64,000 nt of DNA from Nitrospirota bacterium (GTDB lineage Bacteria > Nitrospirota > Nitrospiria > Nitrospirales > Nitrospiraceae): contig JBFLWP010000016.1 in NCBI GenBank assembly GCA_040757595.1, positions 1 to 64,000 of the forward strand, in the 5' to 3' direction. Below, piece after piece: positions 1 to 64,000 of the stretch. Below the pieces are notes generated by a model. The model had not been told where the DNA came from. It made no database searches and worked only from the letters and a program-made list of their open reading frames with translations. Within the stretch, counting starts at the first letter, position 1. Every line of letters begins with the position of its first letter. A program made the position numbers and the translations under genes.

Positions 1-1143
1 GAGATCAAGGCGGCGCGGAAGCGATGGGAGGCGGCCCAGGCCATAGTCCCGCAGGTGCAGACCCTCCCGGACCCCAAGCTCCAGCTCGGGTATCAGCGCA
101 TGCCCATGGTCGAGCCGCTGCAAGGGGCCATGTACGGGTTCGGCCAGGAAATCCCGTTTCCCGGCAAGCTGCAGCTCAAGGGTGAGGTCGCCCTGAAGGA
201 GGCGGAACGGTTGGAGCAGGAGTACCGCGCGACGCGGCTCCGCCTCATCGCCGCTCTGAAAGAGGCGTACTTCACGCTGCACTTCGTCCACAAGAGCATC
301 GAGATCGTGGAGAGGAACAAGACCCTGTTGATCCAGTTCGAGAAGACCGCCAAGTCCCGCTACAGCGTCGGACAGGCCGCCCAGCAGGACGTCTTCCGCG
401 CCCAGGTGGAGATCTCGCGGGTCCTGGACCGGCTGGCCGTGCTGGAGCAGCAGAAGGAGAGCCTGCACGCCGCGATCAACCGGCTCCTCAACCGGCCGCC
501 GGCCGATCCCTTGGGCACGCCGGAGGAGATCCAGATCCCGATCCTGACCGTCTCCCTGCCGGAGCTGACCAAGCGGGCCGACGCCTTCTCGCCCGCGCTG
601 CTGGCCTCCGCCAAGGGGATCGAGCGGAGCGAGCAGGCGGTCTCCCTCGCCCGCCGCCAGTTCTACCCCGACTTCGACATCAGCGCGCTCGGCACCAGGA
701 ACGACCTCATCAACGACAACGGCTATCAGGTGATGCTGGGGATCAAGATCCCGCTCTTCTACGAAACGAAGCAGCGGCAGGGCGTGAAGGAGGCCCTCGC
801 GACCCTGTCCGGCGCCAGGGAAGACCTGGCTGCCACCCGTCAGGACATCCTCTTCCAGGTGAAAGACGCCTTCGTGCAGACGCAGCGCGCGGAGCGGCTG
901 ATCACGATCCTGCGGGACGCCATCATTCCCCAGTCCACCCTGGCTCTCCAGTCCGCGCAGACCGGGTACGCGGTCGGCAAGGTGGACTTCCTCACGCTCC
1001 TGAACAGCCTGCTCACCTTGCAGGAGAGCCAGTTGGAGCTGCACGGCGAGATGGTCGCGCACGAGAAGGCGGTGGCGAGGCTGGAAGCGGTCACGGGCGG
1101 GCCGCTGGCCGCCAAGCCGGAGGCGGGGAGGCCGTCGCCATGA
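1..1143 (+). CDS. Outer-membrane factor of an RND metal efflux pump (TolC/CzcC family), truncated at the 5' end by the window edge
   Basis: The frame is open from base 1, so the true start lies upstream; 380 residues are visible. The protein shows the helical, Gln/Ala/Glu-rich repeats of outer-membrane efflux proteins, with two halves separated around residue 180. Family members form the trimeric outer-membrane channel of a tripartite pump. Its stop overlaps the adaptor start by ATGA (1140-1143), and a CusA-type pump follows, so it is the exit duct of this Cus-like operon. The signal peptide is not in the window. The family call is firm; the metal specificity is inferred from the neighbours. 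Confidence 0.9.
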   Translation, partial: EIKAARKRWEAAQAIVPQVQTLPDPKLQLGYQRMPMVEPLQGAMYGFGQEIPFPGKLQLKGEVALKEAERLEQEYRATRLRLIAALKEAYFTLHFVHKSIEIVERNKTLLIQFEKTAKSRYSVGQAAQQDVFRAQVEISRVLDRLAVLEQQKESLHAAINRLLNRPPADPLGTPEEIQIPILTVSLPELTKRADAFSPALLASAKGIERSEQAVSLARRQFYPDFDISALGTRNDLINDNGYQVMLGIKIPLFYETKQRQGVKEALATLSGAREDLAATRQDILFQVKDAFVQTQRAERLITILRDAIIPQSTLALQSAQTGYAVGKVDFLTLLNSLLTLQESQLELHGEMVAHEKAVARLEAVTGGPLAAKPEAGRPSP

Positions 1144-2399
1144 CGCGTCGGGCCCTGGCCGTCGGCCTCACGGCCCTGCTCGTGGCGGGCCTCGCCGCCT
1201 CCTACTGGCTGGCGACGCAGGAACCGGCGCCTTCGCCGGCCGGCCCCATGAAAGACTCCATGCCCGGCATGCCGGAGACGCCGGGGATGGAAAAAAGCCG
1301 TGAGATTCACCCGTTGCAAAAGGAGGAGCAACGGGTCCCCGACGTGAAACGTGAAACGGAAGCCCTCACGCCGGAAGGCGGCATCGTTACGATCGCGCCC
1401 GAGCGGCTCCAGACGATCGGCGTGAAATACGAGCCGGTCGCACGCCGCCCGCTGGAGAAGACCGTCCGCACCGTCGGCCGGGTGACGGTGGACGAACGGC
1501 GCCTGGCCAAGGTGACGATCAAGTTCCACGGCTGGATCGAGACCCTCCTCGTCAGCGCCACCGGCGACCACGTCAAGAAGGGCCAGATCCTGTTCACGAT
1601 CTACAGTCCCGACCTCGTCGCCACCCAGGAGGAGTACCTGCTGGCCCTGCAGGGCAAGAAGCAGCTCGGCCAGAGCGAGTTTCCGGAAGTGGCGCGCGGG
1701 TCCGAGGAGCTCCTGGAAGCCACGCGCCGCCGCTTCCAGCTCTGGGACATCACCGAAGACCACATCCGCGAGCTGGAGAAGACGGGGAAGGTGCTCAAGA
1801 CGCTCCCGATCCATTCGCCGATCACCGGCACCGTCATCAAGAAGGTGGCGCTGGCCGGCGCGCACGTGGACCCGGGCGAGGAGCTCTACACGATCGCCGA
1901 CCTCTCCCGCATCTGGCTTCTCGCCGACATCTACGAATACGAGCTGGCCTTCATCAAGGTCGGGCAAGGGGCGACCGTCACCCTGTCCTACGACCCGACG
2001 ACGAAGCTGCACGCCCACGTGGGGTTCATCTATCCCACCCTGGACCCCAAGACCCGTACCGCCAAGGTTCGCTTCGAGCTGGACAACCCGGAGGAGAAGC
2101 TCAAACCGGACATGTACGCCAACGTGGAGCTGAAGGCGAACCTGGGCACGAAGCTGGCCGTGCCCCAGGAGGCGGTGATCGAGTCCGGCCAGAAGCAGCT
2201 CGTGTTCATCCACCACGGGGGAGGCCGTCTCGAGCCCCGCCTGATCAAGTCCGGAGTCAAGACCGAGAGCTACTACGAAGTCGTCGCGGGCCTCAAGGAG
2301 GGGGAGCACGTGGTGACCTCCGCCAACTTCCTGATTGACAGCGAGAGCCGCCTGAAGGCGGTGGTCGAGAGCATGGGTGGGATGGGGATGAAGCCGTGA
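1140..2399 (+). CDS. cusB: RND periplasmic adaptor (membrane fusion protein), CusB-like
   Basis: A 419-residue protein with an N-terminal hydrophobic anchor (about residues 7-25), then a Met-rich stretch (KDSMPGMPETPGME) like the metal-binding N-termini of CusB. It continues with barrel-sandwich/lipoyl, hairpin and beta-barrel domains typical of HlyD-type adaptors. It would link the inner-membrane pump to the outer-membrane channel and may pass Cu/Ag ions to the pump. Start ATG overlaps the preceding stop. Residues about 54-74 are encoded by palindromic, repeat-like DNA (1298-1359), absent from what I know of the family core. Confidence 0.92.
   Translation: MTRRALAVGLTALLVAGLAASYWLATQEPAPSPAGPMKDSMPGMPETPGMEKSREIHPLQKEEQRVPDVKRETEALTPEGGIVTIAPERLQTIGVKYEPVARRPLEKTVRTVGRVTVDERRLAKVTIKFHGWIETLLVSATGDHVKKGQILFTIYSPDLVATQEEYLLALQGKKQLGQSEFPEVARGSEELLEATRRRFQLWDITEDHIRELEKTGKVLKTLPIHSPITGTVIKKVALAGAHVDPGEELYTIADLSRIWLLADIYEYELAFIKVGQGATVTLSYDPTTKLHAHVGFIYPTLDPKTRTAKVRFELDNPEEKLKPDMYANVELKANLGTKLAVPQEAVIESGQKQLVFIHHGGGRLEPRLIKSGVKTESYYEVVAGLKEGEHVVTSANFLIDSESRLKAVVESMGGMGMKP
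1298..1359. repeat. Palindromic repeat-like segment inside the adaptor gene
   Basis: Contains a perfect 9-bp dyad (ACCCGTTGC at 1309-1317 and GCAACGGGT at 1328-1336), immediately followed by GACGTGAAACGTGAAACGG, the sequence style of the dispersed spacers elsewhere in the window. It lies in frame in the flexible N-terminal part of the adaptor. That it is an inserted element is an inference. Confidence 0.5.
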
Positions 2400-2484
2400 C
2401 GGGTGAAGGGTGATCTGTGATGAGCAAAGACGACCAAGGGCGTTCCTATCAAACCCGTCACTCATCACCGATCACCCATCACGG
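2396..2484. repeat. Dispersed palindrome, 'GTGATGGGTGAT' family
   Basis: Two imperfect inverted arms (about 2396-2425 and 2455-2484) made of GGTGATcGGTGATgag-like units, separated by a 29-base loop. The left arm contains the stop codon of the adaptor gene and the right arm ends just before the pump start. A transcript could fold into a long hairpin here. No run of T follows, so it is not a typical terminator. Confidence 0.75.
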
Positions 2485-2492
2485 GCTTGAAC

Positions 2493-5400
2493 ATGGTTGA
2501 AAGAATCATCGAGTTCAGTGCGAGAAACCGCTTTCTCGTCTTCCTGCTGATCTTCACCAGCGCCGCCGCCGGCCTCTGGGCGCTCAAGCAGACCCCGGTG
2601 GACGCGCTTCCCGACATCTCCGACACGCAGGTGATCGTCTACACCACCTGGCCCGGCCGGTCCCCGGACCTCGTCGAGGACCAGATCACCTACCCGATCG
2701 TGACCGCGCTGCTGTCCGCGCCCAAGGTCACCGTCGTGCGCGGGTTCTCGGACTTCGGCTACTCCTACGTCTACGTCCTCTTCAAGGACGGCACCGACAT
2801 CTACTGGGCCCGCTCCCGGGTACTGGAATACCTGAACCAGCTCGCCGGGCGCCTCCCGGAGGGGGTGACGGCGCAGCTCGGACCGGACGCCACCGGCGTC
2901 GGGTGGGTCTTCCAATACGCCCTCGTGGACGAGACGGGCCAGCACGACCTGGCGGCGCTGCGCAGCTTCCAGGACTGGTACCTCCGCTACTGGCTCCGCA
3001 GCGTGGACGGGGTCGCCGAGGTCGCCAGCATCGGCGGGTTCGTGCGCCAGTATCAGGTCAACCTGGACCCGACCAAGGTGCTGGCCTATCGCCTCTCGAT
3101 CCCGTCCATCGTCGAGACGATCCGGCAGAGCAACAACGACGTGGGCGGCCGGGTCGTGGAGTTTTCGGGGATCGAGTACGTGGTCCGCGGGCGGGGCTAC
3201 ATCAAGCGCGCGGAGGACATCGAGAAGATCGCGGTCGGCGTGAGCGAGAACGGCACCCCGGTCCTGCTGCGCGACGTGGCCACGGTGCGCCTGGGGCCCG
3301 ACATGCGGCGCGGGCTGGTGGAGCTGGACGGGCAGGGCGAGGTGGCGGGCGGCATCGTCGTGATGCGGTTCGGGGAGAACGCCCTCACGGTCATCGAGCG
3401 GGTCAAGGCCAAGCTGAAGGAGATGGAGCCCTCGATGCCGAAGGGCGTCAAGGTCGTCGCCACCTACGACCGGAGCGACCTGATCCGGGAATCCATCGCG
3501 ACGGCCAACGAGAGCCTCGCCGAGGAGCTGATCGTCACCGGCGTGCTGATCATCGGCTTCCTCCTCCACCTCCGCTCCGCCCTGCTCCCGATCCTGACCC
3601 TGCCGCTGGCCATCCTGATCTCCTTCATCGCGATCTACTTCACGGGCGTCGGGCTGCACATCATGTCGCTCGGCGGCATCATCGTGGCGATCGGGGACAT
3701 GGTGGACGCGGCGATCGTGATGGTGGACAACGCTCACAAGCGCCTGGAGGAATGGGAACGGGGCGGCCGTGAAGGAGACCGGACGCAGGTGCTCATCGAA
3801 TCGGCCAGGGAAGTCGGGCCGGCCATGTTCGCCTCCTTGCTCGTGATCGCCGTGTCCTTCCTGCCGGTCTTCGTCCTGGAGGCGCAGGAAGGCCGGATGT
3901 TCAAGCCCCTGGCCTTCACCAACTTCCTGGGCATTGCGGCCTGCGCGGTGCTGGCGATCACGCTGATCCCGGCCGCCCTCCCGACCGTCATGCGCGGCCG
4001 GATCTTCCCAGAGCAGCGGCACCCGGTCAGCCGGCTCCTGCAGGCCCTCTATTCACCCGTGCTGCGGGCGGCGCTGCGCCACCGGCTCGTCGTGCTGCTT
4101 CTGGCCGTCGCCCTATTGGCGAGCGTCGTCCCCGCCTACCAGCGGCTGGGCTCCGAGTTCATGCCGCCGCTGTACGAGGGCACGATCCTCTACATGCCGA
4201 CCACGCCGCCGGGCCTCTCGGTCACCGAAGCCGCCAGGCTGCTGCAGACGATGGACCGGAAGCTCCGCGCCTTTCCCGAAGTCGAGCAGGTCTTCGGGAA
4301 GGCGGGCCGGGCCGAGACTTCGACCGACCCGGCGCCGTTCAGCATGATGGAAGTGGTCGTGACGTTGAAGCCGAAGGCCCGGTGGCGGCCCGGCCTGAGC
4401 CACGAGGCGCTCGTGGACGAGATGGACCGGGCCTTGCAGTTTCCGGGCGTGACCAACGCCTGGACCATGCCGATCAAGAACCGCATCGACATGCTGACGA
4501 CCGGCATCCGGACTCCGGTCGGCATCAAGGTCTTCGGGCCGGACTTGAAGCAGATCGAAGAGATCGGCAAGCGCATCGAGGCGGCGGCGAAGGACGTGCC
4601 CGGCACCCGCAGCGTCTACGCGGAGCGGGTCTCCGGCGGTTATTTTCTCGACTTCGACATCAACCGCGAGGAGATCGCCCGCTACGGGCTCAAGCTGATG
4701 GACGTCGGACGGATCATCGAAACGGCCATCGGAGGCGAGAACATCGCGACCACGATCGAGGGGCGCGAGCGCTACCCGATCAACGTCCGCTACCTGCGCG
4801 AGCTGCGCGACGATCCGGAAAAGCTCAAGCGGGTCCTGGTGGACACGCCGACCGGCGCGCAGGTGCCGCTGGCGCAACTGGCGGCGCTCCGGTTCGTGAG
4901 CGGGCCGCCCATGATCCGCGACGAGAACGGCATGCTGGCCGGCTACGTCTACCTCGACATGGCCGGACGGGACGTGGGCGGCTACGTGGACGACCTCAAG
5001 CGGGTCGTGCGCGCGCAGGTGCCGCTGCCGCCCGGCTACACGATCGCCTGGTCCGGCCAGTACGAGTTCATGCAGCGGGCCTGGGAGCGGCTGCAGCTCG
5101 TGGTCCCGCTGACCCTGCTCATCATCTTCGTCCTGTTCTATTTCACGTTCCGGTCCGTGGCCGAGACCTGGATGGTCATGCTGGGCCTGCCCCTGGCCCT
5201 CGTCGGCGCCGTCTGGTACCTGGCCGAGCTGAACTACAACATGAGCATCGCGGTCTGGGTCGGCATCATCACCGTGGTAGGCACGGCCGCCGAAACCGGC
5301 GCGGTCATGCTGGCCTACCTGGACGAAGCCTGCAAGCGGCGCCAGGCGGCGGGCGGGCTCAAGACGATCGAAGACCTGATCGAGACCGTGCACGCGGGCG

Positions 5401-5606
5401 CGGTCGAGCGCGTCCGGCCGATGGCGATGATCGGGCTGGTGGACGTACTCGGGCTGGTGCCGGTCATGCTGGCGACCGGTACGGGCGCGGACGTGATGAA
5501 GCGGGTGGCGGCCCCGCAGGTCGGCGGGGTCTTCTCCGCCATGATCCTGACCTTGATCGTGATCCCGCCGATCTACGTCCTCTGGCGACGGTGGAAAGAG
5601 AGATAA
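2493..5606 (+). CDS. cusA: Heavy-metal RND efflux pump, CusA-like (HME-RND)
   Basis: About 1037 residues, the usual length for HME-RND pumps. It has the N-terminal membrane helix followed by the PVDALPDISDTQV motif, large periplasmic loops between TM1-TM2 and TM7-TM8, and the TM4 segment GDMVDAAIVMVDN with the acidic residue of proton relay. It uses the proton gradient to expel monovalent metal ions (Cu/Ag suggested by similarity to CusA/SilA). I chose ATG 2493 (MVERIIEFSARN), which fits the family N-terminus, over an in-frame TTG six bases upstream. Third gene of the efflux operon. Confidence 0.93.
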   Translation: MVERIIEFSARNRFLVFLLIFTSAAAGLWALKQTPVDALPDISDTQVIVYTTWPGRSPDLVEDQITYPIVTALLSAPKVTVVRGFSDFGYSYVYVLFKDGTDIYWARSRVLEYLNQLAGRLPEGVTAQLGPDATGVGWVFQYALVDETGQHDLAALRSFQDWYLRYWLRSVDGVAEVASIGGFVRQYQVNLDPTKVLAYRLSIPSIVETIRQSNNDVGGRVVEFSGIEYVVRGRGYIKRAEDIEKIAVGVSENGTPVLLRDVATVRLGPDMRRGLVELDGQGEVAGGIVVMRFGENALTVIERVKAKLKEMEPSMPKGVKVVATYDRSDLIRESIATANESLAEELIVTGVLIIGFLLHLRSALLPILTLPLAILISFIAIYFTGVGLHIMSLGGIIVAIGDMVDAAIVMVDNAHKRLEEWERGGREGDRTQVLIESAREVGPAMFASLLVIAVSFLPVFVLEAQEGRMFKPLAFTNFLGIAACAVLAITLIPAALPTVMRGRIFPEQRHPVSRLLQALYSPVLRAALRHRLVVLLLAVALLASVVPAYQRLGSEFMPPLYEGTILYMPTTPPGLSVTEAARLLQTMDRKLRAFPEVEQVFGKAGRAETSTDPAPFSMMEVVVTLKPKARWRPGLSHEALVDEMDRALQFPGVTNAWTMPIKNRIDMLTTGIRTPVGIKVFGPDLKQIEEIGKRIEAAAKDVPGTRSVYAERVSGGYFLDFDINREEIARYGLKLMDVGRIIETAIGGENIATTIEGRERYPINVRYLRELRDDPEKLKRVLVDTPTGAQVPLAQLAALRFVSGPPMIRDENGMLAGYVYLDMAGRDVGGYVDDLKRVVRAQVPLPPGYTIAWSGQYEFMQRAWERLQLVVPLTLLIIFVLFYFTFRSVAETWMVMLGLPLALVGAVWYLAELNYNMSIAVWVGIITVVGTAAETGAVMLAYLDEACKRRQAAGGLKTIEDLIETVHAGAVERVRPMAMIGLVDVLGLVPVMLATGTGADVMKRVAAPQVGGVFSAMILTLIVIPPIYVLWRRWKER

Positions 5607-5694
5607 GGAGGACCACCCCTGAACCGATGCGTGGGCTTCCGTGGCAATTCAAGGTGGAATGTGGCATCTACTTTAGCGTGATGAGGAAGGGACT

Positions 5695-6108
5695 ATGGCC
5701 TGGAAAGCACTGACGCCCATAGGGCTTGCAGTCACCTTGTTGGGCAGTAGCGGATGCGCGTCACAGCCGGCCCAGAAGCTTCTCCCCGCCCCGGCGGGCA
5801 CACCAACTGCCGCGGCTCAATACAATGTCGAAGGAATCCAGGCCTATGATCAAGGCCAATGGGAGCGCGCCAAGCAACGATTCGAGGCGGCTATCCAGGC
5901 GTCACCGGAACTGGCGGAAGCCCATTACAACCTCGGCCTGGCGTTGTACAAACTGGGGAATCTCCAAGAGGGCGACAAGCACTTCATGAAGGCGGCCAAC
6001 CTGGCCCCAGGGCACAAGGTCATCTGGGACTCCCCGCCCCTGCGAAACGTCTACGTGCCGTCCAAGTCCGTCGAGCCTTCCGACGGACACTTCGGCCACC
6101 GCCACTAG
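5695..6108 (+). CDS. Small TPR-containing lipoprotein
   Basis: 137 residues. A lipoprotein signal ends in LLGSSGC (lipidated Cys21). The rest carries at least two tetratricopeptide-like units (QYNVEGIQAYDQGQWERAKQRF and AEAHYNLGLALYKLGNLQEG), which usually mediate protein-protein contacts at the membrane. It lies 88 bases after the RND pump and before a small permease. The exact partner is unknown. Confidence 0.75.
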   Translation: MAWKALTPIGLAVTLLGSSGCASQPAQKLLPAPAGTPTAAAQYNVEGIQAYDQGQWERAKQRFEAAIQASPELAEAHYNLGLALYKLGNLQEGDKHFMKAANLAPGHKVIWDSPPLRNVYVPSKSVEPSDGHFGHRH

Positions 6109-6147
6109 CAGCTCACGCGCAATATCTTGAGAAAGGAGGGACAGTCC

Positions 6148-6510
6148 ATGGGCGACGATGTGTTCTACGTATTGGTAGGCCTGGTGGCGGGCATGCTGAG
6201 CGGGCTCATCGGCATAGGAGGAGGGATCGTGATCGTCCCCGCATTGGTCCTGCTGTTCGGCTTCTCGCAGCACCAGGCTCAAGGGACGACCTTGGCCCTC
6301 ATGGTGCCGCCGATCGGACTTCCGGCGGCATGGACCTATTACAAACACGGCTCCGTCAACTTCGAGGCTGCCCTGCTCGTGTGCCTCGGCTTCTTCCTGG
6401 GCGGTTTCTTCGGAGCCAAGCTTGCGACCGGATTGCCCAACGTCATTCTCGAACGGCTGTTCGGCTTGGCCATGCTCGCGATCGCGCTGAAGATGCTCTT
6501 CGCGCGGTGA
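6148..6510 (+). CDS. Half-size TSUP/TauE-SafE family membrane protein
   Basis: 120 residues with about four membrane segments and the glycine-rich GLIGIGGGIVIVPAL motif that starts each half of TSUP anion exporters. Full-length TSUP proteins have two such halves (about 250 residues); this one has a single half and would have to dimerise. ATG 6148 is preceded by a strong ribosome site (AAAGGAGGG), which decides the start over an upstream in-frame codon. The substrate is unknown, possibly sulfite or another sulfur anion by family analogy. Confidence 0.8.
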   Translation: MGDDVFYVLVGLVAGMLSGLIGIGGGIVIVPALVLLFGFSQHQAQGTTLALMVPPIGLPAAWTYYKHGSVNFEAALLVCLGFFLGGFFGAKLATGLPNVILERLFGLAMLAIALKMLFAR

Positions 6511-6542
6511 CGGGGCTAACCATGCGGCAAGGAGGAGGCCTC

Positions 6543-6902
6543 GTGAAAATCCAGAAGCTCGTCATGGGGATTGGCGTCCTGCTCGTGGCCGGTTCGTGGA
6601 GTCTGGCCCTGACGATCGCCGGCAATCCCGAGAACGGCCGTCTGATTTACGAGCGGCTCTGTCTTCGCTGCCACGGCGAGGCGCTCGACGGGAAAGGACC
6701 GGCAGCGAGATCGCTCAGCGTGCCGCCCGCGGACTTTCACGCCTACTCCTCTCGAGTGAAAGACGATTTCGAGCTGCTGCTGACGATCCAGCGGGGCAGA
6801 ACGTTCACGGAGATGCACCAATGGGAGGACAAGTTGACGGACAAGGAGATCCGCGACGTCGTCGCCTACATCCGCAGCGCGATCCCCGGTGTCAAGCCAT
6901 AA
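6543..6902 (+). CDS. Secreted monohaem cytochrome c
   Basis: 119 residues: signal peptide, then the haem-binding motif CLRCH followed by GEALDGKGPAA, and a conserved Met late in the chain (TFTEMHQWEDKLTD) as probable axial ligand. The C-terminal KEIRDVVAYIRS helix is typical of class I cytochromes c. I chose GTG 6543 because AAGGAGGAGG lies just upstream. It would carry electrons in the periplasm. The gene lies 32 bases after the small TSUP gene on the same strand. Confidence 0.85.
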   Translation: MKIQKLVMGIGVLLVAGSWSLALTIAGNPENGRLIYERLCLRCHGEALDGKGPAARSLSVPPADFHAYSSRVKDDFELLLTIQRGRTFTEMHQWEDKLTDKEIRDVVAYIRSAIPGVKP

Positions 6903-6926
6903 GCCGCTGGAGGCGCCGGCACGAGG

Positions 6927-7316
6927 ATGTTAGCAAGCCCGGATCAAATGGATGAAATGATGCCACCGTCTCTTCGACTTGCCCTCATCCTATCGGCTTG
7001 CGCCGTCCTGCTCGCGCTAGCGGGCTGCGTGGGCATGTATCCGGACCGTCTCATCGCGCGGCAGGACCATGCCGGGCTCGCCCTCCATTACGCCCACGAG
7101 GCTCGAGAGCTGAACGAGAAGGCGCATGAGTGGGAGACCCTGGCCAAGCTGTATGAGAAGCATCCCGACGTGAACGCGAAAGCCGAGACGGCTCAGTTCG
7201 CCGAACGTTGCCGGACGATCGCCCGGCACTTGAGGCAGGCAGCGGAGGAAGCCGAGACGCTGGCTGCCGCCCACCAACAGACTCTCTCAAAGAACGCATC
7301 CGATCCACGTCCGTGA
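6927..7316 (+). CDS. Small lipoprotein, helical, function unknown
   Basis: Up to 129 residues. A lipobox (LALAGC, Cys about residue 34 from this start) is followed by a His/Glu/Lys-rich helical body with the segment HYAHEARELNEKAHEWETLAKLYEKHP. It is probably a lipid-anchored periplasmic protein. The start is uncertain: ATG 6927 has GGAGG 13 bases upstream, while ATG 6948 and ATG 6957 would give a shorter leader. It follows the cytochrome c gene by 24 bases. Confidence 0.65.
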   Translation: MLASPDQMDEMMPPSLRLALILSACAVLLALAGCVGMYPDRLIARQDHAGLALHYAHEARELNEKAHEWETLAKLYEKHPDVNAKAETAQFAERCRTIARHLRQAAEEAETLAAAHQQTLSKNASDPRP

Positions 7317-7610
7317 TGAGTTTTGAGTCACCGGCATCGGGGCTCAGGCCGCTTCCAACGGCGAGCAATTGAGCGATCCCCCCAGTCCGTACATGTCGAG
7401 GCGTAATGAAACAGGTTGCCCGGCCCCCTCGGTCCCAAATTTCTACACGTGGGAACGGCATGTCAGTGTACGAAATTGTACGCCATACGTAAGCCCTTGA
7501 TACCCTTGTAACTCACAAGCCATCCTTCGCGATCCTTGAGGCCTGGCTTTTGCTCTGTGCCAGTGGCCTCTCGATTGGGTTCTGAGCCGGTCCGCCAACT
7601 CAGAGCTGTC
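7317..7610. other. Intergenic region upstream of the histidine kinase
   Basis: 294 bases without a convincing gene. It holds a short dyad around GTGTACGAAATTGTACGCC (7473-7491). It also holds a weak sigma-54-like pair, GG at 7540-7541 and GC at 7552-7553 with 10 bases between (AGGCCTGGCTTTTGCT). Neither is strong enough to call a promoter. Confidence 0.3.
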
Positions 7611-15306: not shown

Positions 15307-18300
15307 TCGCGGCGATTCTCGCCTTCTCCCTGCGCCAGCGCCTCCTCGTGGCCGCCACGGCCTGCCTCCTGGCCGTCGGCGGGGTCTACGCCTACCGGGC
15401 CCTCCCCATCGACGCCTTTCCCGACGTCACGAACATCCAGGTGCAGATCCTGACCGAGGCCCCCGGCCTCTCGCCCGTGGAAGTGGAACGGTTCATCACG
15501 TTCCCGCTGGAGCTCCAGATGACGGGCCTGCCCCGCCTGACGGAGATCCGGTCCATCTCCAAGTTCGCCCTCTCGCAGGTCACGGTGGTCTTCGACGACC
15601 AGACGGACATCTACCGGGCCCGCCAGCTCGTGCTGGAGCGGCTGGCCGAGGCCAAGGGCCGCCTGCCGGAAGGCGTCGAGCCGGTCATGGCGCCGGTCAT
15701 GACCGGGCTCGGGGAGATCTACCAATACTACCTCGCCGGACCGGAGCCGTCCGCCGACGGGGCGTCCCCCGAGAGCCGGCTGATGACCATGCGGACGGTG
15801 CAGGACTGGGTCATCCGCCCGGCCCTCAAGAGCGTGCCCGGCGTGATCGACGTGGACTCGCTGGGCGGCTTCGTCAAGCAGTACCAGGTGCTCGTCCATC
15901 CCTCCAGGCTCAGGAAATACAACCTGACCCTGCACGAGATCTTCGATGCGGTGGCCCGGAACAACGCGAACGCGGGCGGCAACGTGCTCGAGCGGCACGC
16001 GGAGCGGGCGATCGTGCGGGGCGTGGGGCTGATCCGCACGGTCGAGGACATCGAGAACATCGTCGTCAAGGCGGAGGCCGGCACGCCCGTGTTCGTCCGC
16101 GACGTGGCCGAGGTCCGGATCGGCCACGCGGTCCGGCACGGGGCCGCGATCCTGAACGGCGAGCGGGAGGTGATGGCCGGGATCGTGCTCATGCTCCGGG
16201 GCGCCAACGCGCGCGAGGTGGTCGAGCGGGTGAAGGACCGGGTCGAGGCGATCCACCGGGACGGCCTCCTGCCGGACGGGCTGCGGATCGTCCCCTTCTA
16301 CGACCGGAGCGACCTCGTGAACGCGGCGGTGGAGACCGTCTCCGGGGCGGTGCTCGAGGGGGTCGGGCTCGTCACGCTGATCCTGTTCGTCCTGATCGGG
16401 AACGTCCGGAGCGCGATCGTGGTCATGGCGACCCTCTGCCTGACCCCGCTCGTCACGTTCCTCGTCATGGGCCGGGTCGGGCTCTCGGCCAACCTGATGT
16501 CGCTCGGCGGGCTGGCCATCGCGATCGGGGAGATCGCCGACGCCTCGATCGTGATGGTCGAGAACATCCACCGGCACCTCTCGCAGCCCCACGACGCCTC
16601 GCGGAGCCGGCTGCACGTGGTGCTGCAGGCCGCGAAGGAGGTGGGCCGCCCCACGGTCTTCGGCGTCCTCATCATCTGCATCGTGTATCTGCCGATCATG
16701 ACCCTCTACGGGATGGAGGGGAAGATGTTCGCCCCGCTGGCCTACACGATGGTCATCGCGCTGCTGGTGTCCCTGGCCCTGACCCTGACCCTCTCCCCCG
16801 TGCTCTCCTCGCTGCTGCTGAGCGGGCGCGGGACGGACCAGGAGACCGTGGCGGCCCGCTGGGCCAGGCGGCTCTACGCACCCGTCCTCAGCCGGGCGCT
16901 GGAGCGGCGCGGGCTCGTGGTAACCGGCTCCGCCCTCCTCCTGATCGGCACCGTCGCGCTGACCCCCTTCCTGGGCCGGGAGTTCATCCCGATCCTCGAC
17001 GAGGGGGCGCTCACGCCCCAGGTCATCCGGCTGCCCAGCGTCTCCCTGGCCGAGTCCATCGAGATGGAAAAGCGCGTGCAGAAGGCCATGCTGGAGTTCC
17101 CCGAGGTGCGGACGGCGGTCGGGAAGATCGGCCGCTCCGAGATCGCCTACAGCCCGGAGGAGCCCAACGAGAGCGACCCGGTCGTGACGCTGCGGCCGAG
17201 GGACACTTGGACCACCGCCCAGACGAAGGCCGGCCTGGTGGACGCGATCCGGCGGCGGCTGGCCGACGTTCCGGGCATCTCGATCCTGATGAGCCAGCCG
17301 ATCCAGGAGCGGGTGGACGAGCTGATCTCCGGCATCCGGACCGAGTGCGCGATCAAGCTCTACGGCGACGATCTGGATACGCTCAAGGCCAAGGCCGACG
17401 AGATCGCCGAGATCATGCAGACCGTGCGGGGCGTCAAGGACCTGAAGGTCGAGCAGATCGCCGGCCAGCCCTACCTGACCGTGGACATTGACCGGCACAA
17501 GATCGCCCGCCACGGGATCAACGTGGCGGACATCCAGGAGATCGTCACGACCGCGATCGGCGGCAAGCCGGCCACCACCGTGTACGAGGGCGAGCGCCGG
17601 TTCCAGCTCTTCCTGCGCTTCCCCGTGGAGTACCGGAACAGCGCGCGGGCGATCGGGGACATCCTGGTCCGGTCCTCCTCGGGCGCGCCGATCCCGTTGA
17701 GCGAGCTCGCCGCGATCGAGTGGCGCGAGGGGCCGGCGCGGATCAGCCGCGAGCAGGTGCGCCGCCGGATCTACGTGGGGTTCAACGTGGTGGGCCGCGA
17801 CATCGGGGGCGTCGTGGAGGAGGGCCGCCAGAAGCTGGCCGCGCAGCTTCACCTGCCGCAGGGCTACACGGTCGTCTGGGGCGGCGCCTTCGAGAACATG
17901 GAGCGGGCCATGGCCCGGCTCCAGATCATCGTGCCGCTCTCGGTCGGCTTGATCTTCTTCCTCCTCTTCCTCTCCTTCCATTCGGTCCGCTACGCGCTCC
18001 TGATGCTCCTCAACCTGCCCTTCGCCCTGATCGGCGGGGTGGCGGCCCTCTGGGTCAGCGGCCAGTACCTGAGCGTCCCGGCCTCGATCGGCTTCATCAG
18101 CCTCTTCGGGGTCGCGGTCGGCAACGGCATCCTGCTCGTCTCCACGATCACCCAGCTCCGCGAGCCGGGGCCGGGACAAGAACGAGGGATGGCGCTCGAC
18201 GAGGCGATCGTGACCGGCTGCTCCCTCCGGCTGCGCCCGGTCCTGATGACGATGCTGACGACCCTGCTCGGCCTGCTGCCCCTGCTTCTGGCCCAGGGAA

Positions 18301-18437
18301 CCGGCGCCGAGGTCCAGCGGCCCCTGGCGACGGTGACGATCGGCGGACTGGTCACCTCCACCGCCCTGACCCTCCTCGTCCTCCCGGCCCTCTACCGCTG
18401 GGTGGAGGAGCGCCGGCCGGCGGCCGGCCAGTCTTGA
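15303..18437 (+). CDS. Heavy-metal RND efflux pump, CzcA/CusA-like
   Basis: 1044 residues with the HME-RND layout: N-terminal helix followed by RALPIDAFPDVTNIQVQ, TM4 segment GEIADASIVMVENIHRH, and repeated periplasmic porter domains. The PDVTNIQVQ motif is closer to the divalent-cation/Czc group than the first pump (PDISDTQV), so it may handle another metal; this is an inference. It starts inside the adaptor stop codon. No outer-membrane factor follows; the one at 1-1143 or that at 58484-60001 could serve. Confidence 0.92.
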   Translation: MIAAILAFSLRQRLLVAATACLLAVGGVYAYRALPIDAFPDVTNIQVQILTEAPGLSPVEVERFITFPLELQMTGLPRLTEIRSISKFALSQVTVVFDDQTDIYRARQLVLERLAEAKGRLPEGVEPVMAPVMTGLGEIYQYYLAGPEPSADGASPESRLMTMRTVQDWVIRPALKSVPGVIDVDSLGGFVKQYQVLVHPSRLRKYNLTLHEIFDAVARNNANAGGNVLERHAERAIVRGVGLIRTVEDIENIVVKAEAGTPVFVRDVAEVRIGHAVRHGAAILNGEREVMAGIVLMLRGANAREVVERVKDRVEAIHRDGLLPDGLRIVPFYDRSDLVNAAVETVSGAVLEGVGLVTLILFVLIGNVRSAIVVMATLCLTPLVTFLVMGRVGLSANLMSLGGLAIAIGEIADASIVMVENIHRHLSQPHDASRSRLHVVLQAAKEVGRPTVFGVLIICIVYLPIMTLYGMEGKMFAPLAYTMVIALLVSLALTLTLSPVLSSLLLSGRGTDQETVAARWARRLYAPVLSRALERRGLVVTGSALLLIGTVALTPFLGREFIPILDEGALTPQVIRLPSVSLAESIEMEKRVQKAMLEFPEVRTAVGKIGRSEIAYSPEEPNESDPVVTLRPRDTWTTAQTKAGLVDAIRRRLADVPGISILMSQPIQERVDELISGIRTECAIKLYGDDLDTLKAKADEIAEIMQTVRGVKDLKVEQIAGQPYLTVDIDRHKIARHGINVADIQEIVTTAIGGKPATTVYEGERRFQLFLRFPVEYRNSARAIGDILVRSSSGAPIPLSELAAIEWREGPARISREQVRRRIYVGFNVVGRDIGGVVEEGRQKLAAQLHLPQGYTVVWGGAFENMERAMARLQIIVPLSVGLIFFLLFLSFHSVRYALLMLLNLPFALIGGVAALWVSGQYLSVPASIGFISLFGVAVGNGILLVSTITQLREPGPGQERGMALDEAIVTGCSLRLRPVLMTMLTTLLGLLPLLLAQGTGAEVQRPLATVTIGGLVTSTALTLLVLPALYRWVEERRPAAGQS

Positions 18438-18451
18438 CGGGATCACCGGTG

Positions 18452-18481
18452 TTGCCGTGCCGCGGGGAACCTTGCTAGGCT
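18452..18481 (+). promoter_or_regulatory. Possible sigma-70 promoter of the TPR gene
   Basis: TTGCCG (18452-18457) and TAGGCT (18476-18481), spaced by 18 bases, with TGC before the -10 (extended -10). It lies just upstream of ATG 18503 and its AAGGGGGAAG ribosome site. The -10 match is moderate. Confidence 0.3.
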
Positions 18482-18502
18482 TCGACCGGCAAGGGGGAAG
18501 CC

Positions 18503-20149
18503 ATGACGTCCCGTGACCTGCTCAGCCCGTTGCTCTGCCTGCCGCTCTTCATCGCTGCTCCATCGGCGGCCTGGGCGGCCGAGAACTCAGCTCCCCTCTT
18601 CGACAACCTCGGCTCCTACCACCATGCGATCTCGACCGGATCGCCGCAGGTCCAGCGGTATTTCGACCAGGGCATGGTCCTCTCCTTCGCCTTCAACCAT
18701 GCGGAGGCGATCCGCTCGTTCCGCGAAGCGATCCGGCTCGACCCGGACTGTGCCATGTGCCACTGGGGCGTCGCCTACGCCCTCGGCCCCAACATCAACA
18801 GCGACATGGACCGGAAGGGCGCCCGCGAGGCCTACAAGGCGATCCGGCTTGCGCTGAAGAAGGCCGACCGGGCGACCGAGGCGGAGCAGGCCTACGTCCG
18901 GGCGCTCGCCGTCCGTTACGCCGCCAAGCCTCCGTCCGACCGCAAGGCCCTGGATCTTGCCTATGCCGACGCGATGCGGGACCTGGCCCATCGTTTCCCG
19001 GACGACGTGGACGCGGCGACGCTCTTCGCCGAATCCCTGATGGACACGACGCCCTGGCACTACTGGACCGAGGACGGGCAGCCGGGGCCGGTCACGGAGG
19101 AATTGGTCGCAACCCTGGAGTCCGTGCTGGCCCGGGCTCCCGAGCATCCCTTCGCCCTGCACCTCTACATCCACGCGATGGAGGCCTCCCCGACCCCGGA
19201 ACGGGCCGAGGCGGCAGCGGACCGGCTGGGTCCGCTCGTGCCCGGAGCCGGACACCTGGTCCACATGCCCGCCCACATCTACCTGCGGATCGGCCGGTAC
19301 TCTGACGCGGAGGTGGCCAACGCCAAGGCGGCCGCTGCCGACGAGGCCTACTTCGCCCACAGCGATCACAGTCATGCCGAAGGCCTCTACGCAGCCGGCT
19401 ACTATTTGCACAACATCCACTTCCTCTGGCAGGCGGCGCTGTTCGAAGGGCGAAGCCATGTCGCGCTGGAGGCGGCCAGGAAGCTCGCGCGGGAGGTCAC
19501 GCCTGGGCGGCTCAAAGCCCACCCGGAGGCGGAGCACTTCCTGCCGATCCCGCTCTTCACGCTGGCGCGGTTCGGCCGGTGGGACGAGATCCTGGCCGAG
19601 CCCAAGCCGCCCGCCGCGCACCGCTACCACCGGGCCATGTGGCACTACGCGCGCGGGCTGGCGCTCGCGGCAGGGGGCCGGCTCAAGGAAGCGGGCCGGG
19701 AAGCTCGACAGTTGGACCGGCTGGCCGCCGGCCTGAAACGGAAGGCCGGCGCGGAGACTCCGTCGGTCCCGGCCGCCGACCTCGTCGCCCTGGCCGGGCA
19801 CCTGCTGGCGGCCGAGATCGCCGACCGCGGAGGCCGCTCCGACGAGATGCTCCGCCACTATCGGGACGCGGTTCAGATCCAGGATCGGCTGCCCTACATG
19901 GAGCCCCCCTACTGGTACTATCCGGTTCGTCAGGATTTGGGGATGGCGCTGCTGCGGCTGGGACGTCCAGGGGAGGCCGAGGAGGCCTTCCGTGAGTCGC
20001 TTCGCCGCCATCCCCGCAACGGCTGGTCGCTTTACGGCCTCGCCCAGAGCCAGAAACAACAGGGCAAGGCCGAGGCGGTCGAGACGCAGCGGCGCTTCGA
20101 GGAGGCTTGGGCGAGGGCGGACGTGCCGCTCGCCGATTTACACTTCTGA
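18503..20149 (+). CDS. Secreted tetratricopeptide-repeat protein
   Basis: 548 residues: cleavable signal peptide ending near AWAAEN, then TPR-type helices throughout (QRYFDQGMVLSFAFNHAEAIRSF near the start, EEAFRESLRRHPRNGWSLYGLAQSQ at the end). The motif CAMCHWGVAYALGPN formally contains a CxxCH haem site, but the same position in related TPR proteins, as I recall them, is often CAMCYWG. I therefore do not call it a cytochrome. It is probably a periplasmic scaffold of unknown partner. Start ATG 18503 has a good ribosome site. Confidence 0.75.
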   Translation: MTSRDLLSPLLCLPLFIAAPSAAWAAENSAPLFDNLGSYHHAISTGSPQVQRYFDQGMVLSFAFNHAEAIRSFREAIRLDPDCAMCHWGVAYALGPNINSDMDRKGAREAYKAIRLALKKADRATEAEQAYVRALAVRYAAKPPSDRKALDLAYADAMRDLAHRFPDDVDAATLFAESLMDTTPWHYWTEDGQPGPVTEELVATLESVLARAPEHPFALHLYIHAMEASPTPERAEAAADRLGPLVPGAGHLVHMPAHIYLRIGRYSDAEVANAKAAAADEAYFAHSDHSHAEGLYAAGYYLHNIHFLWQAALFEGRSHVALEAARKLAREVTPGRLKAHPEAEHFLPIPLFTLARFGRWDEILAEPKPPAAHRYHRAMWHYARGLALAAGGRLKEAGREARQLDRLAAGLKRKAGAETPSVPAADLVALAGHLLAAEIADRGGRSDEMLRHYRDAVQIQDRLPYMEPPYWYYPVRQDLGMALLRLGRPGEAEEAFRESLRRHPRNGWSLYGLAQSQKQQGKAEAVETQRRFEEAWARADVPLADLHF

Positions 20150-20169
20150 GCGGCTTTGCCGAGGTGACG

Positions 20170-20622
20170 ATGAAACGCCGTGCGCAATCCGGGACCATTC
20201 GGGTGAAGCGGGCCTACGAGCCGGCGAGCTCCAAGGACGGAGCACGCTTTCTGGTGGATCGCCTCTGGCCGCGCGGGCTCACGAAGACCGCCCTCAAGCT
20301 CGACGGCTGGCTGAAGGAGGCGGCTCCGAGCGACGGGCTGCGTCGCTGGTTTTCCCACGATCCGGAGAAGTGGGTTGAGTTCCGGCGCCGCTACTCGGCC
20401 GAGCTGGACGGCAAGCCGGAGACCTGGCAGCCGATCCTGGAGGCGGCCAGGAAGGGCCCGATCACGCTCCTCTTCGGAGCCAAGGACCGGGCGCACAACA
20501 ACGCAGTCGCGCTCAAATCCTACCTGGAATCCAAGTTTTTCTCATCTGTAGCGTTCCGCTCCAACGTCCCTCCCCCAGTTGTAGCAAGATGCCATCTGAA
20601 AACGGTTGAGGGTCTTCTCTAA
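20170..20622 (+). CDS. DUF488 family protein with an atypical C-terminus
   Basis: 150 residues. The DUF488 core is clear: IRVKRAYEP near the start, RFLVDRLWPRGL, then WFSHDPEKWVEFRRRY and a final TLLFGAKDRAHNNAVALKSYLE. Function is unknown in the family. The last 28 residues (FFSSVAFRSNVPPPVV and on) do not look like the family and may come from a frameshift or lost stop. I chose ATG 20170, which begins the conserved part; the gap from the TPR gene is 20 bases. Confidence 0.8.
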   Translation: MKRRAQSGTIRVKRAYEPASSKDGARFLVDRLWPRGLTKTALKLDGWLKEAAPSDGLRRWFSHDPEKWVEFRRRYSAELDGKPETWQPILEAARKGPITLLFGAKDRAHNNAVALKSYLESKFFSSVAFRSNVPPPVVARCHLKTVEGLL

Positions 20623-20753
20623 CCGACGGCTTTCCTTCATAAATCCCGATAACGCCGGCGTTCGTCGGTGGCCCGTGCCTTGCTACTTTCCATCGAATCC
20701 GCAAGGATGAGGGTCGTTGTCCGCCGACCCTCCGAGCGACCGAGCGGGGCGCG

Positions 20754-21869
20754 ATGTTTCAGGTGCAACGGAAAGAGCGGGTCATCGGCTTGGCCTTGGC
20801 TGCCGCCGTCGCGATCGGCGGATTCGCCGCCATGACGGAGTGGCTCCGCAACCAGCGGCTGCCCGACGGCCTGATCCAGGCCAACGGGCGGATCGAGGGC
20901 GATCATGTCACCATTGCCAGCAAGTTCCCGGGACGGGTTCAGGCCCTGCTCGCCCGCGAGGGCGACGTCGTCAAAGCGCGGCAGGTTCTGATTCAGATCG
21001 ACGACGTCCAGACGAGGGCCAAGGTCGAGCAGGCCCGGCGGGCGTTCGAGACCGTTGAAGCGCAGGTCCAGGCGGCCCACACCTCGCTCGCCGTGTTGAA
21101 TCTGGAGGTGCCGCTGGCCATCGAGGCCGCGGACGAGCGGGTCACCAGCGCCCGTGCGGCCGTGGCCAAGGCCGAGGCGGTGGAGTACGAAGCGCGTCGC
21201 GACGCGGAGCGGATCCGTCCGCTGGTGGCCGAGCAGGCCGTGTCGCAGCAGCAGCACGACCAGGCCGAGGCCCGATGGACCGTGGCCAAGAACGACCTGA
21301 AGGCGGCCAAGGCCGCGTTGCTTCAGTCGAGGAAGGAATTGGCGCAGGCGGAGCTGGGCTGGAAGAGGATTCACGCGAAGGAAAGCGAGGTGGCGGCACT
21401 GGAGCGCCAGCGCGACCAGGCGGAGGCGGCCCTGAACGAAGCGGACAGCGTGCTGGCCGACCTGACCCTCGTCGCGCCGACCGACGGGACGGTGACGACC
21501 CGCTTCGTGGACGTGGGGGAAGTCGTCGCGACCGGCGCCCCGCTGCTCGAGCTCGTGGACCTGGACCGGCTCTACCTCAAGGTCTACGTCCCCGAGGTGC
21601 AGATCGGCAAGCTTCGCCTGGGATTGCCGGCCCGCATCTACACGGATGCGTTTCCGGACCAGCCCTTCGAGGCGACGGTCAAATACATCGCCTCGCGGGC
21701 CGAGTTCACGCCGAAGGAAGTCCAGACCCCGGACGAGCGGGTGAAGCTCGTCTATGCGGTGAAGCTCTATCTCACCGAAAACCCGCAGCACCGGCTGACG
21801 CCCGGATTGCCCGCGGACGCGGTGATCCGGTGGCGCGACGACGTGGCCTGGGCGAAGCCGAAGTGGTGA
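20754..21869 (+). CDS. HlyD-family periplasmic adaptor of an ABC exporter (YbhG-like)
   Basis: 371 residues: one N-terminal membrane anchor (about 10-28), biotinyl-lipoyl half-motifs (NGRIEGDHVTIASKFPGRV and LTLVAPTDGTVTTRFVDVGE) around a long coiled-coil hairpin (about 85-215), and a beta-barrel. It should couple the downstream ABC transporter to an outer-membrane channel. It heads a gene set matching ybhG-ybhF-ybhS-ybhR of E. coli; the substrate cannot be read from sequence. Confidence 0.88.
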   Translation: MFQVQRKERVIGLALAAAVAIGGFAAMTEWLRNQRLPDGLIQANGRIEGDHVTIASKFPGRVQALLAREGDVVKARQVLIQIDDVQTRAKVEQARRAFETVEAQVQAAHTSLAVLNLEVPLAIEAADERVTSARAAVAKAEAVEYEARRDAERIRPLVAEQAVSQQQHDQAEARWTVAKNDLKAAKAALLQSRKELAQAELGWKRIHAKESEVAALERQRDQAEAALNEADSVLADLTLVAPTDGTVTTRFVDVGEVVATGAPLLELVDLDRLYLKVYVPEVQIGKLRLGLPARIYTDAFPDQPFEATVKYIASRAEFTPKEVQTPDERVKLVYAVKLYLTENPQHRLTPGLPADAVIRWRDDVAWAKPKW

Positions 21870-21990
21870 ACCAAACGCAAGGCGTGAAACGTGATGAGTG
21901 ATCGGTGATGGGTGGTGAAGAGATGATCGAAGAGGACAGGACCGTCACCAGTTCACCGGTCGCGCATCACCCGTCACCCATCACCCACGA
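21870..21990. repeat. Palindromic repeat at the start of the ABC ATPase gene
   Basis: GTGAAACGTGATGAGTGATCGGTGATGGGTGGTG (about 21882-21916, written here only as units GTGATGRGTGAT) is answered by inverse units at about 21950-21985 (CATCACCCGTCACCCATCACC). The right part is translated as the divergent N-terminus of the ATPase. Confidence 0.6.
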
Positions 21991-23938
21991 CGAGATCGTG
22001 CGCGTGGCCGGCTTTGGCAAGCGGTACAAGAAGCAGGTCGCCGTTCAGGGCGTGGATCTCACCATCCGGCGCGGCGAGCTGTACGGCCTGATCGGCCCGG
22101 ACGGAGCCGGCAAGAGCAGCCTGATGAAGGCAATCGCCGGCGTGCTGACGTACGACGAGGGAGCGGTGGAGGTGTTCGGCATCGCCGTGGACTCCGAGCG
22201 AGCCGCGGAACGGGTGAAACACCGCCTCGGCTTCCTGCCTCAGGGGCTCGGTCTCAACCTGTACCCGGAGCTCTCCGTCGAGGAGAACATCGACTTTTTC
22301 GCCCGCCTGCGTCTGGTGCCTGAACGCGAACTGGCCGAACGGAAGGCCCGCCTGCTCGCCATGAGCCGGCTGGACCGCTTCCGGGATCGCGTCATGAAGC
22401 ATCTCTCCGGCGGCATGAAGCAAAAACTCGGGCTGATCTGCACGCTCGTCCACGAACCGGACTTTCTCATCCTGGACGAGCCGACGACCGGCGTGGACCC
22501 GGTCTCCCGGCGGGACTTCTGGGCCATTGTGTCCGAGCTCGTGCAGGAACGGGGCATGACGGCCCTCGTGTCCACCGCCTACATGGACGAAGCGGCGCGC
22601 TTCCACCGGCTGTCCTTCATGTCGAGCGGGCGCGTCCTGGCCTCCGGTTCGCCGCTCGACATTCAATCGCTCGTTCCCGGCACCAAGGTGACCGTGCAGG
22701 CCGAGCCCCAGGTCGAGGCCCTGATTCGCCTGAAGAAGACGTTCCCCCACGTCGAAGCGGTGGGTCCGTTCCTGCACGTCTTCGCGGAAGGAGCCGAGCC
22801 GGCGGCAGCGGCCCGGCGGATCGAATCCGCCCTGGGGGACATCAAGGCGGGCCGCCTGCAGGCGGAGGAGCCGGAGCTCGAAGACGTGTTCGCCGCCCTG
22901 TTGCTCAGACAGGAGGGCCACCAGGATGCCGGCGATCTCCGCGGCGGCGCCCCGTTGCAGCGCCAGCGGGACGGGCTGGCCATCGAAGCGCGGAACCTCG
23001 TCCGCGATTTCGGGGCCTTTCGTGCGGCGGATCGGGTCAGCTTCCAGGTCAAACAGGGGGAGATCTTCGGCCTCCTGGGAGCCAACGGCGCGGGAAAGAC
23101 CACGGTCATCAAGATGCTGACCGGCATCCTGCCGCCCAGCGGGGGAGAAGGCCTGGTCGCCGGAGCCGACATGCGCGGGACCGGCGGGGCCATCAAAGAG
23201 CGGATCGGCTACATGTCCCAGGCGTTCTCGCTGTACCTGGACCTGACGGTGGTCGAGAACATCCGCCTCTTCGCCGGGATCTACGGCCTCGGCAAGCGGG
23301 AGACGAACGAGCGGCTGGAGTGGATCGTGCACATGGCGGGGCTGGCCGGCTACGAGTCCGGCTTGACGGGCCGGCTCCCCATGGGCGTGCGGCAGCGTTT
23401 GGCCCTGGGCTGCGCGCTGGTACACCGCCCGCGCGTCCTGTTCCTCGACGAGCCCACCTCGGGGGTCGATCTGATCGGGCGGGGTCGCTTCTGGGACATC
23501 CTGGTCCGCCTCTCGCGGGAGGAAGGGGTGGCGATCCTGATCACGACCCACTACATGGGCGAGGCCGAGCACTGCGACCGCCTGGCGCTGATGCATGCCG
23601 GCCGCATCGTGGCGGACGGGACGCCGGCGGACCTGAAGCGGCAGGTGGAACGGGAGGCCGGCCGTCTGCTCGAGGTGGTCGCCGACCAGCCGGGGAAGGC
23701 CCTGGTCTATTTGCAGCGGGCCGGCTTTCACGGCGCGTCCCTCTTCGGGACCAAAATCCATTTCCTGTGCCGCGACCCGGTGCGGGACGAGGAATGCGCC
23801 TGTCGCGCGCTGGAGGCCAGCGGCGTGGCCGTCAAATCCGTCGCCGGGCGCCCGCTCAGCCTGGAAGACGTCTTCGTCTACAAGGTGATGGCGCTGGAAC
23901 GGGAGGAGCGCGTGGCCGGCGCGTACGCGCACGCATGA
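21908..23938 (+). CDS. ABC exporter protein with two fused ATPase domains (YbhF-like)
   Basis: About 676 residues containing two nucleotide-binding domains in tandem. Domain 1: Walker A GPDGAGKSS, signature LSGGMKQKL, Walker B FLILDEPTTGVDP. Domain 2: Walker A GANGAGKTT, Walker B LFLDEPTSGVD, but the signature is altered to LPMGVRQRL. It energises the two permeases that follow. The start is uncertain: ATG 21908 or ATG 21923; the first 30 or so residues derive from repeat DNA and the conserved part begins at DEIVRVAGFGKRYK. The stop overlaps the next start by ATGA. Confidence 0.88.
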   Translation: MGGEEMIEEDRTVTSSPVAHHPSPITHDEIVRVAGFGKRYKKQVAVQGVDLTIRRGELYGLIGPDGAGKSSLMKAIAGVLTYDEGAVEVFGIAVDSERAAERVKHRLGFLPQGLGLNLYPELSVEENIDFFARLRLVPERELAERKARLLAMSRLDRFRDRVMKHLSGGMKQKLGLICTLVHEPDFLILDEPTTGVDPVSRRDFWAIVSELVQERGMTALVSTAYMDEAARFHRLSFMSSGRVLASGSPLDIQSLVPGTKVTVQAEPQVEALIRLKKTFPHVEAVGPFLHVFAEGAEPAAAARRIESALGDIKAGRLQAEEPELEDVFAALLLRQEGHQDAGDLRGGAPLQRQRDGLAIEARNLVRDFGAFRAADRVSFQVKQGEIFGLLGANGAGKTTVIKMLTGILPPSGGEGLVAGADMRGTGGAIKERIGYMSQAFSLYLDLTVVENIRLFAGIYGLGKRETNERLEWIVHMAGLAGYESGLTGRLPMGVRQRLALGCALVHRPRVLFLDEPTSGVDLIGRGRFWDILVRLSREEGVAILITTHYMGEAEHCDRLALMHAGRIVADGTPADLKRQVEREAGRLLEVVADQPGKALVYLQRAGFHGASLFGTKIHFLCRDPVRDEECACRALEASGVAVKSVAGRPLSLEDVFVYKVMALEREERVAGAYAHA

Positions 23939-25089
23939 ACCTGCGCCGCATCGCCATCGTGGCCTCCAAGGAATGGCGGGAGACGCTGCGCGACCGGATG
24001 TTCCTCCTGCTCGCGTTCCTGATCCCCGTCGCCTGGATGACCGTCTTCGGGTACGGCCTGGTCCTCGACGTGGAGCACGTCCCGTTCGCCGCGCTCGACC
24101 GGGACCACAGCCGGCTCAGCCGAGACTACGTGTCTCGCTTTCAGCAATCCCGTTACTTCGACTTCCGGGGATACGTCCGGGACGAGCGCGAACTCGATCG
24201 TCTCATTGCCCGCGGCGTCGTCCGGGCAGCCATCATCGTGCCGGACACGTTCCAGGAGCGCCTGCTGGCCGGGGAACCGGCCGCCGTGCAGACCCTGCTC
24301 GACGGCACCTTTCCCCTGCGCAGCGACATCACCAAGGGCTACGTCATCGCGATCAACGGCGCGTTCAGTCAGGAGCTTCTGGTCGACCATCTCGCCCGCA
24401 CGCGACGCCTGACGCGGCAACGGGCGGCGGAGATCGCCCAGCCGGTGAAACTCGAGGTGCGCTACCTCTACAACCAGGCCGTGAAAAGCGCCTGGACCAT
24501 CGCCCCGGCTCTCGTGATGTTCGTGCTCACGATGTCGCCGCCGCTCCTGACCGCACTGGGCATCGTCCGCGAGAAGGAACGCGGCTCGATCTACAACATC
24601 TACAGCTCGACCGTCACGCGGTTCGAATTCCTGATGGGGAAGCTCCTGCCCTCCGCGATCATTTCCTCGATCAATGTCGTCGTGCTGTGGCTGATGGCCG
24701 TGTACGTGTTCGGGGCGCCGTTCAAAGGGAGCTTCGCCTTCTTCTTCGCCGCCTCCTTGCTCTTCATCGTCTGCACGACCGGCATCGGGCTGGTCGTCTC
24801 CATGCTGGTCAGGACGCAGCAGGCCGCGTTGATCATTACGATTCTGATTTCGATCATCCCGTCGGTGAACTACTCGGGCCTGTTGGTCCCGGTCACCTCT
24901 TTGACCCACGGCGCGCAAGCCTTCGCCCATGCGTTTCCGGCGATGTACTACACCAACATCGTTCGCGGGATCTTCCTGAAAGGCGTCGGCGTGGACGTTC
25001 TGTGGCCCGACGTGCTGATTCTCGTCGCGTTCGCCGTTGCGCTGCGGGTGGTCGGGTGGTTGCTGTTCACGAAGAGGCCGCGGGCATGA
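23935..25089 (+). CDS. ABC-2 type exporter permease, first of two (YbhS-like)
   Basis: 384 residues. The N-terminal helix (LLLAFLIPVAWMTVFGYGLVLD) is followed by a large extracytoplasmic domain and then five helices with the ABC-2 signature GIVREKERGSIYNIYSSTVTRFEFLMGK. Such permeases pair to form the pore of drug, polymer or lipid exporters. Start and stop both overlap neighbours by ATGA, showing tight translational coupling. Confidence 0.88.
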   Translation: MNLRRIAIVASKEWRETLRDRMFLLLAFLIPVAWMTVFGYGLVLDVEHVPFAALDRDHSRLSRDYVSRFQQSRYFDFRGYVRDERELDRLIARGVVRAAIIVPDTFQERLLAGEPAAVQTLLDGTFPLRSDITKGYVIAINGAFSQELLVDHLARTRRLTRQRAAEIAQPVKLEVRYLYNQAVKSAWTIAPALVMFVLTMSPPLLTALGIVREKERGSIYNIYSSTVTRFEFLMGKLLPSAIISSINVVVLWLMAVYVFGAPFKGSFAFFFAASLLFIVCTTGIGLVVSMLVRTQQAALIITILISIIPSVNYSGLLVPVTSLTHGAQAFAHAFPAMYYTNIVRGIFLKGVGVDVLWPDVLILVAFAVALRVVGWLLFTKRPRA

Positions 25090-26225
25090 TCATCTGGTGG
25101 CGGCGGTTGCGCGCGATGACCGTCAAGGAGCTCCGGCAACTCGGCCGGGACGCGGCGCTCTTGTTTTTCTTCCTGTGGGCGTTCACGTTCAATATCTACG
25201 AGGCGGGCGGCGGGATCAACATGCAGCTCCGCCACGCGAGGATCATGGTCCACGACGCGGATCACAGCGTGTCGTCCCGCGAGTTGCTCAACCGCTTCCA
25301 CCCGCCCTACTTCGCGTTCCAAGGGGAATTGCCGGACCTCGCGGAGGGCCAACGCCTGATGGATCGGGGCGCCACGCTGGCGATCCTGGACATCCCGCCG
25401 CGATTCCACGAATCGCTGGTCGCCAGGGAGCCGACCTCCGTGCAATTGCTGGTGGATACCACCAGCTCGCCGCAGGGCCTGTCGGCGGCCAGCTACGCGG
25501 GGCGGATCGTGGGAGAGTTCGGGCTCGACGCGGCGGGGCGACGCGCCGGCCCCGATGCCGGGGAAGCGCCGGACGCGCCTGTCGTCACCAGCCAGCATCG
25601 CGTCTGGTACAACCCGGAGCAGAACGAAACCTGGTTCCAGTCCGTGGCGGAGCTGTTGAGCATGATCACGGTGTTCTCCACCCTGCTTCCGGCGGCGGCG
25701 CTGGTGCGGGAGAGAGAGCGGGGCACCGTGGAGCAGTTGCTCGTTTCCCCGCTCACGCCGTTCCAGATCATGTTTCCCAAGGTGATCGCGATGACCCTCG
25801 TGATCGTGACCGGGACGGCCGCCAGCACGTTCGGGATCATTCAGGGCGTGTTCCACGTGCCGGTCAAAGGCAGCGTGATCCTGTTCTTCGCCCTGACGAC
25901 GCTCTACGTGTTCACCACTGCGGGCCTCGGTCTCATGATCGCGACGTTCGCCGGCAACCAGGCGCAGGTGGGGCTCATGAACATCCTCGTCGTGGCCCCG
26001 ATGCTGTTGCTGTCCGGGACCTGGGCCCCCCCGGAGGCGATGCCGGAATGGGTGCGCGGGTTGATGGTGTTTTCTCCCCTGCACTACTTCATCAACATCG
26101 CGTACGGGATCCTGCTGAAGGGCTCGGGCCTGGACCTGCTGTGGGATTCGGCCCTGACGATGGCGCTGCTCGGCGGCGCGCTTTTCGGCTTCGGCGTCTG
26201 GCGGTTCCGCCGGCAGTTCGCCTAG
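25086..26225 (+). CDS. ABC-2 type exporter permease, second of two (YbhR-like)
   Basis: 379 residues with the same plan as the preceding permease: N-terminal helix, periplasmic domain, then five helices with LVRERERGTVEQLLVSPLTPFQIMFPK and a WAPPEAMPEWV loop. It is expected to form a heterodimeric pore with its neighbour. Last gene of the adaptor-ATPase-permease-permease operon. Confidence 0.88.
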   Translation: MIIWWRRLRAMTVKELRQLGRDAALLFFFLWAFTFNIYEAGGGINMQLRHARIMVHDADHSVSSRELLNRFHPPYFAFQGELPDLAEGQRLMDRGATLAILDIPPRFHESLVAREPTSVQLLVDTTSSPQGLSAASYAGRIVGEFGLDAAGRRAGPDAGEAPDAPVVTSQHRVWYNPEQNETWFQSVAELLSMITVFSTLLPAAALVRERERGTVEQLLVSPLTPFQIMFPKVIAMTLVIVTGTAASTFGIIQGVFHVPVKGSVILFFALTTLYVFTTAGLGLMIATFAGNQAQVGLMNILVVAPMLLLSGTWAPPEAMPEWVRGLMVFSPLHYFINIAYGILLKGSGLDLLWDSALTMALLGGALFGFGVWRFRRQFA

Positions 26226-26282
26226 GATTTGCGCATCCGGCTGGCATCACGGGGGTGGATGGGTGTAAACAATTAGGGGCCC

Positions 26283-27425
26283 ATGCAGCCGAAGACCGAA
26301 GACGCACCCCTAGTTCCGCAGGCCGGCTTGTCCGTCGGGGACGACGCCACCGTCCGTTGCGGCGGTCTCTGGACCCTGCCGCAGCTCGCGGAGCTGGAGC
26401 GATGCCTCGAAACGTTCCCGTGGCCCGAGGCCGCGGCGGTGGTCTGCGACGCCGGCCAGATCGAGGCGATGGACACGGGCGGGGCCTGGCTGCTGCAGCG
26501 GAGCTTGAACGACCTCCGGCAGAGGGGCCGCCAGGTCGAGCTGCGGGGCCTGCGTCCGGAGTTCGCGACCCTGCTGCAGATCGTCGCGGCGACCCCGACG
26601 CAGGCGGCGCCGGCGGCCGCGGCCCCTGCCGGGGCTACGCTCGAGCAAGTCGGCCGGATGGCCTGGAACGAATGGGGCCAGGTCACCGGCGGCCTCGCCT
26701 TTCTCGGCGAGAGCCTGGTCATGCTGCTCCGCCTCCTGGTCTCGCCCCTGAGGGTCCGCTGGCGGGCCGTGATTCGCAGCCTGGAGCTGGACGGGTTCAA
26801 CGCCCTGCCCATCGTGGGCCTGTTGTCGTTTCTCATGGGGGTCGTGATCGCCTACCAGGGAGCCGAGCAGTTGAAGACCTTCGGCGCCAACATCTTCATC
26901 GTGGACCTGGTCGGGGTCTCCATCCTGCGGGAGATCGCGCCGCTCGTGACGGCGATCCTGGTCGCCGGCCGGTCGGGCTCCGCCTACGCGGCGCAGCTCG
27001 GCACGATGAAGGTGACCGAGGAATTGGACGCGATCCGGACCCTCGGTCTCTCGCCGATGGAGCTGCTGGTCGCACCCAAGGTCCTGGCCCTGGCGATCGC
27101 GCTCCCGCTGCTGTCGGTCTACGCGGACGCGGTCGGGGTCTTCGGCGGCATGCTGATCGCCAGGAGCGATCTCAGCATCAGCTTCCGGGAGTTCCTCACC
27201 CGCTTCGAGGACGCGGTCGCCCTGCGGCACTTCCTGATCGGGATCGCCAAGGCCCCGGTCTTCGCGGTCATCATCGCGCTGGTCGGCTGTTACCAGGGGT
27301 TCCAGATCCGGGGCGGGGTGGACGACGTGGGCCGGCGGACGACGGTCAGCGTGGTCCAGGCGATTTTTCTGGTCATCGTGCTCGACGCCTTCTTCTCGAT
27401 CGCGCTGAACTGGTGGGATCTCTGA
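26283..27425 (+). CDS. mlaE: MlaE-family lipid ABC transporter permease with an N-terminal STAS domain
   Basis: 380 residues. Residues 1 to about 100 are a STAS-like domain (DAGQIEAMDTGGAWLLQRSL); the rest is the MlaE/YrbE permease with GVVIAYQGAEQL, the ILREIAPLVTAILVAGRSGSAYAAQLG segment and a PKVLALAIALPLL loop. It forms the inner-membrane core of a phospholipid transporter that helps keep outer-membrane asymmetry. The STAS-fused version is known in MlaE homologues of several phyla. Its stop overlaps the start of the ATPase (TGATG). Confidence 0.9.
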   Translation: MQPKTEDAPLVPQAGLSVGDDATVRCGGLWTLPQLAELERCLETFPWPEAAAVVCDAGQIEAMDTGGAWLLQRSLNDLRQRGRQVELRGLRPEFATLLQIVAATPTQAAPAAAAPAGATLEQVGRMAWNEWGQVTGGLAFLGESLVMLLRLLVSPLRVRWRAVIRSLELDGFNALPIVGLLSFLMGVVIAYQGAEQLKTFGANIFIVDLVGVSILREIAPLVTAILVAGRSGSAYAAQLGTMKVTEELDAIRTLGLSPMELLVAPKVLALAIALPLLSVYADAVGVFGGMLIARSDLSISFREFLTRFEDAVALRHFLIGIAKAPVFAVIIALVGCYQGFQIRGGVDDVGRRTTVSVVQAIFLVIVLDAFFSIALNWWDL

Positions 27426-28213
27426 TGCAGGAGGCGCCCGATCTCATCGAGGTGAGCCACGTCGCGACCCGGTTCGGCCCCGTGGTCGTGCACGAGGACG
27501 TGAGCCTGACGGTCCGCCGCGGAGAGATCTTCGCGATCGCGGGCGGGAGCGGCTGCGGGAAGTCCGTGCTGCTGCGGGAGATCGTGCTGCTGCAGAAGCC
27601 GACCGCCGGCGAGATCCGGCTGTTCGGCCGGGACGTGCGCACGATGACCGAGGCGGAGGTGCTGGCCTTTCGCCGGCGCTGCGGGGTCCTGTTCCAGGGC
27701 GGCGCGCTCTTCAGCTCGCTGACCGTGCTCGAGAACGTGATGGCGCCGCTGCGCGAGCACGCGACGCTCAGCCCCGGGCTCACCCGCGAGCTGGCCGTCC
27801 TCAAGCTCGACCTGGCCCGCTTCCCGCTGGACAGCGCGGGCAAGTTCCCCAGCGAGCTGAGCGGCGGCATGCGGCGGCGGGCGGCCCTGGCCCGGTCGAT
27901 CGCGCTGGACCCGGACCTGCTGTGCCTGGACGAGCCGACGGCCGGGCTGGACCCGGTGACCGCCGGCGGGTTCGACGAGCTCGTGCAGCACCTGCAGACC
28001 CTCCTGGGGCTCACGATCGTGATCGTGACCCACGACTTGGACTCGCTCTGGCGGGTGGCGGACCGCGTGGCCGTGCTGGGGAACGGCCGGGTGCTCGGGC
28101 TCGGCACGATGGAGGAGCTGTCGGAATCGGAAGAGCCCCTCGTCCGCGAATATTTCCACGGGCCCAGGGGGCGCCAGGCGATGCAGCAGGCGGAGGCATG
28201 GAGCCGAAGGTAA
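27425..28213 (+). CDS. mlaF: Lipid ABC transporter ATP-binding protein, MlaF-like
   Basis: 262 residues. Walker A GGSGCGKS, Q loop at LFQGGALFSSLTV, signature LSGGMRRRAALARS, Walker B LLCLDEPTAGLDP, switch His in VTHDLD. The GALFSSLTV stretch after the Q loop is characteristic of MlaF. It powers lipid movement with the MlaE-type permease just upstream; the next gene (MlaD) overlaps by 16 bases. Confidence 0.92.
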   Translation: MQEAPDLIEVSHVATRFGPVVVHEDVSLTVRRGEIFAIAGGSGCGKSVLLREIVLLQKPTAGEIRLFGRDVRTMTEAEVLAFRRRCGVLFQGGALFSSLTVLENVMAPLREHATLSPGLTRELAVLKLDLARFPLDSAGKFPSELSGGMRRRAALARSIALDPDLLCLDEPTAGLDPVTAGGFDELVQHLQTLLGLTIVIVTHDLDSLWRVADRVAVLGNGRVLGLGTMEELSESEEPLVREYFHGPRGRQAMQQAEAWSRR

Positions 28214-29160
28214 ACTACACGCTGGTCGGCGCGTTCGTCGTGCTGCTGACCGCGGCGCTGATCGGGGCCGCGCTCTGGCTTGGCAAGGGCGAGTACCGGA
28301 AGAGCTATGACCGCTACTACGCCTACATGACCGAATCGGTCTCCGGCATGAGCGTGAATTCGCCTGTGAAGTACCGCGGCGTGGAGGTGGGCCGGGTCAA
28401 GGAGATCATCCTGAACCCGGACAACCCCGAGGAGGTGCGGCTGACGATGGACATTCTGCGCGGCACGCCCGTGAAGGAGGACACGGTGGCGATCCTGGAA
28501 TCCCAGGGGTTGACCGGCCTCGCGTTCGTGAACCTGGCCGGCGGCAGCCGCGAGGCTCCGCCGCTCACGGCCAAGGAGGACCAGGAGTATCCCGTGATCA
28601 AGACCGGCGCGTCCCTCTTCTACAAGCTGGACGAGGCCCTGTCGAAGCTCCTGGCCGACGAGTCCGTGTCGCGCCTGCTCAACGATTCCTCCGGGCTCAT
28701 CCAGGACATCCGGCTCGTCCTGAGCAAAGAAAACCGCGAGTCGCTGAGGCAGGTCCTGAACGACCTGGCGGTCACGACCCATGCCCTGGCCGCGCGCAGC
28801 CAGCGGCTGGACGAGGGGGTGGACAGCGCCGCGGAAACGTTCAAGCACCTGGCCAAGACGAGCAAGACACTGAACGACGAGCTCCCGCTCATCCTGGTCC
28901 GGGTGCACCGCAGCGCCGCCGCGCTGGAGAGTCTGTCGAAGGACCTCTCCCGCACGAGCGCGACGGTGGGGACGCTGGTGGCGGACACGAAACCCGGCCT
29001 GGAGCAGTTCTCCGGTCAGACCCTGGCCGACGTCGGCCAGCTCGTGACGGAGTTGCGGCAGCTCACCGCCACGCTGCAGCGGGTGGCCGCGCGGCTCGAG
29101 CGGGAGCCCAACGCGTTGGTGTTCGGCCGGGGGCCGCAGCCCCGCGGGCCGGGAGAATGA
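28198..29160 (+). CDS. mlaD: MlaD-family lipid-binding protein with a single membrane anchor
   Basis: 320 residues: membrane anchor (about 8-27), MCE/MlaD beta domain (about 38-130, with GMSVNSPVKYRGVEVGRV and SQGLTGLAFVNL), then a long helical C-terminal tail predicted to be coiled. MCE proteins form hexameric rings that shuttle lipids across the periplasm. The long tail resembles MCE proteins with extended helical tunnels rather than short E. coli MlaD. No MlaC or MlaB gene is next to it. Confidence 0.9.
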   Translation: MEPKVNYTLVGAFVVLLTAALIGAALWLGKGEYRKSYDRYYAYMTESVSGMSVNSPVKYRGVEVGRVKEIILNPDNPEEVRLTMDILRGTPVKEDTVAILESQGLTGLAFVNLAGGSREAPPLTAKEDQEYPVIKTGASLFYKLDEALSKLLADESVSRLLNDSSGLIQDIRLVLSKENRESLRQVLNDLAVTTHALAARSQRLDEGVDSAAETFKHLAKTSKTLNDELPLILVRVHRSAAALESLSKDLSRTSATVGTLVADTKPGLEQFSGQTLADVGQLVTELRQLTATLQRVAARLEREPNALVFGRGPQPRGPGE

Positions 29161-29222
29161 ACGGCAACACGTGACGGGTGACGCGTGACGAATGACGGGT
29201 GGCTCACGCCGGGACGGCGGAC
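29161..29222. repeat. Repeat spacer, 'GTGACGGGTGACGCGTGACG' style
   Basis: Three to four copies of RCGTGACGGGTGACG-like units in one orientation (about 29170-29205). The opposite arm is weak (GGCTCACGCC). It lies between the mlaD-like gene and the lipoprotein gene. Confidence 0.45.
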
Positions 29223-29223
29223 G

Positions 29224-29862
29224 ATGCGTGGCGGCTCACGCGCGGCCATTCTTGCGCTGACCGTTCTGCTGGCGGCCGCCTGCAGTTTGGCCCCGTCGCG
29301 GACCGTCGAGGACCTGCACACCTACCTGCTGGACCCGGAGCTCCCGTCCGCGGATGGGGCACCGCCGGGCCGGGGCGGAAGCGGGACCCTCCTGATCGGC
29401 GTCCCGCGGGCGCAGGCGGGCTTCGACACGCCGCGCATGGTCTATCTGCTGCGGCCGCACGAAATCCAGTACTTCGCCAGCAGCGAATGGGCCGACACGC
29501 CGGCCCGGATGCTGACGCCGCTCCTGGAGCAGGCCCTGGAGCGGACCGGCGCCTGGCGCACGGTGGTGCTGGCGACCAGCTCGCTGCGGGGCGACCTGCG
29601 CCTGGATGCCGAGCACCTGGCGCTCCAGCAGGAATTCTTTTCGAAGCCCAGCCGCGTGCGGGTGACGCTGCGCGTGCACCTGGTGGAGCCGCGCGGGCAG
29701 GCCGTCGTCGCCTCCAAACAGTTCGAGGCCGTCGAGGACGCTCTCAGCGACGACCCCTACGGGGGCGTCCTCGCCGCCAACCGGGCCGTGGCCAAGCTGC
29801 TGAACGAGGTCGCGGATTGGGTCGGCGCCCAACGGGTTGCGGTCCAGCCGCGCGACCGGTGA
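29224..29862 (+). CDS. ABC-type transport auxiliary lipoprotein (PqiC/YmbA family)
   Basis: 212 residues from ATG 29224. A lipoprotein signal ends in LLAAAC, followed by the PqiC/YmbA-like domain with a YLLDPELP start and the IGVPRAQAGFDTPRMVY segment. These outer-membrane lipoproteins work with MCE systems as docking partners. Its place after mlaE-F-D completes the transporter. An upstream in-frame ATG (29185) lies in repeat DNA and would spoil the signal peptide. Confidence 0.85.
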   Translation: MRGGSRAAILALTVLLAAACSLAPSRTVEDLHTYLLDPELPSADGAPPGRGGSGTLLIGVPRAQAGFDTPRMVYLLRPHEIQYFASSEWADTPARMLTPLLEQALERTGAWRTVVLATSSLRGDLRLDAEHLALQQEFFSKPSRVRVTLRVHLVEPRGQAVVASKQFEAVEDALSDDPYGGVLAANRAVAKLLNEVADWVGAQRVAVQPRDR

Positions 29863-29957
29863 GCACGGCCCGATCTGTCCCGCCGGGCCCATGCCCGGTC
29901 TGCCGAATCCTTTCGCCCCTCCTTGCCTCTCACGGCAAGGGAAGGAAGGAGGCAGCC

Positions 29958-30392
29958 ATGGACGTCCGCAGCAAGGTCTACGCCTACCGCACCTCCGTCC
30001 GGTGGACCGAGCGCAGGCTCGGTCTCATCTCCTCACCCGGCAAGCCCGACATCCAAGTCGCGACGCCGCCCGAGTTCAAAGGGCACGAAGGCATCTGGTC
30101 CCCCGAGGATCTCTTCGTGGCTTCGGCCAACGTCTGCCTGATGACCACCTTCCTGGCCTTCGCGGAACGGGCGGGGTTGGGCTTCACGGCTTATGACAGC
30201 GAGGCGGAGGGCCGCCTCGAGCTCGTGGACGGGAGATTCCAGGTCACGGCGATCACGCTGAGGCCGCGGGTCACGCTGAAGCCCGGCGAGGATGCGGCCA
30301 AGGCCCGCGAGATCGTCGAGAAGGCCGAGGCCAACTGCCTGATCTCCAATTCGATGAAGAGCCGGATCACGCTCGAACCGACGATCGTCTGA
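29958..30392 (+). CDS. OsmC-family protein
   Basis: 144 residues. OsmC fold with the two reactive-cysteine contexts SANVCLMTTFLAF and EKAEANCLISNSM. Family members reduce organic hydroperoxides or bind related compounds in the cytoplasm. Good ribosome site (AAGGAAGGAGG) before ATG 29958. It stands alone between the lipid transporter and a PepSY protein. Confidence 0.88.
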   Translation: MDVRSKVYAYRTSVRWTERRLGLISSPGKPDIQVATPPEFKGHEGIWSPEDLFVASANVCLMTTFLAFAERAGLGFTAYDSEAEGRLELVDGRFQVTAITLRPRVTLKPGEDAAKAREIVEKAEANCLISNSMKSRITLEPTIV

Positions 30393-30639
30393 CGGCTGAT
30401 GACTGATTGCCGAGAGCTGTTTTCCGACTGTAGCATCATGCGCTAGGCGCACATGGACACTGTAGCGTTTCTCGCCAGACTGCTTCTCCAGGCCCGTCGA
30501 GGAAAAGGCCAAACAGCCTGTTCGCTCAACGGGTTGTCCTTGCCGTGCCCGGGCGCGCCGGTGGGCACGCGAATCGCAGCAATCGCCGGCGTTTCCTCAC
30601 AAACCCCAGCGTGATCTGGGACCTATCAGGGAGGGACCT

Positions 30640-31014
30640 ATGAAGCGAATCATGACGGCGGCGGCGTTGGTGATCGGCATGGCCCTGCTCACGAGCGGGC
30701 CGGCCTGGAGCGACGCGAAGGGCAAGAAGAAAGAGGACGAGGGCAAGGAAAAGGTCGAGATGGCGACGGCCGCCAAGGTCACGATCGATCAGGCCATCAA
30801 GACGGCGTCCGAGAAGGTCGCAGGCAAGGTGATCGAGGCCGAGCTGGAGAAGAAGCACGACAAGGCCGTCTGGGAGGTCGAGGTGCTGACCGCGGACGGC
30901 AAGGTCATGGAAGTGCACATTGACGCCGACAGCGGCGCGGTGATCGACACCGAGGAGAAGAAGGCGGAGGGCGAGCACGAGCGGAAGCGGGAGCGCAAAG
31001 GGAAGCACAAGTAA
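30640..31014 (+). CDS. Secreted PepSY-domain protein with highly charged ends
   Basis: 124 residues: signal peptide, Lys/Glu-rich linker (KGKKKEDEGKEKVE), one PepSY domain (VTIDQAIKTASEKVAGKVIEAELE...VDIDADSG-like), and a Lys/Arg/Glu tail. PepSY domains are thought to inhibit or regulate periplasmic proteases or bind metal-stressed proteins; the target is unknown. Start ATG 30640 follows GGGAGGG. Confidence 0.85.
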   Translation: MKRIMTAAALVIGMALLTSGPAWSDAKGKKKEDEGKEKVEMATAAKVTIDQAIKTASEKVAGKVIEAELEKKHDKAVWEVEVLTADGKVMEVHIDADSGAVIDTEEKKAEGEHERKRERKGKHK

Positions 31015-31034
31015 TCGGGCCTGAGGCGCCGACG

Positions 31035-31457
31035 ATGAAGCACGCATCGCTGCAGGCACCGGCCAAGGACGTGATGAACACCAGGGTCATGGCGGTCGGC
31101 CCGCACGCGCTGGCCCGTGACGTCGCGCTCCACCTCCTGTCCGGCGTCTTCAGCGGGCTGCCGGTGATCGCACGGGATCGGGCGCTGCTCGGCGTCGTCA
31201 CGGAATTCGACCTCCTCAAGGCCCTCGAGGAAGGCCGGGACCTGGACGCCGTCGAAGCCGAGGCGATCATGAGCAAGCCGCCGATCACGGTGGAGGAGGA
31301 CACGCCGATCAAGGCGGTCATCAAGCGGATGACCGAGGCGAACGTCCTGCGCGTGCCGGTGGTCCGCGAGGGGAAGCTCGTCGGCGTGATCTCCCGGTCG
31401 GACCTGCTGGACCACCTGATCGCCAAGCGGCTGATCGTGGCCTACGGGACGTTGTGA
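31035..31457 (+). CDS. Two-CBS-domain protein
   Basis: 140 residues composed of two CBS motifs (KDVMNTRVMAV...GLPVIARDRALLGVVTEFDLL and AEAIMSKPPITV...RVPVVREGKLVGVISRSDLL). CBS pairs bind adenosyl ligands and act as energy sensors. No effector domain is attached, so it probably acts on a partner. It lies 20 bases after the PepSY gene and 4 before a cytochrome gene. Confidence 0.9.
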   Translation: MKHASLQAPAKDVMNTRVMAVGPHALARDVALHLLSGVFSGLPVIARDRALLGVVTEFDLLKALEEGRDLDAVEAEAIMSKPPITVEEDTPIKAVIKRMTEANVLRVPVVREGKLVGVISRSDLLDHLIAKRLIVAYGTL

Positions 31458-31461
31458 GCCC

Positions 31462-31941
31462 ATGGGGTCGCGGGTCCTCTGCAGGGTTGCGTTCGTGCTC
31501 CTGGGCATCGGGGCCTTCGCCTTGGGCTGGTCTTTCGTCAAGGGCTGGACGGCTCCGGGAAGCGACGGGCGGACGGAGATCCGACTGGCGCCGGCGGAGC
31601 GCGACCAGATCCTCGCGGAGATGCGGGACCTGCTCAAGGCCGTCCACGGAGTCGTGGACGGCCTGAGCCAGCCGGACGAAGCGGCGGGCCGGAAGCAGGC
31701 CGAGCAGGCCGCCCGCTCCGTAGGGCTGGCCACGGCGGCCGACGTGAATCCGGCGCTCATGGCCAAGCTGCCCCTGGCGTTCAAGCAGATGGGCATGTCC
31801 GTCCACCAGGACTTCGACGGGATCGGAGAGGCGCTGGCCCAGGGCGAGGCGCCGGTCCAGGTCCTGACCCGATTGTCCAGCATCAGCAGCCGGTGCACGA
31901 CCTGCCACGAGATGTACCGGCTGTCGGGAGGGAACCGGTAA
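31462..31941 (+). CDS. Class II-like cytochrome c with a C-terminal haem site
   Basis: 159 residues. N-terminal signal anchor (VAFVLLGIGAFALGWSFV), helical body, and a CTTCH haem motif very close to the C-terminus (SSRCTTCHEMYRL). A haem motif at the end of a four-helix body is the plan of cytochromes c' (class II). It probably carries electrons or binds a small gas in the periplasm. A very similar C-terminal arrangement is seen at 38238-38687. Confidence 0.8.
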   Translation: MGSRVLCRVAFVLLGIGAFALGWSFVKGWTAPGSDGRTEIRLAPAERDQILAEMRDLLKAVHGVVDGLSQPDEAAGRKQAEQAARSVGLATAADVNPALMAKLPLAFKQMGMSVHQDFDGIGEALAQGEAPVQVLTRLSSISSRCTTCHEMYRLSGGNR

Positions 31942-31958
31942 ACGGTGACCAGTATTCC

Positions 31959-31997
31959 GTTCTCAGTTTCAGACTCAGAAAACTGACCACTGAGAAC
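31959..31997. repeat. Palindromic spacer, 'ACTGAGAAC' family
   Basis: A perfect 9-bp dyad (GTTCTCAGT at 31959-31967 and ACTGAGAAC at 31989-31997) within a spacer full of CTGA/CAGT units. It is a separate family from the CGTGAGACG spacers. It precedes the DUF2892 gene. Confidence 0.55.
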
Positions 31998-32033
31998 CGA
32001 CAACTGAAAACTTTCATAAGAGGGAGGTGCGCC

Positions 32034-32252
32034 ATGACCTGCAACGTGGGGGGAATCGAACGGCCGATCCGGATCGTGCTCGGAATCATCCTCCTGGGGA
32101 TCGGCTCCTTCGCCGAGCTGCCGGCTGCGGGAACTGCCGTCGCGTTCATCGTCGGGGCCGTGGCCCTGGTGACCGGGGCCATCGGGTTCTGCCCGGCCTG
32201 GGCCCTGTTCGGCATCAACACCTGTCCGACGAAACCGGCCGAGAAGACGTGA
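32034..32252 (+). CDS. Small DUF2892 (YgaP-type membrane) protein
   Basis: 72 residues with two membrane helices: CNVGGIERPIRIVLGIILLGIG at the start, CPAWALFGINTC at the end. This short two-helix domain is found alone or fused to rhodanese domains and often lies near sulfur metabolism genes, as here next to an SQR gene. ATG 32034 is preceded by AGAGGGAGG. Confidence 0.88.
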   Translation: MTCNVGGIERPIRIVLGIILLGIGSFAELPAAGTAVAFIVGAVALVTGAIGFCPAWALFGINTCPTKPAEKT

Positions 32253-32335
32253 AACGTGAGACGTAAGGCGTGAGGAGGCCGGGCTTTCCGTTCTTTCCTC
32301 CTCACGTCTAACGTCTAACCTCTCACGTCTCACGC
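32248..32335. repeat. Dispersed palindrome, 'CGTGAGACGT' family
   Basis: Left arm about 32248-32274 (ACGTGAAACGTGAGACGTAA and on), right arm about 32301-32335 (CCTCACGTCTAACGTCTAAC and on), loop of about 26 bases. It overlaps the 3' end and stop of the DUF2892 gene. The arms are made of alternating ACGTGAR units. Confidence 0.75.
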
Positions 32336-32354
32336 CTTTGGGAAAGGAGCAAAC

Positions 32355-33602
32355 ATGGCTCGCATTGTCATCATCGGGGCCTCCATCGGGGGGCTTCCCG
32401 CCGCCTACGAGGCGCGCGCGCTGCTGGAGAAGAAGCACAAGGTCACGGTGATCTCGAACGTGGACTACTTCCACTTCGTGCCCTCGAACCCCTGGGTCGC
32501 CGTCGGGTGGCGCACGCGCAAGGACATCAGCTTCCCGCTCGGCCCCGTGCTCCAGAAGAAGGGCGTCGAGTTCATCCACGCGGCGGCGGAGCGGATCGAG
32601 CCGGAGCAGAACCGGGTCGTCACGGCTAAGGGCGAAGTGCCCTACGATTACCTGGTCATCGCCACCGGCCCCAAGTTGAACTTCCCCGCCGTGGCCGGCC
32701 TGGGGCCGAGCGGCTACACCCAGTCGGTCTGCACGGTGGACCATGCGGAGCAGGCCTGGGGCACCTACCAGGCCTTTCTCAAGGACCCGGGCCCGATCGT
32801 GGTCGGCGCGGCGCAGGGCGCCTCCTGCTTCGGCCCGGCCTACGAGATGGCCTTCATCCTGGACGCGGACCTGCGGAAGAAGCGCCTGCGGAAGAAAGTG
32901 CCGATCTACTTCGTCACGCCGGAGCCCTACATCGGCCACATGGGCCTGGCCGGCGTCGGCGCCTCGCGCCGGCTCATGGAGGACGAGTTCGCCGAGCACT
33001 CGATCAAGCCGATCACGAACGCGGTGATCCAAGAGGTCCAGCCCGGTCGGCTGGTGCTCGGGGACGGTCAGGCCATTCCGTTCCGGTACTCGATGTTCAT
33101 CCCGCCCTTCGCCGGGGTGGATGCGGTGGCCGGCACGGCCGGGCTGTGCAATCCGAAAGGCTTCGTGAACATCGACCAGTACCAGGCCAACCCCAAGTAC
33201 AAGAACATTTACGCGGTGGGGGTCTGCGTCGCGATCCCGCCGGTGGAGCAGACGCCGGTCCCGACCGGCGCCCCCAAGACCGGCTACATGATCGAGTCCA
33301 TGGTCTCGGCCACGGTCCACAACATCAAGGCCGACATCGAGAACGATCCCAAGCGGGAGACGGCCACCTGGAACGCGATCTGCCTGGCCGACATGGGGGA
33401 CACGGGCGTGGCCTTCGTGGCGCTGCCCCAGATGGCCCCGCGCAACGTGACCTGGGCCAGGAAGGGCAAGTGGGTGCACCTGGCCAAGATCGCGCTGGAA
33501 AAGTATTTCCTCCGCAAGATGAAGAAGGGCGTGAGCGAGCCCTACTACGAGAAGGCGATCCTGAAGACTCTGGGGATCGCCAAGCTGGAGCAGCAGGCCT
33601 GA
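32355..33602 (+). CDS. sqr: Sulfide:quinone oxidoreductase-like flavoprotein
   Basis: 415 residues. FAD-binding GASIGGLPAAYE at the N-terminus, second FAD motif near YLVIATGPKLNFP, and the three conserved cysteines of SQR at Cys126, Cys158 and Cys343, closely matching the R. capsulatus positions 127/159/353. Extra cysteines occur at 265 and 291. It oxidises sulfide to sulfur or polysulfide and reduces membrane quinone; the C-terminal basic helices (FLRKMKKG) fit membrane binding. Downstream TSUP permease and bc complex fit a sulfide-driven electron chain. A related FCSD-type enzyme is less likely because no cytochrome subunit is adjacent. Confidence 0.88.
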   Translation: MARIVIIGASIGGLPAAYEARALLEKKHKVTVISNVDYFHFVPSNPWVAVGWRTRKDISFPLGPVLQKKGVEFIHAAAERIEPEQNRVVTAKGEVPYDYLVIATGPKLNFPAVAGLGPSGYTQSVCTVDHAEQAWGTYQAFLKDPGPIVVGAAQGASCFGPAYEMAFILDADLRKKRLRKKVPIYFVTPEPYIGHMGLAGVGASRRLMEDEFAEHSIKPITNAVIQEVQPGRLVLGDGQAIPFRYSMFIPPFAGVDAVAGTAGLCNPKGFVNIDQYQANPKYKNIYAVGVCVAIPPVEQTPVPTGAPKTGYMIESMVSATVHNIKADIENDPKRETATWNAICLADMGDTGVAFVALPQMAPRNVTWARKGKWVHLAKIALEKYFLRKMKKGVSEPYYEKAILKTLGIAKLEQQA

Positions 33603-33603
33603 C

Positions 33604-33999
33604 ATGCGAATCCGAGCGCGTGATTGGCGATGGCCCGTGGTCGGCTGGCTGGGAGGGATGGTCCTCGCCGCCTGTGCCACAGGACCTCAGGATCAGTCCT
33701 TCCCCGCCCAAGCGGCGCTGATCGGCAAGACGAAGCAGGAGGTGCTGGCCTGCGCGGGCTCGCCGCTGGGCGAGACCAGGAAGGACGAGGCCGTGGTGCT
33801 GACCTATTTCAAACACGCGCCGCCCTTCGAAGAATCGTTTGCCGAGTCGAAGGCGAGCCGGCCCGCCGTCCGCCACGGCTGCGTGGCGCGCGTGACGCTG
33901 AAGGACGACCGGGTGACGGACGTGCGGTACCAGTCCGTGCCGGAGCGTTTCGCGGCCTACGACCATTGCGAAGAGATCTTCACGAAATGCGCTCAGTAG
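33604..33999 (+). CDS. Small lipoprotein of unknown function
   Basis: 131 residues. Lipobox VLAAC (Cys24) after a basic N-terminus; the body has the segment IGKTKQEVLACAGSPLGETR, which resembles the start of the BamE/SmpA fold, and four further cysteines (two near the C-terminus: DHCEEIFTKC). It follows SQR by one base. Role unknown. Confidence 0.7.
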   Translation: MRIRARDWRWPVVGWLGGMVLAACATGPQDQSFPAQAALIGKTKQEVLACAGSPLGETRKDEAVVLTYFKHAPPFEESFAESKASRPAVRHGCVARVTLKDDRVTDVRYQSVPERFAAYDHCEEIFTKCAQ

Positions 34000-34030
34000 C
34001 TGGGACCTTGCTTCACGGGAGCACGCGGTC

Positions 34031-34828
34031 GTGATCGGCCAAGCGGTCTTGCCGGTGGCGGCGGGCGTGCCGATCGGCCTGCAGCTCGGCGCCACGGGCA
34101 CCGGCGGGGCGATCCTGGCCGTCCCCGTGCTCGTCTACGTGGCCGGCATCCCGGCCAAGGAGGCCGCCGCCATGTCCCTCGTGATCGTCGCGGCCTCGGC
34201 CTGGCTCGGCGTGTGGGAGTACAGCCGGCTCGGCCTGGTCAAGCCCAAGGCCGCGGTGGCCTTTTCCTGGACCGGCGTCGCCGGCTCCTGGTTCGGAGCC
34301 TACGGGCACAAGCTGGTGCCGAACGAAATCCTGCTCGTCGGGTTCGGGATCATGCTGCTGCTGGCCCGGTACTTGATGATGCGCCAGCGCAAGCTCGCCC
34401 AGGAAGCCGAGCCGGACTCCAGTTGCGCGGCCCGCTTTCCCCGGACCTGCTGGCTCAAGCTGGCGGGACTGGGCCTGGTGGTCGGGGTGCTGAACGGGTT
34501 CTTCGGGGTCGGCGGCGGCTTCATGATCGTCCCGGCTCTGGCCCTCTTTGCCGGGTTCACCCCGCGCCAGGCCATCGGCACCTCGCTCTGCATCATCGCG
34601 ATCATTTCCTTAGGCGGCATCGCGCGGCACGTCCAGCTCGGAGCGCTGAACGGGCCGCTGACCCTGCTGGTGATCCTCGGAAGCGCGGCCGGCATGGTCC
34701 TGGGCGCCCGCCTCGGGCAGATGGTCGCCCCGCAGACGATGAGCCGGTTCACCGCCGCCGTCACGGTCAGCATCGCGGCCATGCTGATCGCCGTGAACGG
34801 CGCCAAAATTCTGAATGAGAATTTTTAG
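34031..34828 (+). CDS. TSUP/TauE-SafE family membrane permease
   Basis: 265 residues, full-length two-half TSUP protein: GLQLGATGTGGAILAVPVLVY in half one and GVLNGFFGVGGGFMIVPAL in half two, about eight helices. Members export sulfite, sulfoacetate or similar anions; beside SQR a role with sulfur oxyanions is plausible. Start GTG 34031 is the first codon that retains the whole first helix. The stop is at the edge of a palindromic spacer. Confidence 0.88.
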   Translation: MIGQAVLPVAAGVPIGLQLGATGTGGAILAVPVLVYVAGIPAKEAAAMSLVIVAASAWLGVWEYSRLGLVKPKAAVAFSWTGVAGSWFGAYGHKLVPNEILLVGFGIMLLLARYLMMRQRKLAQEAEPDSSCAARFPRTCWLKLAGLGLVVGVLNGFFGVGGGFMIVPALALFAGFTPRQAIGTSLCIIAIISLGGIARHVQLGALNGPLTLLVILGSAAGMVLGARLGQMVAPQTMSRFTAAVTVSIAAMLIAVNGAKILNENF

Positions 34829-34881
34829 TTGAGAGTTTTGAATTTTGAGTTGCCCCCCAACTCAAAACTCACAATTCACAA
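34829..34881. repeat. AT-rich palindromic spacer, 'TTGAGTTTTGAATT' family
   Basis: Left arm 34829-34852 and right arm 34858-34881 are inverse in about 20 of 24 bases, with a loop of only five C residues. It begins at the stop codon of the TSUP gene and is far more AT-rich than its surroundings. It may act as a transcript hairpin, but no T run follows. Confidence 0.75.
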
Positions 34882-34908
34882 CTCGAAATTCAGGGACAAA
34901 GGGACAAT

Positions 34909-35460
34909 ATGAGCGTTCACGAACCAGAGCCGAGCAAAGACGCCCCCGGCTTCCACACCCCGGTCGGCTCCCGACGGACGTTCTTCCGGTGGATGACGGG
35001 GCTCGCCGCGGGCTTCATCGGCGCCGGACTGGCCGTCCCGCTGCTCGGCTACGTCGTCTCCCCGGCCTTCACGCGCCGGGAAAAACCCTGGGTTCCGGTC
35101 GGCCGGGTGGACGACCTGCCCGTCGGCGAGCCCAAGCAACTGGATTACATCACGACCCTCAAGGACGGCTGGATGGAGACCAAGGCCCACAAGGCCGTCT
35201 GGGCGATCAAACAGGCCGACGGCCAGGTCACCGTCTTCTCGCCCCTCTGCACCCATCTCGGCTGCGGTTACCGGTGGGACGATCCGGACCGCAAGTTCAA
35301 GTGTCCGTGCCACGGCAGCGTGTACGACCTCGCTGGCAAGGTGCTGGGCGGGCCGGCTCCGCGTCGCCTGGACGTGCTTCCCTCGAAGGTCGAAAACGGG
35401 CAGCTCTTCGTGATCTACAAGGAATTCAAGGCGGGGCTTCCGACGCCGGTGGAACTGTGA
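34909..35460 (+). CDS. petA: Rieske iron-sulfur protein of a cytochrome bc complex
   Basis: 183 residues. Twin-arginine-type leader (SRRTFFRWM) and one membrane helix, then the Rieske domain with CTHLGC and CPCHGS, which hold the 2Fe-2S cluster. It passes electrons from quinol to cytochrome. The cytochrome b-c gene follows after an inserted four-helix-bundle gene; in most bacteria these two genes are directly adjacent. The symbol is by analogy. Confidence 0.9.
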   Translation: MSVHEPEPSKDAPGFHTPVGSRRTFFRWMTGLAAGFIGAGLAVPLLGYVVSPAFTRREKPWVPVGRVDDLPVGEPKQLDYITTLKDGWMETKAHKAVWAIKQADGQVTVFSPLCTHLGCGYRWDDPDRKFKCPCHGSVYDLAGKVLGGPAPRRLDVLPSKVENGQLFVIYKEFKAGLPTPVEL

Positions 35461-35462
35461 CC

Positions 35463-35905
35463 GTTAGACGTAAAACGTGAGACGTGAGATGTAAGGCGGG
35501 AGCGTACAGCGCGGGACGGGAAAAGTGGAGAAACCGCACAAGAAACTGGATGCTTGGCGACTCGCCGTCGAACTCGCAACTTACGTTTACCGAACCACTG
35601 ATCACTTCCCGAGGGACGAGCGTTTTGGTCTGACCGATCAGATGCGCAGAGCGGCTGTCAGCATCCCCAGCAACATTGCTGAAGGCGCAGCCCGAAAAAG
35701 CAAGAAGGAGTTTGCGCAGTTTATTCACACCGCACGCGGTTCGCTGGGCGAGCTTGATACGCACCTGGAACTGGCGCGTCGCCCGGGCTTTCTCGACGAG
35801 GGCACATGGAAAGACCTCGACGCGCGCATGAAACGTATTGACATGGCTCTTGCCGGTTTGCTTCGCTTCCGACAATCGTCTCACGTCTGACGTTTCACGT
35901 CTTAC
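35463..35905. mobile_element. Candidate palindrome-flanked element carrying a four-helix-bundle gene
   Basis: Terminal arms 35463-35489 and 35879-35905 are inverse repeats with 24 of 27 matching bases (unit ACGTGAGA). They enclose one gene (35525-35890) whose last codons and stop lie in the right arm. The whole interrupts the Rieske-cytochrome b gene pair. The arms belong to the same family as gene-free spacers at 32248-32335 and 46410-46497. Mobility is an inference; no target duplication is obvious. Confidence 0.55.
35525..35890 (+). CDS. Four-helix-bundle protein (S23 / 23S rRNA intervening-sequence protein family)
   Basis: 121 residues, GTG start. Family signature: KLDAWRLAVELATYVYRTT at the start, FGLTDQMRRAAVSIPSNIAEGAAR in the middle, then TARGSLGELDTHLELA. 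Such proteins are encoded inside excised insertions of 23S rRNA in some bacteria and, in the bAvd branch, assist diversity-generating retroelements. No rRNA or reverse transcriptase is near. The gene sits inside inverted arms between petA- and petB-type genes. Function here is unknown. Confidence 0.88.
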   Translation: MEKPHKKLDAWRLAVELATYVYRTTDHFPRDERFGLTDQMRRAAVSIPSNIAEGAARKSKKEFAQFIHTARGSLGELDTHLELARRPGFLDEGTWKDLDARMKRIDMALAGLLRFRQSSHV

Positions 35906-35914
35906 GAGATAAAT

Positions 35915-37243
35915 ATGGCGTCCAAACTATACGAATGGCTGGACAGCCGGCTGAAGCTCCAGCCGATCGAGAAGACGCTGCTGGACGAGCCGATCCCCGG
36001 CGGGGCGAGCTGGATCTACGTGTTCGGCTCCGCGACGCTCTTTCTTTTCCTTCTCCAGGCGGTCACCGGCATGTTCCTGGCGATCTACTACGCCCCCACG
36101 CCGGACCACGCCTACGACAGTATCCGGTTCATCGAGACCCAGGTGACCTTCGGCGCCTTCGTCCGCGGCCTCCACCACTGGGGCGCCTCGGGGATGGTCG
36201 TGGCCATCGGCCTGCACATGCTCCAAACCTTCCTGTACGGGGCCTACAAGCCCCCGCGCGAGGTCATGTGGATGGTCGGGGTCGTGCTCTTCCTGATCAC
36301 CCTGAGCTTCGCCTTCACCGGCTATCTCCTGCCCTGGGATCAGAACGCCTACTGGGCGACGCAGATCGGGATCAACATGGTGGGGACCGTGCCGGTCGTG
36401 GGAGACGTCCTCGTCCGCGTGCTCCGCGGCGGCGAGGCGCTGGGGGCGCTGACTCTTTCCCGGTTCTTCGCCGTCCACGTGCTGTTCCTCCCGGCGACGC
36501 TGGCCATCGGCGTCGTGCTCCACCTGTTCATCCTCCGCCGCGTCGGGCCCGCGGGCCCCTGGACCGACGAACGGGCCAGGCTCGGCGGCGAGACCTTCTA
36601 CCCCCGCCAGGTCTACATGGACGCGGTGGTCATGCTGGCCGTCTTCGCCGGGCTGGCGACCCTGGCGCTCGCGGTCAGCTTTCCGCTGGCGGACAAGGCC
36701 AGCCCCTCCGACACCACGTTCGTGCCGATCCCGGAATGGTACTTCCTGTTCTACTACCAGTTGCTGAAATACGTGCACGGGCCGTTGGAGCCGCTGGCCA
36801 CCTGGGTCCTGCCGGCGCTGTTTTTCCTCCTCCTGCTCTTCTGGCCCTTCATTGACCGCAACCCGGCCCGCAACCCGATCCGGCGCCCCGCCGCCCTGGC
36901 GGCCGGCGCGGCGCTCCTCGTGACGGTCTTCGCGCTCCTGGGCGTCTCGCTGCGGGACCTCTACGCGGTCCCGCGCGTGGACCCGGCCGTGGCGCGCGGA
37001 CAGGCGGTCTTCGCCCGCTTCGGCTGCGCCGGCTGCCACCGCGTCCACGGAGAAGGAGGCGCGATCGGGCCGGACCTGTCCTACGAAGGCGACGCGAGGC
37101 CGGAGCGGGAGTGGCACCTGCGGCACTTCCGCGACCCGCAGTCGGTCTCGCCCGGCTCGATCATGCCGAAGTTCCCGCTGACCGAGCAGGAATTGAACGA
37201 CCTGGCCAGCTACATGCTCAGCCTCAAGCGCCCGGCGGCATGA
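35915..37243 (+). CDS. petB: Cytochrome b fused to a C-terminal cytochrome c domain
   Basis: 442 residues. Residues 1 to about 350 are cytochrome b: haem-ligand histidines in GLHHWGASG and GLHMLQTFLYG, later HVLFLPATLAIGVVLH, and the quinol-site motif PEWYFLFYYQLLKY. After the last helices a short linker leads to a haem c domain with CAGCH and a late Met (SIMPKFPLTE). It forms the membrane core of a bc-type complex with the Rieske protein, and the fused cytochrome c would replace a separate c1/f subunit. Confidence 0.92.
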   Translation: MASKLYEWLDSRLKLQPIEKTLLDEPIPGGASWIYVFGSATLFLFLLQAVTGMFLAIYYAPTPDHAYDSIRFIETQVTFGAFVRGLHHWGASGMVVAIGLHMLQTFLYGAYKPPREVMWMVGVVLFLITLSFAFTGYLLPWDQNAYWATQIGINMVGTVPVVGDVLVRVLRGGEALGALTLSRFFAVHVLFLPATLAIGVVLHLFILRRVGPAGPWTDERARLGGETFYPRQVYMDAVVMLAVFAGLATLALAVSFPLADKASPSDTTFVPIPEWYFLFYYQLLKYVHGPLEPLATWVLPALFFLLLLFWPFIDRNPARNPIRRPAALAAGAALLVTVFALLGVSLRDLYAVPRVDPAVARGQAVFARFGCAGCHRVHGEGGAIGPDLSYEGDARPEREWHLRHFRDPQSVSPGSIMPKFPLTEQELNDLASYMLSLKRPAA

Positions 37244-37259
37244 GCGGGAGACTGATCCC

Positions 37260-37691
37260 ATGGGCGATGACCGCATGAAGCTCTCCGTGGCTTTCCGCGG
37301 CGGCGTGCGGCTCGACGTCCTCAGCCGGTCCCATACGGTGGTGACCGACCAGCCGGTCGAGGACGGAGGCGCGGACGCCGGCATGAGCCCGGTGGAGTTG
37401 TTCGTCGGCTCCCTGGCGAGCTGCGTAGGGTATTTCGTAGTGCGCTATTGCGCCAGGCACCGGATTCCCTGCGACGGTTTCACCGTCGAGGCCGAGTGGA
37501 CGATGGCGGAACAGCCCCACCGGGTGGGAGCCGTGGCCCTGCGGATTCAGCTTCCCGCGGAACTCCCCCCAGATCAACAGGAGCGGCTGTTGAAGGTCGC
37601 CCACGGCTGCACGGTGCACCAGTCGCTCGTCGTGCCGCCCCAGGTGGAGATCCGCCTGGCTCCGCAAGGCGTCCGGCCCGGCGGCGACTGA
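37260..37691 (+). CDS. OsmC-family protein, second copy
   Basis: 143 residues with the OsmC fold: SPVELFVGSLASCVGYFVVRYCARH near the first reactive cysteine and LLKVAHGCTVHQSL near the second. Likely a cytoplasmic peroxide or thiol-handling enzyme. It starts 16 bases after the cytochrome b-c gene, which ties it to redox stress of that chain. ATG 37275 is an alternative start. Confidence 0.85.
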   Translation: MGDDRMKLSVAFRGGVRLDVLSRSHTVVTDQPVEDGGADAGMSPVELFVGSLASCVGYFVVRYCARHRIPCDGFTVEAEWTMAEQPHRVGAVALRIQLPAELPPDQQERLLKVAHGCTVHQSLVVPPQVEIRLAPQGVRPGGD

Positions 37692-37708
37692 CGGAAGAAG
37701 GGACAAGG

Positions 37709-38215
37709 ATGGGCCCCGTTCTCACGGTGCTGCTCGCCATCGGATTGACCCTGTCCTCGTCAGTCCCTCTTCCGGCGGCCGAGCGGCCCATGATGGCCCC
37801 TCGTGTGCCCGCAGACAAACTCGGGGAGGCGCGAGCCTTGCAGAGCCCGCTGCCGGCCTCACCGGACGTCGTCACGAAGGGCAAGGCGCTCTATGAGGGA
37901 AAGGGCGCCTGCTTCAACTGTCATGGTAAGGACGGCCGGGGCAACGGGCCGGCGGCGGCGGGCCTCAATCCCCCGCCGCGCGATTTTCGTCACCACGGCT
38001 TCTGGCGGCACCGGACGGAAGGCGAGATCTTTTGGGTCATCAAGCACGGCATCCCGGGGACCGCGATGGTCCCGTTCGGAGGACAACTGACGGACGAGGA
38101 GATCTGGGCGGTGATCCAGTATGAGCGGAGCTTCGCCGGAGGGCGCGGCGGGCCACGCAGAGGCATGGGCGGCATGGGGCCGAAGGGCTGCTGCGGCCCG
38201 GAGTCCGAACGGTAG
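37709..38215 (+). CDS. Secreted cytochrome c with a glycine-rich tail
   Basis: 168 residues: signal peptide ending near LPAAE, haem motif ACFNCHGKDGRGNG, a conserved Met (GTAMVPFGGQLTDEE) as probable ligand, and a C-terminal tail GGRGGPRRGMGGMGPKGCCG rich in Gly, Met and Cys that may bind metal. Probably an electron acceptor of the adjacent bc complex. Confidence 0.87.
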   Translation: MGPVLTVLLAIGLTLSSSVPLPAAERPMMAPRVPADKLGEARALQSPLPASPDVVTKGKALYEGKGACFNCHGKDGRGNGPAAAGLNPPPRDFRHHGFWRHRTEGEIFWVIKHGIPGTAMVPFGGQLTDEEIWAVIQYERSFAGGRGGPRRGMGGMGPKGCCGPESER

Positions 38216-38237
38216 CCGTGCAAGCCTTGGAGCCGCC

Positions 38238-38687
38238 ATGACCAGGATGATCGCGCTCGTGATCGGCAGCCTGATGCTCCTCGGCGGCGGCTGCGTCGAG
38301 GCAGGTCGTCGCTCCGAACCGGTCTCGCCTCCGGAAACCCGTCAGCGCCTGGTAGTGCCGCCGGACACCAAGCGGGAGGCTAGGGCCGTGATGCGGCAGC
38401 ACCTGGAGTCGGTGCAGCAGATCGTCGCCGCGCTGGCGCGGGAGGACTTCGAGCAGGCACAGGGACTCACCGAGACCCACTTGGGATTCTTCATGCACCG
38501 GCAGGCGATGCAGAAGCAGAGGCCGGAAGACTTCCCGCCGGCCTACCACGATCTGGCCATGGCCCATCACGAGGCGGCCGAGGATCTGGCACGGACGATG
38601 CCCTCCAGGGACCTGAAGCAGATCCTGCCCAAGCTGGATTCGGTGCTCAAGGCCTGCGTGGCCTGCCACAACGCCTACCGACTGTGA
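38238..38687 (+). CDS. Class II-like cytochrome c lipoprotein
   Basis: 149 residues. Lipobox LLGGGC, helical body with several His, and a CVACH haem motif at the extreme C-terminus (ACVACHNAYRL). It has the same layout as the protein at 31462-31941 and is probably a lipid-anchored cytochrome c'-type electron or gas carrier. It is part of the cytochrome cluster after the bc genes. Confidence 0.8.
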   Translation: MTRMIALVIGSLMLLGGGCVEAGRRSEPVSPPETRQRLVVPPDTKREARAVMRQHLESVQQIVAALAREDFEQAQGLTETHLGFFMHRQAMQKQRPEDFPPAYHDLAMAHHEAAEDLARTMPSRDLKQILPKLDSVLKACVACHNAYRL

Positions 38688-38699
38688 CGGGAGACGTCC

Positions 38700-39179
38700 A
38701 TGGAACCAACGACAGTCACGCGCTTCTTCCAACAAGATCACGAGCGGCTGGACGGGCTGCTCCGGCAATTCCACGAGCTGAAACGGTCCGATTCGGCCAA
38801 GGCCGTGGAGGCGTTCAAGGAGTTCAAGTTCGGCCTGCAGCGACACATCGTGTGGGAGGAGGAGCTGCTGTTCCCCCGATGGGAACAGGCCACGGGCATC
38901 ACGGAAGGTCCCACCCGGGTCATGCGGATCGAGCACCGCCGCATCGGCGAGGCGCTGGAGATGATCCACAAAAAGGTGCAGGCCGGAGACCCGGAGAGCG
39001 ACCAGGAGGAGCAGCAGTTGGTCGCGCTCCTGGCCTCCCACAACCAGAAGGAGGAACGGATCCTCTACCCCGCCATTGATCAGGCCCTCGACGAGCGGGA
39101 CCGCTCCGCCCTGTTCACGGAGATGCGGGCCATCCCCGAAGACCGGTACCGGGTCTGCTGCCCCACCAACCCCGCTTGA
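38700..39179 (+). CDS. Hemerythrin-domain protein
   Basis: 159 residues. Di-iron ligands are visible: His14, His49, Glu53, a His in RIEHRRIGE and His/Glu in ASHNQKEERILYPAID. Such proteins bind oxygen or nitric oxide or protect iron enzymes. A Cys-Cys pair lies near the end (RVCCPTNP). It starts 12 bases after the cytochrome lipoprotein. Confidence 0.88.
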   Translation: MEPTTVTRFFQQDHERLDGLLRQFHELKRSDSAKAVEAFKEFKFGLQRHIVWEEELLFPRWEQATGITEGPTRVMRIEHRRIGEALEMIHKKVQAGDPESDQEEQQLVALLASHNQKEERILYPAIDQALDERDRSALFTEMRAIPEDRYRVCCPTNPA

Positions 39180-39214
39180 CCGCAAGCACCGGGACCCGGC
39201 GATCCGCCGGCGCC

Positions 39215-39243
39215 TTGACAGCCCCTCCCCCGGCCCGTACACT
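39215..39243 (+). promoter_or_regulatory. Sigma-70-type promoter of the sigma factor gene
   Basis: TTGACA (39215-39220), a 17-base spacer and TACACT (39238-39243). Transcription would begin near 39250, only a few bases before ATG 39253, so the mRNA would be leaderless or nearly so. Confidence 0.7.
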
Positions 39244-39252
39244 CGCTCCGCG

Positions 39253-39915
39253 ATGGGCACCAGCGCGCGAGGACAGGCCGCGACCGGCGATGGCAACGTC
39301 GCGGCGCAGTTCGACCGCCTGTACCGGGACCACGTGGACCGGATCTACCGGTTCGCCCAGCGGCTCTGCGGACAGACGGACGACGCCAAGGACCTCGTCC
39401 AGGACACCTTCCTCAACGCCTATCGCGGACTCAAGCAGTTCCGCGGCGAGGCGCAACCCTCCACCTGGCTCTATACGATCGCGTCCCGCGCCTGCATCCG
39501 CATGCGGCGCAAGCGCAAGGGCGAGCCGGAGCGGGAACTGTCGCTCGAACAGTTCATCCCCACCTCCGAAGGGGAATTCCGCCTCCAGATCCCGACCGAG
39601 GGACTGACGCCCGAGGAAGTCCTGGAGAACAAGCAACTCCGGCTGGCGCTCGAGCGGGCCATCCAGAAGCTGCCGAAGAAGTACCGCCTCGTCCTCGTGC
39701 TGCGGGACATGGAGGGGCTGACCGCGAAGGAAGTCGGCTCGATCATGGGCCTCAACGAGCGGGCGGTGAAGTCCCGCCTCCACCGGGCCCGGCTGTTCGT
39801 GAGGAAAGAGCTGAGCGCCCAGGGAATCACCGATCCGGCCGGCCGCGGGCGGTCCGAGCGGTGGAGGCCGACTGACGACTCTCCGGGAACGAACGCGCTC
39901 GAGGTGAAACCATGA
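39253..39915 (+). CDS. RNA polymerase sigma factor, ECF type
   Basis: 220 residues. Region 2 is FDRLYRDHVDRIYRFAQRL...AKDLVQDTFLNAYRGLKQF; region 4 is LPKKYRLVLVLRDMEGLTAKEVGSIMGL, with the DNA-reading helix NERAVKSRLHRAR. It directs RNA polymerase to stress-type promoters. ATG 39253 is supported by the promoter ending 10 bases upstream. Its stop overlaps the start of a zinc-finger protein, the usual anti-sigma arrangement. Confidence 0.9.
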   Translation: MGTSARGQAATGDGNVAAQFDRLYRDHVDRIYRFAQRLCGQTDDAKDLVQDTFLNAYRGLKQFRGEAQPSTWLYTIASRACIRMRRKRKGEPERELSLEQFIPTSEGEFRLQIPTEGLTPEEVLENKQLRLALERAIQKLPKKYRLVLVLRDMEGLTAKEVGSIMGLNERAVKSRLHRARLFVRKELSAQGITDPAGRGRSERWRPTDDSPGTNALEVKP

Positions 39916-40220
39916 CGACGAAGCAGCCGGCCACGACCAGACGCCGATCCGTTCATCAGGGTCACGCCGGCCACGGCCATTCCAAGGCGCAATGTATCAA
40001 GGTGCTGCGTCGCCTCTCCGCCTACCTGGACAAGGACCTCTCCGTCGCCGTGTGCAAGGAGATCCGCAAGCATCTCGGGGCCTGTCCCAACTGCGAGGTC
40101 TTCATCGGATCGTTGCGGCAGGCGATCGCGCTCTGCCGGCACGTGGAGCCGCCCCCGCTCACGCCCGCGCTCAAGGCCAGACTCCGGATCGAAATCCTCA
40201 AGGCCGCCGGCCGTTCCTGA
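39912..40220 (+). CDS. Zinc-finger anti-sigma factor-like protein (zf-HC2)
   Basis: 102 residues. The ZAS/zf-HC2 motif reads KEIRKHLGACPNCEVF (His-x3-Cys-x2-Cys), preceded by a Cys in SVAVCKE. There is no membrane helix, so it is a soluble anti-sigma factor that could sense redox through its zinc cysteines. It is translationally coupled to the sigma gene (ATGA at 39912). Confidence 0.87.
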   Translation: MTTKQPATTRRRSVHQGHAGHGHSKAQCIKVLRRLSAYLDKDLSVAVCKEIRKHLGACPNCEVFIGSLRQAIALCRHVEPPPLTPALKARLRIEILKAAGRS

Positions 40221-40328
40221 CCCCCTGAATCCTTCTCCGACCCCATGCCTCATAGAGACTGTCCGTGATGAGTGGAACGTGGTATCCGCCAAACCCGGCG
40301 CGATAGAATGTAGCCAGTGGAGACCTTG

Positions 40329-40766
40329 ATGCGGCAGCGGCGGTTCTGGTCGGTCGGAGCCTTCTGGCTCCTGACGGTCTTCCTGACCCCATGGGGACCC
40401 GCTTGGGCCGGGCCGACCCTGGCCCCCTCGGACACCATGCCGGAAGAAGAAGTCCTCGTGAAGATCCGCGCCCGTTCGTTCGAGCCGAACCGGGTCGTCC
40501 TGCACGCCGGGCGCAAGACGAAGCTGATCTTTCACAATCTCGACGCGGAGCTGCACGCCTTCGTGCCGGTCGGGCTGTTCACGGGCCTCAACCTCAACGT
40601 GAGCGGGAACGGCGCGCCGGAGTTCGGACCGGACGGCTTCAAGCGCGTGATCATCCCGTCGGAGGGCCGAGCGGAGTTCCGGTTCATTCCCCTTCAGACG
40701 GGCACGTTCCCGTTCTTCTGCGACATGCCGGGCCACGACATGAAAGCCAAGATCGTGGTGGAATGA
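40329..40766 (+). CDS. Secreted cupredoxin-domain protein
   Basis: 145 residues: signal peptide (to about WAGP), then a cupredoxin fold with the copper ligands His in DAELHAFVPVG, Cys and His in FFCDMPGHDM and a Met two residues later. It probably carries copper or electrons in the periplasm. ATG 40329 has a GGAG site at 40319-40322, favouring it over an upstream GTG. Confidence 0.86.
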   Translation: MRQRRFWSVGAFWLLTVFLTPWGPAWAGPTLAPSDTMPEEEVLVKIRARSFEPNRVVLHAGRKTKLIFHNLDAELHAFVPVGLFTGLNLNVSGNGAPEFGPDGFKRVIIPSEGRAEFRFIPLQTGTFPFFCDMPGHDMKAKIVVE

Positions 40767-40776
40767 GGGGAATGCA

Positions 40777-41172
40777 ATGTCTGCGTGGCGGATGGCGCCG
40801 CTGACTGCGCTCCCGGCCCTGGCTCTCTGGCTGACCGCGGGCGGCGAGGCGAACGTGCCCGGCGTCCCGGAGCAGGGCAAGCCCATCTATGAAGACCGGT
40901 GCGCGAGCTGCCACGGGCTCCAGGGCCGCGGCGACGGCCCCCAGGCGCCGTTCCTGTCGCCCCGGCCGGGCAACCTGGTCTCCGCGGGCATTTCCGTGAA
41001 ATCCGACAAGGAGCTGCTGGCCGTCATCGCGAACGGCAAGCCTCGCACTGCCATGCCGGCCTGGAAAGACCTGCTGACCGAAGAAGAGCGGCGGGACGTG
41101 CTCGCCTACATCCGCAGCCTCGTGCGTTTCAACAAGCCCCTCACCCCCGCGCCGCCCACCGAGTCTCATTAG
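40777..41172 (+). CDS. Secreted cytochrome c
   Basis: 131 residues: signal peptide, haem site RCASCHGLQGRGDGPQA, Met ligand in RTAMPAWKDLLTEEER, and a typical C-terminal helix (DVLAYIRSLV). It is ten bases after the cupredoxin, suggesting that the two exchange electrons. Confidence 0.88.
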   Translation: MSAWRMAPLTALPALALWLTAGGEANVPGVPEQGKPIYEDRCASCHGLQGRGDGPQAPFLSPRPGNLVSAGISVKSDKELLAVIANGKPRTAMPAWKDLLTEEERRDVLAYIRSLVRFNKPLTPAPPTESH

Positions 41173-41259
41173 GGGGCCGCGCGACCCCGGCCGAGATCGA
41201 TTTAGAGGAGTCGCCACCCGCAACCTGAGAAGCGGCGGACACCGCCGGGGTGTTCGGAA

Positions 41260-41871
41260 TCAGGGTTCAATTCCGAGAAGCACCAGAGGGACCGCCGGCA
41301 CTCCTCGGCCCTGGCGAACCACATTGTAAAACTCACCCTCGTAATAGGCCACTCCGGAACTCATCTGGCTTTGCAGGGATTTCATCGGAAGAATCTCCAC
41401 TCCTACATCGATGCGATCACCCACGTAGAATGCAAGGTGTTTGACAAAAAGATCGTAAGCGACGAACGCGTACTTACCAAACTGAACTTCAACCGCTACG
41501 CGGTCTTTAACGAAATCAGTCTGATTGTAGCTAAAGATCGGGGTTTCGCCTGCAGCTTCTATTTCCCGCTTCTGCTGTTCAGAGGACATTGTCAGCGTCT
41601 TGCGAATCAGTTTTTCGCTGCGCGTAACCCAATAGCTTACCCTACTTTCTTCCCACGCCTTTGTGCGAAGCAGGTTCTTGAAGGCAGCATTCATATCGAT
41701 CGGGCTGAAGAGAAGCTCTCCTTTCATCGTTTTTTCTTTGGAAACCTTGGTGCGGCACTTGTTCGCATCCACATCTTTGATAACCGATTGAATCTCTTTC
41801 CAAAGGGTTGGCTTATGAACGAGAAGAAATTCGAGCCCGTTAAGGTGGGAATAGGTTTCAGCAATTCTCAT
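41260..41871 (-). CDS. Type II restriction endonuclease, BglII/BstYI family
   Basis: 203 residues. The PD-(D/E)xK-like core of this family is visible as an Asp before DRVAVEVQFGKY, where the E-x-Q arrangement matches the Glu/Gln catalytic pair of BglII. It would cut DNA at RGATCY or AGATCT, sites inferred only from relatives. The gene follows the methyltransferase by an ATGA overlap (41868-41871), giving a coordinated type II system. It is less GC-rich than its neighbours, pointing to recent transfer. Confidence 0.8.
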   Translation of the reverse strand: MRIAETYSHLNGLEFLLVHKPTLWKEIQSVIKDVDANKCRTKVSKEKTMKGELLFSPIDMNAAFKNLLRTKAWEESRVSYWVTRSEKLIRKTLTMSSEQQKREIEAAGETPIFSYNQTDFVKDRVAVEVQFGKYAFVAYDLFVKHLAFYVGDRIDVGVEILPMKSLQSQMSSGVAYYEGEFYNVVRQGRGVPAVPLVLLGIEP

Positions 41872-42842
41872 CGGCGCGCTTTTCTCCCATATTTCGGGCT
41901 TCTCTCGAACAATGTAACCTGCCCGGTGGTCTTAGCCCAAGGGGAAACGGTCAGACTATTCCCTCCTTCAACAGGGTCATAAACCGGCCTATCCATGGGG
42001 CGGGTACGCAATGTGCCGTCGATTTCCTGTTGAATCCTTTGCCGTGCGAGATGAATGTATCTGGAGACAGTCTCCGCGCCGACCCCTCGTCGTGCGTGCC
42101 GAATGGCGGCGATGACCGTTGTCCCCGTTCCAAGGAACGGGTCAAGCACCCAGTGTCCTTCGTTCGATAGAGATAAAACCAATCGTTCGATCAGCTCTAC
42201 TGGGAACTGGCAGGGATGCTCGGTCTTCTCGATATGGTTGTTCTTGACGTTTGGAATCACCCACAGGTCTCCTGGATTCTTGCCCATGGGGTTACAGGAA
42301 TACTGGCCAGCTTTGGGGCCTTTGAAATATTTCTTCCCAGGGTACTTCTGTGGTACTCGAACAGCGTCGAGGTTGAAAACGTAGTCGTCAGACTTTGTGA
42401 ACCATACAATGGTTTCATATCGTCCAGAGAAGCGGCGGCTGCAGTGCAGTCCGTGTTCGAAGTGCCAGATGATGCGATTCCTCATCCTGAGCCCGAGATT
42501 CGAGAAAATAGGATAGAGAACTGTGTCCAAAGGGATGATTGCCCCTTCTTCCACGTAGTTGCCGACCTGCCAGCAAATACTGCCTCGCGGGGACAAAGCG
42601 CGGACACATTCGGCAATTACCTGCGCCTGTTGTCGAAGGTAGAGATCGAGATGAAGCCTCTTTTCGTACTCCTTGCCGATGTTGTAAGGAGGCGACGTTA
42701 CTATGAGTTGGACCGATTCGTCCGGAATGGTTTGCAGCAGTGCGAGGCAGTCTCCAGGATAGACGACTATGGATTCCGAAAGGGCAAACTCATCTGCGAT
42801 TCTTCGCTTCTGGCTGAAAAGGGGCTGGCTGGATGACTTCAT
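41868..42842 (-). CDS. DNA methyltransferase of the type II R-M system (TSPPY type)
   Basis: 324 residues. Catalytic motif LIVTSPPYNIGKEY and the SAM-binding motif DPFLGTGTTVIAA in the order typical of beta-class enzymes. The Ser-Pro-Pro-Tyr form usually means N4-cytosine methylation, as in the BglII system. It protects the host DNA from the adjacent endonuclease. Its 5' side abuts the IS element, and its base composition is lower in GC than the surrounding genome. Confidence 0.9.
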   Translation of the reverse strand: MKSSSQPLFSQKRRIADEFALSESIVVYPGDCLALLQTIPDESVQLIVTSPPYNIGKEYEKRLHLDLYLRQQAQVIAECVRALSPRGSICWQVGNYVEEGAIIPLDTVLYPIFSNLGLRMRNRIIWHFEHGLHCSRRFSGRYETIVWFTKSDDYVFNLDAVRVPQKYPGKKYFKGPKAGQYSCNPMGKNPGDLWVIPNVKNNHIEKTEHPCQFPVELIERLVLSLSNEGHWVLDPFLGTGTTVIAAIRHARRGVGAETVSRYIHLARQRIQQEIDGTLRTRPMDRPVYDPVEGGNSLTVSPWAKTTGQVTLFERSPKYGRKARR

Positions 42843-42958
42843 TCCTCTTCTCCCTAGTCAGCGTTTTCGTGGAACGCAACGGTTGAGCATGCTGAACAGC
42901 ACACTGCACCCGCACAAACCGGAAACTGGCGGGTAAGTATGGGGCGCCTTCTATGACT

Positions 42959-43038
42959 TGTCAACGATCCTATCAAGCCATTTATAAATCTTACCCAGCG
43001 GGGATCGTTGAGTCATTTGTGAATCTTACCGGGCGGCA
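42959..43038. repeat. Left end of the IS: two tandem transposase-binding-like sites
   Basis: Outer copy about 42974-43001 (CAAGCCATTTATAAATCTTA), inner copy about 43002-43038 (GGATCGTTGAGTCATTTGTG and on to CTTACCGGGCGG). The inner copy matches the right-end inner copy in the pattern GATCGTTGnnnCATTTGTnnnnCTTACC. Confidence 0.7.
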
Positions 43039-43173
43039 TGGTCGTCGCAACGGTTGTGGGAGTCTGCAGGCTCCCTGCCGGAACAATGGCTTCCGCATTT
43101 GCCCTATACGACCCGATCGCCGCGTGGTCCGACCTGGCGCGCGTCTCCCCCTCCGGTGGCTGCGCACCGGTCG

Positions 43174-44429
43174 TCATCCCTGCTTGCGTTGGAGCCGTGG
43201 GCTAAAGGTCCACCCGTGCCACGGGGTGCTGGCCCGCGGCTGCGGCCGCCGGGGAGCCGTCTCGCGTGGGGTGCGCGGGGCCCGCGTCGCGAGCGCCCCC
43301 AGCCGCTCGAGGTGGCCGTCAATCCGCTGCGAGAGGACAAACGGGTCGGTGGTCTCCAGCACCCGCTGCAACGCGGCGACCTTGGCCGGATCCGCCTCCG
43401 GACAAGCCCGCACCCGCTCGAACGGCGTCTGCGGCCGGTCATAGCGCCGAAGCAGCCGCGAGCCCACTCGCACCTTGCGTACCAGTTTCATGGACGGTTG
43501 GAACAGATTCTGAAAGAGCCGCAGGTCCACATAGAGGGCGTTGAGGGCGGTCAGGGCCTCCCGGCTGTCATACCGCTCCCAGCCGACCAGCTTGCGGACA
43601 TGGGTCCAGTTTTTCTGCTCCACGTGGGCGTTGTCATCCTTCTTGTACGGGCGCGAGCGCGTGAACTGCACCTGCTGCCCGATCGGCCGGTCCTGACAGA
43701 AGGCCCAGAGATGGTCGTTGATGAACTCGCTCCCGTTGTCGGAATCGACGCCCCGCAGCGGGAACGGCAGGTGTGCCTCGATCGTGGTCATGGCCTGCAC
43801 CACCGCGTGGCGACTTTTGCCCATCACCGCCTGCCGCTCCACCCAGGTCGTCTGGATGTCCACCCCGTCCAGGGTGTGCAGGCACTCGCCGGTGGCCGAG
43901 GCGCCCGAGTGCGACACCAGATCGATCTCCAGATAGCCCGGCTTGCGGACATCCCAGGGCTCCGTCTTGATCGGGATCTGGTGCTTCAACAACGCCCCCG
44001 GACGCGTCGTCCCATACAGCCGCCGCTTGAGCCGGCGCTTGCGAGCCTGCAGCCGCCGATCGATCTGCCGGGCACTGATCCGCCGGAGCTGCGCCTCGAC
44101 CGCCGGCCTGACCGTGGCGCGCCGCTTCAGCCAGGGCAGCCAGTGGGGGAGGGCCGCCTTCAGCCGCATCCCACACAGATAGCCCGAGGCGGCCAGATCT
44201 GGGCCAGGAGCCGAATGACCTCCTCCGAGTAGGTGGGCCCCCGCCGGCCTACCCGGCGCACCGGCGGCCGCGGAGGCTGCTGGTGGCTCAGCACCTCGAT
44301 CGCATACTTGCGATGATACCGACAGACCCGCGTCACTTCGTCCAGCAACGCCGAGCGCGTCGCCCGGTCGGCCCGTTGATACCGCTGCCACATCACCCGC
44401 AGATACTCGCACTTCGACCGTCGCGCCAT
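43174..44429 (-). pseudogene. Frameshifted DDE transposase (integrase-core type)
   Basis: The N-terminal part starts at 44429 (MARRSKCEYLRVMWQRYQRA) and is read to LLAQIW. The remainder continues in another frame from AASGYLCGMRLKAALPHW to the stop at 43174. A single missing G near 44191-44195 would explain the break. The catalytic triad is intact: EIDLVSHSG, GVDSDNGSEF and NAHVEQKN. No slippery A-rich heptamer is present at the break, so I favour mutation over programmed frameshifting. Confidence 0.8.
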
Positions 44430-44477
44430 GCCTGCTGCCCCCATCCTCCCCCTCCTTCGGCTCCGCACCCTGCGGAC

Positions 44478-44554
44478 CTGGAGGGTAAGAAATACAAATG
44501 GCGCAACGATCTGTCGCCCGGTAAGATTTTAGATGACTCAATACGACGATGTCA
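44478..44554. repeat. Right end of the IS: two tandem inverted sites
   Basis: Inner copy about 44478-44512 and outer copy about 44513-44554, both inverse to the left end. The outer copy gives GAGTCATCTAAAATCTTACC on the minus strand. The doubling at both ends is symmetrical. Confidence 0.7.
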
Positions 44555-44667
44555 GTGCCGGAGGCCCAGTGTGCTATTCTAAACACCCCATCACCTGCTT
44601 CGCATAGCAGGCCGTTGAGACAGCCGCCCGTCTTAAAAACCGATCGCTACCCTTGTCCTTCTCCCTT

Positions 44668-44695
44668 TTGTTCGCTCCGTCAGCCATGTTAGAGT
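44668..44695 (+). promoter_or_regulatory. Possible sigma-70 promoter
   Basis: TTGTTC (44668-44673), 16-base spacer, TAGAGT (44690-44695). A ribosome site GGAGAGGAG lies before the gene start at 44727. Confidence 0.4.
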
Positions 44696-44726
44696 AGCGC
44701 CCTTTCCATCGGAGAGGAGTCCGAGC

Positions 44727-46412
44727 ATGAGTCGTGGCAATGTGTTTTCGCGGGCCCTACTTGCCGCGTTGGTGGCCGCCTCGGCGGCGGGCCCGCTCGG
44801 CCTCGGCGGCGAATCGGCACAGGCCGCCGCTCCCCAGAAGAAGGCGAAACCGTCCGCCAAACCCTCGCCAGCCGGGACGGTCGCGCAACGGTACGCGGAG
44901 GCCCTGGCGGCCGGCGACCGTCTCGCCGCCGGTCAGCTCGACTTCGCCTGCCTCTTCCGCATGGTCGGGCCGGGCGGTAAGAAGGCGACGGCCTTCCCGC
45001 CGGCGGCCGACCCGGTCTACGCCCGCTGCTGGGACCAGTTGTCGCAAGCCCACCAGAGCGCCGTCGAGTACCGGGAGCAGGGCATGGACACCCTGTGGCC
45101 GGGGAAGGGCTCGCTGGTGTTCTTCCGCGAGCCCTTGACCTCGTACGCCTCCTCCTTCTTCGTCATGGACCTGGTGGGCACCTCGCCGCCCGGCAGCGGC
45201 CTGAAGCTGGAGTACCTCAACAGCCGGAAGCTCCCAGCCGTGTCCTTCAAGCTGCGCGAAGACGCCCCGACGATCTCGGCGCCGGCCACGCTCGTCACCC
45301 TGCGCGTGACCTACAAGGACCCCCTGACCTCGCCGGTCTCCTACGCCCCCGGGACCTACAAGTGGACCAGCACGATCAAGCGGCCGCGGGCGGCGCTGAA
45401 GGCGGTCACGGTCAAGTGGGTCGTGGTGCGCGGGCTGAAGAAACTGGGCTTCCCGAGCGACGCGGCGGTCGTGAACCGGCCCGTATCGGAACGGGACGGG
45501 GTGCGCGTGCCGTTCGCGACCGAGACCAGCGTCTACGTGGAGGATTCCGCCGTCTGGTGGGGACCGGCCGATCAGCCGGGGACCCTCCTGGCCGCGGTGG
45601 GGCGCGCCGCGCTGTTCCCCGGCCTCGCCGAGCGGGTCGCGATGCTCAACCGGGTGCTGATCATCGACCCGGCCCAGCCGGACGCGCTCACGTTGCTCAC
45701 CCGGGACCTCTACCAGACCCTCCTGCGCGCCGCCGAGGCGGAGCACAAGGTCCTGGTGGGGGATGAGGTGCTGGGGGCCCGGTTCGACGAGCTCTACTGG
45801 GACGCCTACGCCCAGACCACCAGGATGGCCATTTCGCTCGGAATGGAGATGGGAGGCCTGGCGAAGCCGACGCCGGCCGATTACCTCTACCGGCTCATTC
45901 CCGCGATGGAGATGCTGGCGAAAGTCCGGCCGGAGGACTTGGAAAACCGCCTGCGCCTGGGGATCGCCTACCGTTGGAACAACGACCAGCTCGGCGCGAT
46001 CAACACCCACGAGGCGCTGGTCCGCGCCCTGCCGCCGGAGCGGTACGTGCAGCGGGCCCGGGCCCTGATCGAGCTGGCCTGGTCGCGGATCGCGCGCGTG
46101 TCCTGGAATCGCAGCTTCAACGACCCCAGCATCCTCCAGGCGTACCGGGAGGCGGAGGAGGCCTACAAGTTCACGGATCGGCCGCTGGACAAGTTCGTCG
46201 CGGCCTATACGATGGCCTACAGCCTGGCCTTCACGCCGAACCGCGACAACCGCGCCATGCTGGAGCTGTTGACCGACGCACAGCGCTGGTACCAAGACCT
46301 GCCGGGAGCCTCCCCGGCCTCCTGGCGGTACCTGCTCAGCAACGACTCGCTCAAGGGCGTGCTGGAAGCGGACCCCCTCTTCAAGCCCCTGCTCGACGCC
46401 TCGCAGCCGTAA
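44727..46412 (+). CDS. Large secreted protein of unknown function
   Basis: 561 residues: signal peptide (to about QAAA), Lys/Pro/Ala-rich linker, then an alpha/beta region and helical repeats toward the end (LRLGIAYRWNNDQLGAINTHEALVRALPPERY), possibly TPR-like. I do not recognise a named family. Upstream promoter and ribosome site support the start. The stop codon TAA lies in the left arm of a palindromic repeat. Confidence 0.7.
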   Translation: MSRGNVFSRALLAALVAASAAGPLGLGGESAQAAAPQKKAKPSAKPSPAGTVAQRYAEALAAGDRLAAGQLDFACLFRMVGPGGKKATAFPPAADPVYARCWDQLSQAHQSAVEYREQGMDTLWPGKGSLVFFREPLTSYASSFFVMDLVGTSPPGSGLKLEYLNSRKLPAVSFKLREDAPTISAPATLVTLRVTYKDPLTSPVSYAPGTYKWTSTIKRPRAALKAVTVKWVVVRGLKKLGFPSDAAVVNRPVSERDGVRVPFATETSVYVEDSAVWWGPADQPGTLLAAVGRAALFPGLAERVAMLNRVLIIDPAQPDALTLLTRDLYQTLLRAAEAEHKVLVGDEVLGARFDELYWDAYAQTTRMAISLGMEMGGLAKPTPADYLYRLIPAMEMLAKVRPEDLENRLRLGIAYRWNNDQLGAINTHEALVRALPPERYVQRARALIELAWSRIARVSWNRSFNDPSILQAYREAEEAYKFTDRPLDKFVAAYTMAYSLAFTPNRDNRAMLELLTDAQRWYQDLPGASPASWRYLLSNDSLKGVLEADPLFKPLLDASQP

Positions 46413-46497
46413 GACGTGAGACGTAAAACGTGAGACGTGAGAATAGGGGATGGAAGTCTACACCTCTTACGTTTCACGTCTCACCTTTCACGTCTTC
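46410..46497. repeat. Dispersed palindrome between convergent genes, 'ACGTGAGACG' family
   Basis: Arms 46410-46442 and 46465-46497 (33 bases each, about 28 matches), with a 22-base loop. The left arm provides the TAA stop of the forward gene (46410-46412) and the right arm the TGA stop of the reverse gene (46488-46490). It may also work as a two-way transcript stop, although T runs are lacking. Confidence 0.8.
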
Positions 46498-47870
46498 AAT
46501 CGCGCCAGCTCCGCGAAGTAGGTCGCGAGCGCCTTCATGCCCCCCGACGCCTGCCCCCAGTCGAAGTGCTCGTTGGGCGCGTGGTAACCGTGCTCCGGCA
46601 GGCTGAGGCCGACGAACAGGATCGGCACCCGCCAGGCCTCCGCCATCTTCACGACGGCTCCGATGGACCCGCCTTCCCGCACGAAAGCCGGCTCCTTGCC
46701 GAACCCCGCCTTCATGGCCCGCTTCACCGCCTCCGCATAAGGCCCGCTGAAGACCCCGCGGAAGGGCTCGAGCATGCTCTCCGCCTCCACTTCGACATCG
46801 GGGTTCAGATCCCGCACGAACCGCTTCAGCAGCCGGAAGATCAGCTCCGGCCTCTGGTTCGGCACGAGCCTCATGCTGACCTTCAGCTCCCCCGAGCCGG
46901 GCACGACCGTCTTGACCCCCGGGCCCACGTAGCCCCCGGCCAGCCCGTGCACCTCGAACGTCGGGGCGGCCCAGATCCGGCGCAGCACCTCGGCCGCGCC
47001 CGTCGCGCGGAGCGAGTGGAAGCCGTAGGCCCGCATGAAGCGTGCGACTTGGAAGCCCGAGGCCAGAAACTGGTCGAGCTCGGCCCTGGTCGGCCGCACG
47101 ACCTCGTCGTAGAAGCCCGGAATCTTCACCCGGCCGGTCCTGGCGTCCACGCAGGCCCGGGCGACCTCGCAGAGCTCGGCCAGCGGATTGCGGGCGGCGC
47201 CGCCGGTCAGCCCGGAATGGGCGTCGGTCCTGCCGGTCCTGAGCGAGAGCCTCGCGCAGAGGAGCCCGCGCAGCCCGGCCGGCATGGCCGGCTTTCCCCT
47301 GGCGACCCAGATCGTGTCCGACACGACGACCGAATCGGGCCGGGGCACCTTGGCCCGTTGCCGCAAGACGTCCCCGAAGTGCGGGCTCCCGATCTCCTCC
47401 TCCAATTCCCAGAGGAACCGGACGTTGACCGGCACGCCCTCCTCGACCGCATACCGGGCCGCGAGCAGGGCGGTGAGCGCCGGGCCCTTGTCGTCCGTGG
47501 TCCCCCGCCCGTGATAGAGCCCGTCCTGCTTGCGAAAGGCGAAGGGAGCCTGCCGCCATTGCGGCTCCTGGGCCGGCTGCACGTCCAGATGGTTGTACAC
47601 CGTCACGGTCGGATGCCCGGTCCCGGTCACCCAGCCGCCCGAGACCGCGGGATAGCCGCCGGTCTCCACGACCTGGGCCTCGGCGCCCAGATCCTGGAGA
47701 TATTGCGCCGCGAGGTCGGCGGTCCGGCGGATGTCCTTGGCACGGACCGGGTCCATGCTGATCGAGGGCAGCTCGACCAGCTCGGCCAGCATCCGCTCGA
47801 AGCGCGGTCGGATGTCTCGAATGTAGGATTCCAGTCGCTTGTCGCGGGAAGGCGTTGATCGGTCTTTCAA
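46488..47870 (-). CDS. M20-family dipeptidase/peptidase
   Basis: 460 residues. Zinc-site motifs are visible: YNHLDVQPAQ (His/Asp), GRGTTDDKGPALTALLA, and LWELEEEIGSPHF for the catalytic Glu pair; the dimerisation domain has TDAHSGLTGG. Cytoplasmic metallopeptidases of this group cleave small peptides such as carnosine-like dipeptides. Good family length. It is convergent with the secreted-protein gene. Confidence 0.92.
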   Translation of the reverse strand: MKDRSTPSRDKRLESYIRDIRPRFERMLAELVELPSISMDPVRAKDIRRTADLAAQYLQDLGAEAQVVETGGYPAVSGGWVTGTGHPTVTVYNHLDVQPAQEPQWRQAPFAFRKQDGLYHGRGTTDDKGPALTALLAARYAVEEGVPVNVRFLWELEEEIGSPHFGDVLRQRAKVPRPDSVVVSDTIWVARGKPAMPAGLRGLLCARLSLRTGRTDAHSGLTGGAARNPLAELCEVARACVDARTGRVKIPGFYDEVVRPTRAELDQFLASGFQVARFMRAYGFHSLRATGAAEVLRRIWAAPTFEVHGLAGGYVGPGVKTVVPGSGELKVSMRLVPNQRPELIFRLLKRFVRDLNPDVEVEAESMLEPFRGVFSGPYAEAVKRAMKAGFGKEPAFVREGGSIGAVVKMAEAWRVPILFVGLSLPEHGYHAPNEHFDWGQASGGMKALATYFAELARLKT

Positions 47871-47882
47871 GGAGGTGCCTCG

Positions 47883-48341
47883 TCATCGGCGTCGGCGGCC
47901 GCGCTTGGCGCGCCGCCTTTGCACGGTTTCCTCAATCAGTTTCATCTGGGCGGTGAGATGGTCACGGATCTCGCGATCACCCAGGCGCAGAGCCTGGACA
48001 CAGCGCTCCACGGTCGCCTGCGCGTCGGCGTCCAACTCCTCCCAGGCTTCCAGTATCCGGCGAAGCGCCGCTGACTCCCCTTTCCCGCCATAGGCCCGGG
48101 GCGGCACTTCCGCGATCACCCCTTCCCGCCAGACCTCACCCTTGCCGGTCCGCAGCCACTCCACGCTCCGGCCAGTGAGGTACGCCACGCGGTAGAGCCA
48201 GGCTTCTGGGATTTCCCCGCGCGTGATGGCAGAGATGACGGACTGGGGCCGGATCTCCAGCTTTGTCGCAAGCTGCGCCTGCGTCTTGACGCCAAGCGCA
48301 GCAAGAAGACGCTCAACGATTCCGCGCGGTTCAGATCTCAT
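47883..48341 (-). CDS. HTH transcriptional regulator, phage CI/bacterial repressor-like
   Basis: 152 residues. An N-terminal helix-turn-helix (LAALGVKTQAQLATKLEIRPQSVISAITRGE) is followed by AWLYRVAYLTGRSVEWLRTG, as in phage CI-type repressors. The C-terminus is helical and ends in a basic stretch RRRAKRGRRRR; no LexA-type peptidase site is visible. It faces a consensus promoter 22 bases away on the other strand, so it probably controls that promoter and perhaps itself. Confidence 0.8.
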   Translation of the reverse strand: MRSEPRGIVERLLAALGVKTQAQLATKLEIRPQSVISAITRGEIPEAWLYRVAYLTGRSVEWLRTGKGEVWREGVIAEVPPRAYGGKGESAALRRILEAWEELDADAQATVERCVQALRLGDREIRDHLTAQMKLIEETVQRRRAKRGRRRR

Positions 48342-48362
48342 TTTATATTAGCTTATTCTGAG

Positions 48363-48391
48363 TTGACAATTGGTAAGTTTTTGCTTATAAT
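48363..48391 (+). promoter_or_regulatory. Consensus sigma-70 promoter facing away from the HTH gene
   Basis: TTGACA (48363-48368), 17-base spacer, TATAAT (48386-48391): both boxes are perfect. The region is AT-rich, unlike the genome. Confidence 0.85.
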
Positions 48392-48400
48392 TCGTAATTA
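48388..48400. promoter_or_regulatory. Candidate operator overlapping the promoter -10 and start
   Basis: Perfect dyad TAATT-CGT-AATTA. Its position over the -10 box and start point would let a repressor block transcription; the adjacent HTH protein is the obvious candidate. Confidence 0.5.
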
Positions 48401-48550
48401 GGGTAGGCGGTCCGACGACTGCTGGTGATGACGCGAAACCTTTTAGACAGCATCCCGGATATAAACACACGACGGGCGTCCCGCCTCGGGGCATTCGTCG
48501 GTAGAGCGGAGCATGTCAGTCCTGGAGAAGCCGGCATGCTCCGCTTTTTA
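48398..48550 (+). ncRNA. Possible small RNA or attenuated leader
   Basis: The interval from the predicted start (about 48398) to the terminator (48550) is about 150 bases, with no convincing gene. It contains a further potential stem (CGACGGG...CGTCG near 48470-48500). It matches no riboswitch I know. It might instead be a leader controlling the CheY-like gene at 48588. Confidence 0.45.
48505..48550 (+). terminator. Rho-independent terminator
   Basis: 11-bp perfect stem (AGCGGAGCATG at 48505-48515 with CATGCTCCGCT at 48535-48545), 19-base loop, followed by TTTTAT (48546-48551). Confidence 0.8.
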
Positions 48551-48587
48551 TGGCGTGGGAGTCTAGCCTCCTTTCACCGAGGATTCA

Positions 48588-48983
48588 ATGCCTACCGGGT
48601 CAGATCCCTCTTCGGAGACGATTCTGCTCGCTGAGGATCATGAGTCGGTACGGCAGTTGCTCACCAAGATTCTTCACAGGCAAGGGTATACCGTCCTCAG
48701 CGTCGACCGCGGGACAGAGGCGCTCCGCCTCTGGGAGCGGCATGAGGGGCCGATCCACCTGCTCCTGACCGATGTCCAGATGCCGGAGATGGGCGGACCG
48801 GAGCTTGTTCGGCACATTCGAGCCCAGCGGCCCACCATCCCCGTGATCTACATGTCCGCCAATCCCTGCCCCGCGCTCCTGTCAGCCCTGGAGTCAGAGT
48901 CTAAGACCGCCCTGCTCCTGAAGCCTTTCACGCCAGAAATCTTGACGCGCACGGTGCGCGCGCTCCTGGCCATGGGGGATTGA
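48588..48983 (+). CDS. Single-domain response regulator (CheY-like)
   Basis: 131 residues. Receiver domain with acidic pair (ILLAEDHES), phospho-acceptor Asp in LLLTDVQMPEMGG, Ser in IYMSANP and Lys in LLKPFTPE. There is no output domain, so it acts by contacting another protein. GAGG precedes ATG 48588. It is separated from the upstream promoter by a terminator. Confidence 0.9.
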   Translation: MPTGSDPSSETILLAEDHESVRQLLTKILHRQGYTVLSVDRGTEALRLWERHEGPIHLLLTDVQMPEMGGPELVRHIRAQRPTIPVIYMSANPCPALLSALESESKTALLLKPFTPEILTRTVRALLAMGD

Positions 48984-49047
48984 CTCGCCGTCCCGCCCTG
49001 GCTGCTGCCCCGCTTGACCCAATTGGCATCTTGTGGTCTGCTGAGCC

Positions 49048-49527
49048 ATGCCCCCGCTGTGGCTGGCCGCCCTGCTTGTCCTGCCGTTCTCCGTTTCCAC
49101 CGCGACGATCGCCCCGGCATCCGCCGAAGAGCCGGTCGCCATCGGCAGGATCCTGGCCGAGCCGGATCTGTTTCACCTCAAGACGGTGGCCGTCCGCGGC
49201 ACGGTGCTGGATCTGCGCATGATCGAGCCCTACCAGCAGCCGACCGGCGCGACCTGCTACGGGGCCTATCAGTTCACCGTGGGGGACGAGACCGGCTCGA
49301 TGGACGTGACCGTGCTCGGTGTCTGCGGAGTGCCGCTCTTCAGGCCGCCGGCGATCATGGCCGGAGACCGGGTGACCGTGCTCCTGCAAATCCAGGACGC
49401 AGCCCATCTCGGCGCCTTTTTCGGGCTGGACGGCCGGCCCGTCCCCCACCTGAGCCAGCAGACCCCCCTGGCCCTGGCCCGCGAGATCTTCCGTATCGAA
49501 CTGAAACCGTCCGCGCCCGCGCCCTGA
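49048..49527 (+). CDS. Secreted protein with an OB-fold-like domain
   Basis: 159 residues: signal peptide (to about ASAEE), then a beta-rich domain beginning VAIGRILAEPDLFHLKTVAVRGTVLDL and continuing YQFTVGDETGSMDVTVLG, which resembles OB-fold nucleic-acid-binding or stress proteins. Function unknown. Confidence 0.7.
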   Translation: MPPLWLAALLVLPFSVSTATIAPASAEEPVAIGRILAEPDLFHLKTVAVRGTVLDLRMIEPYQQPTGATCYGAYQFTVGDETGSMDVTVLGVCGVPLFRPPAIMAGDRVTVLLQIQDAAHLGAFFGLDGRPVPHLSQQTPLALAREIFRIELKPSAPAP

Positions 49528-49589
49528 CCAGAAATGGGCCGGCTGGATCAAAAGCCGCTCGTGAGGCGACGCGGAGAAGGGGCGGAAGG

Positions 49590-52500
49590 TCACTCCACGA
49601 AGGCGAGCGGCAGGTCGGCGTAACCGGCAGGGGTGAACGTCGCCGGAGACTGGGCCCCGTTCGTGAGCAGCGGCACCGCCTCCGACACGTAGGCGTCCAA
49701 TTCCTGGAGCGTGACGGTTTGGTCGAGGTTCAGGTCCGCGCGGCCTCGCAGGCCTCCGAGGATGACCGTGACGAAGGCCCCGTGCTGCAAGCCCTCGCGC
49801 TCGACTGCATGCTCCCGGCCCCGGCAGGACGAGAAGGTGGCGGCCCGGAACGGCTGCACCTGCTTCAGCAGCCGCTCGTGGTCCGCCGCTTCCGCCTTCG
49901 CCCCGCCGGGGCCGCGCCAGTAGCAGGTGTCGGTGAAGATCACCTTCCGTCCGGGCAGCTCCAGCACCCGTCGGAGATCGTCCCAGCCGATGGCGCGCGC
50001 CGGATCAGGGAGCCCCTGGTCCGAAAGCCGCGCGTCCTGCGGCAAGAACGTGAAACGGCCCTGCTCGTCCATCAGGCCCTGTCCCCCCAGGAACAGCATC
50101 ACCACGTCGTTCGGCTTCGACTCGCTCAGGCGCGACAGGCCCTCCCGGATGTTGCGGACGGTCGGCTTGGCGGAACCGGCGTCCGTGAGGACCTGGGCCC
50201 GGATCTCCCCGAAGACCTTCCCGCGCTGCCGCAACAGCGCCTGGGCGAGGCTGTCCGCATCGCCCACCGGGTATCCCAAGGACGGGATCCGTTTGTCCTG
50301 ATAGTCGTTCACCCCGACCGTGAGCAGCCACAGGTCGGGAAGCGGCCGCGCGGCGGCCGGCGACTGCGAGCGCGTCGTCAGGTGGAGGCTCGTCCGCTCT
50401 TCCGCAAACCCGTTGAACACCACGATCTCGACCAGGTTCGCCCCGGCTTCGAGGGACAGGGGGACTTCCAGATCCATCGTCCGCTGTGCCGCGGGCGGCG
50501 GTGAGTCCGCGACCTTGTACCCCACGCCGGCGTCCGGGAGTCGGGAGATGCCGCCCGGCAGGGACAGCCGGGCCCCGTTCACGTAGACGCTCGCCCGACT
50601 GATCGGCAGATGGTGATCCTCGGCGTGCACCTTCAGCACGACGGACGGCGCCTCGACGGTGATCCAGTCCTCCGGGGCCAGGACGGCCAGCTCTGGCGGC
50701 TGGACGCTCTGCAAATGCATGCGCGTTGCGATCTCGTGCTCGGCAATGCCCGCGGCGATCGCCCGTTCGCTGCTCCCGAGCCGGATGGCCGCCTCGACGA
50801 TGGGCGGTTTGAAGAACACGGCGCGGAACTGGTCAATGCCGTAGACCCGCAATCCGATCCGGACGCTCAAGTTCTGATCGCCCTGCTCCGAGGCGTTGTA
50901 GTAGCCCTCCGGCGTGAAAATGATCCACTCCCCGTCCTGAAACCCCACCAAGGTCGCGATCGCTCTGGCCGTCTCCGTCTCCCACAGCCGCATCGTTCCG
51001 TCCAGGCTCCCGGACAGGATCTCCCGCCCGTCCGTCGAAAACTCCACCCCGACGACGCCGCCGGTATGGCCGGAAAAGGTCCGCGCCTCGCGGCCGTTGG
51101 CCGGGTCCCACAGCTTGAGCGTCTGGTCCTCGGACCCGGAGAGGACCCTCGTCCCGTCCGGCGAGAAGGCCACGTCCCAGACCGCCCCCTCATGGCCGGT
51201 GAACGTCTGGAGCTCCCGGCCGGTCGCGACATCCCAGAGCTTGAGCGACTGGTCCACGCTGCCCGAGAGGATGGCCTTGCCGTCTGGAGCCACGTCCACG
51301 GCCCGCACCGGCTGGGTATGGCCGGTGAGCGTCCGGACGTTGCGTCCCGTGGCCGCCTCCCAGAGCTTGAGCGTATTGTCTTCGCTTCCGGACACGATCC
51401 ATTTCCCGTCCGGCGAGAACTCGACGTCCCAGACCGCCTCCGAATGGCCGCTGAAGGTCCGCAGCTCGCGCCCCGTGGCCGCCTCCCAGAGCTTCACCGT
51501 CTGGTCCCCGCTGCCCGACGCAATCCACTTGCCGTCCGGCGAGAAGGCGACGTCGGTCACGCCCCAAGTGTGCCCGCGGAAGGTGCGGATCTCGCGGCCC
51601 GTCGCCACGTCCCACAGTTTGACCAGGCGGTCGCTGCTGCCCGAGAGGGCCAGCGTCCCGTCCGGGGAGAGGGCCACGGCGGTGACGGCGAGGCTGTGGC
51701 CGGTGAAGGTCCAGAGGGCCCGGCCGGTCCGGATCTCCCAGAGCTTGAGGGTGTGGTCCCGCCCGCCGACGAGCGCCAACCGTCCGTCGCGGGAGAAATC
51801 CACGTCGCGGGCCTCCATGACCTTCCCGCTCAACGTGCGCACGTCCCGACCGGTCCGGGCGTCCCAGAGCTTCAGCGTCTGATCTTCGCTGCCGGACAGG
51901 ACCCACCGGCCTTCCGGGGAAAAGCTCACGGCCATCACCGGTCTGACGTGCCCGGTGAAGACGCGCACCGTGCGGCCGGTCGCCGTCTCCCACAGCCGCA
52001 GCGTCTGATCCTTGCCGCTCGAGATGATCCACGTCCCGTCGGGAGAGAACGCAGCGGCCGTGACCCCCTGCTCGTGGCCGACGAAGGTTCGCAGGGACCG
52101 GCCGGTGGCCACGTCCCACAGCCGCAGCGTCTGGTCCTCGCCGCCCGAGATGGCGAGCTTGCCGTCCGGAGAGAAGTTCACCGTGTTCACGGCCTGCCGG
52201 TGCCCGCGGAAGGTGCGGACCTCCCGCCCGGTCGCCACCTCCCAGAGGATCATCGTCTGATCCACGCTGCCGGAGAGGGCCCACTTGCCGTCGGGCGACA
52301 AGGCCACGTCCGTCACGGCCTGCTCGTGCCCCACGAAGGCCCGGACTTCTTCGCCGGTCGCCACGTCCCAGAGCTTGAGGGTCTGATCCAGGCTGCCGGA
52401 AAGCGCCCGCTTGCCGTCCGGAGAAAAGGTCACGTCCCAGACCCCCTCTTCGTGTCCGCGAAAGGTCCGAATCTCCCGGCCCGTCGCGACGTCCCAGAGT

Positions 52501-52811
52501 TTGAGGGTCCGATCGTAGCTGGCGGACAGGGCTGACCGGCCGTCCGGCGAGAAGGCGACGAAGGTCACCGCCTGGGTATGGCCGAGGAAGGCCCGCACCT
52601 CCCGCCCGGTGGCCACCTCCCACAGCCGGATCGTCTGGTCCTCGCTCGCGGACAGGGCCCGCTTGCCGTCCGGGGAGAAAGCGACGGCCCGCACCCCGCC
52701 CGCATGGCCCAGCGGGATGAACACTTCCCCCGGCTGATGGGACGCGACGGCCGGCCCGGCGAGCCACCAGCCCCACCAAAAGAGAACCGATATGAGGACT
52801 GTGACGCTCAT
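49590..52811 (-). CDS. Secreted 14-repeat WD40 protein with a caspase-like (C14) C-terminal domain
   Basis: 1073 residues from ATG 52811. A signal peptide (LISVLFWWGWWLAGPAVAS) is followed by 14 WD40 repeats (about residues 35-630), enough for two seven-bladed propellers, each ending in LKLWD/LRLWE. After a linker comes a caspase-like domain starting LLTVGVNDYQD. The expected catalytic His motif is changed: residue 911 is Gln in FLGGQG where active caspases have SGHG. The Cys motif is kept as TDTCYW (Cys963). It is probably a pseudo-protease or ligand-binding scaffold outside the cytoplasm. Confidence 0.9.
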   Translation of the reverse strand: MSVTVLISVLFWWGWWLAGPAVASHQPGEVFIPLGHAGGVRAVAFSPDGKRALSASEDQTIRLWEVATGREVRAFLGHTQAVTFVAFSPDGRSALSASYDRTLKLWDVATGREIRTFRGHEEGVWDVTFSPDGKRALSGSLDQTLKLWDVATGEEVRAFVGHEQAVTDVALSPDGKWALSGSVDQTMILWEVATGREVRTFRGHRQAVNTVNFSPDGKLAISGGEDQTLRLWDVATGRSLRTFVGHEQGVTAAAFSPDGTWIISSGKDQTLRLWETATGRTVRVFTGHVRPVMAVSFSPEGRWVLSGSEDQTLKLWDARTGRDVRTLSGKVMEARDVDFSRDGRLALVGGRDHTLKLWEIRTGRALWTFTGHSLAVTAVALSPDGTLALSGSSDRLVKLWDVATGREIRTFRGHTWGVTDVAFSPDGKWIASGSGDQTVKLWEAATGRELRTFSGHSEAVWDVEFSPDGKWIVSGSEDNTLKLWEAATGRNVRTLTGHTQPVRAVDVAPDGKAILSGSVDQSLKLWDVATGRELQTFTGHEGAVWDVAFSPDGTRVLSGSEDQTLKLWDPANGREARTFSGHTGGVVGVEFSTDGREILSGSLDGTMRLWETETARAIATLVGFQDGEWIIFTPEGYYNASEQGDQNLSVRIGLRVYGIDQFRAVFFKPPIVEAAIRLGSSERAIAAGIAEHEIATRMHLQSVQPPELAVLAPEDWITVEAPSVVLKVHAEDHHLPISRASVYVNGARLSLPGGISRLPDAGVGYKVADSPPPAAQRTMDLEVPLSLEAGANLVEIVVFNGFAEERTSLHLTTRSQSPAAARPLPDLWLLTVGVNDYQDKRIPSLGYPVGDADSLAQALLRQRGKVFGEIRAQVLTDAGSAKPTVRNIREGLSRLSESKPNDVVMLFLGGQGLMDEQGRFTFLPQDARLSDQGLPDPARAIGWDDLRRVLELPGRKVIFTDTCYWRGPGGAKAEAADHERLLKQVQPFRAATFSSCRGREHAVEREGLQHGAFVTVILGGLRGRADLNLDQTVTLQELDAYVSEAVPLLTNGAQSPATFTPAGYADLPLAFVE

Positions 52812-52893
52812 CCTATCCGTTCCAAGCCCGAAGGCGGCCCATTGTGGCAAGAGCTCCTCCTGGTTGCAAGCATCCCCTGGAAGGGCGCTCGTC

Positions 52894-52923
52894 TTGGATC
52901 AGTCGGTCGATCCGTGCTAGAGT
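52894..52923 (+). promoter_or_regulatory. Possible sigma-70 promoter of the activator gene
   Basis: TTGGAT (52894-52899), 18-base spacer and TAGAGT (52918-52923) with TGC just before the -10. Transcription would begin near ATG 52932, giving a very short leader. Confidence 0.5.
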
Positions 52924-52931
52924 GCCCACAT

Positions 52932-54980
52932 ATGGGCACCCCGGACAACGGCGCGTTTCTGCTGGAGACGGTCGGGCGCTTGATCGGCTTGCGGGGTCTG
53001 CGCGAGTTCGACGAGGCCCTGGCTCGTGTGCTGGCCCGCCGCCTCAGCGTCGAAGTCACCGGCTTGTACCTCTACAGCGAGGCCGCCAACTCGTTCACGC
53101 CGGTTTCCAAAGCGCTGATCGACCCCGCCTCACCCGGCTATCATGTCGGGCAACTTCCCGCCGCAGGGACGATGAAGGAAGCGGCGCTGCAGGCCGGGCG
53201 GGCGCTCCTGTGCAACGACGTGGGCACTTCCTCCTGGGCGGAAGCCCGCGTCCTCCAACATGCCGGGCACAGCGCCGCTTCGGTGATCGTGTCGCCGCTG
53301 ATCCTCCACGCCGGCGACGGGCACGTCCGGTCGCGAACGATCGCGGTCCTGGCCGCCGTGGCGATCGGCCGACGCGACGCCTTCACCGAGGAGGATCGGC
53401 GGCTCATGGAAGAAGTGGGCCGGCAGCTTGCGCCAGTGCTCGATTCGGTCCTCGCCGCGGAGGAACGCGACGCCTTGACGGAGATCAACAGCCGTGTCGT
53501 GGTCGGAGCGGTGACGATGGCAAGCCTGATGCCGGCGATCAAAGCGACCCTCCAGCGGGTGATCCCGCACGACGCGCACGGGCTCATGCGCTTCACGGAG
53601 GGCCCGCAGGGGCCCTGGTTCGAGCCGATCCACATCGAAGGGCTGAAGTTGGACGTGGAGGCGCTGCGGCCGTTCCCGTTCGAGCGGATGGCGCCGGCGG
53701 AAATGCTCGCGACCGGCCGGCCAGTGCTGATCACCGGCTACGGCCACGAACGGTTCGTCGAGGCCCCCTACTTCGAGTCACTGGGGCTGCTCTCCGCCAT
53801 GCTCTGCCCGCTGACGGTGCGCGGCGGGCCCTACGGCTTTCTGGCCGTCGCCAGTCGGCGAAAGAACGCCTTCTCGGAGCGGGACCTGCGGCTGGCCGAG
53901 CAGATCGGCCTCAACCTCTCACAGGCCATCGCGAACCTGCTGGCCTACGAGGAGATCAGCCGCCTCAAGGACCAACTGGAGCAAGAGAACGTCTACCTGC
54001 GGGAGGAGATCGGCGCCTCGGTGGACTTCAAGGAGCTGGTCGGAGACAGCCAGGCGCTGCAACGGGCGCTCAAGGCCATCGAGAAGGTCGCGCCGACCGA
54101 TTCCACCGTGCTGATCTCGGGCGAGACCGGCACGGGCAAGGAGATGGTCGCGCAGGCCATCCACCAGCTCTCGCCGCGCAAGGACCAGCCGCTGATCAAG
54201 GTCAATTGCGCCGCGCTGCCCCCGACCCTGATCGAATCCGAGTTGTTCGGCCACGAGAAGGGCGCCTTCACCGACGCCACGGCGCGCAAGATCGGGCGGT
54301 TCGAGCTGGCCAACCACGGCACCATCTTCCTCGACGAGGTCGGCGAGATCCCGCTCGACTTGCAGGCGAAGTTGCTGCGGGTGCTGGAGGCCCAGGAGCT
54401 GGAGCGGGTGGGCGGCAGCCAGACGATCGCATTGAACGTGCGCGTGCTGGCGGCGACGAACCAGGATCTCGAGCGGGCCGTGAAGGCCGGGGCGTTCCGC
54501 GCGGACCTGTACTACCGGCTCAAGGTCTTTCCGATCCGCGTTCCGCCGCTGCGGGAGCGGCGGGAGGACATTCCCATGCTCGCGCGGCACTTCGTGAAAA
54601 AGTACAGCGCCCGCCACCGCAAGGCCGTGACGAGGATCGGCTCCGCCACCCTGCGGGCCCTCGGCGCTTACGAGTGGCCGGGCAACGTCCGCGAGCTGGA
54701 GCACGTGATCGAGCGGGCGGTCATCCTTTCGCAGGGGCCGGTGCTGATCGTTGACGAATTCGAGGGCGAGGTCTCCGCTGGCTCCGTTGACCGACCGGCG
54801 AAGGGACCAAGAACGCTCAAGGACGTGGAACGGGCGCACATCCTGGACGTGCTGAACCAGACCAACTGGGTCGTGGCCGGCAAGAACGGCGCGGCGGCCC
54901 GCCTGGGGCTCAAGCGCTCCACGCTCCAGCATCGGATGCAGAAGCTCGGCATCCGAAAGTCCTTCCTCACCCGATCCTGA
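52932..54980 (+). CDS. Sigma-54-dependent activator with GAF domains (FhlA/NorR-like)
   Basis: About 682 residues. Two GAF-type sensor domains (about 10-175 and 185-345), then an AAA+ domain with Walker [10 protein letters not shown] (about 397-405) and Walker [11 protein letters not shown], and a C-terminal Fis-type HTH ([20 protein letters not shown]). The sigma-54-contact loop reads GAFTDA rather than the common GAFTGA. It would activate sigma-54 promoters when its GAF ligand is bound. The next operon starts 170 bases downstream and has a sigma-54-like promoter. Confidence 0.9.
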
Positions 54981-55005
54981 ATCCTGCCCGTCTTTCGGCA
55001 GAAGT

Positions 55006-55019
55006 GCCCGCATGCGGGC
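55006..55019. promoter_or_regulatory. Candidate activator-binding palindrome
   Basis: Perfect 14-bp palindrome GCCCGCATGCGGGC, about 130 bases upstream of the predicted sigma-54 start. That distance is typical of enhancer sites for sigma-54 activators. Confidence 0.45.
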
Positions 55020-55119
55020 GCTGGCGCGCCGCCGCGGTCCGATCGCTCCCCTCCCGTCTTTTCGGAATTTACCCGCTTGTCCAATCGGTTCGCTCTCCGG
55101 ATCCGGCCCGCGCGAGACC

Positions 55120-55135
55120 GGGCACCTTTCCTGCT
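55120..55135 (+). promoter_or_regulatory. Sigma-54-like promoter of the exporter operon
   Basis: GGGCACctttcCTGCT: GG (55121-55122) and GC (55133-55134) at the required 10-base distance, with GGCAC and TGCT matching the consensus elements TGGCAC and TTGCT except one base in each. Expected start near 55145; the first gene begins at 55153. Confidence 0.5.
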
Positions 55136-55152
55136 CCTCCCCCTGAACCGCC

Positions 55153-55569
55153 ATGAGCGAGGGACGCACGACGCCGGAAGCGGTGAGTCACGCGGTGGAG
55201 GAATACCTCGGCCAGCGGCAGGCGGAGATCCTCCCTGCCGGCGACCAGTCCACGGGCGGGCGCCGGTTTACCTGGTGCGGGGACGTGCTGGAGTTCCTCG
55301 TCGAGGGGCTGGCCGAGCGGCTCGCAGCCCGCGGGATCACGTTCACGAGTCCCTTCCCCGGTCCGCTCCGCCTTTGGGACGAAGACCAGCAGCCGGACGG
55401 TCAGCACGTGCGGCGGTTTTGGACGACGGCGCTCGAGCGCGGGTGTCCGATCGCCAAGCTTTGCACGTTCTTCTTCCATCGCCACGACACCCCGGCCCTG
55501 CCGCGGGCGCCCAAGGTCGTCGGGTTTCCGCCGGACTATCTCGAAGAGCCCGAAAGGGACCGGGGATGA
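55153..55569 (+). CDS. Hypothetical protein heading the exporter operon
   Basis: 138 residues, soluble, no known motif. Its N-terminal part resembles a helical bundle (EAVSHAVEEYLGQRQAEIL), with WCGDVLEFLVEGLAERL in the middle and FFFHRHDTP near the end. It overlaps the permease by ATGA (55566-55569) and so is part of the exporter operon, perhaps an accessory or sensing protein. I do not recognise a family. Confidence 0.6.
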   Translation: MSEGRTTPEAVSHAVEEYLGQRQAEILPAGDQSTGGRRFTWCGDVLEFLVEGLAERLAARGITFTSPFPGPLRLWDEDQQPDGQHVRRFWTTALERGCPIAKLCTFFFHRHDTPALPRAPKVVGFPPDYLEEPERDRG

Positions 55570-56696
55570 ACTACGTCGCGCTCAAGATGCTGTTCGGCGA
55601 CCGGGCCAAGTATCTGATGCTGCTCTGCGGTCTGGCCTTCGCGGTCATGCTGATCGTGCAGCAGGGTTCGATCTTCTGGGGCCTGATGATCTGGTCCCAG
55701 TCCGGGATCAGCAACTTGAACGTCCAGATCTGGGTGACCGATCCGAACATCAGCCAAGTGGAAGAGGTGAAGCCGATCGCGGACACGACCGTGGCGCGCG
55801 TGCGCTCCGTGCCGGGCGTGGAGTGGGCGGCGCCGCTCTTCAAGGGCGTCGTACGGGCCCGCCTCGCCAACGGCGAGTACCACCGCGTTTCGCTGGTCGG
55901 CCTGGACGCCGCCACCATGATCGGCCGACCGGCGCGGCTCTTCGAAGGGCGGATCGAGGACCTGCGCACGCCGGACGCGGTGGTGGTGGACCAGTGGGCC
56001 GTGCAGCGCATGGGCGGGCCGGACGTGGTCAAGGTCGGCGCCGTCTTCGAGATCAACGACAAGAAGGCGCGCGTCGTGGGGATCGCGAACATCCAGAAGG
56101 ACTTCCAGAACATCCCCGCCGTCTACACGACCTTCGACCGGGCCGTCGCCTACGCGCCGCCCGAGCGGCGCGTCCTTTCTTACGTGCTGGCGAAGGCGAA
56201 GGACGGAGTGCCGGTCGGGGAGGTGACGAGACGGATTCGCGAGCAGACGGGCCTGGGGGCGTTCACCCAGGAAGAGTTTGGCATGAAGACGATCCAATGG
56301 GTGCTGAAGAACACCGGCATCGGCGTGAACTTCGGCACGACGATCGTGCTGGGCTTCATCGTCGGCATGGCGATCGCGGGCCAGACCTTCTATCTGTTCA
56401 CGGTGGAGAACCTCAAGCAGTTCGGCGCGCTCAAAGCGATGGGCACCTCCACCGTCACCCTGGCCCGCATGATCATCCTCCAGGCCTTCACGGTGGGTCT
56501 GATCGGCTACGGAGTGGGGATCGGCCTGGCGACGCTCTTCGGTTACGTGACCGCCGGGGAGGGGCGGCTTCCCTTCGTCGAGACCTGGCCGCTGCTCGGC
56601 CTCGTCTTCGTCTCGCTCCTGGGAATTTGCACCGTGTCGGCCGCGATCAGCATCGTCAAGCTGGCCAAGCTGGAGCCGGCGATCGTCTTCAGGTGA
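55566..56696 (+). CDS. FtsX-like ABC permease (MacB/DevC type)
   Basis: 376 residues: first helix in KYLMLLCGLAFAVMLIVQQGSIFWGLM, a periplasmic domain, then three C-terminal helices (FGTTIVLGFIVGMAIAGQTFYLF...MIILQAFTVGLIGYGVGIGLA...PLLGLVFVSLLGICTVSAA). The four-helix MacB-like layout works with a separate ATPase, adaptor and outer-membrane factor, all encoded downstream. It couples ATP use to transport or envelope signalling without a pore through the inner membrane. Start by ATGA overlap. Confidence 0.9.
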   Translation: MNYVALKMLFGDRAKYLMLLCGLAFAVMLIVQQGSIFWGLMIWSQSGISNLNVQIWVTDPNISQVEEVKPIADTTVARVRSVPGVEWAAPLFKGVVRARLANGEYHRVSLVGLDAATMIGRPARLFEGRIEDLRTPDAVVVDQWAVQRMGGPDVVKVGAVFEINDKKARVVGIANIQKDFQNIPAVYTTFDRAVAYAPPERRVLSYVLAKAKDGVPVGEVTRRIREQTGLGAFTQEEFGMKTIQWVLKNTGIGVNFGTTIVLGFIVGMAIAGQTFYLFTVENLKQFGALKAMGTSTVTLARMIILQAFTVGLIGYGVGIGLATLFGYVTAGEGRLPFVETWPLLGLVFVSLLGICTVSAAISIVKLAKLEPAIVFR

Positions 56697-56700
56697 CCCA

Positions 56701-57510
56701 ATGGAAGTCGACGCGCAGATCGAGCCGGAACAGCACGGCGTTGCTCCTCCCGCCGTCAAGGTCCGGGGCGTGATCAAGTCCTTCGGGACGGGAGACGCCA
56801 AGGTCGCGGTCCTTCGAGGCGTCAATCTGGAGGTCCAACTCGGCGAGCTCCTGCTGCTGGTCGGGGAATCGGGTGGCGGCAAGACGACGCTGCTTTCGGT
56901 GATCGCCGGCATCCTGGACATTGACGAGGGAGAGCTGGACGTGCTGGGCGTCCCGCTGCACCGGCTGTCCGGCGCGAGAAAAACCAGATACCGCGGCGAA
57001 ACGATGGGCTTCGTCTTCCAGCAGTTCAACCTGTTGCCGGCGCTCACCGCGGCCGAGAACGTGGCGGTTCCCCTTTTGATCCACGGCACGCCAAGGGGGA
57101 AGGCGCTGAGCCGGGCACGGGCCATGCTCGACCGGGTCGACCTCGGCGACCGGACCGAGTTCCAGCCCGCCAACCTCTCCGTCGGCCAGCAACAGCGGGT
57201 GGCGATCGCCCGTGCCCTGGTCTCCGAGCCGCGGCTGCTCATCTGCGACGAGCCGACGGCGGCCCTGGACGGGGAGAACGGCCAGAAGGTCATGGCGATC
57301 CTGCGCGACGTGGGCCGCTCGCCGGAGCGGGCCGTGATCGTCGTCACGCACGACAGCCGGGTCTTCCACTATGGGGACCGGATTGCCGTGCTGACCGACG
57401 GCCGCATCGTGGGCGTCCACGAGGCGCCGAAGGCCCCGCTGCATCAAATCGGTCTCCAGGGGCTGGAGCCCGGTCAGGGTGATGCCGGACGACCGGAGGG
57501 TCAGCCATGA
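56701..57510 (+). CDS. ABC transporter ATPase of the MacB/LolD type
   Basis: 269 residues. Walker A GESGGGKTT, Q loop FVFQQFNLLPALTAAENV, signature LSVGQQQRVAIARAL, Walker B LLICDEPTAALD, switch His VVTHDS. LPALTAAENVAVPLL is characteristic of the LolD/MacB group. It drives the FtsX-like permease upstream. The next gene overlaps by ATGA. Confidence 0.92.
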   Translation: MEVDAQIEPEQHGVAPPAVKVRGVIKSFGTGDAKVAVLRGVNLEVQLGELLLLVGESGGGKTTLLSVIAGILDIDEGELDVLGVPLHRLSGARKTRYRGETMGFVFQQFNLLPALTAAENVAVPLLIHGTPRGKALSRARAMLDRVDLGDRTEFQPANLSVGQQQRVAIARALVSEPRLLICDEPTAALDGENGQKVMAILRDVGRSPERAVIVVTHDSRVFHYGDRIAVLTDGRIVGVHEAPKAPLHQIGLQGLEPGQGDAGRPEGQP

Positions 57511-58487
57511 TCGTGCTGCGGCGGATCAGTCTCTGGCTGGCCCTCGCGGGCGTGCTGTTCACCGGCTGGGTCCTGATGGCGGCCCGCCAGAAGGAGCCGA
57601 TGCCGCCCCCCGTCGAGCCGCCGCCGACGAGCCCCTACGAGTACACGGTGGCGGCGGCCGGCATCATCGAGGCGGTCAACGAGAACGTGCGGATCGCGCC
57701 GCCCGTGGCGGGGCTGATCACCAAGGTCTTCGTCGTCGTCGGTGACCGGGTGGAAGCCGGCGCGCCGCTCCTGCAACTGGACGACCGCGATCTCCTGGCC
57801 CAACTCAACGTGCGCGAGGCGGCCCTCCCGCCGGCGCGTGCCCGGATCGAGGAGCAGCGGCACCGGGTCGAAGACCTCGAAGTGCAGTACAAGCGGTTCC
57901 AGGCCATCCACGACCGGCGCGCCGTGAGCGAGGACGACGTGAAGCGGACCTGGTATGCGATGGAGGCGGCCAAGCGGGTCCTCGTGCGGACCGAAGCCGA
58001 CCTGGCCCAGGCCGTCGCCCAGCGGGACGAGACCAGGGTCCTGCTGGACCGGCTCACCGTGCGCGCGCCGCGCGCGGGTGCCGTCTTGCAGGTGAACGTG
58101 CGCGCCGGCGAGTACGCGACGCTGGGCGCCGCGGAACCCCTCCTCCTGCTCGGGGAGACGCAGCAGCTCCAAGTCAGGGCGGACGTGGATGAGGTCAACG
58201 CGCCGCTGGTGAAACCCGGCGCCCCCGGCGTGGCTTACCTCAAAGGGTTGACCGAGCACGCGATCCCGCTCTCGTTCGTCCGCATCGAGCCCTACATCGT
58301 CCCCAAGAAGTCGCTCACGGGGGACAACACCGAGCGGGTGGACACGCGCGTGCTGCAGGTCATCTATCGCTTTCCGCGTCCGTCGTTCCCGGTCTATGCG
58401 GGGCAGCAACTCGACGTGTTCATCCAGCGCGACCCGCCGGCCGATGCCCGTCGGCCGGCGCAGGCCGAGCCGGCCAAGACGCCATGA
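57507..58487 (+). CDS. HlyD-family adaptor of the MacA/DevB type
   Basis: 326 residues: N-terminal membrane helix (LWLALAGVLFTGWVLMA), lipoyl half-motifs (VAAAGIIEAVNENVRIAPPVAG and RLTVRAPRAGAVLQVNVRAGEY), a shorter coiled-coil hairpin than classic HlyD, and a beta-barrel. It connects the ABC permease to the outer-membrane channel encoded next. Both ends overlap neighbours by ATGA. Confidence 0.88.
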   Translation: MIVLRRISLWLALAGVLFTGWVLMAARQKEPMPPPVEPPPTSPYEYTVAAAGIIEAVNENVRIAPPVAGLITKVFVVVGDRVEAGAPLLQLDDRDLLAQLNVREAALPPARARIEEQRHRVEDLEVQYKRFQAIHDRRAVSEDDVKRTWYAMEAAKRVLVRTEADLAQAVAQRDETRVLLDRLTVRAPRAGAVLQVNVRAGEYATLGAAEPLLLLGETQQLQVRADVDEVNAPLVKPGAPGVAYLKGLTEHAIPLSFVRIEPYIVPKKSLTGDNTERVDTRVLQVIYRFPRPSFPVYAGQQLDVFIQRDPPADARRPAQAEPAKTP

Positions 58488-60001
58488 CCGCTGCGCGGCT
58501 TCACAGAGGAAGAGGACTGCATCGTGCCGCACTGGCCTGGCTGGCCCTGGCCGGCTGCGTCCAGGGGCCGGACTACCAGAAGCCCGCCGTCGAGGTGCCC
58601 CAGGCCTGGGACGCGATGGGCGCGGGGCTGGCCCAGCCGGGCGTGCCGGTTTCCGCCGACAAGGTGCCGGAGGCCCGCTGGTGGCTGGAATTCCAGGACG
58701 AGGAGCTCAACGGTCTCATCGAGCGGGCCCTGATTGCCAACCACGACGTGCGACGGGCCGCCTCGCGCGTCATGGAGGGACGGGCCACGATGGTCGCGGC
58801 CGGCGCCGGCCTCTACCCGCAGGTCAACGTGCAGGGCGCCTATTCGCGCATCGAGATTTCCCGGAACACGCTGGCCGGGCTCGGCCTGGCCTCGGGCGGC
58901 GGCGCCTCGCCGCAGACCTTCGCCACGCCGGGCAAGGGCTTCGACCTCTATAACGCGCCCGCCGACCTGCGCTGGGAGTTGGACCTCTGGGGCCGCATCC
59001 GCCGCGGGATGGAAGCGGCTTCGGCCGAGGCCGATGCGCTGGAGCAGGACCGCCGCGCCGTCGTCCTGTCCCTGATCAGCGACCTGGGCCAGGCCTACTT
59101 CCGCCTCCGCGAGCTGGACGAGCAGATCACGATCGCCGAGAAGAACCTGGCCCTGCGGAAAGACTCGTTGGGCATCATCCAGACCCGCGCCTCCGTCGGC
59201 CTCGCGTCCGAGCTGGACGTGAAGCGGGCCGAGGTGCTGGTGGCCGAGAGCGCCGCGCAGATTCCGGAATTCAGGCGGCTGCGCGAGGTCGAGCTCCACC
59301 ACATCGAGGTCCTGTGCGGCGCGCGGCCGGGCACGCTTGCCTTGCTTCCCAAGCCGCTCCGCCACGTGGTCGTGCAGCCGGAGATTCCGGTCGGGCTCCC
59401 GTCTCAATTGCTCGAGCGGCGGCCCGACATCCTGCAGGCGGAGCAGACCCTCGTCGCGGCCAACGCGCGCATCGGAGAGGCCCGCGCCTATTTCTTCCCG
59501 CGCCTCTCGATCACGGGGCAGGGCGGGGTCCAGAGCGTGGACTTCCGCAACTGGTTCTCCTCCAACAGCCAGACCTACAGCATCGGGCCGTCCGTCACGC
59601 TTCCGATCTTCCTGGGCGGGACCAACGTGGCCCGCCTGGATGCGGCCGAGGCACGCTATGCGCAGATGCTGGAAGCCTATCAGCAGACCATCCTGAACGC
59701 GTTCCGAGAGGTCGCCGACCTGCTGGTCTCGATCCGGAACCGGACCGACCAGCGGGAGCAGCAGCGCCTACAAGTCCAGGCGGCGCAGACCGCACTGGAG
59801 CTGGCGCAAGTCCGGTATAAGGAGGGGCTCGTGACCTACCTGGACGTGCTGGAAGCGGAGCGGACGATGCTGAACGCCGAGCTCCAACTCGTGCAGACCG
59901 AGCGGGCCAGGCTGGCCGACATGGTGGGCCTCTTCAAAGCCCTGGGCGGCGGATGGGAGCTCGAACAGCCGGTCGTGTCTTCGGTGACACAGCCTGGGTG
60001 A
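58484..60001 (+). CDS. Outer-membrane efflux lipoprotein (NodT/TolC family)
   Basis: 505 residues: signal with a lipobox-like LALAGC (LAWLALAGCVQGPDYQKP), then two homologous helical halves of an outer-membrane channel (QAYFRLRELDEQITIAEKNLALRKDSL and ALELAQVRYKEGLVTYLDVLEAERTML). It completes the tripartite exporter made by the four genes upstream. It could also serve the second RND pump, which lacks its own channel. Confidence 0.92.
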   Translation: MTAARLHRGRGLHRAALAWLALAGCVQGPDYQKPAVEVPQAWDAMGAGLAQPGVPVSADKVPEARWWLEFQDEELNGLIERALIANHDVRRAASRVMEGRATMVAAGAGLYPQVNVQGAYSRIEISRNTLAGLGLASGGGASPQTFATPGKGFDLYNAPADLRWELDLWGRIRRGMEAASAEADALEQDRRAVVLSLISDLGQAYFRLRELDEQITIAEKNLALRKDSLGIIQTRASVGLASELDVKRAEVLVAESAAQIPEFRRLREVELHHIEVLCGARPGTLALLPKPLRHVVVQPEIPVGLPSQLLERRPDILQAEQTLVAANARIGEARAYFFPRLSITGQGGVQSVDFRNWFSSNSQTYSIGPSVTLPIFLGGTNVARLDAAEARYAQMLEAYQQTILNAFREVADLLVSIRNRTDQREQQRLQVQAAQTALELAQVRYKEGLVTYLDVLEAERTMLNAELQLVQTERARLADMVGLFKALGGGWELEQPVVSSVTQPG

Positions 60002-60014
60002 TTGGATTTCCCCC

Positions 60015-60482
60015 TCATTTCACGGGGCTGCCCAGGACGCACCAGACGCGTCGCGTGCCGGACTTCTGGTCGGTGACCGCCTCGCCCGAGAAGAAGCTCA
60101 CCTGCCAGGCCACGATGTCGTCGGTGGGCGACGGGGTGGCGGTCCAGTAAATGGCGGACTTGATGTTCGAGAAGGGATGGTTCTTGGGCAGGGCGGGATC
60201 CTTCTGCTCCGGATCAATGAGGCTCTTGAGCTCGTCCACCGTCGGCGCCCGCCAGCCGGTCTTGCCGCCGACCGTCTTCGCCGCGCACCGTTCCACCGAG
60301 CGGCTCCAGACGTCGTGCTCCAGATCCGGGGCCCGCTCCCAGATCAGGCCGGTCTGAGCGTCCTTCACCCCCGCCCCGTCCAGCACGAGCGCGAACCGCT
60401 CGGCCGCTGAGACCACGGCCTGAAGGCAGCACACCGCCAGGATACTCAGACTGACGAAGCACGCCCTAGTTGACATCTCCAT
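60015..60482 (-). CDS. Secreted DUF1566-domain protein
   Basis: 155 residues: signal peptide, then DUF1566 features (VKDAQTGLIWERAPD, KTGWRAPTVDELKSLIDPEQ and IYWTATPSP...RRVWCVLG), a C-type lectin-like fold found in secreted or surface proteins. Function unknown. It converges with the exporter operon with 13 bases between the ends. Confidence 0.85.
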   Translation of the reverse strand: MEMSTRACFVSLSILAVCCLQAVVSAAERFALVLDGAGVKDAQTGLIWERAPDLEHDVWSRSVERCAAKTVGGKTGWRAPTVDELKSLIDPEQKDPALPKNHPFSNIKSAIYWTATPSPTDDIVAWQVSFFSGEAVTDQKSGTRRVWCVLGSPVK

Positions 60483-60760
60483 TGTCCTCCAGCGCCTTCC
60501 GCACCGTCATTGGCCCCTTCATCAGCCAGACCATAGACCATGTTTCCGCATCGAATTTGAACCTTCGACGCCCGCAGTATAAGTCTCCATACCCTGCTCG
60601 GCAAGAACGCTTAGGCAGCCGGTTCTTCCGATATCGTTTTCCGGGCTACACGCCGGACGAGTACGCGCGCAAACGCGAGGAGCTCGGGATCGCGCGGACG
60701 GCCTGCGAAGAAGGGATCGCCCTGGTGGGAGAGCCCGCTGGATCGTAAGCTTGAGGATCG
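60483..60760. other. Region with a possible gene remnant
   Basis: 278 bases between two minus-strand genes. The forward strand has a frame ending FPGYTPDEYARKREELGIAR and then a stop at 60746-60748, which looks like the 3' end of a decayed gene; I cannot name it. No clear terminator or promoter is seen. Confidence 0.3.
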
Positions 60761-61132
60761 TCAAGGCACACACAGGAGCCGCTTCACCAATCCGTCGAGC
60801 AGCGGCACATAATTGGGGAGCCGGTGAAAGACCGACTTGGCCACTTGCTCGTCATAGGTGTGGGCCGTCCGGTTGCGATCCTCCAACATGGCGAGCCACC
60901 CCTGCTCGTCCGTAATCCAGCCGCTTTTGAAGGCCAGCTTCAAGCAGCCTTTCGGTGATTGACAATCAAGCCCCTCTTCCCGCGCCCGCTCCTGTACGGC
61001 CTTCCAGGCCAGTTCAAAACAAAACTCGAAGCGCTGGATCGCGGCGTCGCGACTGATGTCCGTCTCTGGAACCTCCAGCGCATCGCGGAGCCGGGCGACC
61101 GACGTCCGCAAGCTCTCCAGTCGGACCGTCAC
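60761..61132 (-). CDS. HEPN-type nucleotidyltransferase partner (HI0074-like)
   Basis: 123 residues, all helical. The family features FEFCFELAWKAVQE and EDRNRTAHTYDE (the R-x-x-x-x-H pattern of HEPN proteins) are visible. Such proteins pair with minimal nucleotidyltransferases; many HEPN/MNT pairs are toxin-antitoxin modules. Its start overlaps the stop of the MNT gene by ATGA. Confidence 0.87.
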   Translation of the reverse strand: MTVRLESLRTSVARLRDALEVPETDISRDAAIQRFEFCFELAWKAVQERAREEGLDCQSPKGCLKLAFKSGWITDEQGWLAMLEDRNRTAHTYDEQVAKSVFHRLPNYVPLLDGLVKRLLCVP

Positions 61133-61455
61133 AATCTGACCCCGTGCCGCAGGACCTCTTCCTTGAGCCGCGCCCCGACCGCGCTCAGGTCCACCAAGTC
61201 CACCTCGTAGAGCGTCGGCAATTCCTCCACCGCTTCGCGCAGGACCGCCAGTTGATCGGGTGGGATCAGGCGACCGGTCGAAACCGCAATGTCGAGGTCA
61301 GAGTGGGGCTGCGCTCGGCCTCCCGGCCATGAGCCGAACCACAGCACGGCCGCCTCGTGACCCAGGATTTTTCTCGCAAGTCGGGCGACTTCCTGCGCCA
61401 CCTCGGTCGCCCGGCTCGCGACTTCGAGTTGCACGGTGCGGGACAGCTCAACCAT
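61129..61455 (-). CDS. Minimal nucleotidyltransferase (MNT), partner of the HEPN gene
   Basis: 108 residues. The nucleotidyltransferase motif reads FGSWPGGRAQPHSDLDIAV, with the two catalytic Asp of SDLDIAV intact and a further Asp in YEVDLVDL. In known type VII systems the MNT enzyme adenylylates the HEPN toxin and silences it. Here MNT comes first, as in HI0073/HI0074. Confidence 0.87.
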   Translation of the reverse strand: MVELSRTVQLEVASRATEVAQEVARLARKILGHEAAVLWFGSWPGGRAQPHSDLDIAVSTGRLIPPDQLAVLREAVEELPTLYEVDLVDLSAVGARLKEEVLRHGVRL

Positions 61456-61520
61456 CGGCTCCTCTTTCGTCAGCGCGCGGCATCAGTCTACTCCTAGCCG
61501 CGCGCCAGTCAAGAGATTCC

Positions 61521-62501
61521 CTAATGGACCGAAAACGGGATCGGTGCGAACGTCAGGACGAAGATCGCCAGCGCGAACCAGCCGACCCAGACGCGGGTCC
61601 GGCCCAGCGCGGCGTGCGGATCTATGACCGGCGGGTGGGTCAACCCCAGCATCCCCGCCATGCCGGCCCAGAGGAACCAGCCGGGCCAGCCGATGAAGCC
61701 GAGCACCAGCAGCACCGGCACGATCGCGAGCGCCATCGTCCGCTGCCGCTCCCCCCAGAGGGCGTAGGCCACGTGACCGCCGTCCAGTTGCCCGATCGGA
61801 ATCAGGTTCAGCGACGTCACGAAGAGCCCGAACCAGGCGGCGAAGCCGACCGGGTGGAGGACCACGTCGTAGCCCTCCGGCACGGAGCCGAGCACCAGCC
61901 AGGAGACGAGCTGCAGCAGCAACGGCTCGCCGAGGTGGATCCCGAAGGCCCGCTCGTTCTCCACGATCGTGGAGAGCTCGAGCCCGACGACCAGCGCCGC
62001 GACCGCCACGACGAACCCGGCGATCGGTCCGGCCACGCCGATGTCGAACAGCGCCTTCCGGTTCAGGATCGGGCTGCGCATGCGGATGATCGCGCCGAAG
62101 GTGCCGATGAAATGCGGCGGGCCGGGGATGAACAGGGGCAGGGAGGCCGGCACCCGGTGGATGCGCGACAAGATGTAGTGCCCCAACTCGTGCGTGACCA
62201 GGATCGCGAGCAGCGTGCCCGCGAACGGAATCCCCTTGAGCAGGGCCGACGGGTCTTCCAGCAGGAACTGCCAGGCCCCCTGCATCGGCGCGGTTCTCGT
62301 CGCGTAGGCCCCGGCCCAGAGGGTGGTGAAGACAGTGGCCAGGAACAGGCAGAGCGGCAGGGTCCGGTCGGAGAAGCGCCGGCGCGGCCTTTCGGGCTCG
62401 ACCGGCATCGCAGGCGGCGCCTGGTCCAGATCCAGAATCTCAATCCGGCGGATGTCCCGATCCTCGTCCATGTCGCGTTCCCATTCTCGGCTGTTCGCCA
62501 T
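61521..62501 (-). CDS. Site-2-protease-like M50 membrane peptidase
   Basis: About 326 residues with several helices. The zinc motif is THELGHYILS and the second motif NLIPIGQLDGGHVAYAL supplies the Asp ligand. Such proteases cut membrane-embedded regulators, for example anti-sigma factors. The start is uncertain: ATG 62501 or 62471; the cytoplasmic N-terminus before the first helix is variable. Confidence 0.88.
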   Translation of the reverse strand: MANSREWERDMDEDRDIRRIEILDLDQAPPAMPVEPERPRRRFSDRTLPLCLFLATVFTTLWAGAYATRTAPMQGAWQFLLEDPSALLKGIPFAGTLLAILVTHELGHYILSRIHRVPASLPLFIPGPPHFIGTFGAIIRMRSPILNRKALFDIGVAGPIAGFVVAVAALVVGLELSTIVENERAFGIHLGEPLLLQLVSWLVLGSVPEGYDVVLHPVGFAAWFGLFVTSLNLIPIGQLDGGHVAYALWGERQRTMALAIVPVLLVLGFIGWPGWFLWAGMAGMLGLTHPPVIDPHAALGRTRVWVGWFALAIFVLTFAPIPFSVH

Positions 62502-62514
62502 CCTTGCCCCGTTA

Positions 62515-62555
62515 CGAGTGACCAATGACGAGTGGCCGACGACGCTCCTCTTTCA
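62515..62555. repeat. Weak repeat-like spacer
   Basis: GAGTGACCAATGACGAGTGG and CTTTCACGCC units resemble the dispersed spacer families, with only partial inverse matching. It lies between the M50 gene and the HTH-MBL gene and overlaps the last bases of the latter. Confidence 0.35.
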
Positions 62556-63395
62556 CGCCTCAGCGGCAAACGGATTGTGGGCCGCTTCCTCCCGCACCGT
62601 GGTCGCCGGCCCGTGGCCCGGCAGGAGGACCGTCTGCTCCGGCAGCGTCAGCACCCGCCGCCGCACCGACTCCAGGTGGGCCGGATAGAGTGAGAAGGGG
62701 TTGGCGCGGCCGATGGAGCCGGCGAACAGGGTGTCCCCCACCAAGCAGAGGGCCCGAGCGCCGTTCTCCACGCGATAGCAGATGCCGCCGGGCGTGTGGC
62801 CGGGCGTGGTCATGCACCGCACCGTCAGCCGTCCCACGGGGATGGCCCGCCCGTCTTCGGCCGTCACGACCAGGTCACGCGGCGGACGCCAGGAGAGCAG
62901 GCTCAGGTCCGCCTGCCCAATATACACCGGCACTCGACGGTGCTGCAGAATCACGTCCAGCCCCTCGGCATGGTCGGCATGGCCGTGCGTCAAGCAGACG
63001 GCCTTGAGCGCGAGTTCGTTCCGGTCCAGGACCTCCAGCATCGCCTCCGCGTTGTAGGCCGTGTCCACGAAGACCGCTTCGCCCCCGTCGTGCAGGACGT
63101 AGCCCTTGACCGCGTAGCCGCCGACCGAGCCGTGGACGGTCGTGACCTCGCCCGTTGCCTCCGGAACCGGCGCGGGCGTCCAGCCCTCGACGATCTTCGC
63201 CAGCGACTCGCTCCGAAGCCCGAGCGCCGAGGCGAGGGCCTGGACTTCGCTCCTGGTCGGCAGCCGTCCGCCCCGCTCCAGCACCGTCAGGTCGCCGGCC
63301 TGGAGGCCGGTCCTCTGGGCCAGGTCGCCCACCGACAGACCTTGCCCCGTCCGGGCCTTCTTCACGATGTCGCAGAAGTCGTCCTCGAGTGGCAT
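62553..63395 (-). CDS. HTH (Xre-type) fused to a metallo-beta-lactamase-fold hydrolase
   Basis: 280 residues. Residues 1-70 form an Xre-like HTH (ARTGQGLSVGDLAQRTGLQAGDLTVLERGG). Residues 90-270 form a glyoxalase II-like MBL domain with LTHGHADHAEG, TTPGHTPGG, LVGDTLF and the final LLPGHGP. The metal ligands are complete, so the enzyme part should be active on a thioester or similar substrate. HTH plus MBL in one chain may be a ligand-sensing regulator. Confidence 0.9.
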   Translation of the reverse strand: MPLEDDFCDIVKKARTGQGLSVGDLAQRTGLQAGDLTVLERGGRLPTRSEVQALASALGLRSESLAKIVEGWTPAPVPEATGEVTTVHGSVGGYAVKGYVLHDGGEAVFVDTAYNAEAMLEVLDRNELALKAVCLTHGHADHAEGLDVILQHRRVPVYIGQADLSLLSWRPPRDLVVTAEDGRAIPVGRLTVRCMTTPGHTPGGICYRVENGARALCLVGDTLFAGSIGRANPFSLYPAHLESVRRRVLTLPEQTVLLPGHGPATTVREEAAHNPFAAEA

Positions 63396-63401
63396 GGGTC
63401 C

Positions 63402-63495
63402 AAGAGCCGATGGCTGATGGCCTATAGCTTATGGCCCGTCCCAACTGAAAGAAACACTCCGACCATATGCCATGAGCTATACGCTATAAGCTCTT
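63402..63495. repeat. Dispersed palindrome, 'ATAGCTTATGGC' family
   Basis: Arms 63402-63434 and 63463-63495, 33 bases each. They match throughout when purine and pyrimidine exchanges are allowed (unit GCYRATRGC), with 22 or more exact matches. The loop is 28 bases. It is a third palindrome family, distinct from the CGTGAG and CATCACCC types. Confidence 0.7.
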
Positions 63496-63515
63496 CAAGC
63501 TTTCCTTCCAGGCGC

Positions 63516-63995
63516 TCACCATCCCCGGATCCACGTCACGAGCAGGACGGAGCGGAGGTTCCTGGCCTTGAAGGCCTTGATCTCTTTCAGCATCAGCGAG
63601 GCCGCCTCCTCGTGCGCCACGCCGCCGACGCCCGTGCCCATCCCCGGAATCGCCACGGTGGCCAGCCCCCGCTCGTCGGCCAGCTTCAAGGCCGCCCTCG
63701 TGGCCTTGGCCACGTTCTCCGCCGGAATCCGCACGGCCGGCTCCGGCATCGTCGGCGCATGGATGATGCCCTGGAACTTCGTCTTCCCGCCCGTCGTCAG
63801 CACCGCGCTTCCGACCGGGATCGGGGCGAGCCGCCGCGCTTCCGCCTCCACCTCCGGCCCGGCCGCCCGCTTGATCACGCCCGCCACGCCGCCCCCCATG
63901 ATCCCGCGGCTGTTGGCCGCGTTCACGACCGCCTGCGCGTCGGCCTCCAGAATGCTGCCGTGAACGACGACGATGTGGAGGAGGTCGGTGCCCAT
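63516..63995 (-). CDS. Macro-domain protein (ADP-ribose-binding)
   Basis: 159 residues, complete. Macro-domain motifs: VVNAANSRGIMGGGVAGVIKRAAG, PVGSAVLTTGG, and VAIPGMGTGVGGVAHEEAA. It binds ADP-ribose or removes ADP-ribose from proteins or nucleic acids. It is probably part of the same minus-strand group, separated from the HTH-MBL gene by a palindromic spacer. Confidence 0.88.
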   Translation of the reverse strand: MGTDLLHIVVVHGSILEADAQAVVNAANSRGIMGGGVAGVIKRAAGPEVEAEARRLAPIPVGSAVLTTGGKTKFQGIIHAPTMPEPAVRIPAENVAKATRAALKLADERGLATVAIPGMGTGVGGVAHEEAASLMLKEIKAFKARNLRSVLLVTWIRGW

Positions 63996-64000
63996 CTGGT

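Follow-up and report, generated by a model that had tools for sequence, protein, structure and literature searches.

Selfish elements probably formed by S23 genes and their heptad-repeat arms, with gene-free relatives across bacterial genomes

S23 is a small orphan gene that has been known since the 1990s from inserts in rRNA. Why, then, does such a gene lie between two inverted arms behind a protein-coding gene of a Nitrospirota bacterium, and why do similar arms occur in the same genome without any gene between them? This question is raised by the window, i.e. the stretch of 64,000 nucleotides that was analysed here. We consider it likely that the gene and its arms together are a selfish element, and that a ring of S23 proteins recognises the heptad arms and thus lets both the element and the gene-free palindromes spread.

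The S23 element between the Rieske and cytochrome b genes

The whole element, consisting of the 5' arm, the S23 gene and the 3' arm, covers 445 bp (35462 to 35906); it and all genes and arms of the window described in this paragraph are on the forward strand. The Rieske iron-sulfur gene (34909 to 35460) ends with a stop codon that finishes 1 nt short of the 5' arm, and the gene for a b6-type cytochrome b with a cytochrome c domain (35915 to 37243) starts 9 nt past the 3' arm. The initial annotation had described the two genes as interrupted by the S23 gene; the latter does sit between them, but neither gene is itself broken and they are merely separated. The 5' arm (35462 to 35495) is a heptad array, CGTTAGA CGTAAAA CGTGAGA CGTGAGA TGTAAG, with five cores of the type CGTnARA and a lag-7 score of 13.2, and the 3' arm (35877 to 35906) is the array CGTCTCA CGTCTGA CGTTTCA CGTCTTA CG. 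The gene (S23, 23S_rRNA_IVP or four helix bundle protein; 35525 to 35890) encodes 121 amino acids from a GTG start codon at 35525, and its stop codon (35888 to 35890) is indeed located inside the 3' arm. In profile searches, the protein matched both TIGR02436 (E=1.6e-33, 115 bits as compared to a cut-off of 24) and PF05635 (E=1.9e-35, 122.8 bits as compared to a cut-off of 33.8), which confirms the presence of an S23/IVS-type gene between the arms. The outer 28 nt of the arms are complementary at 25 positions (the 24 of 27 reported initially hold when counted from 35463 rather than 35462), and the three mismatches are spaced by exactly 7 nt; across 43 nt (35462 to 35504 versus 35864 to 35906) complementarity is 79%. 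The arm score of the element is 25; for control spans taken from this locus, the 99th percentile is 15. The element folds into a long stem (z=-2.4). The same site carries an S23 element with the same words in a genome of the sister genus (G001). We found no rRNA match between 31500 and 37500 of the window, no Rfam family for the arms, and no plasmid copy of the element in a DNA search.

Two gene-free palindromes of the same family had been proposed at 32248-32335 and 46410-46497. Both were recovered, at 32245-32330 (IR score 21.5) and 46405-46495 (IR score 17.5); they share the word of the window's S23 element, and in each of them the 5' arm includes the stop codon with which the ORF upstream ends (32250-32252 and 46410-46412, respectively). 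Four further gene-free heptad palindromes were identified in the window: two with the word GTGATNN, which is that of an S23 clade present in relatives (2396-2482 and 21883-21987), one with a different word of the GTTTTGA/AACTCAA type upstream of the Rieske gene (34819-34891), and one with words similar to those in the arms of L003, a different S23 element of this genome (63406-63492; L003 is on G000:C9). The window also contains an imperfectly inverted pair of arrays, GTCAATG / CCATCAC (12467-12549), a single GTGACNN array on the forward strand (29171-29197), and a single or degenerate array (31982-32012).

The genome of the window (G000, 3.37 Mb) contains six PF05635 matches. By eye, all six S23 genes lie between inverted arms, with words that differ from one gene to the next; the automatic arm score recovers four of the six loci, the remaining two being decayed copies (L004 and L006 on G000:C9) that carry in-frame stop codons and have decayed arms as well. 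The word of the window element has 51 matches in this genome, the highest number among 175 genomes (runner-up: 19). GTGATNN heptads are found 74 times, with no resident S23 gene of that word among the loci examined, and these copies must be orphans or remnants, or reflect missed genes, or have been mobilised in trans.

Arms and heptads around S23 genes in other genomes

Two sets of S23 genes were studied, one from the Nitrospiraceae (85 loci) and one from GTDB species across phyla (82 loci), with an arm score of at least 14 as the criterion. Arms were present at 82% of the S23 genes in the first and 71% in the second set; the corresponding values are 2.6% for control genes at these loci and 1.2% for short genes. 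A lack of any association between the S23 family and such arms elsewhere had been named beforehand as an outcome that would speak against a mobile unit; the association is strong. About 29% of the loci across phyla have no arms at this score, and among 15 S23 loci with weak or no arms that were inspected for an rRNA location, none was in rRNA. Measured from arm to arm, the elements have a median length of 470 bp (412-636 bp, 5th to 95th percentile). A stop codon within the 3' arm, as in the window, is not a general feature, as it was seen in 19 of 131 cases. Samples of 80 kb per genome contained arrays in S23-rich but not in S23-poor genomes, based on small numbers. In one strain of Calothrix brevissima, plasmids 1 and 2 share a stretch in which a phage integrase gene is followed by an S23 gene with AGGGTGT heptad arms (L371, L372), and the S23 gene of a Paludibacterium MAG lies between longer inverted repeats that show no obvious heptad array (L058, flanks of 1733-2077; GTTACTCCCGCAGTTAAAGATGCTGG...).

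The arms are periodic. Their self-match at lag 7 is 0.65 in the family set and 0.64 in the GTDB set, as compared to 0.30 after shuffling, and it is 0.64-0.67 at lag 14; at lags that are not multiples of 7 it is at background level in both sets independently. Lag 7 exceeds the 99th percentile of the shuffles in 69% of the 5' and 65% of the 3' flanks, whereas this is the case for 0-5% at lags 5, 6, 9, 10 and 11 and for 10-12% at lag 8. The lengths of the arrays peak at 30-32 nt (83 of 211 arrays), with 114 of the 211 measuring 28-34 nt; a typical array has four complete heptads plus a fifth core, e. g. GTGAtaaGTGAtctGTGAtggGTGAtgaGTGA, and thus holds about five cores. Within the heptad, column conservation is 1.0/.99/.99/.98/.90/.73/.59, corresponding to 4-5 near-invariant and 2-3 variable bases. 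Mismatches between the two arms are spaced by 7, 14 and 21 nt, and their rate is 25% in variable but only 3% in conserved columns, a difference that is partly built in by defining the classes on one arm. The concentration of the mismatches in the variable columns indicates that the core sequence itself is kept, beyond mere pairing. Read forward, 59% of the 5' arms have stop codons in all three frames, as compared to 33% after column shuffling; words like GTGANNN yield such stops since 7 cannot be divided by 3. At the trxB-thiI locus, the outermost bases of the 3' arm (GATTC in G031 and G043, loci L163 and L169; GCCTTC in G092, locus L159) are complementary to codons of the host trxB gene (GAATC and GAAAGC, respectively) and vary with them, as if the second arm were a copy of the first that took in host sequence, or as if the base of the stem were under selection.

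These observations bear on two alternative explanations. It is hardly credible that the arms are low-complexity sequence that arose by chance, or just terminators of the usual kind flanking a gene in an intergenic region. The intergenic regions of these genomes do contain many hairpins, but control genes have arms in 1-3% of the cases as compared to 71-82%, the periodicity is restricted to 7, and reversed patterns yield counts of essentially zero, and these three controls exclude terminators or chance as the source of the arms. The other idea is that the arms mainly serve as a substrate for RNase III, which would excise the S23 gene from the host transcript in the manner of an rRNA intervening sequence (IVS). 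The Coxiella IVS has the same anatomy, in which a 28-bp stem, cut by RNase III, encloses an S23 ORF in its loop (PMC4990558), and the window element forms a long stem as well. Nevertheless, any stem sequence would serve this purpose, whereas the arms have a fixed core, a register of 7 and a word that goes with the protein clade (see below); moreover, a mismatch every 7 nt is a poor design for RNase III. We therefore regard excision as the main role of the arms as improbable. Excision and a selfish element do not exclude each other, and the former is compatible with the latter.

Words, protein clades and gene-free copies

Does the word of an arm belong to the genome, to the locus, or to the protein? 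To answer this, we compared S23 genes from different genomes only and removed all pairs with any DNA or protein similarity in the 1.5-kb flanks. The fraction of pairs with a shared word rises with the identity of the S23 proteins, from 0.3% at 30-40% identity to 4% at 50-55%, 17% at 60-65% and 40% at 65-70% (n=43), and reaches seven of eight pairs at 70-80%; the reverse-strand control stays flat, with at most one of eight in the top bin. The Mantel correlation between word and protein is 0.29, whereas the maximum of 1000 permutations was 0.12. A word fixed by the genome is ruled out, since elements within one genome have the same word in only 4% of the pairs, and sharing due to a common locus is ruled out by the exclusion of pairs with similar flanks. 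The word thus belongs to the protein clade and not to the genome or the locus. Since it tracks S23 identity at unrelated loci, we can conclude that the gene and its arms are one unit.

The gene-free copies follow the same rule. In the Xanthomonadaceae, S23 genes related to XCC0516 (2GSC) nearly always have arms of GGGAATC/GGGATTC or GTGATTC/GTGAATC heptads. Counts of the pattern GGGAWTSGGGAWTSG in 149 genomes of this family gave a median of 232 for 37 genomes with a close XCC0516-type S23 gene, of 3.5 for 28 genomes with distant S23 genes only, and of 0 for 84 genomes without S23 (232 versus 0: p=1e-18, kinship ignored). At least 10 copies were present in 36 of the 37 genomes with a close S23 gene and in 11 of the 84 S23-negative ones; the copies in the latter must be remnants, or reflect missed genes, or have been mobilised in trans. 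The lone genome with a close S23 gene and few copies (G221) has an S23 gene whose arms use GTGATTC instead (L354). For all word counts, the reversed-pattern controls were essentially zero. In the Nitrospiraceae, GTGATNN triplets have a median of 12 in genomes with a GTGATNN-armed S23 gene and of 0 in other genomes with S23 (p=2.5e-4), and for CAGCNNT the medians are 16 and 10 (p=0.008), kinship being ignored in both comparisons. The total number of repeats increases with the number of S23 genes (rho 0.46 in 175 genomes, kinship ignored); inside the large genus g15, rho is 0.39 (p=4e-4), and inside genus g17 there is no correlation. Gene-free copies of a word are thus, by these counts, numerous mainly in genomes with the cognate S23 gene. 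Together with the pairing of word and protein at unrelated loci, this correlation supports the initial suggestion that the gene-free palindromes are non-autonomous relatives of the element, and the idea is far more general than had been supposed.

It is also conceivable that the palindromes spread on their own, by slippage with templated copying of the hairpin or by another enzyme, and that S23 is a passenger that settles inside palindromes of a word that it recognises. The gene-free palindromes are far more numerous than the S23 copies, some genomes contain words without a known S23 gene, and at a locus with a GTGATNN-armed S23 gene the end of the host gene in the empty relatives already reads GTGATAAGTGATC, all of which would fit such a scenario. 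It is at odds with the rarity of the words in the absence of the cognate S23 gene (the medians of 0 and 232 mentioned above), with the word-specificity of this excess, and with arms that go along with the protein clade at unrelated loci, and we judge it to be unlikely.

The counts also link S23 to a family of repeats that was so far unexplained. Intergenic heptamers of the type GGGNATC occur in Nostoc and, in enriched form, in Xanthomonas; in the latter they often form convergent inverted pairs, of which a genome holds about 70, and no link of the repeats to mobile elements was found (Rehm et al. 2015, PMC4692102). Their forms GGGAATC/GGGATTC are the arm word of the S23 genes of the Xanthomonadaceae. 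For Geobacter, the heptanucleotide families GGACCGG and MTYCTGA have been described (PMC2700814). Both reports treat the heptamers as G-quadruplex or regulator sites, and their passages on the repeats make no mention of S23 (PMC4692102, PMC2700814). Our own search of the literature, which was conducted largely without subscription journals and preprints, yielded no work that links S23 with heptamer repeats or palindromes.

Placement, protein structure and possible spread of the elements

The S23 gene has the same strand as the upstream gene in 67 of 74 cases, and in 44 of these 67 the stop codon of the host gene is inside the arm or at most 5 nt away. Several loci show presence and absence of the element, and empty sites, for which a survey had been proposed, do exist. 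Among the 31 genomes examined at the Rieske-cytochrome b junction, the S23 element is found only in that of the window and in G001, so that its position is not shared by all relatives; the junction is bare in G019, G034 and G044 (12-22 bp) and carries gene-free palindromes of other words in further genomes. At the trxB-thiI junction, five of 29 genomes of one genus have the element. At a glycosyltransferase locus, G067 has the element, whereas G064, with flanks that are 99% and 96% identical, has an unrelated spacer of 87 bp; here, it is possible that the filled allele was moved by recombination. A target-site duplication was sought at three junctions, and nothing convincing was found: no clean duplication can be read because the spacer seen in the empty site is often replaced in the filled one. 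Some elements are old residents of one locus, as at trxB-thiI, where the element is found in many genera, and any movement must therefore be slow. Most genomes of genus g13 that lack the element at trxB-thiI (L268-L297) carry there one or two copies of a dispersed repeat of about 120 nt (GGATGCTCAAAATGG...GGCGTACCCTTGCGGTACGTTGAGGAT...CAGCATCCTG) that is unrelated to the heptad arms. At the locus where relatives have a GTGATNN-armed S23 gene, the empty site in G121 (L323) and G081 (L312) is the end of the host gene, CGTGATAAGTGATCAGT, a target that is already word-like.

The position behind genes might also suggest that S23 is an RNA-binding regulator of the host. The heptad hairpins at the 3' ends of genes would then be its sites, at which mRNAs are stabilised or processed, and the site at its own gene would serve for autoregulation, similar to TRAP. 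Such a role agrees with the location of the hairpins at gene ends and of S23 on the transcribed strand, with the purifying selection on the S23 protein (dN/dS 0.07-0.20), with a conserved core next to a free spacer, and with the elements that stay at one locus across many genera. Yet the words at one junction can be wholly different between related genomes, sites are gained and lost, copy numbers range from zero to several hundred among species of one family, and S23 genes of differing words occur together in one genome. A host regulon is thus a rather doubtful explanation, if somewhat less so than the two stem- and passenger-based ones discussed above.

How could a protein of 121 amino acids promote the spread of its own gene? 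The AF2 model of the monomer (pLDDT 95) predicts the four-helix fold of 2GSC, with TM values of 0.92 to this structure (2gsc_B), 0.77-0.80 to 2RLD and 0.74-0.77 to Avd (4DWL). All structures of the S23 family that were found, 2GSC, 2RLD and Avd 4DWL, contain five chains (A-E), and by analogy the S23 protein is probably a five-membered ring. No catalytic motif is recognisable in the protein. With five subunits in the ring and about five cores in an arm, each subunit may contact one core at a pitch of 7 nt, although this agreement of numbers alone may be a coincidence. A precedent is the TRAP protein of Bacillus, an RNA-binding ring that reads one short repeat (tandem triplets) per subunit at a fixed spacing; TRAP is unrelated to S23, for which binding is only putative, and lends no more than its logic.

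For the selfish element that we favour, the following course can be imagined. The single unit of about 445-500 bp would encode a ring that recognises the arm, with its approximately five cores of 4-5 bases at 7-base spacing, by one core per subunit. The arm would be bound as a single strand or hairpin, either as RNA or as DNA; RNA is favoured by the sense orientation and by the rRNA IVS, and single-stranded DNA is compatible with the sequence. Through this recognition, the element and those gene-free palindromes that share its word would be copied into further sites by enzymes of the host or, alternatively, by a reverse transcriptase, as in the relatives of S23 in diversity-generating retroelements (DGRs). 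New copies would be kept directly downstream of a gene's stop codon and in the orientation of that gene, where the arm can supply the stop codon for the host gene and the S23 gene may ride on its transcript. We infer the binding of the arm, the ratio of one core per subunit, the nature of the bound nucleic acid and the copying step.

The comparison with known systems places the S23 element between several of them. rRNA intervening sequences with an S23/IVP ORF are present in Coxiella and Leptospira (PMC4990558) and in rRNA genes of CPR bacteria (PMC11270868); they have been called selfish, and their mobility was proposed by earlier authors (PMC4990558, PMC11270868). As in the elements studied here, their S23-family ORF occupies a loop that is closed by complementary ends of about 28 nt. 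In contrast, our elements are located behind protein genes rather than in a helix of the 23S or 16S rRNA, and they have heptad arms with a clade-specific word and gene-free relatives dispersed through the genome, which differs from the IVS as described. REP palindromes form REPINs with the RAYT tyrosine transposases (PMC3116915), and this system shares with S23 the many short gene-free palindromes and a small cognate gene between palindrome copies. Unlike RAYT, S23 is all-helical, has no catalytic motif and is not an HUH transposase, and it is the single ORF of the element; unlike the REPs with their GTAG/CGTC tags (PMC3733652), its palindromes are heptad arrays. In DGRs, homing requires a hairpin or cruciform at the stop codon of the target gene (PMC3240598). 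Avd, a protein of these retroelements (4DWL, 8UB7), has the fold and the five chains of the S23 family and acts with RNA and a reverse transcriptase. The S23 element differs from a DGR in that it has no reverse transcriptase, for which 445 bp would be too short, and no apparent template repeat, and the window protein scored 27.3 against the Avd model NF033474, under the cut-off of 80. As for insertion sequences and MITEs, with their terminal inverted repeats and target-site duplications, the S23 element has inverted arms, and between its filled and empty sites the spacer is replaced and no clean duplication can be read. In summary, the S23 element has the anatomy of an rRNA IVS and follows the logic of REP/RAYT, and by the tested criteria it is a member of neither.

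A broader proposal, for and against which we see the balance as about even, is that bacteria at large harbour a class of mobile elements without a recognisable transposase, in which S23 genes are the autonomous members. Their pentameric ring would read five cores at 7-nt spacing in each arm, each clade having its own word; the heptamer palindromes of Xanthomonas, Geobacter and the cyanobacteria would be their non-autonomous offspring, and the rRNA IVS would be the special case of an element that landed in rRNA. The function of S23/IVP has been open since the intervening sequences in rRNA were described, and the heptamer repeats had no explanation; the two are now tied by a quantitative word code specific to the clade. 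If true, this would define a very widespread class of minimal selfish elements that explains much of the palindromic sequence between genes in several phyla. It would also provide a two-sided system, protein clade versus word, for the study of recognition, and the idea of binding is now concrete: five cores, five subunits and a register of 7 nt. On the side of the protein, the covariation between S23 residues and words is weak; only Q65 exceeded all 300 permutations, and this residue may serve as a lead.
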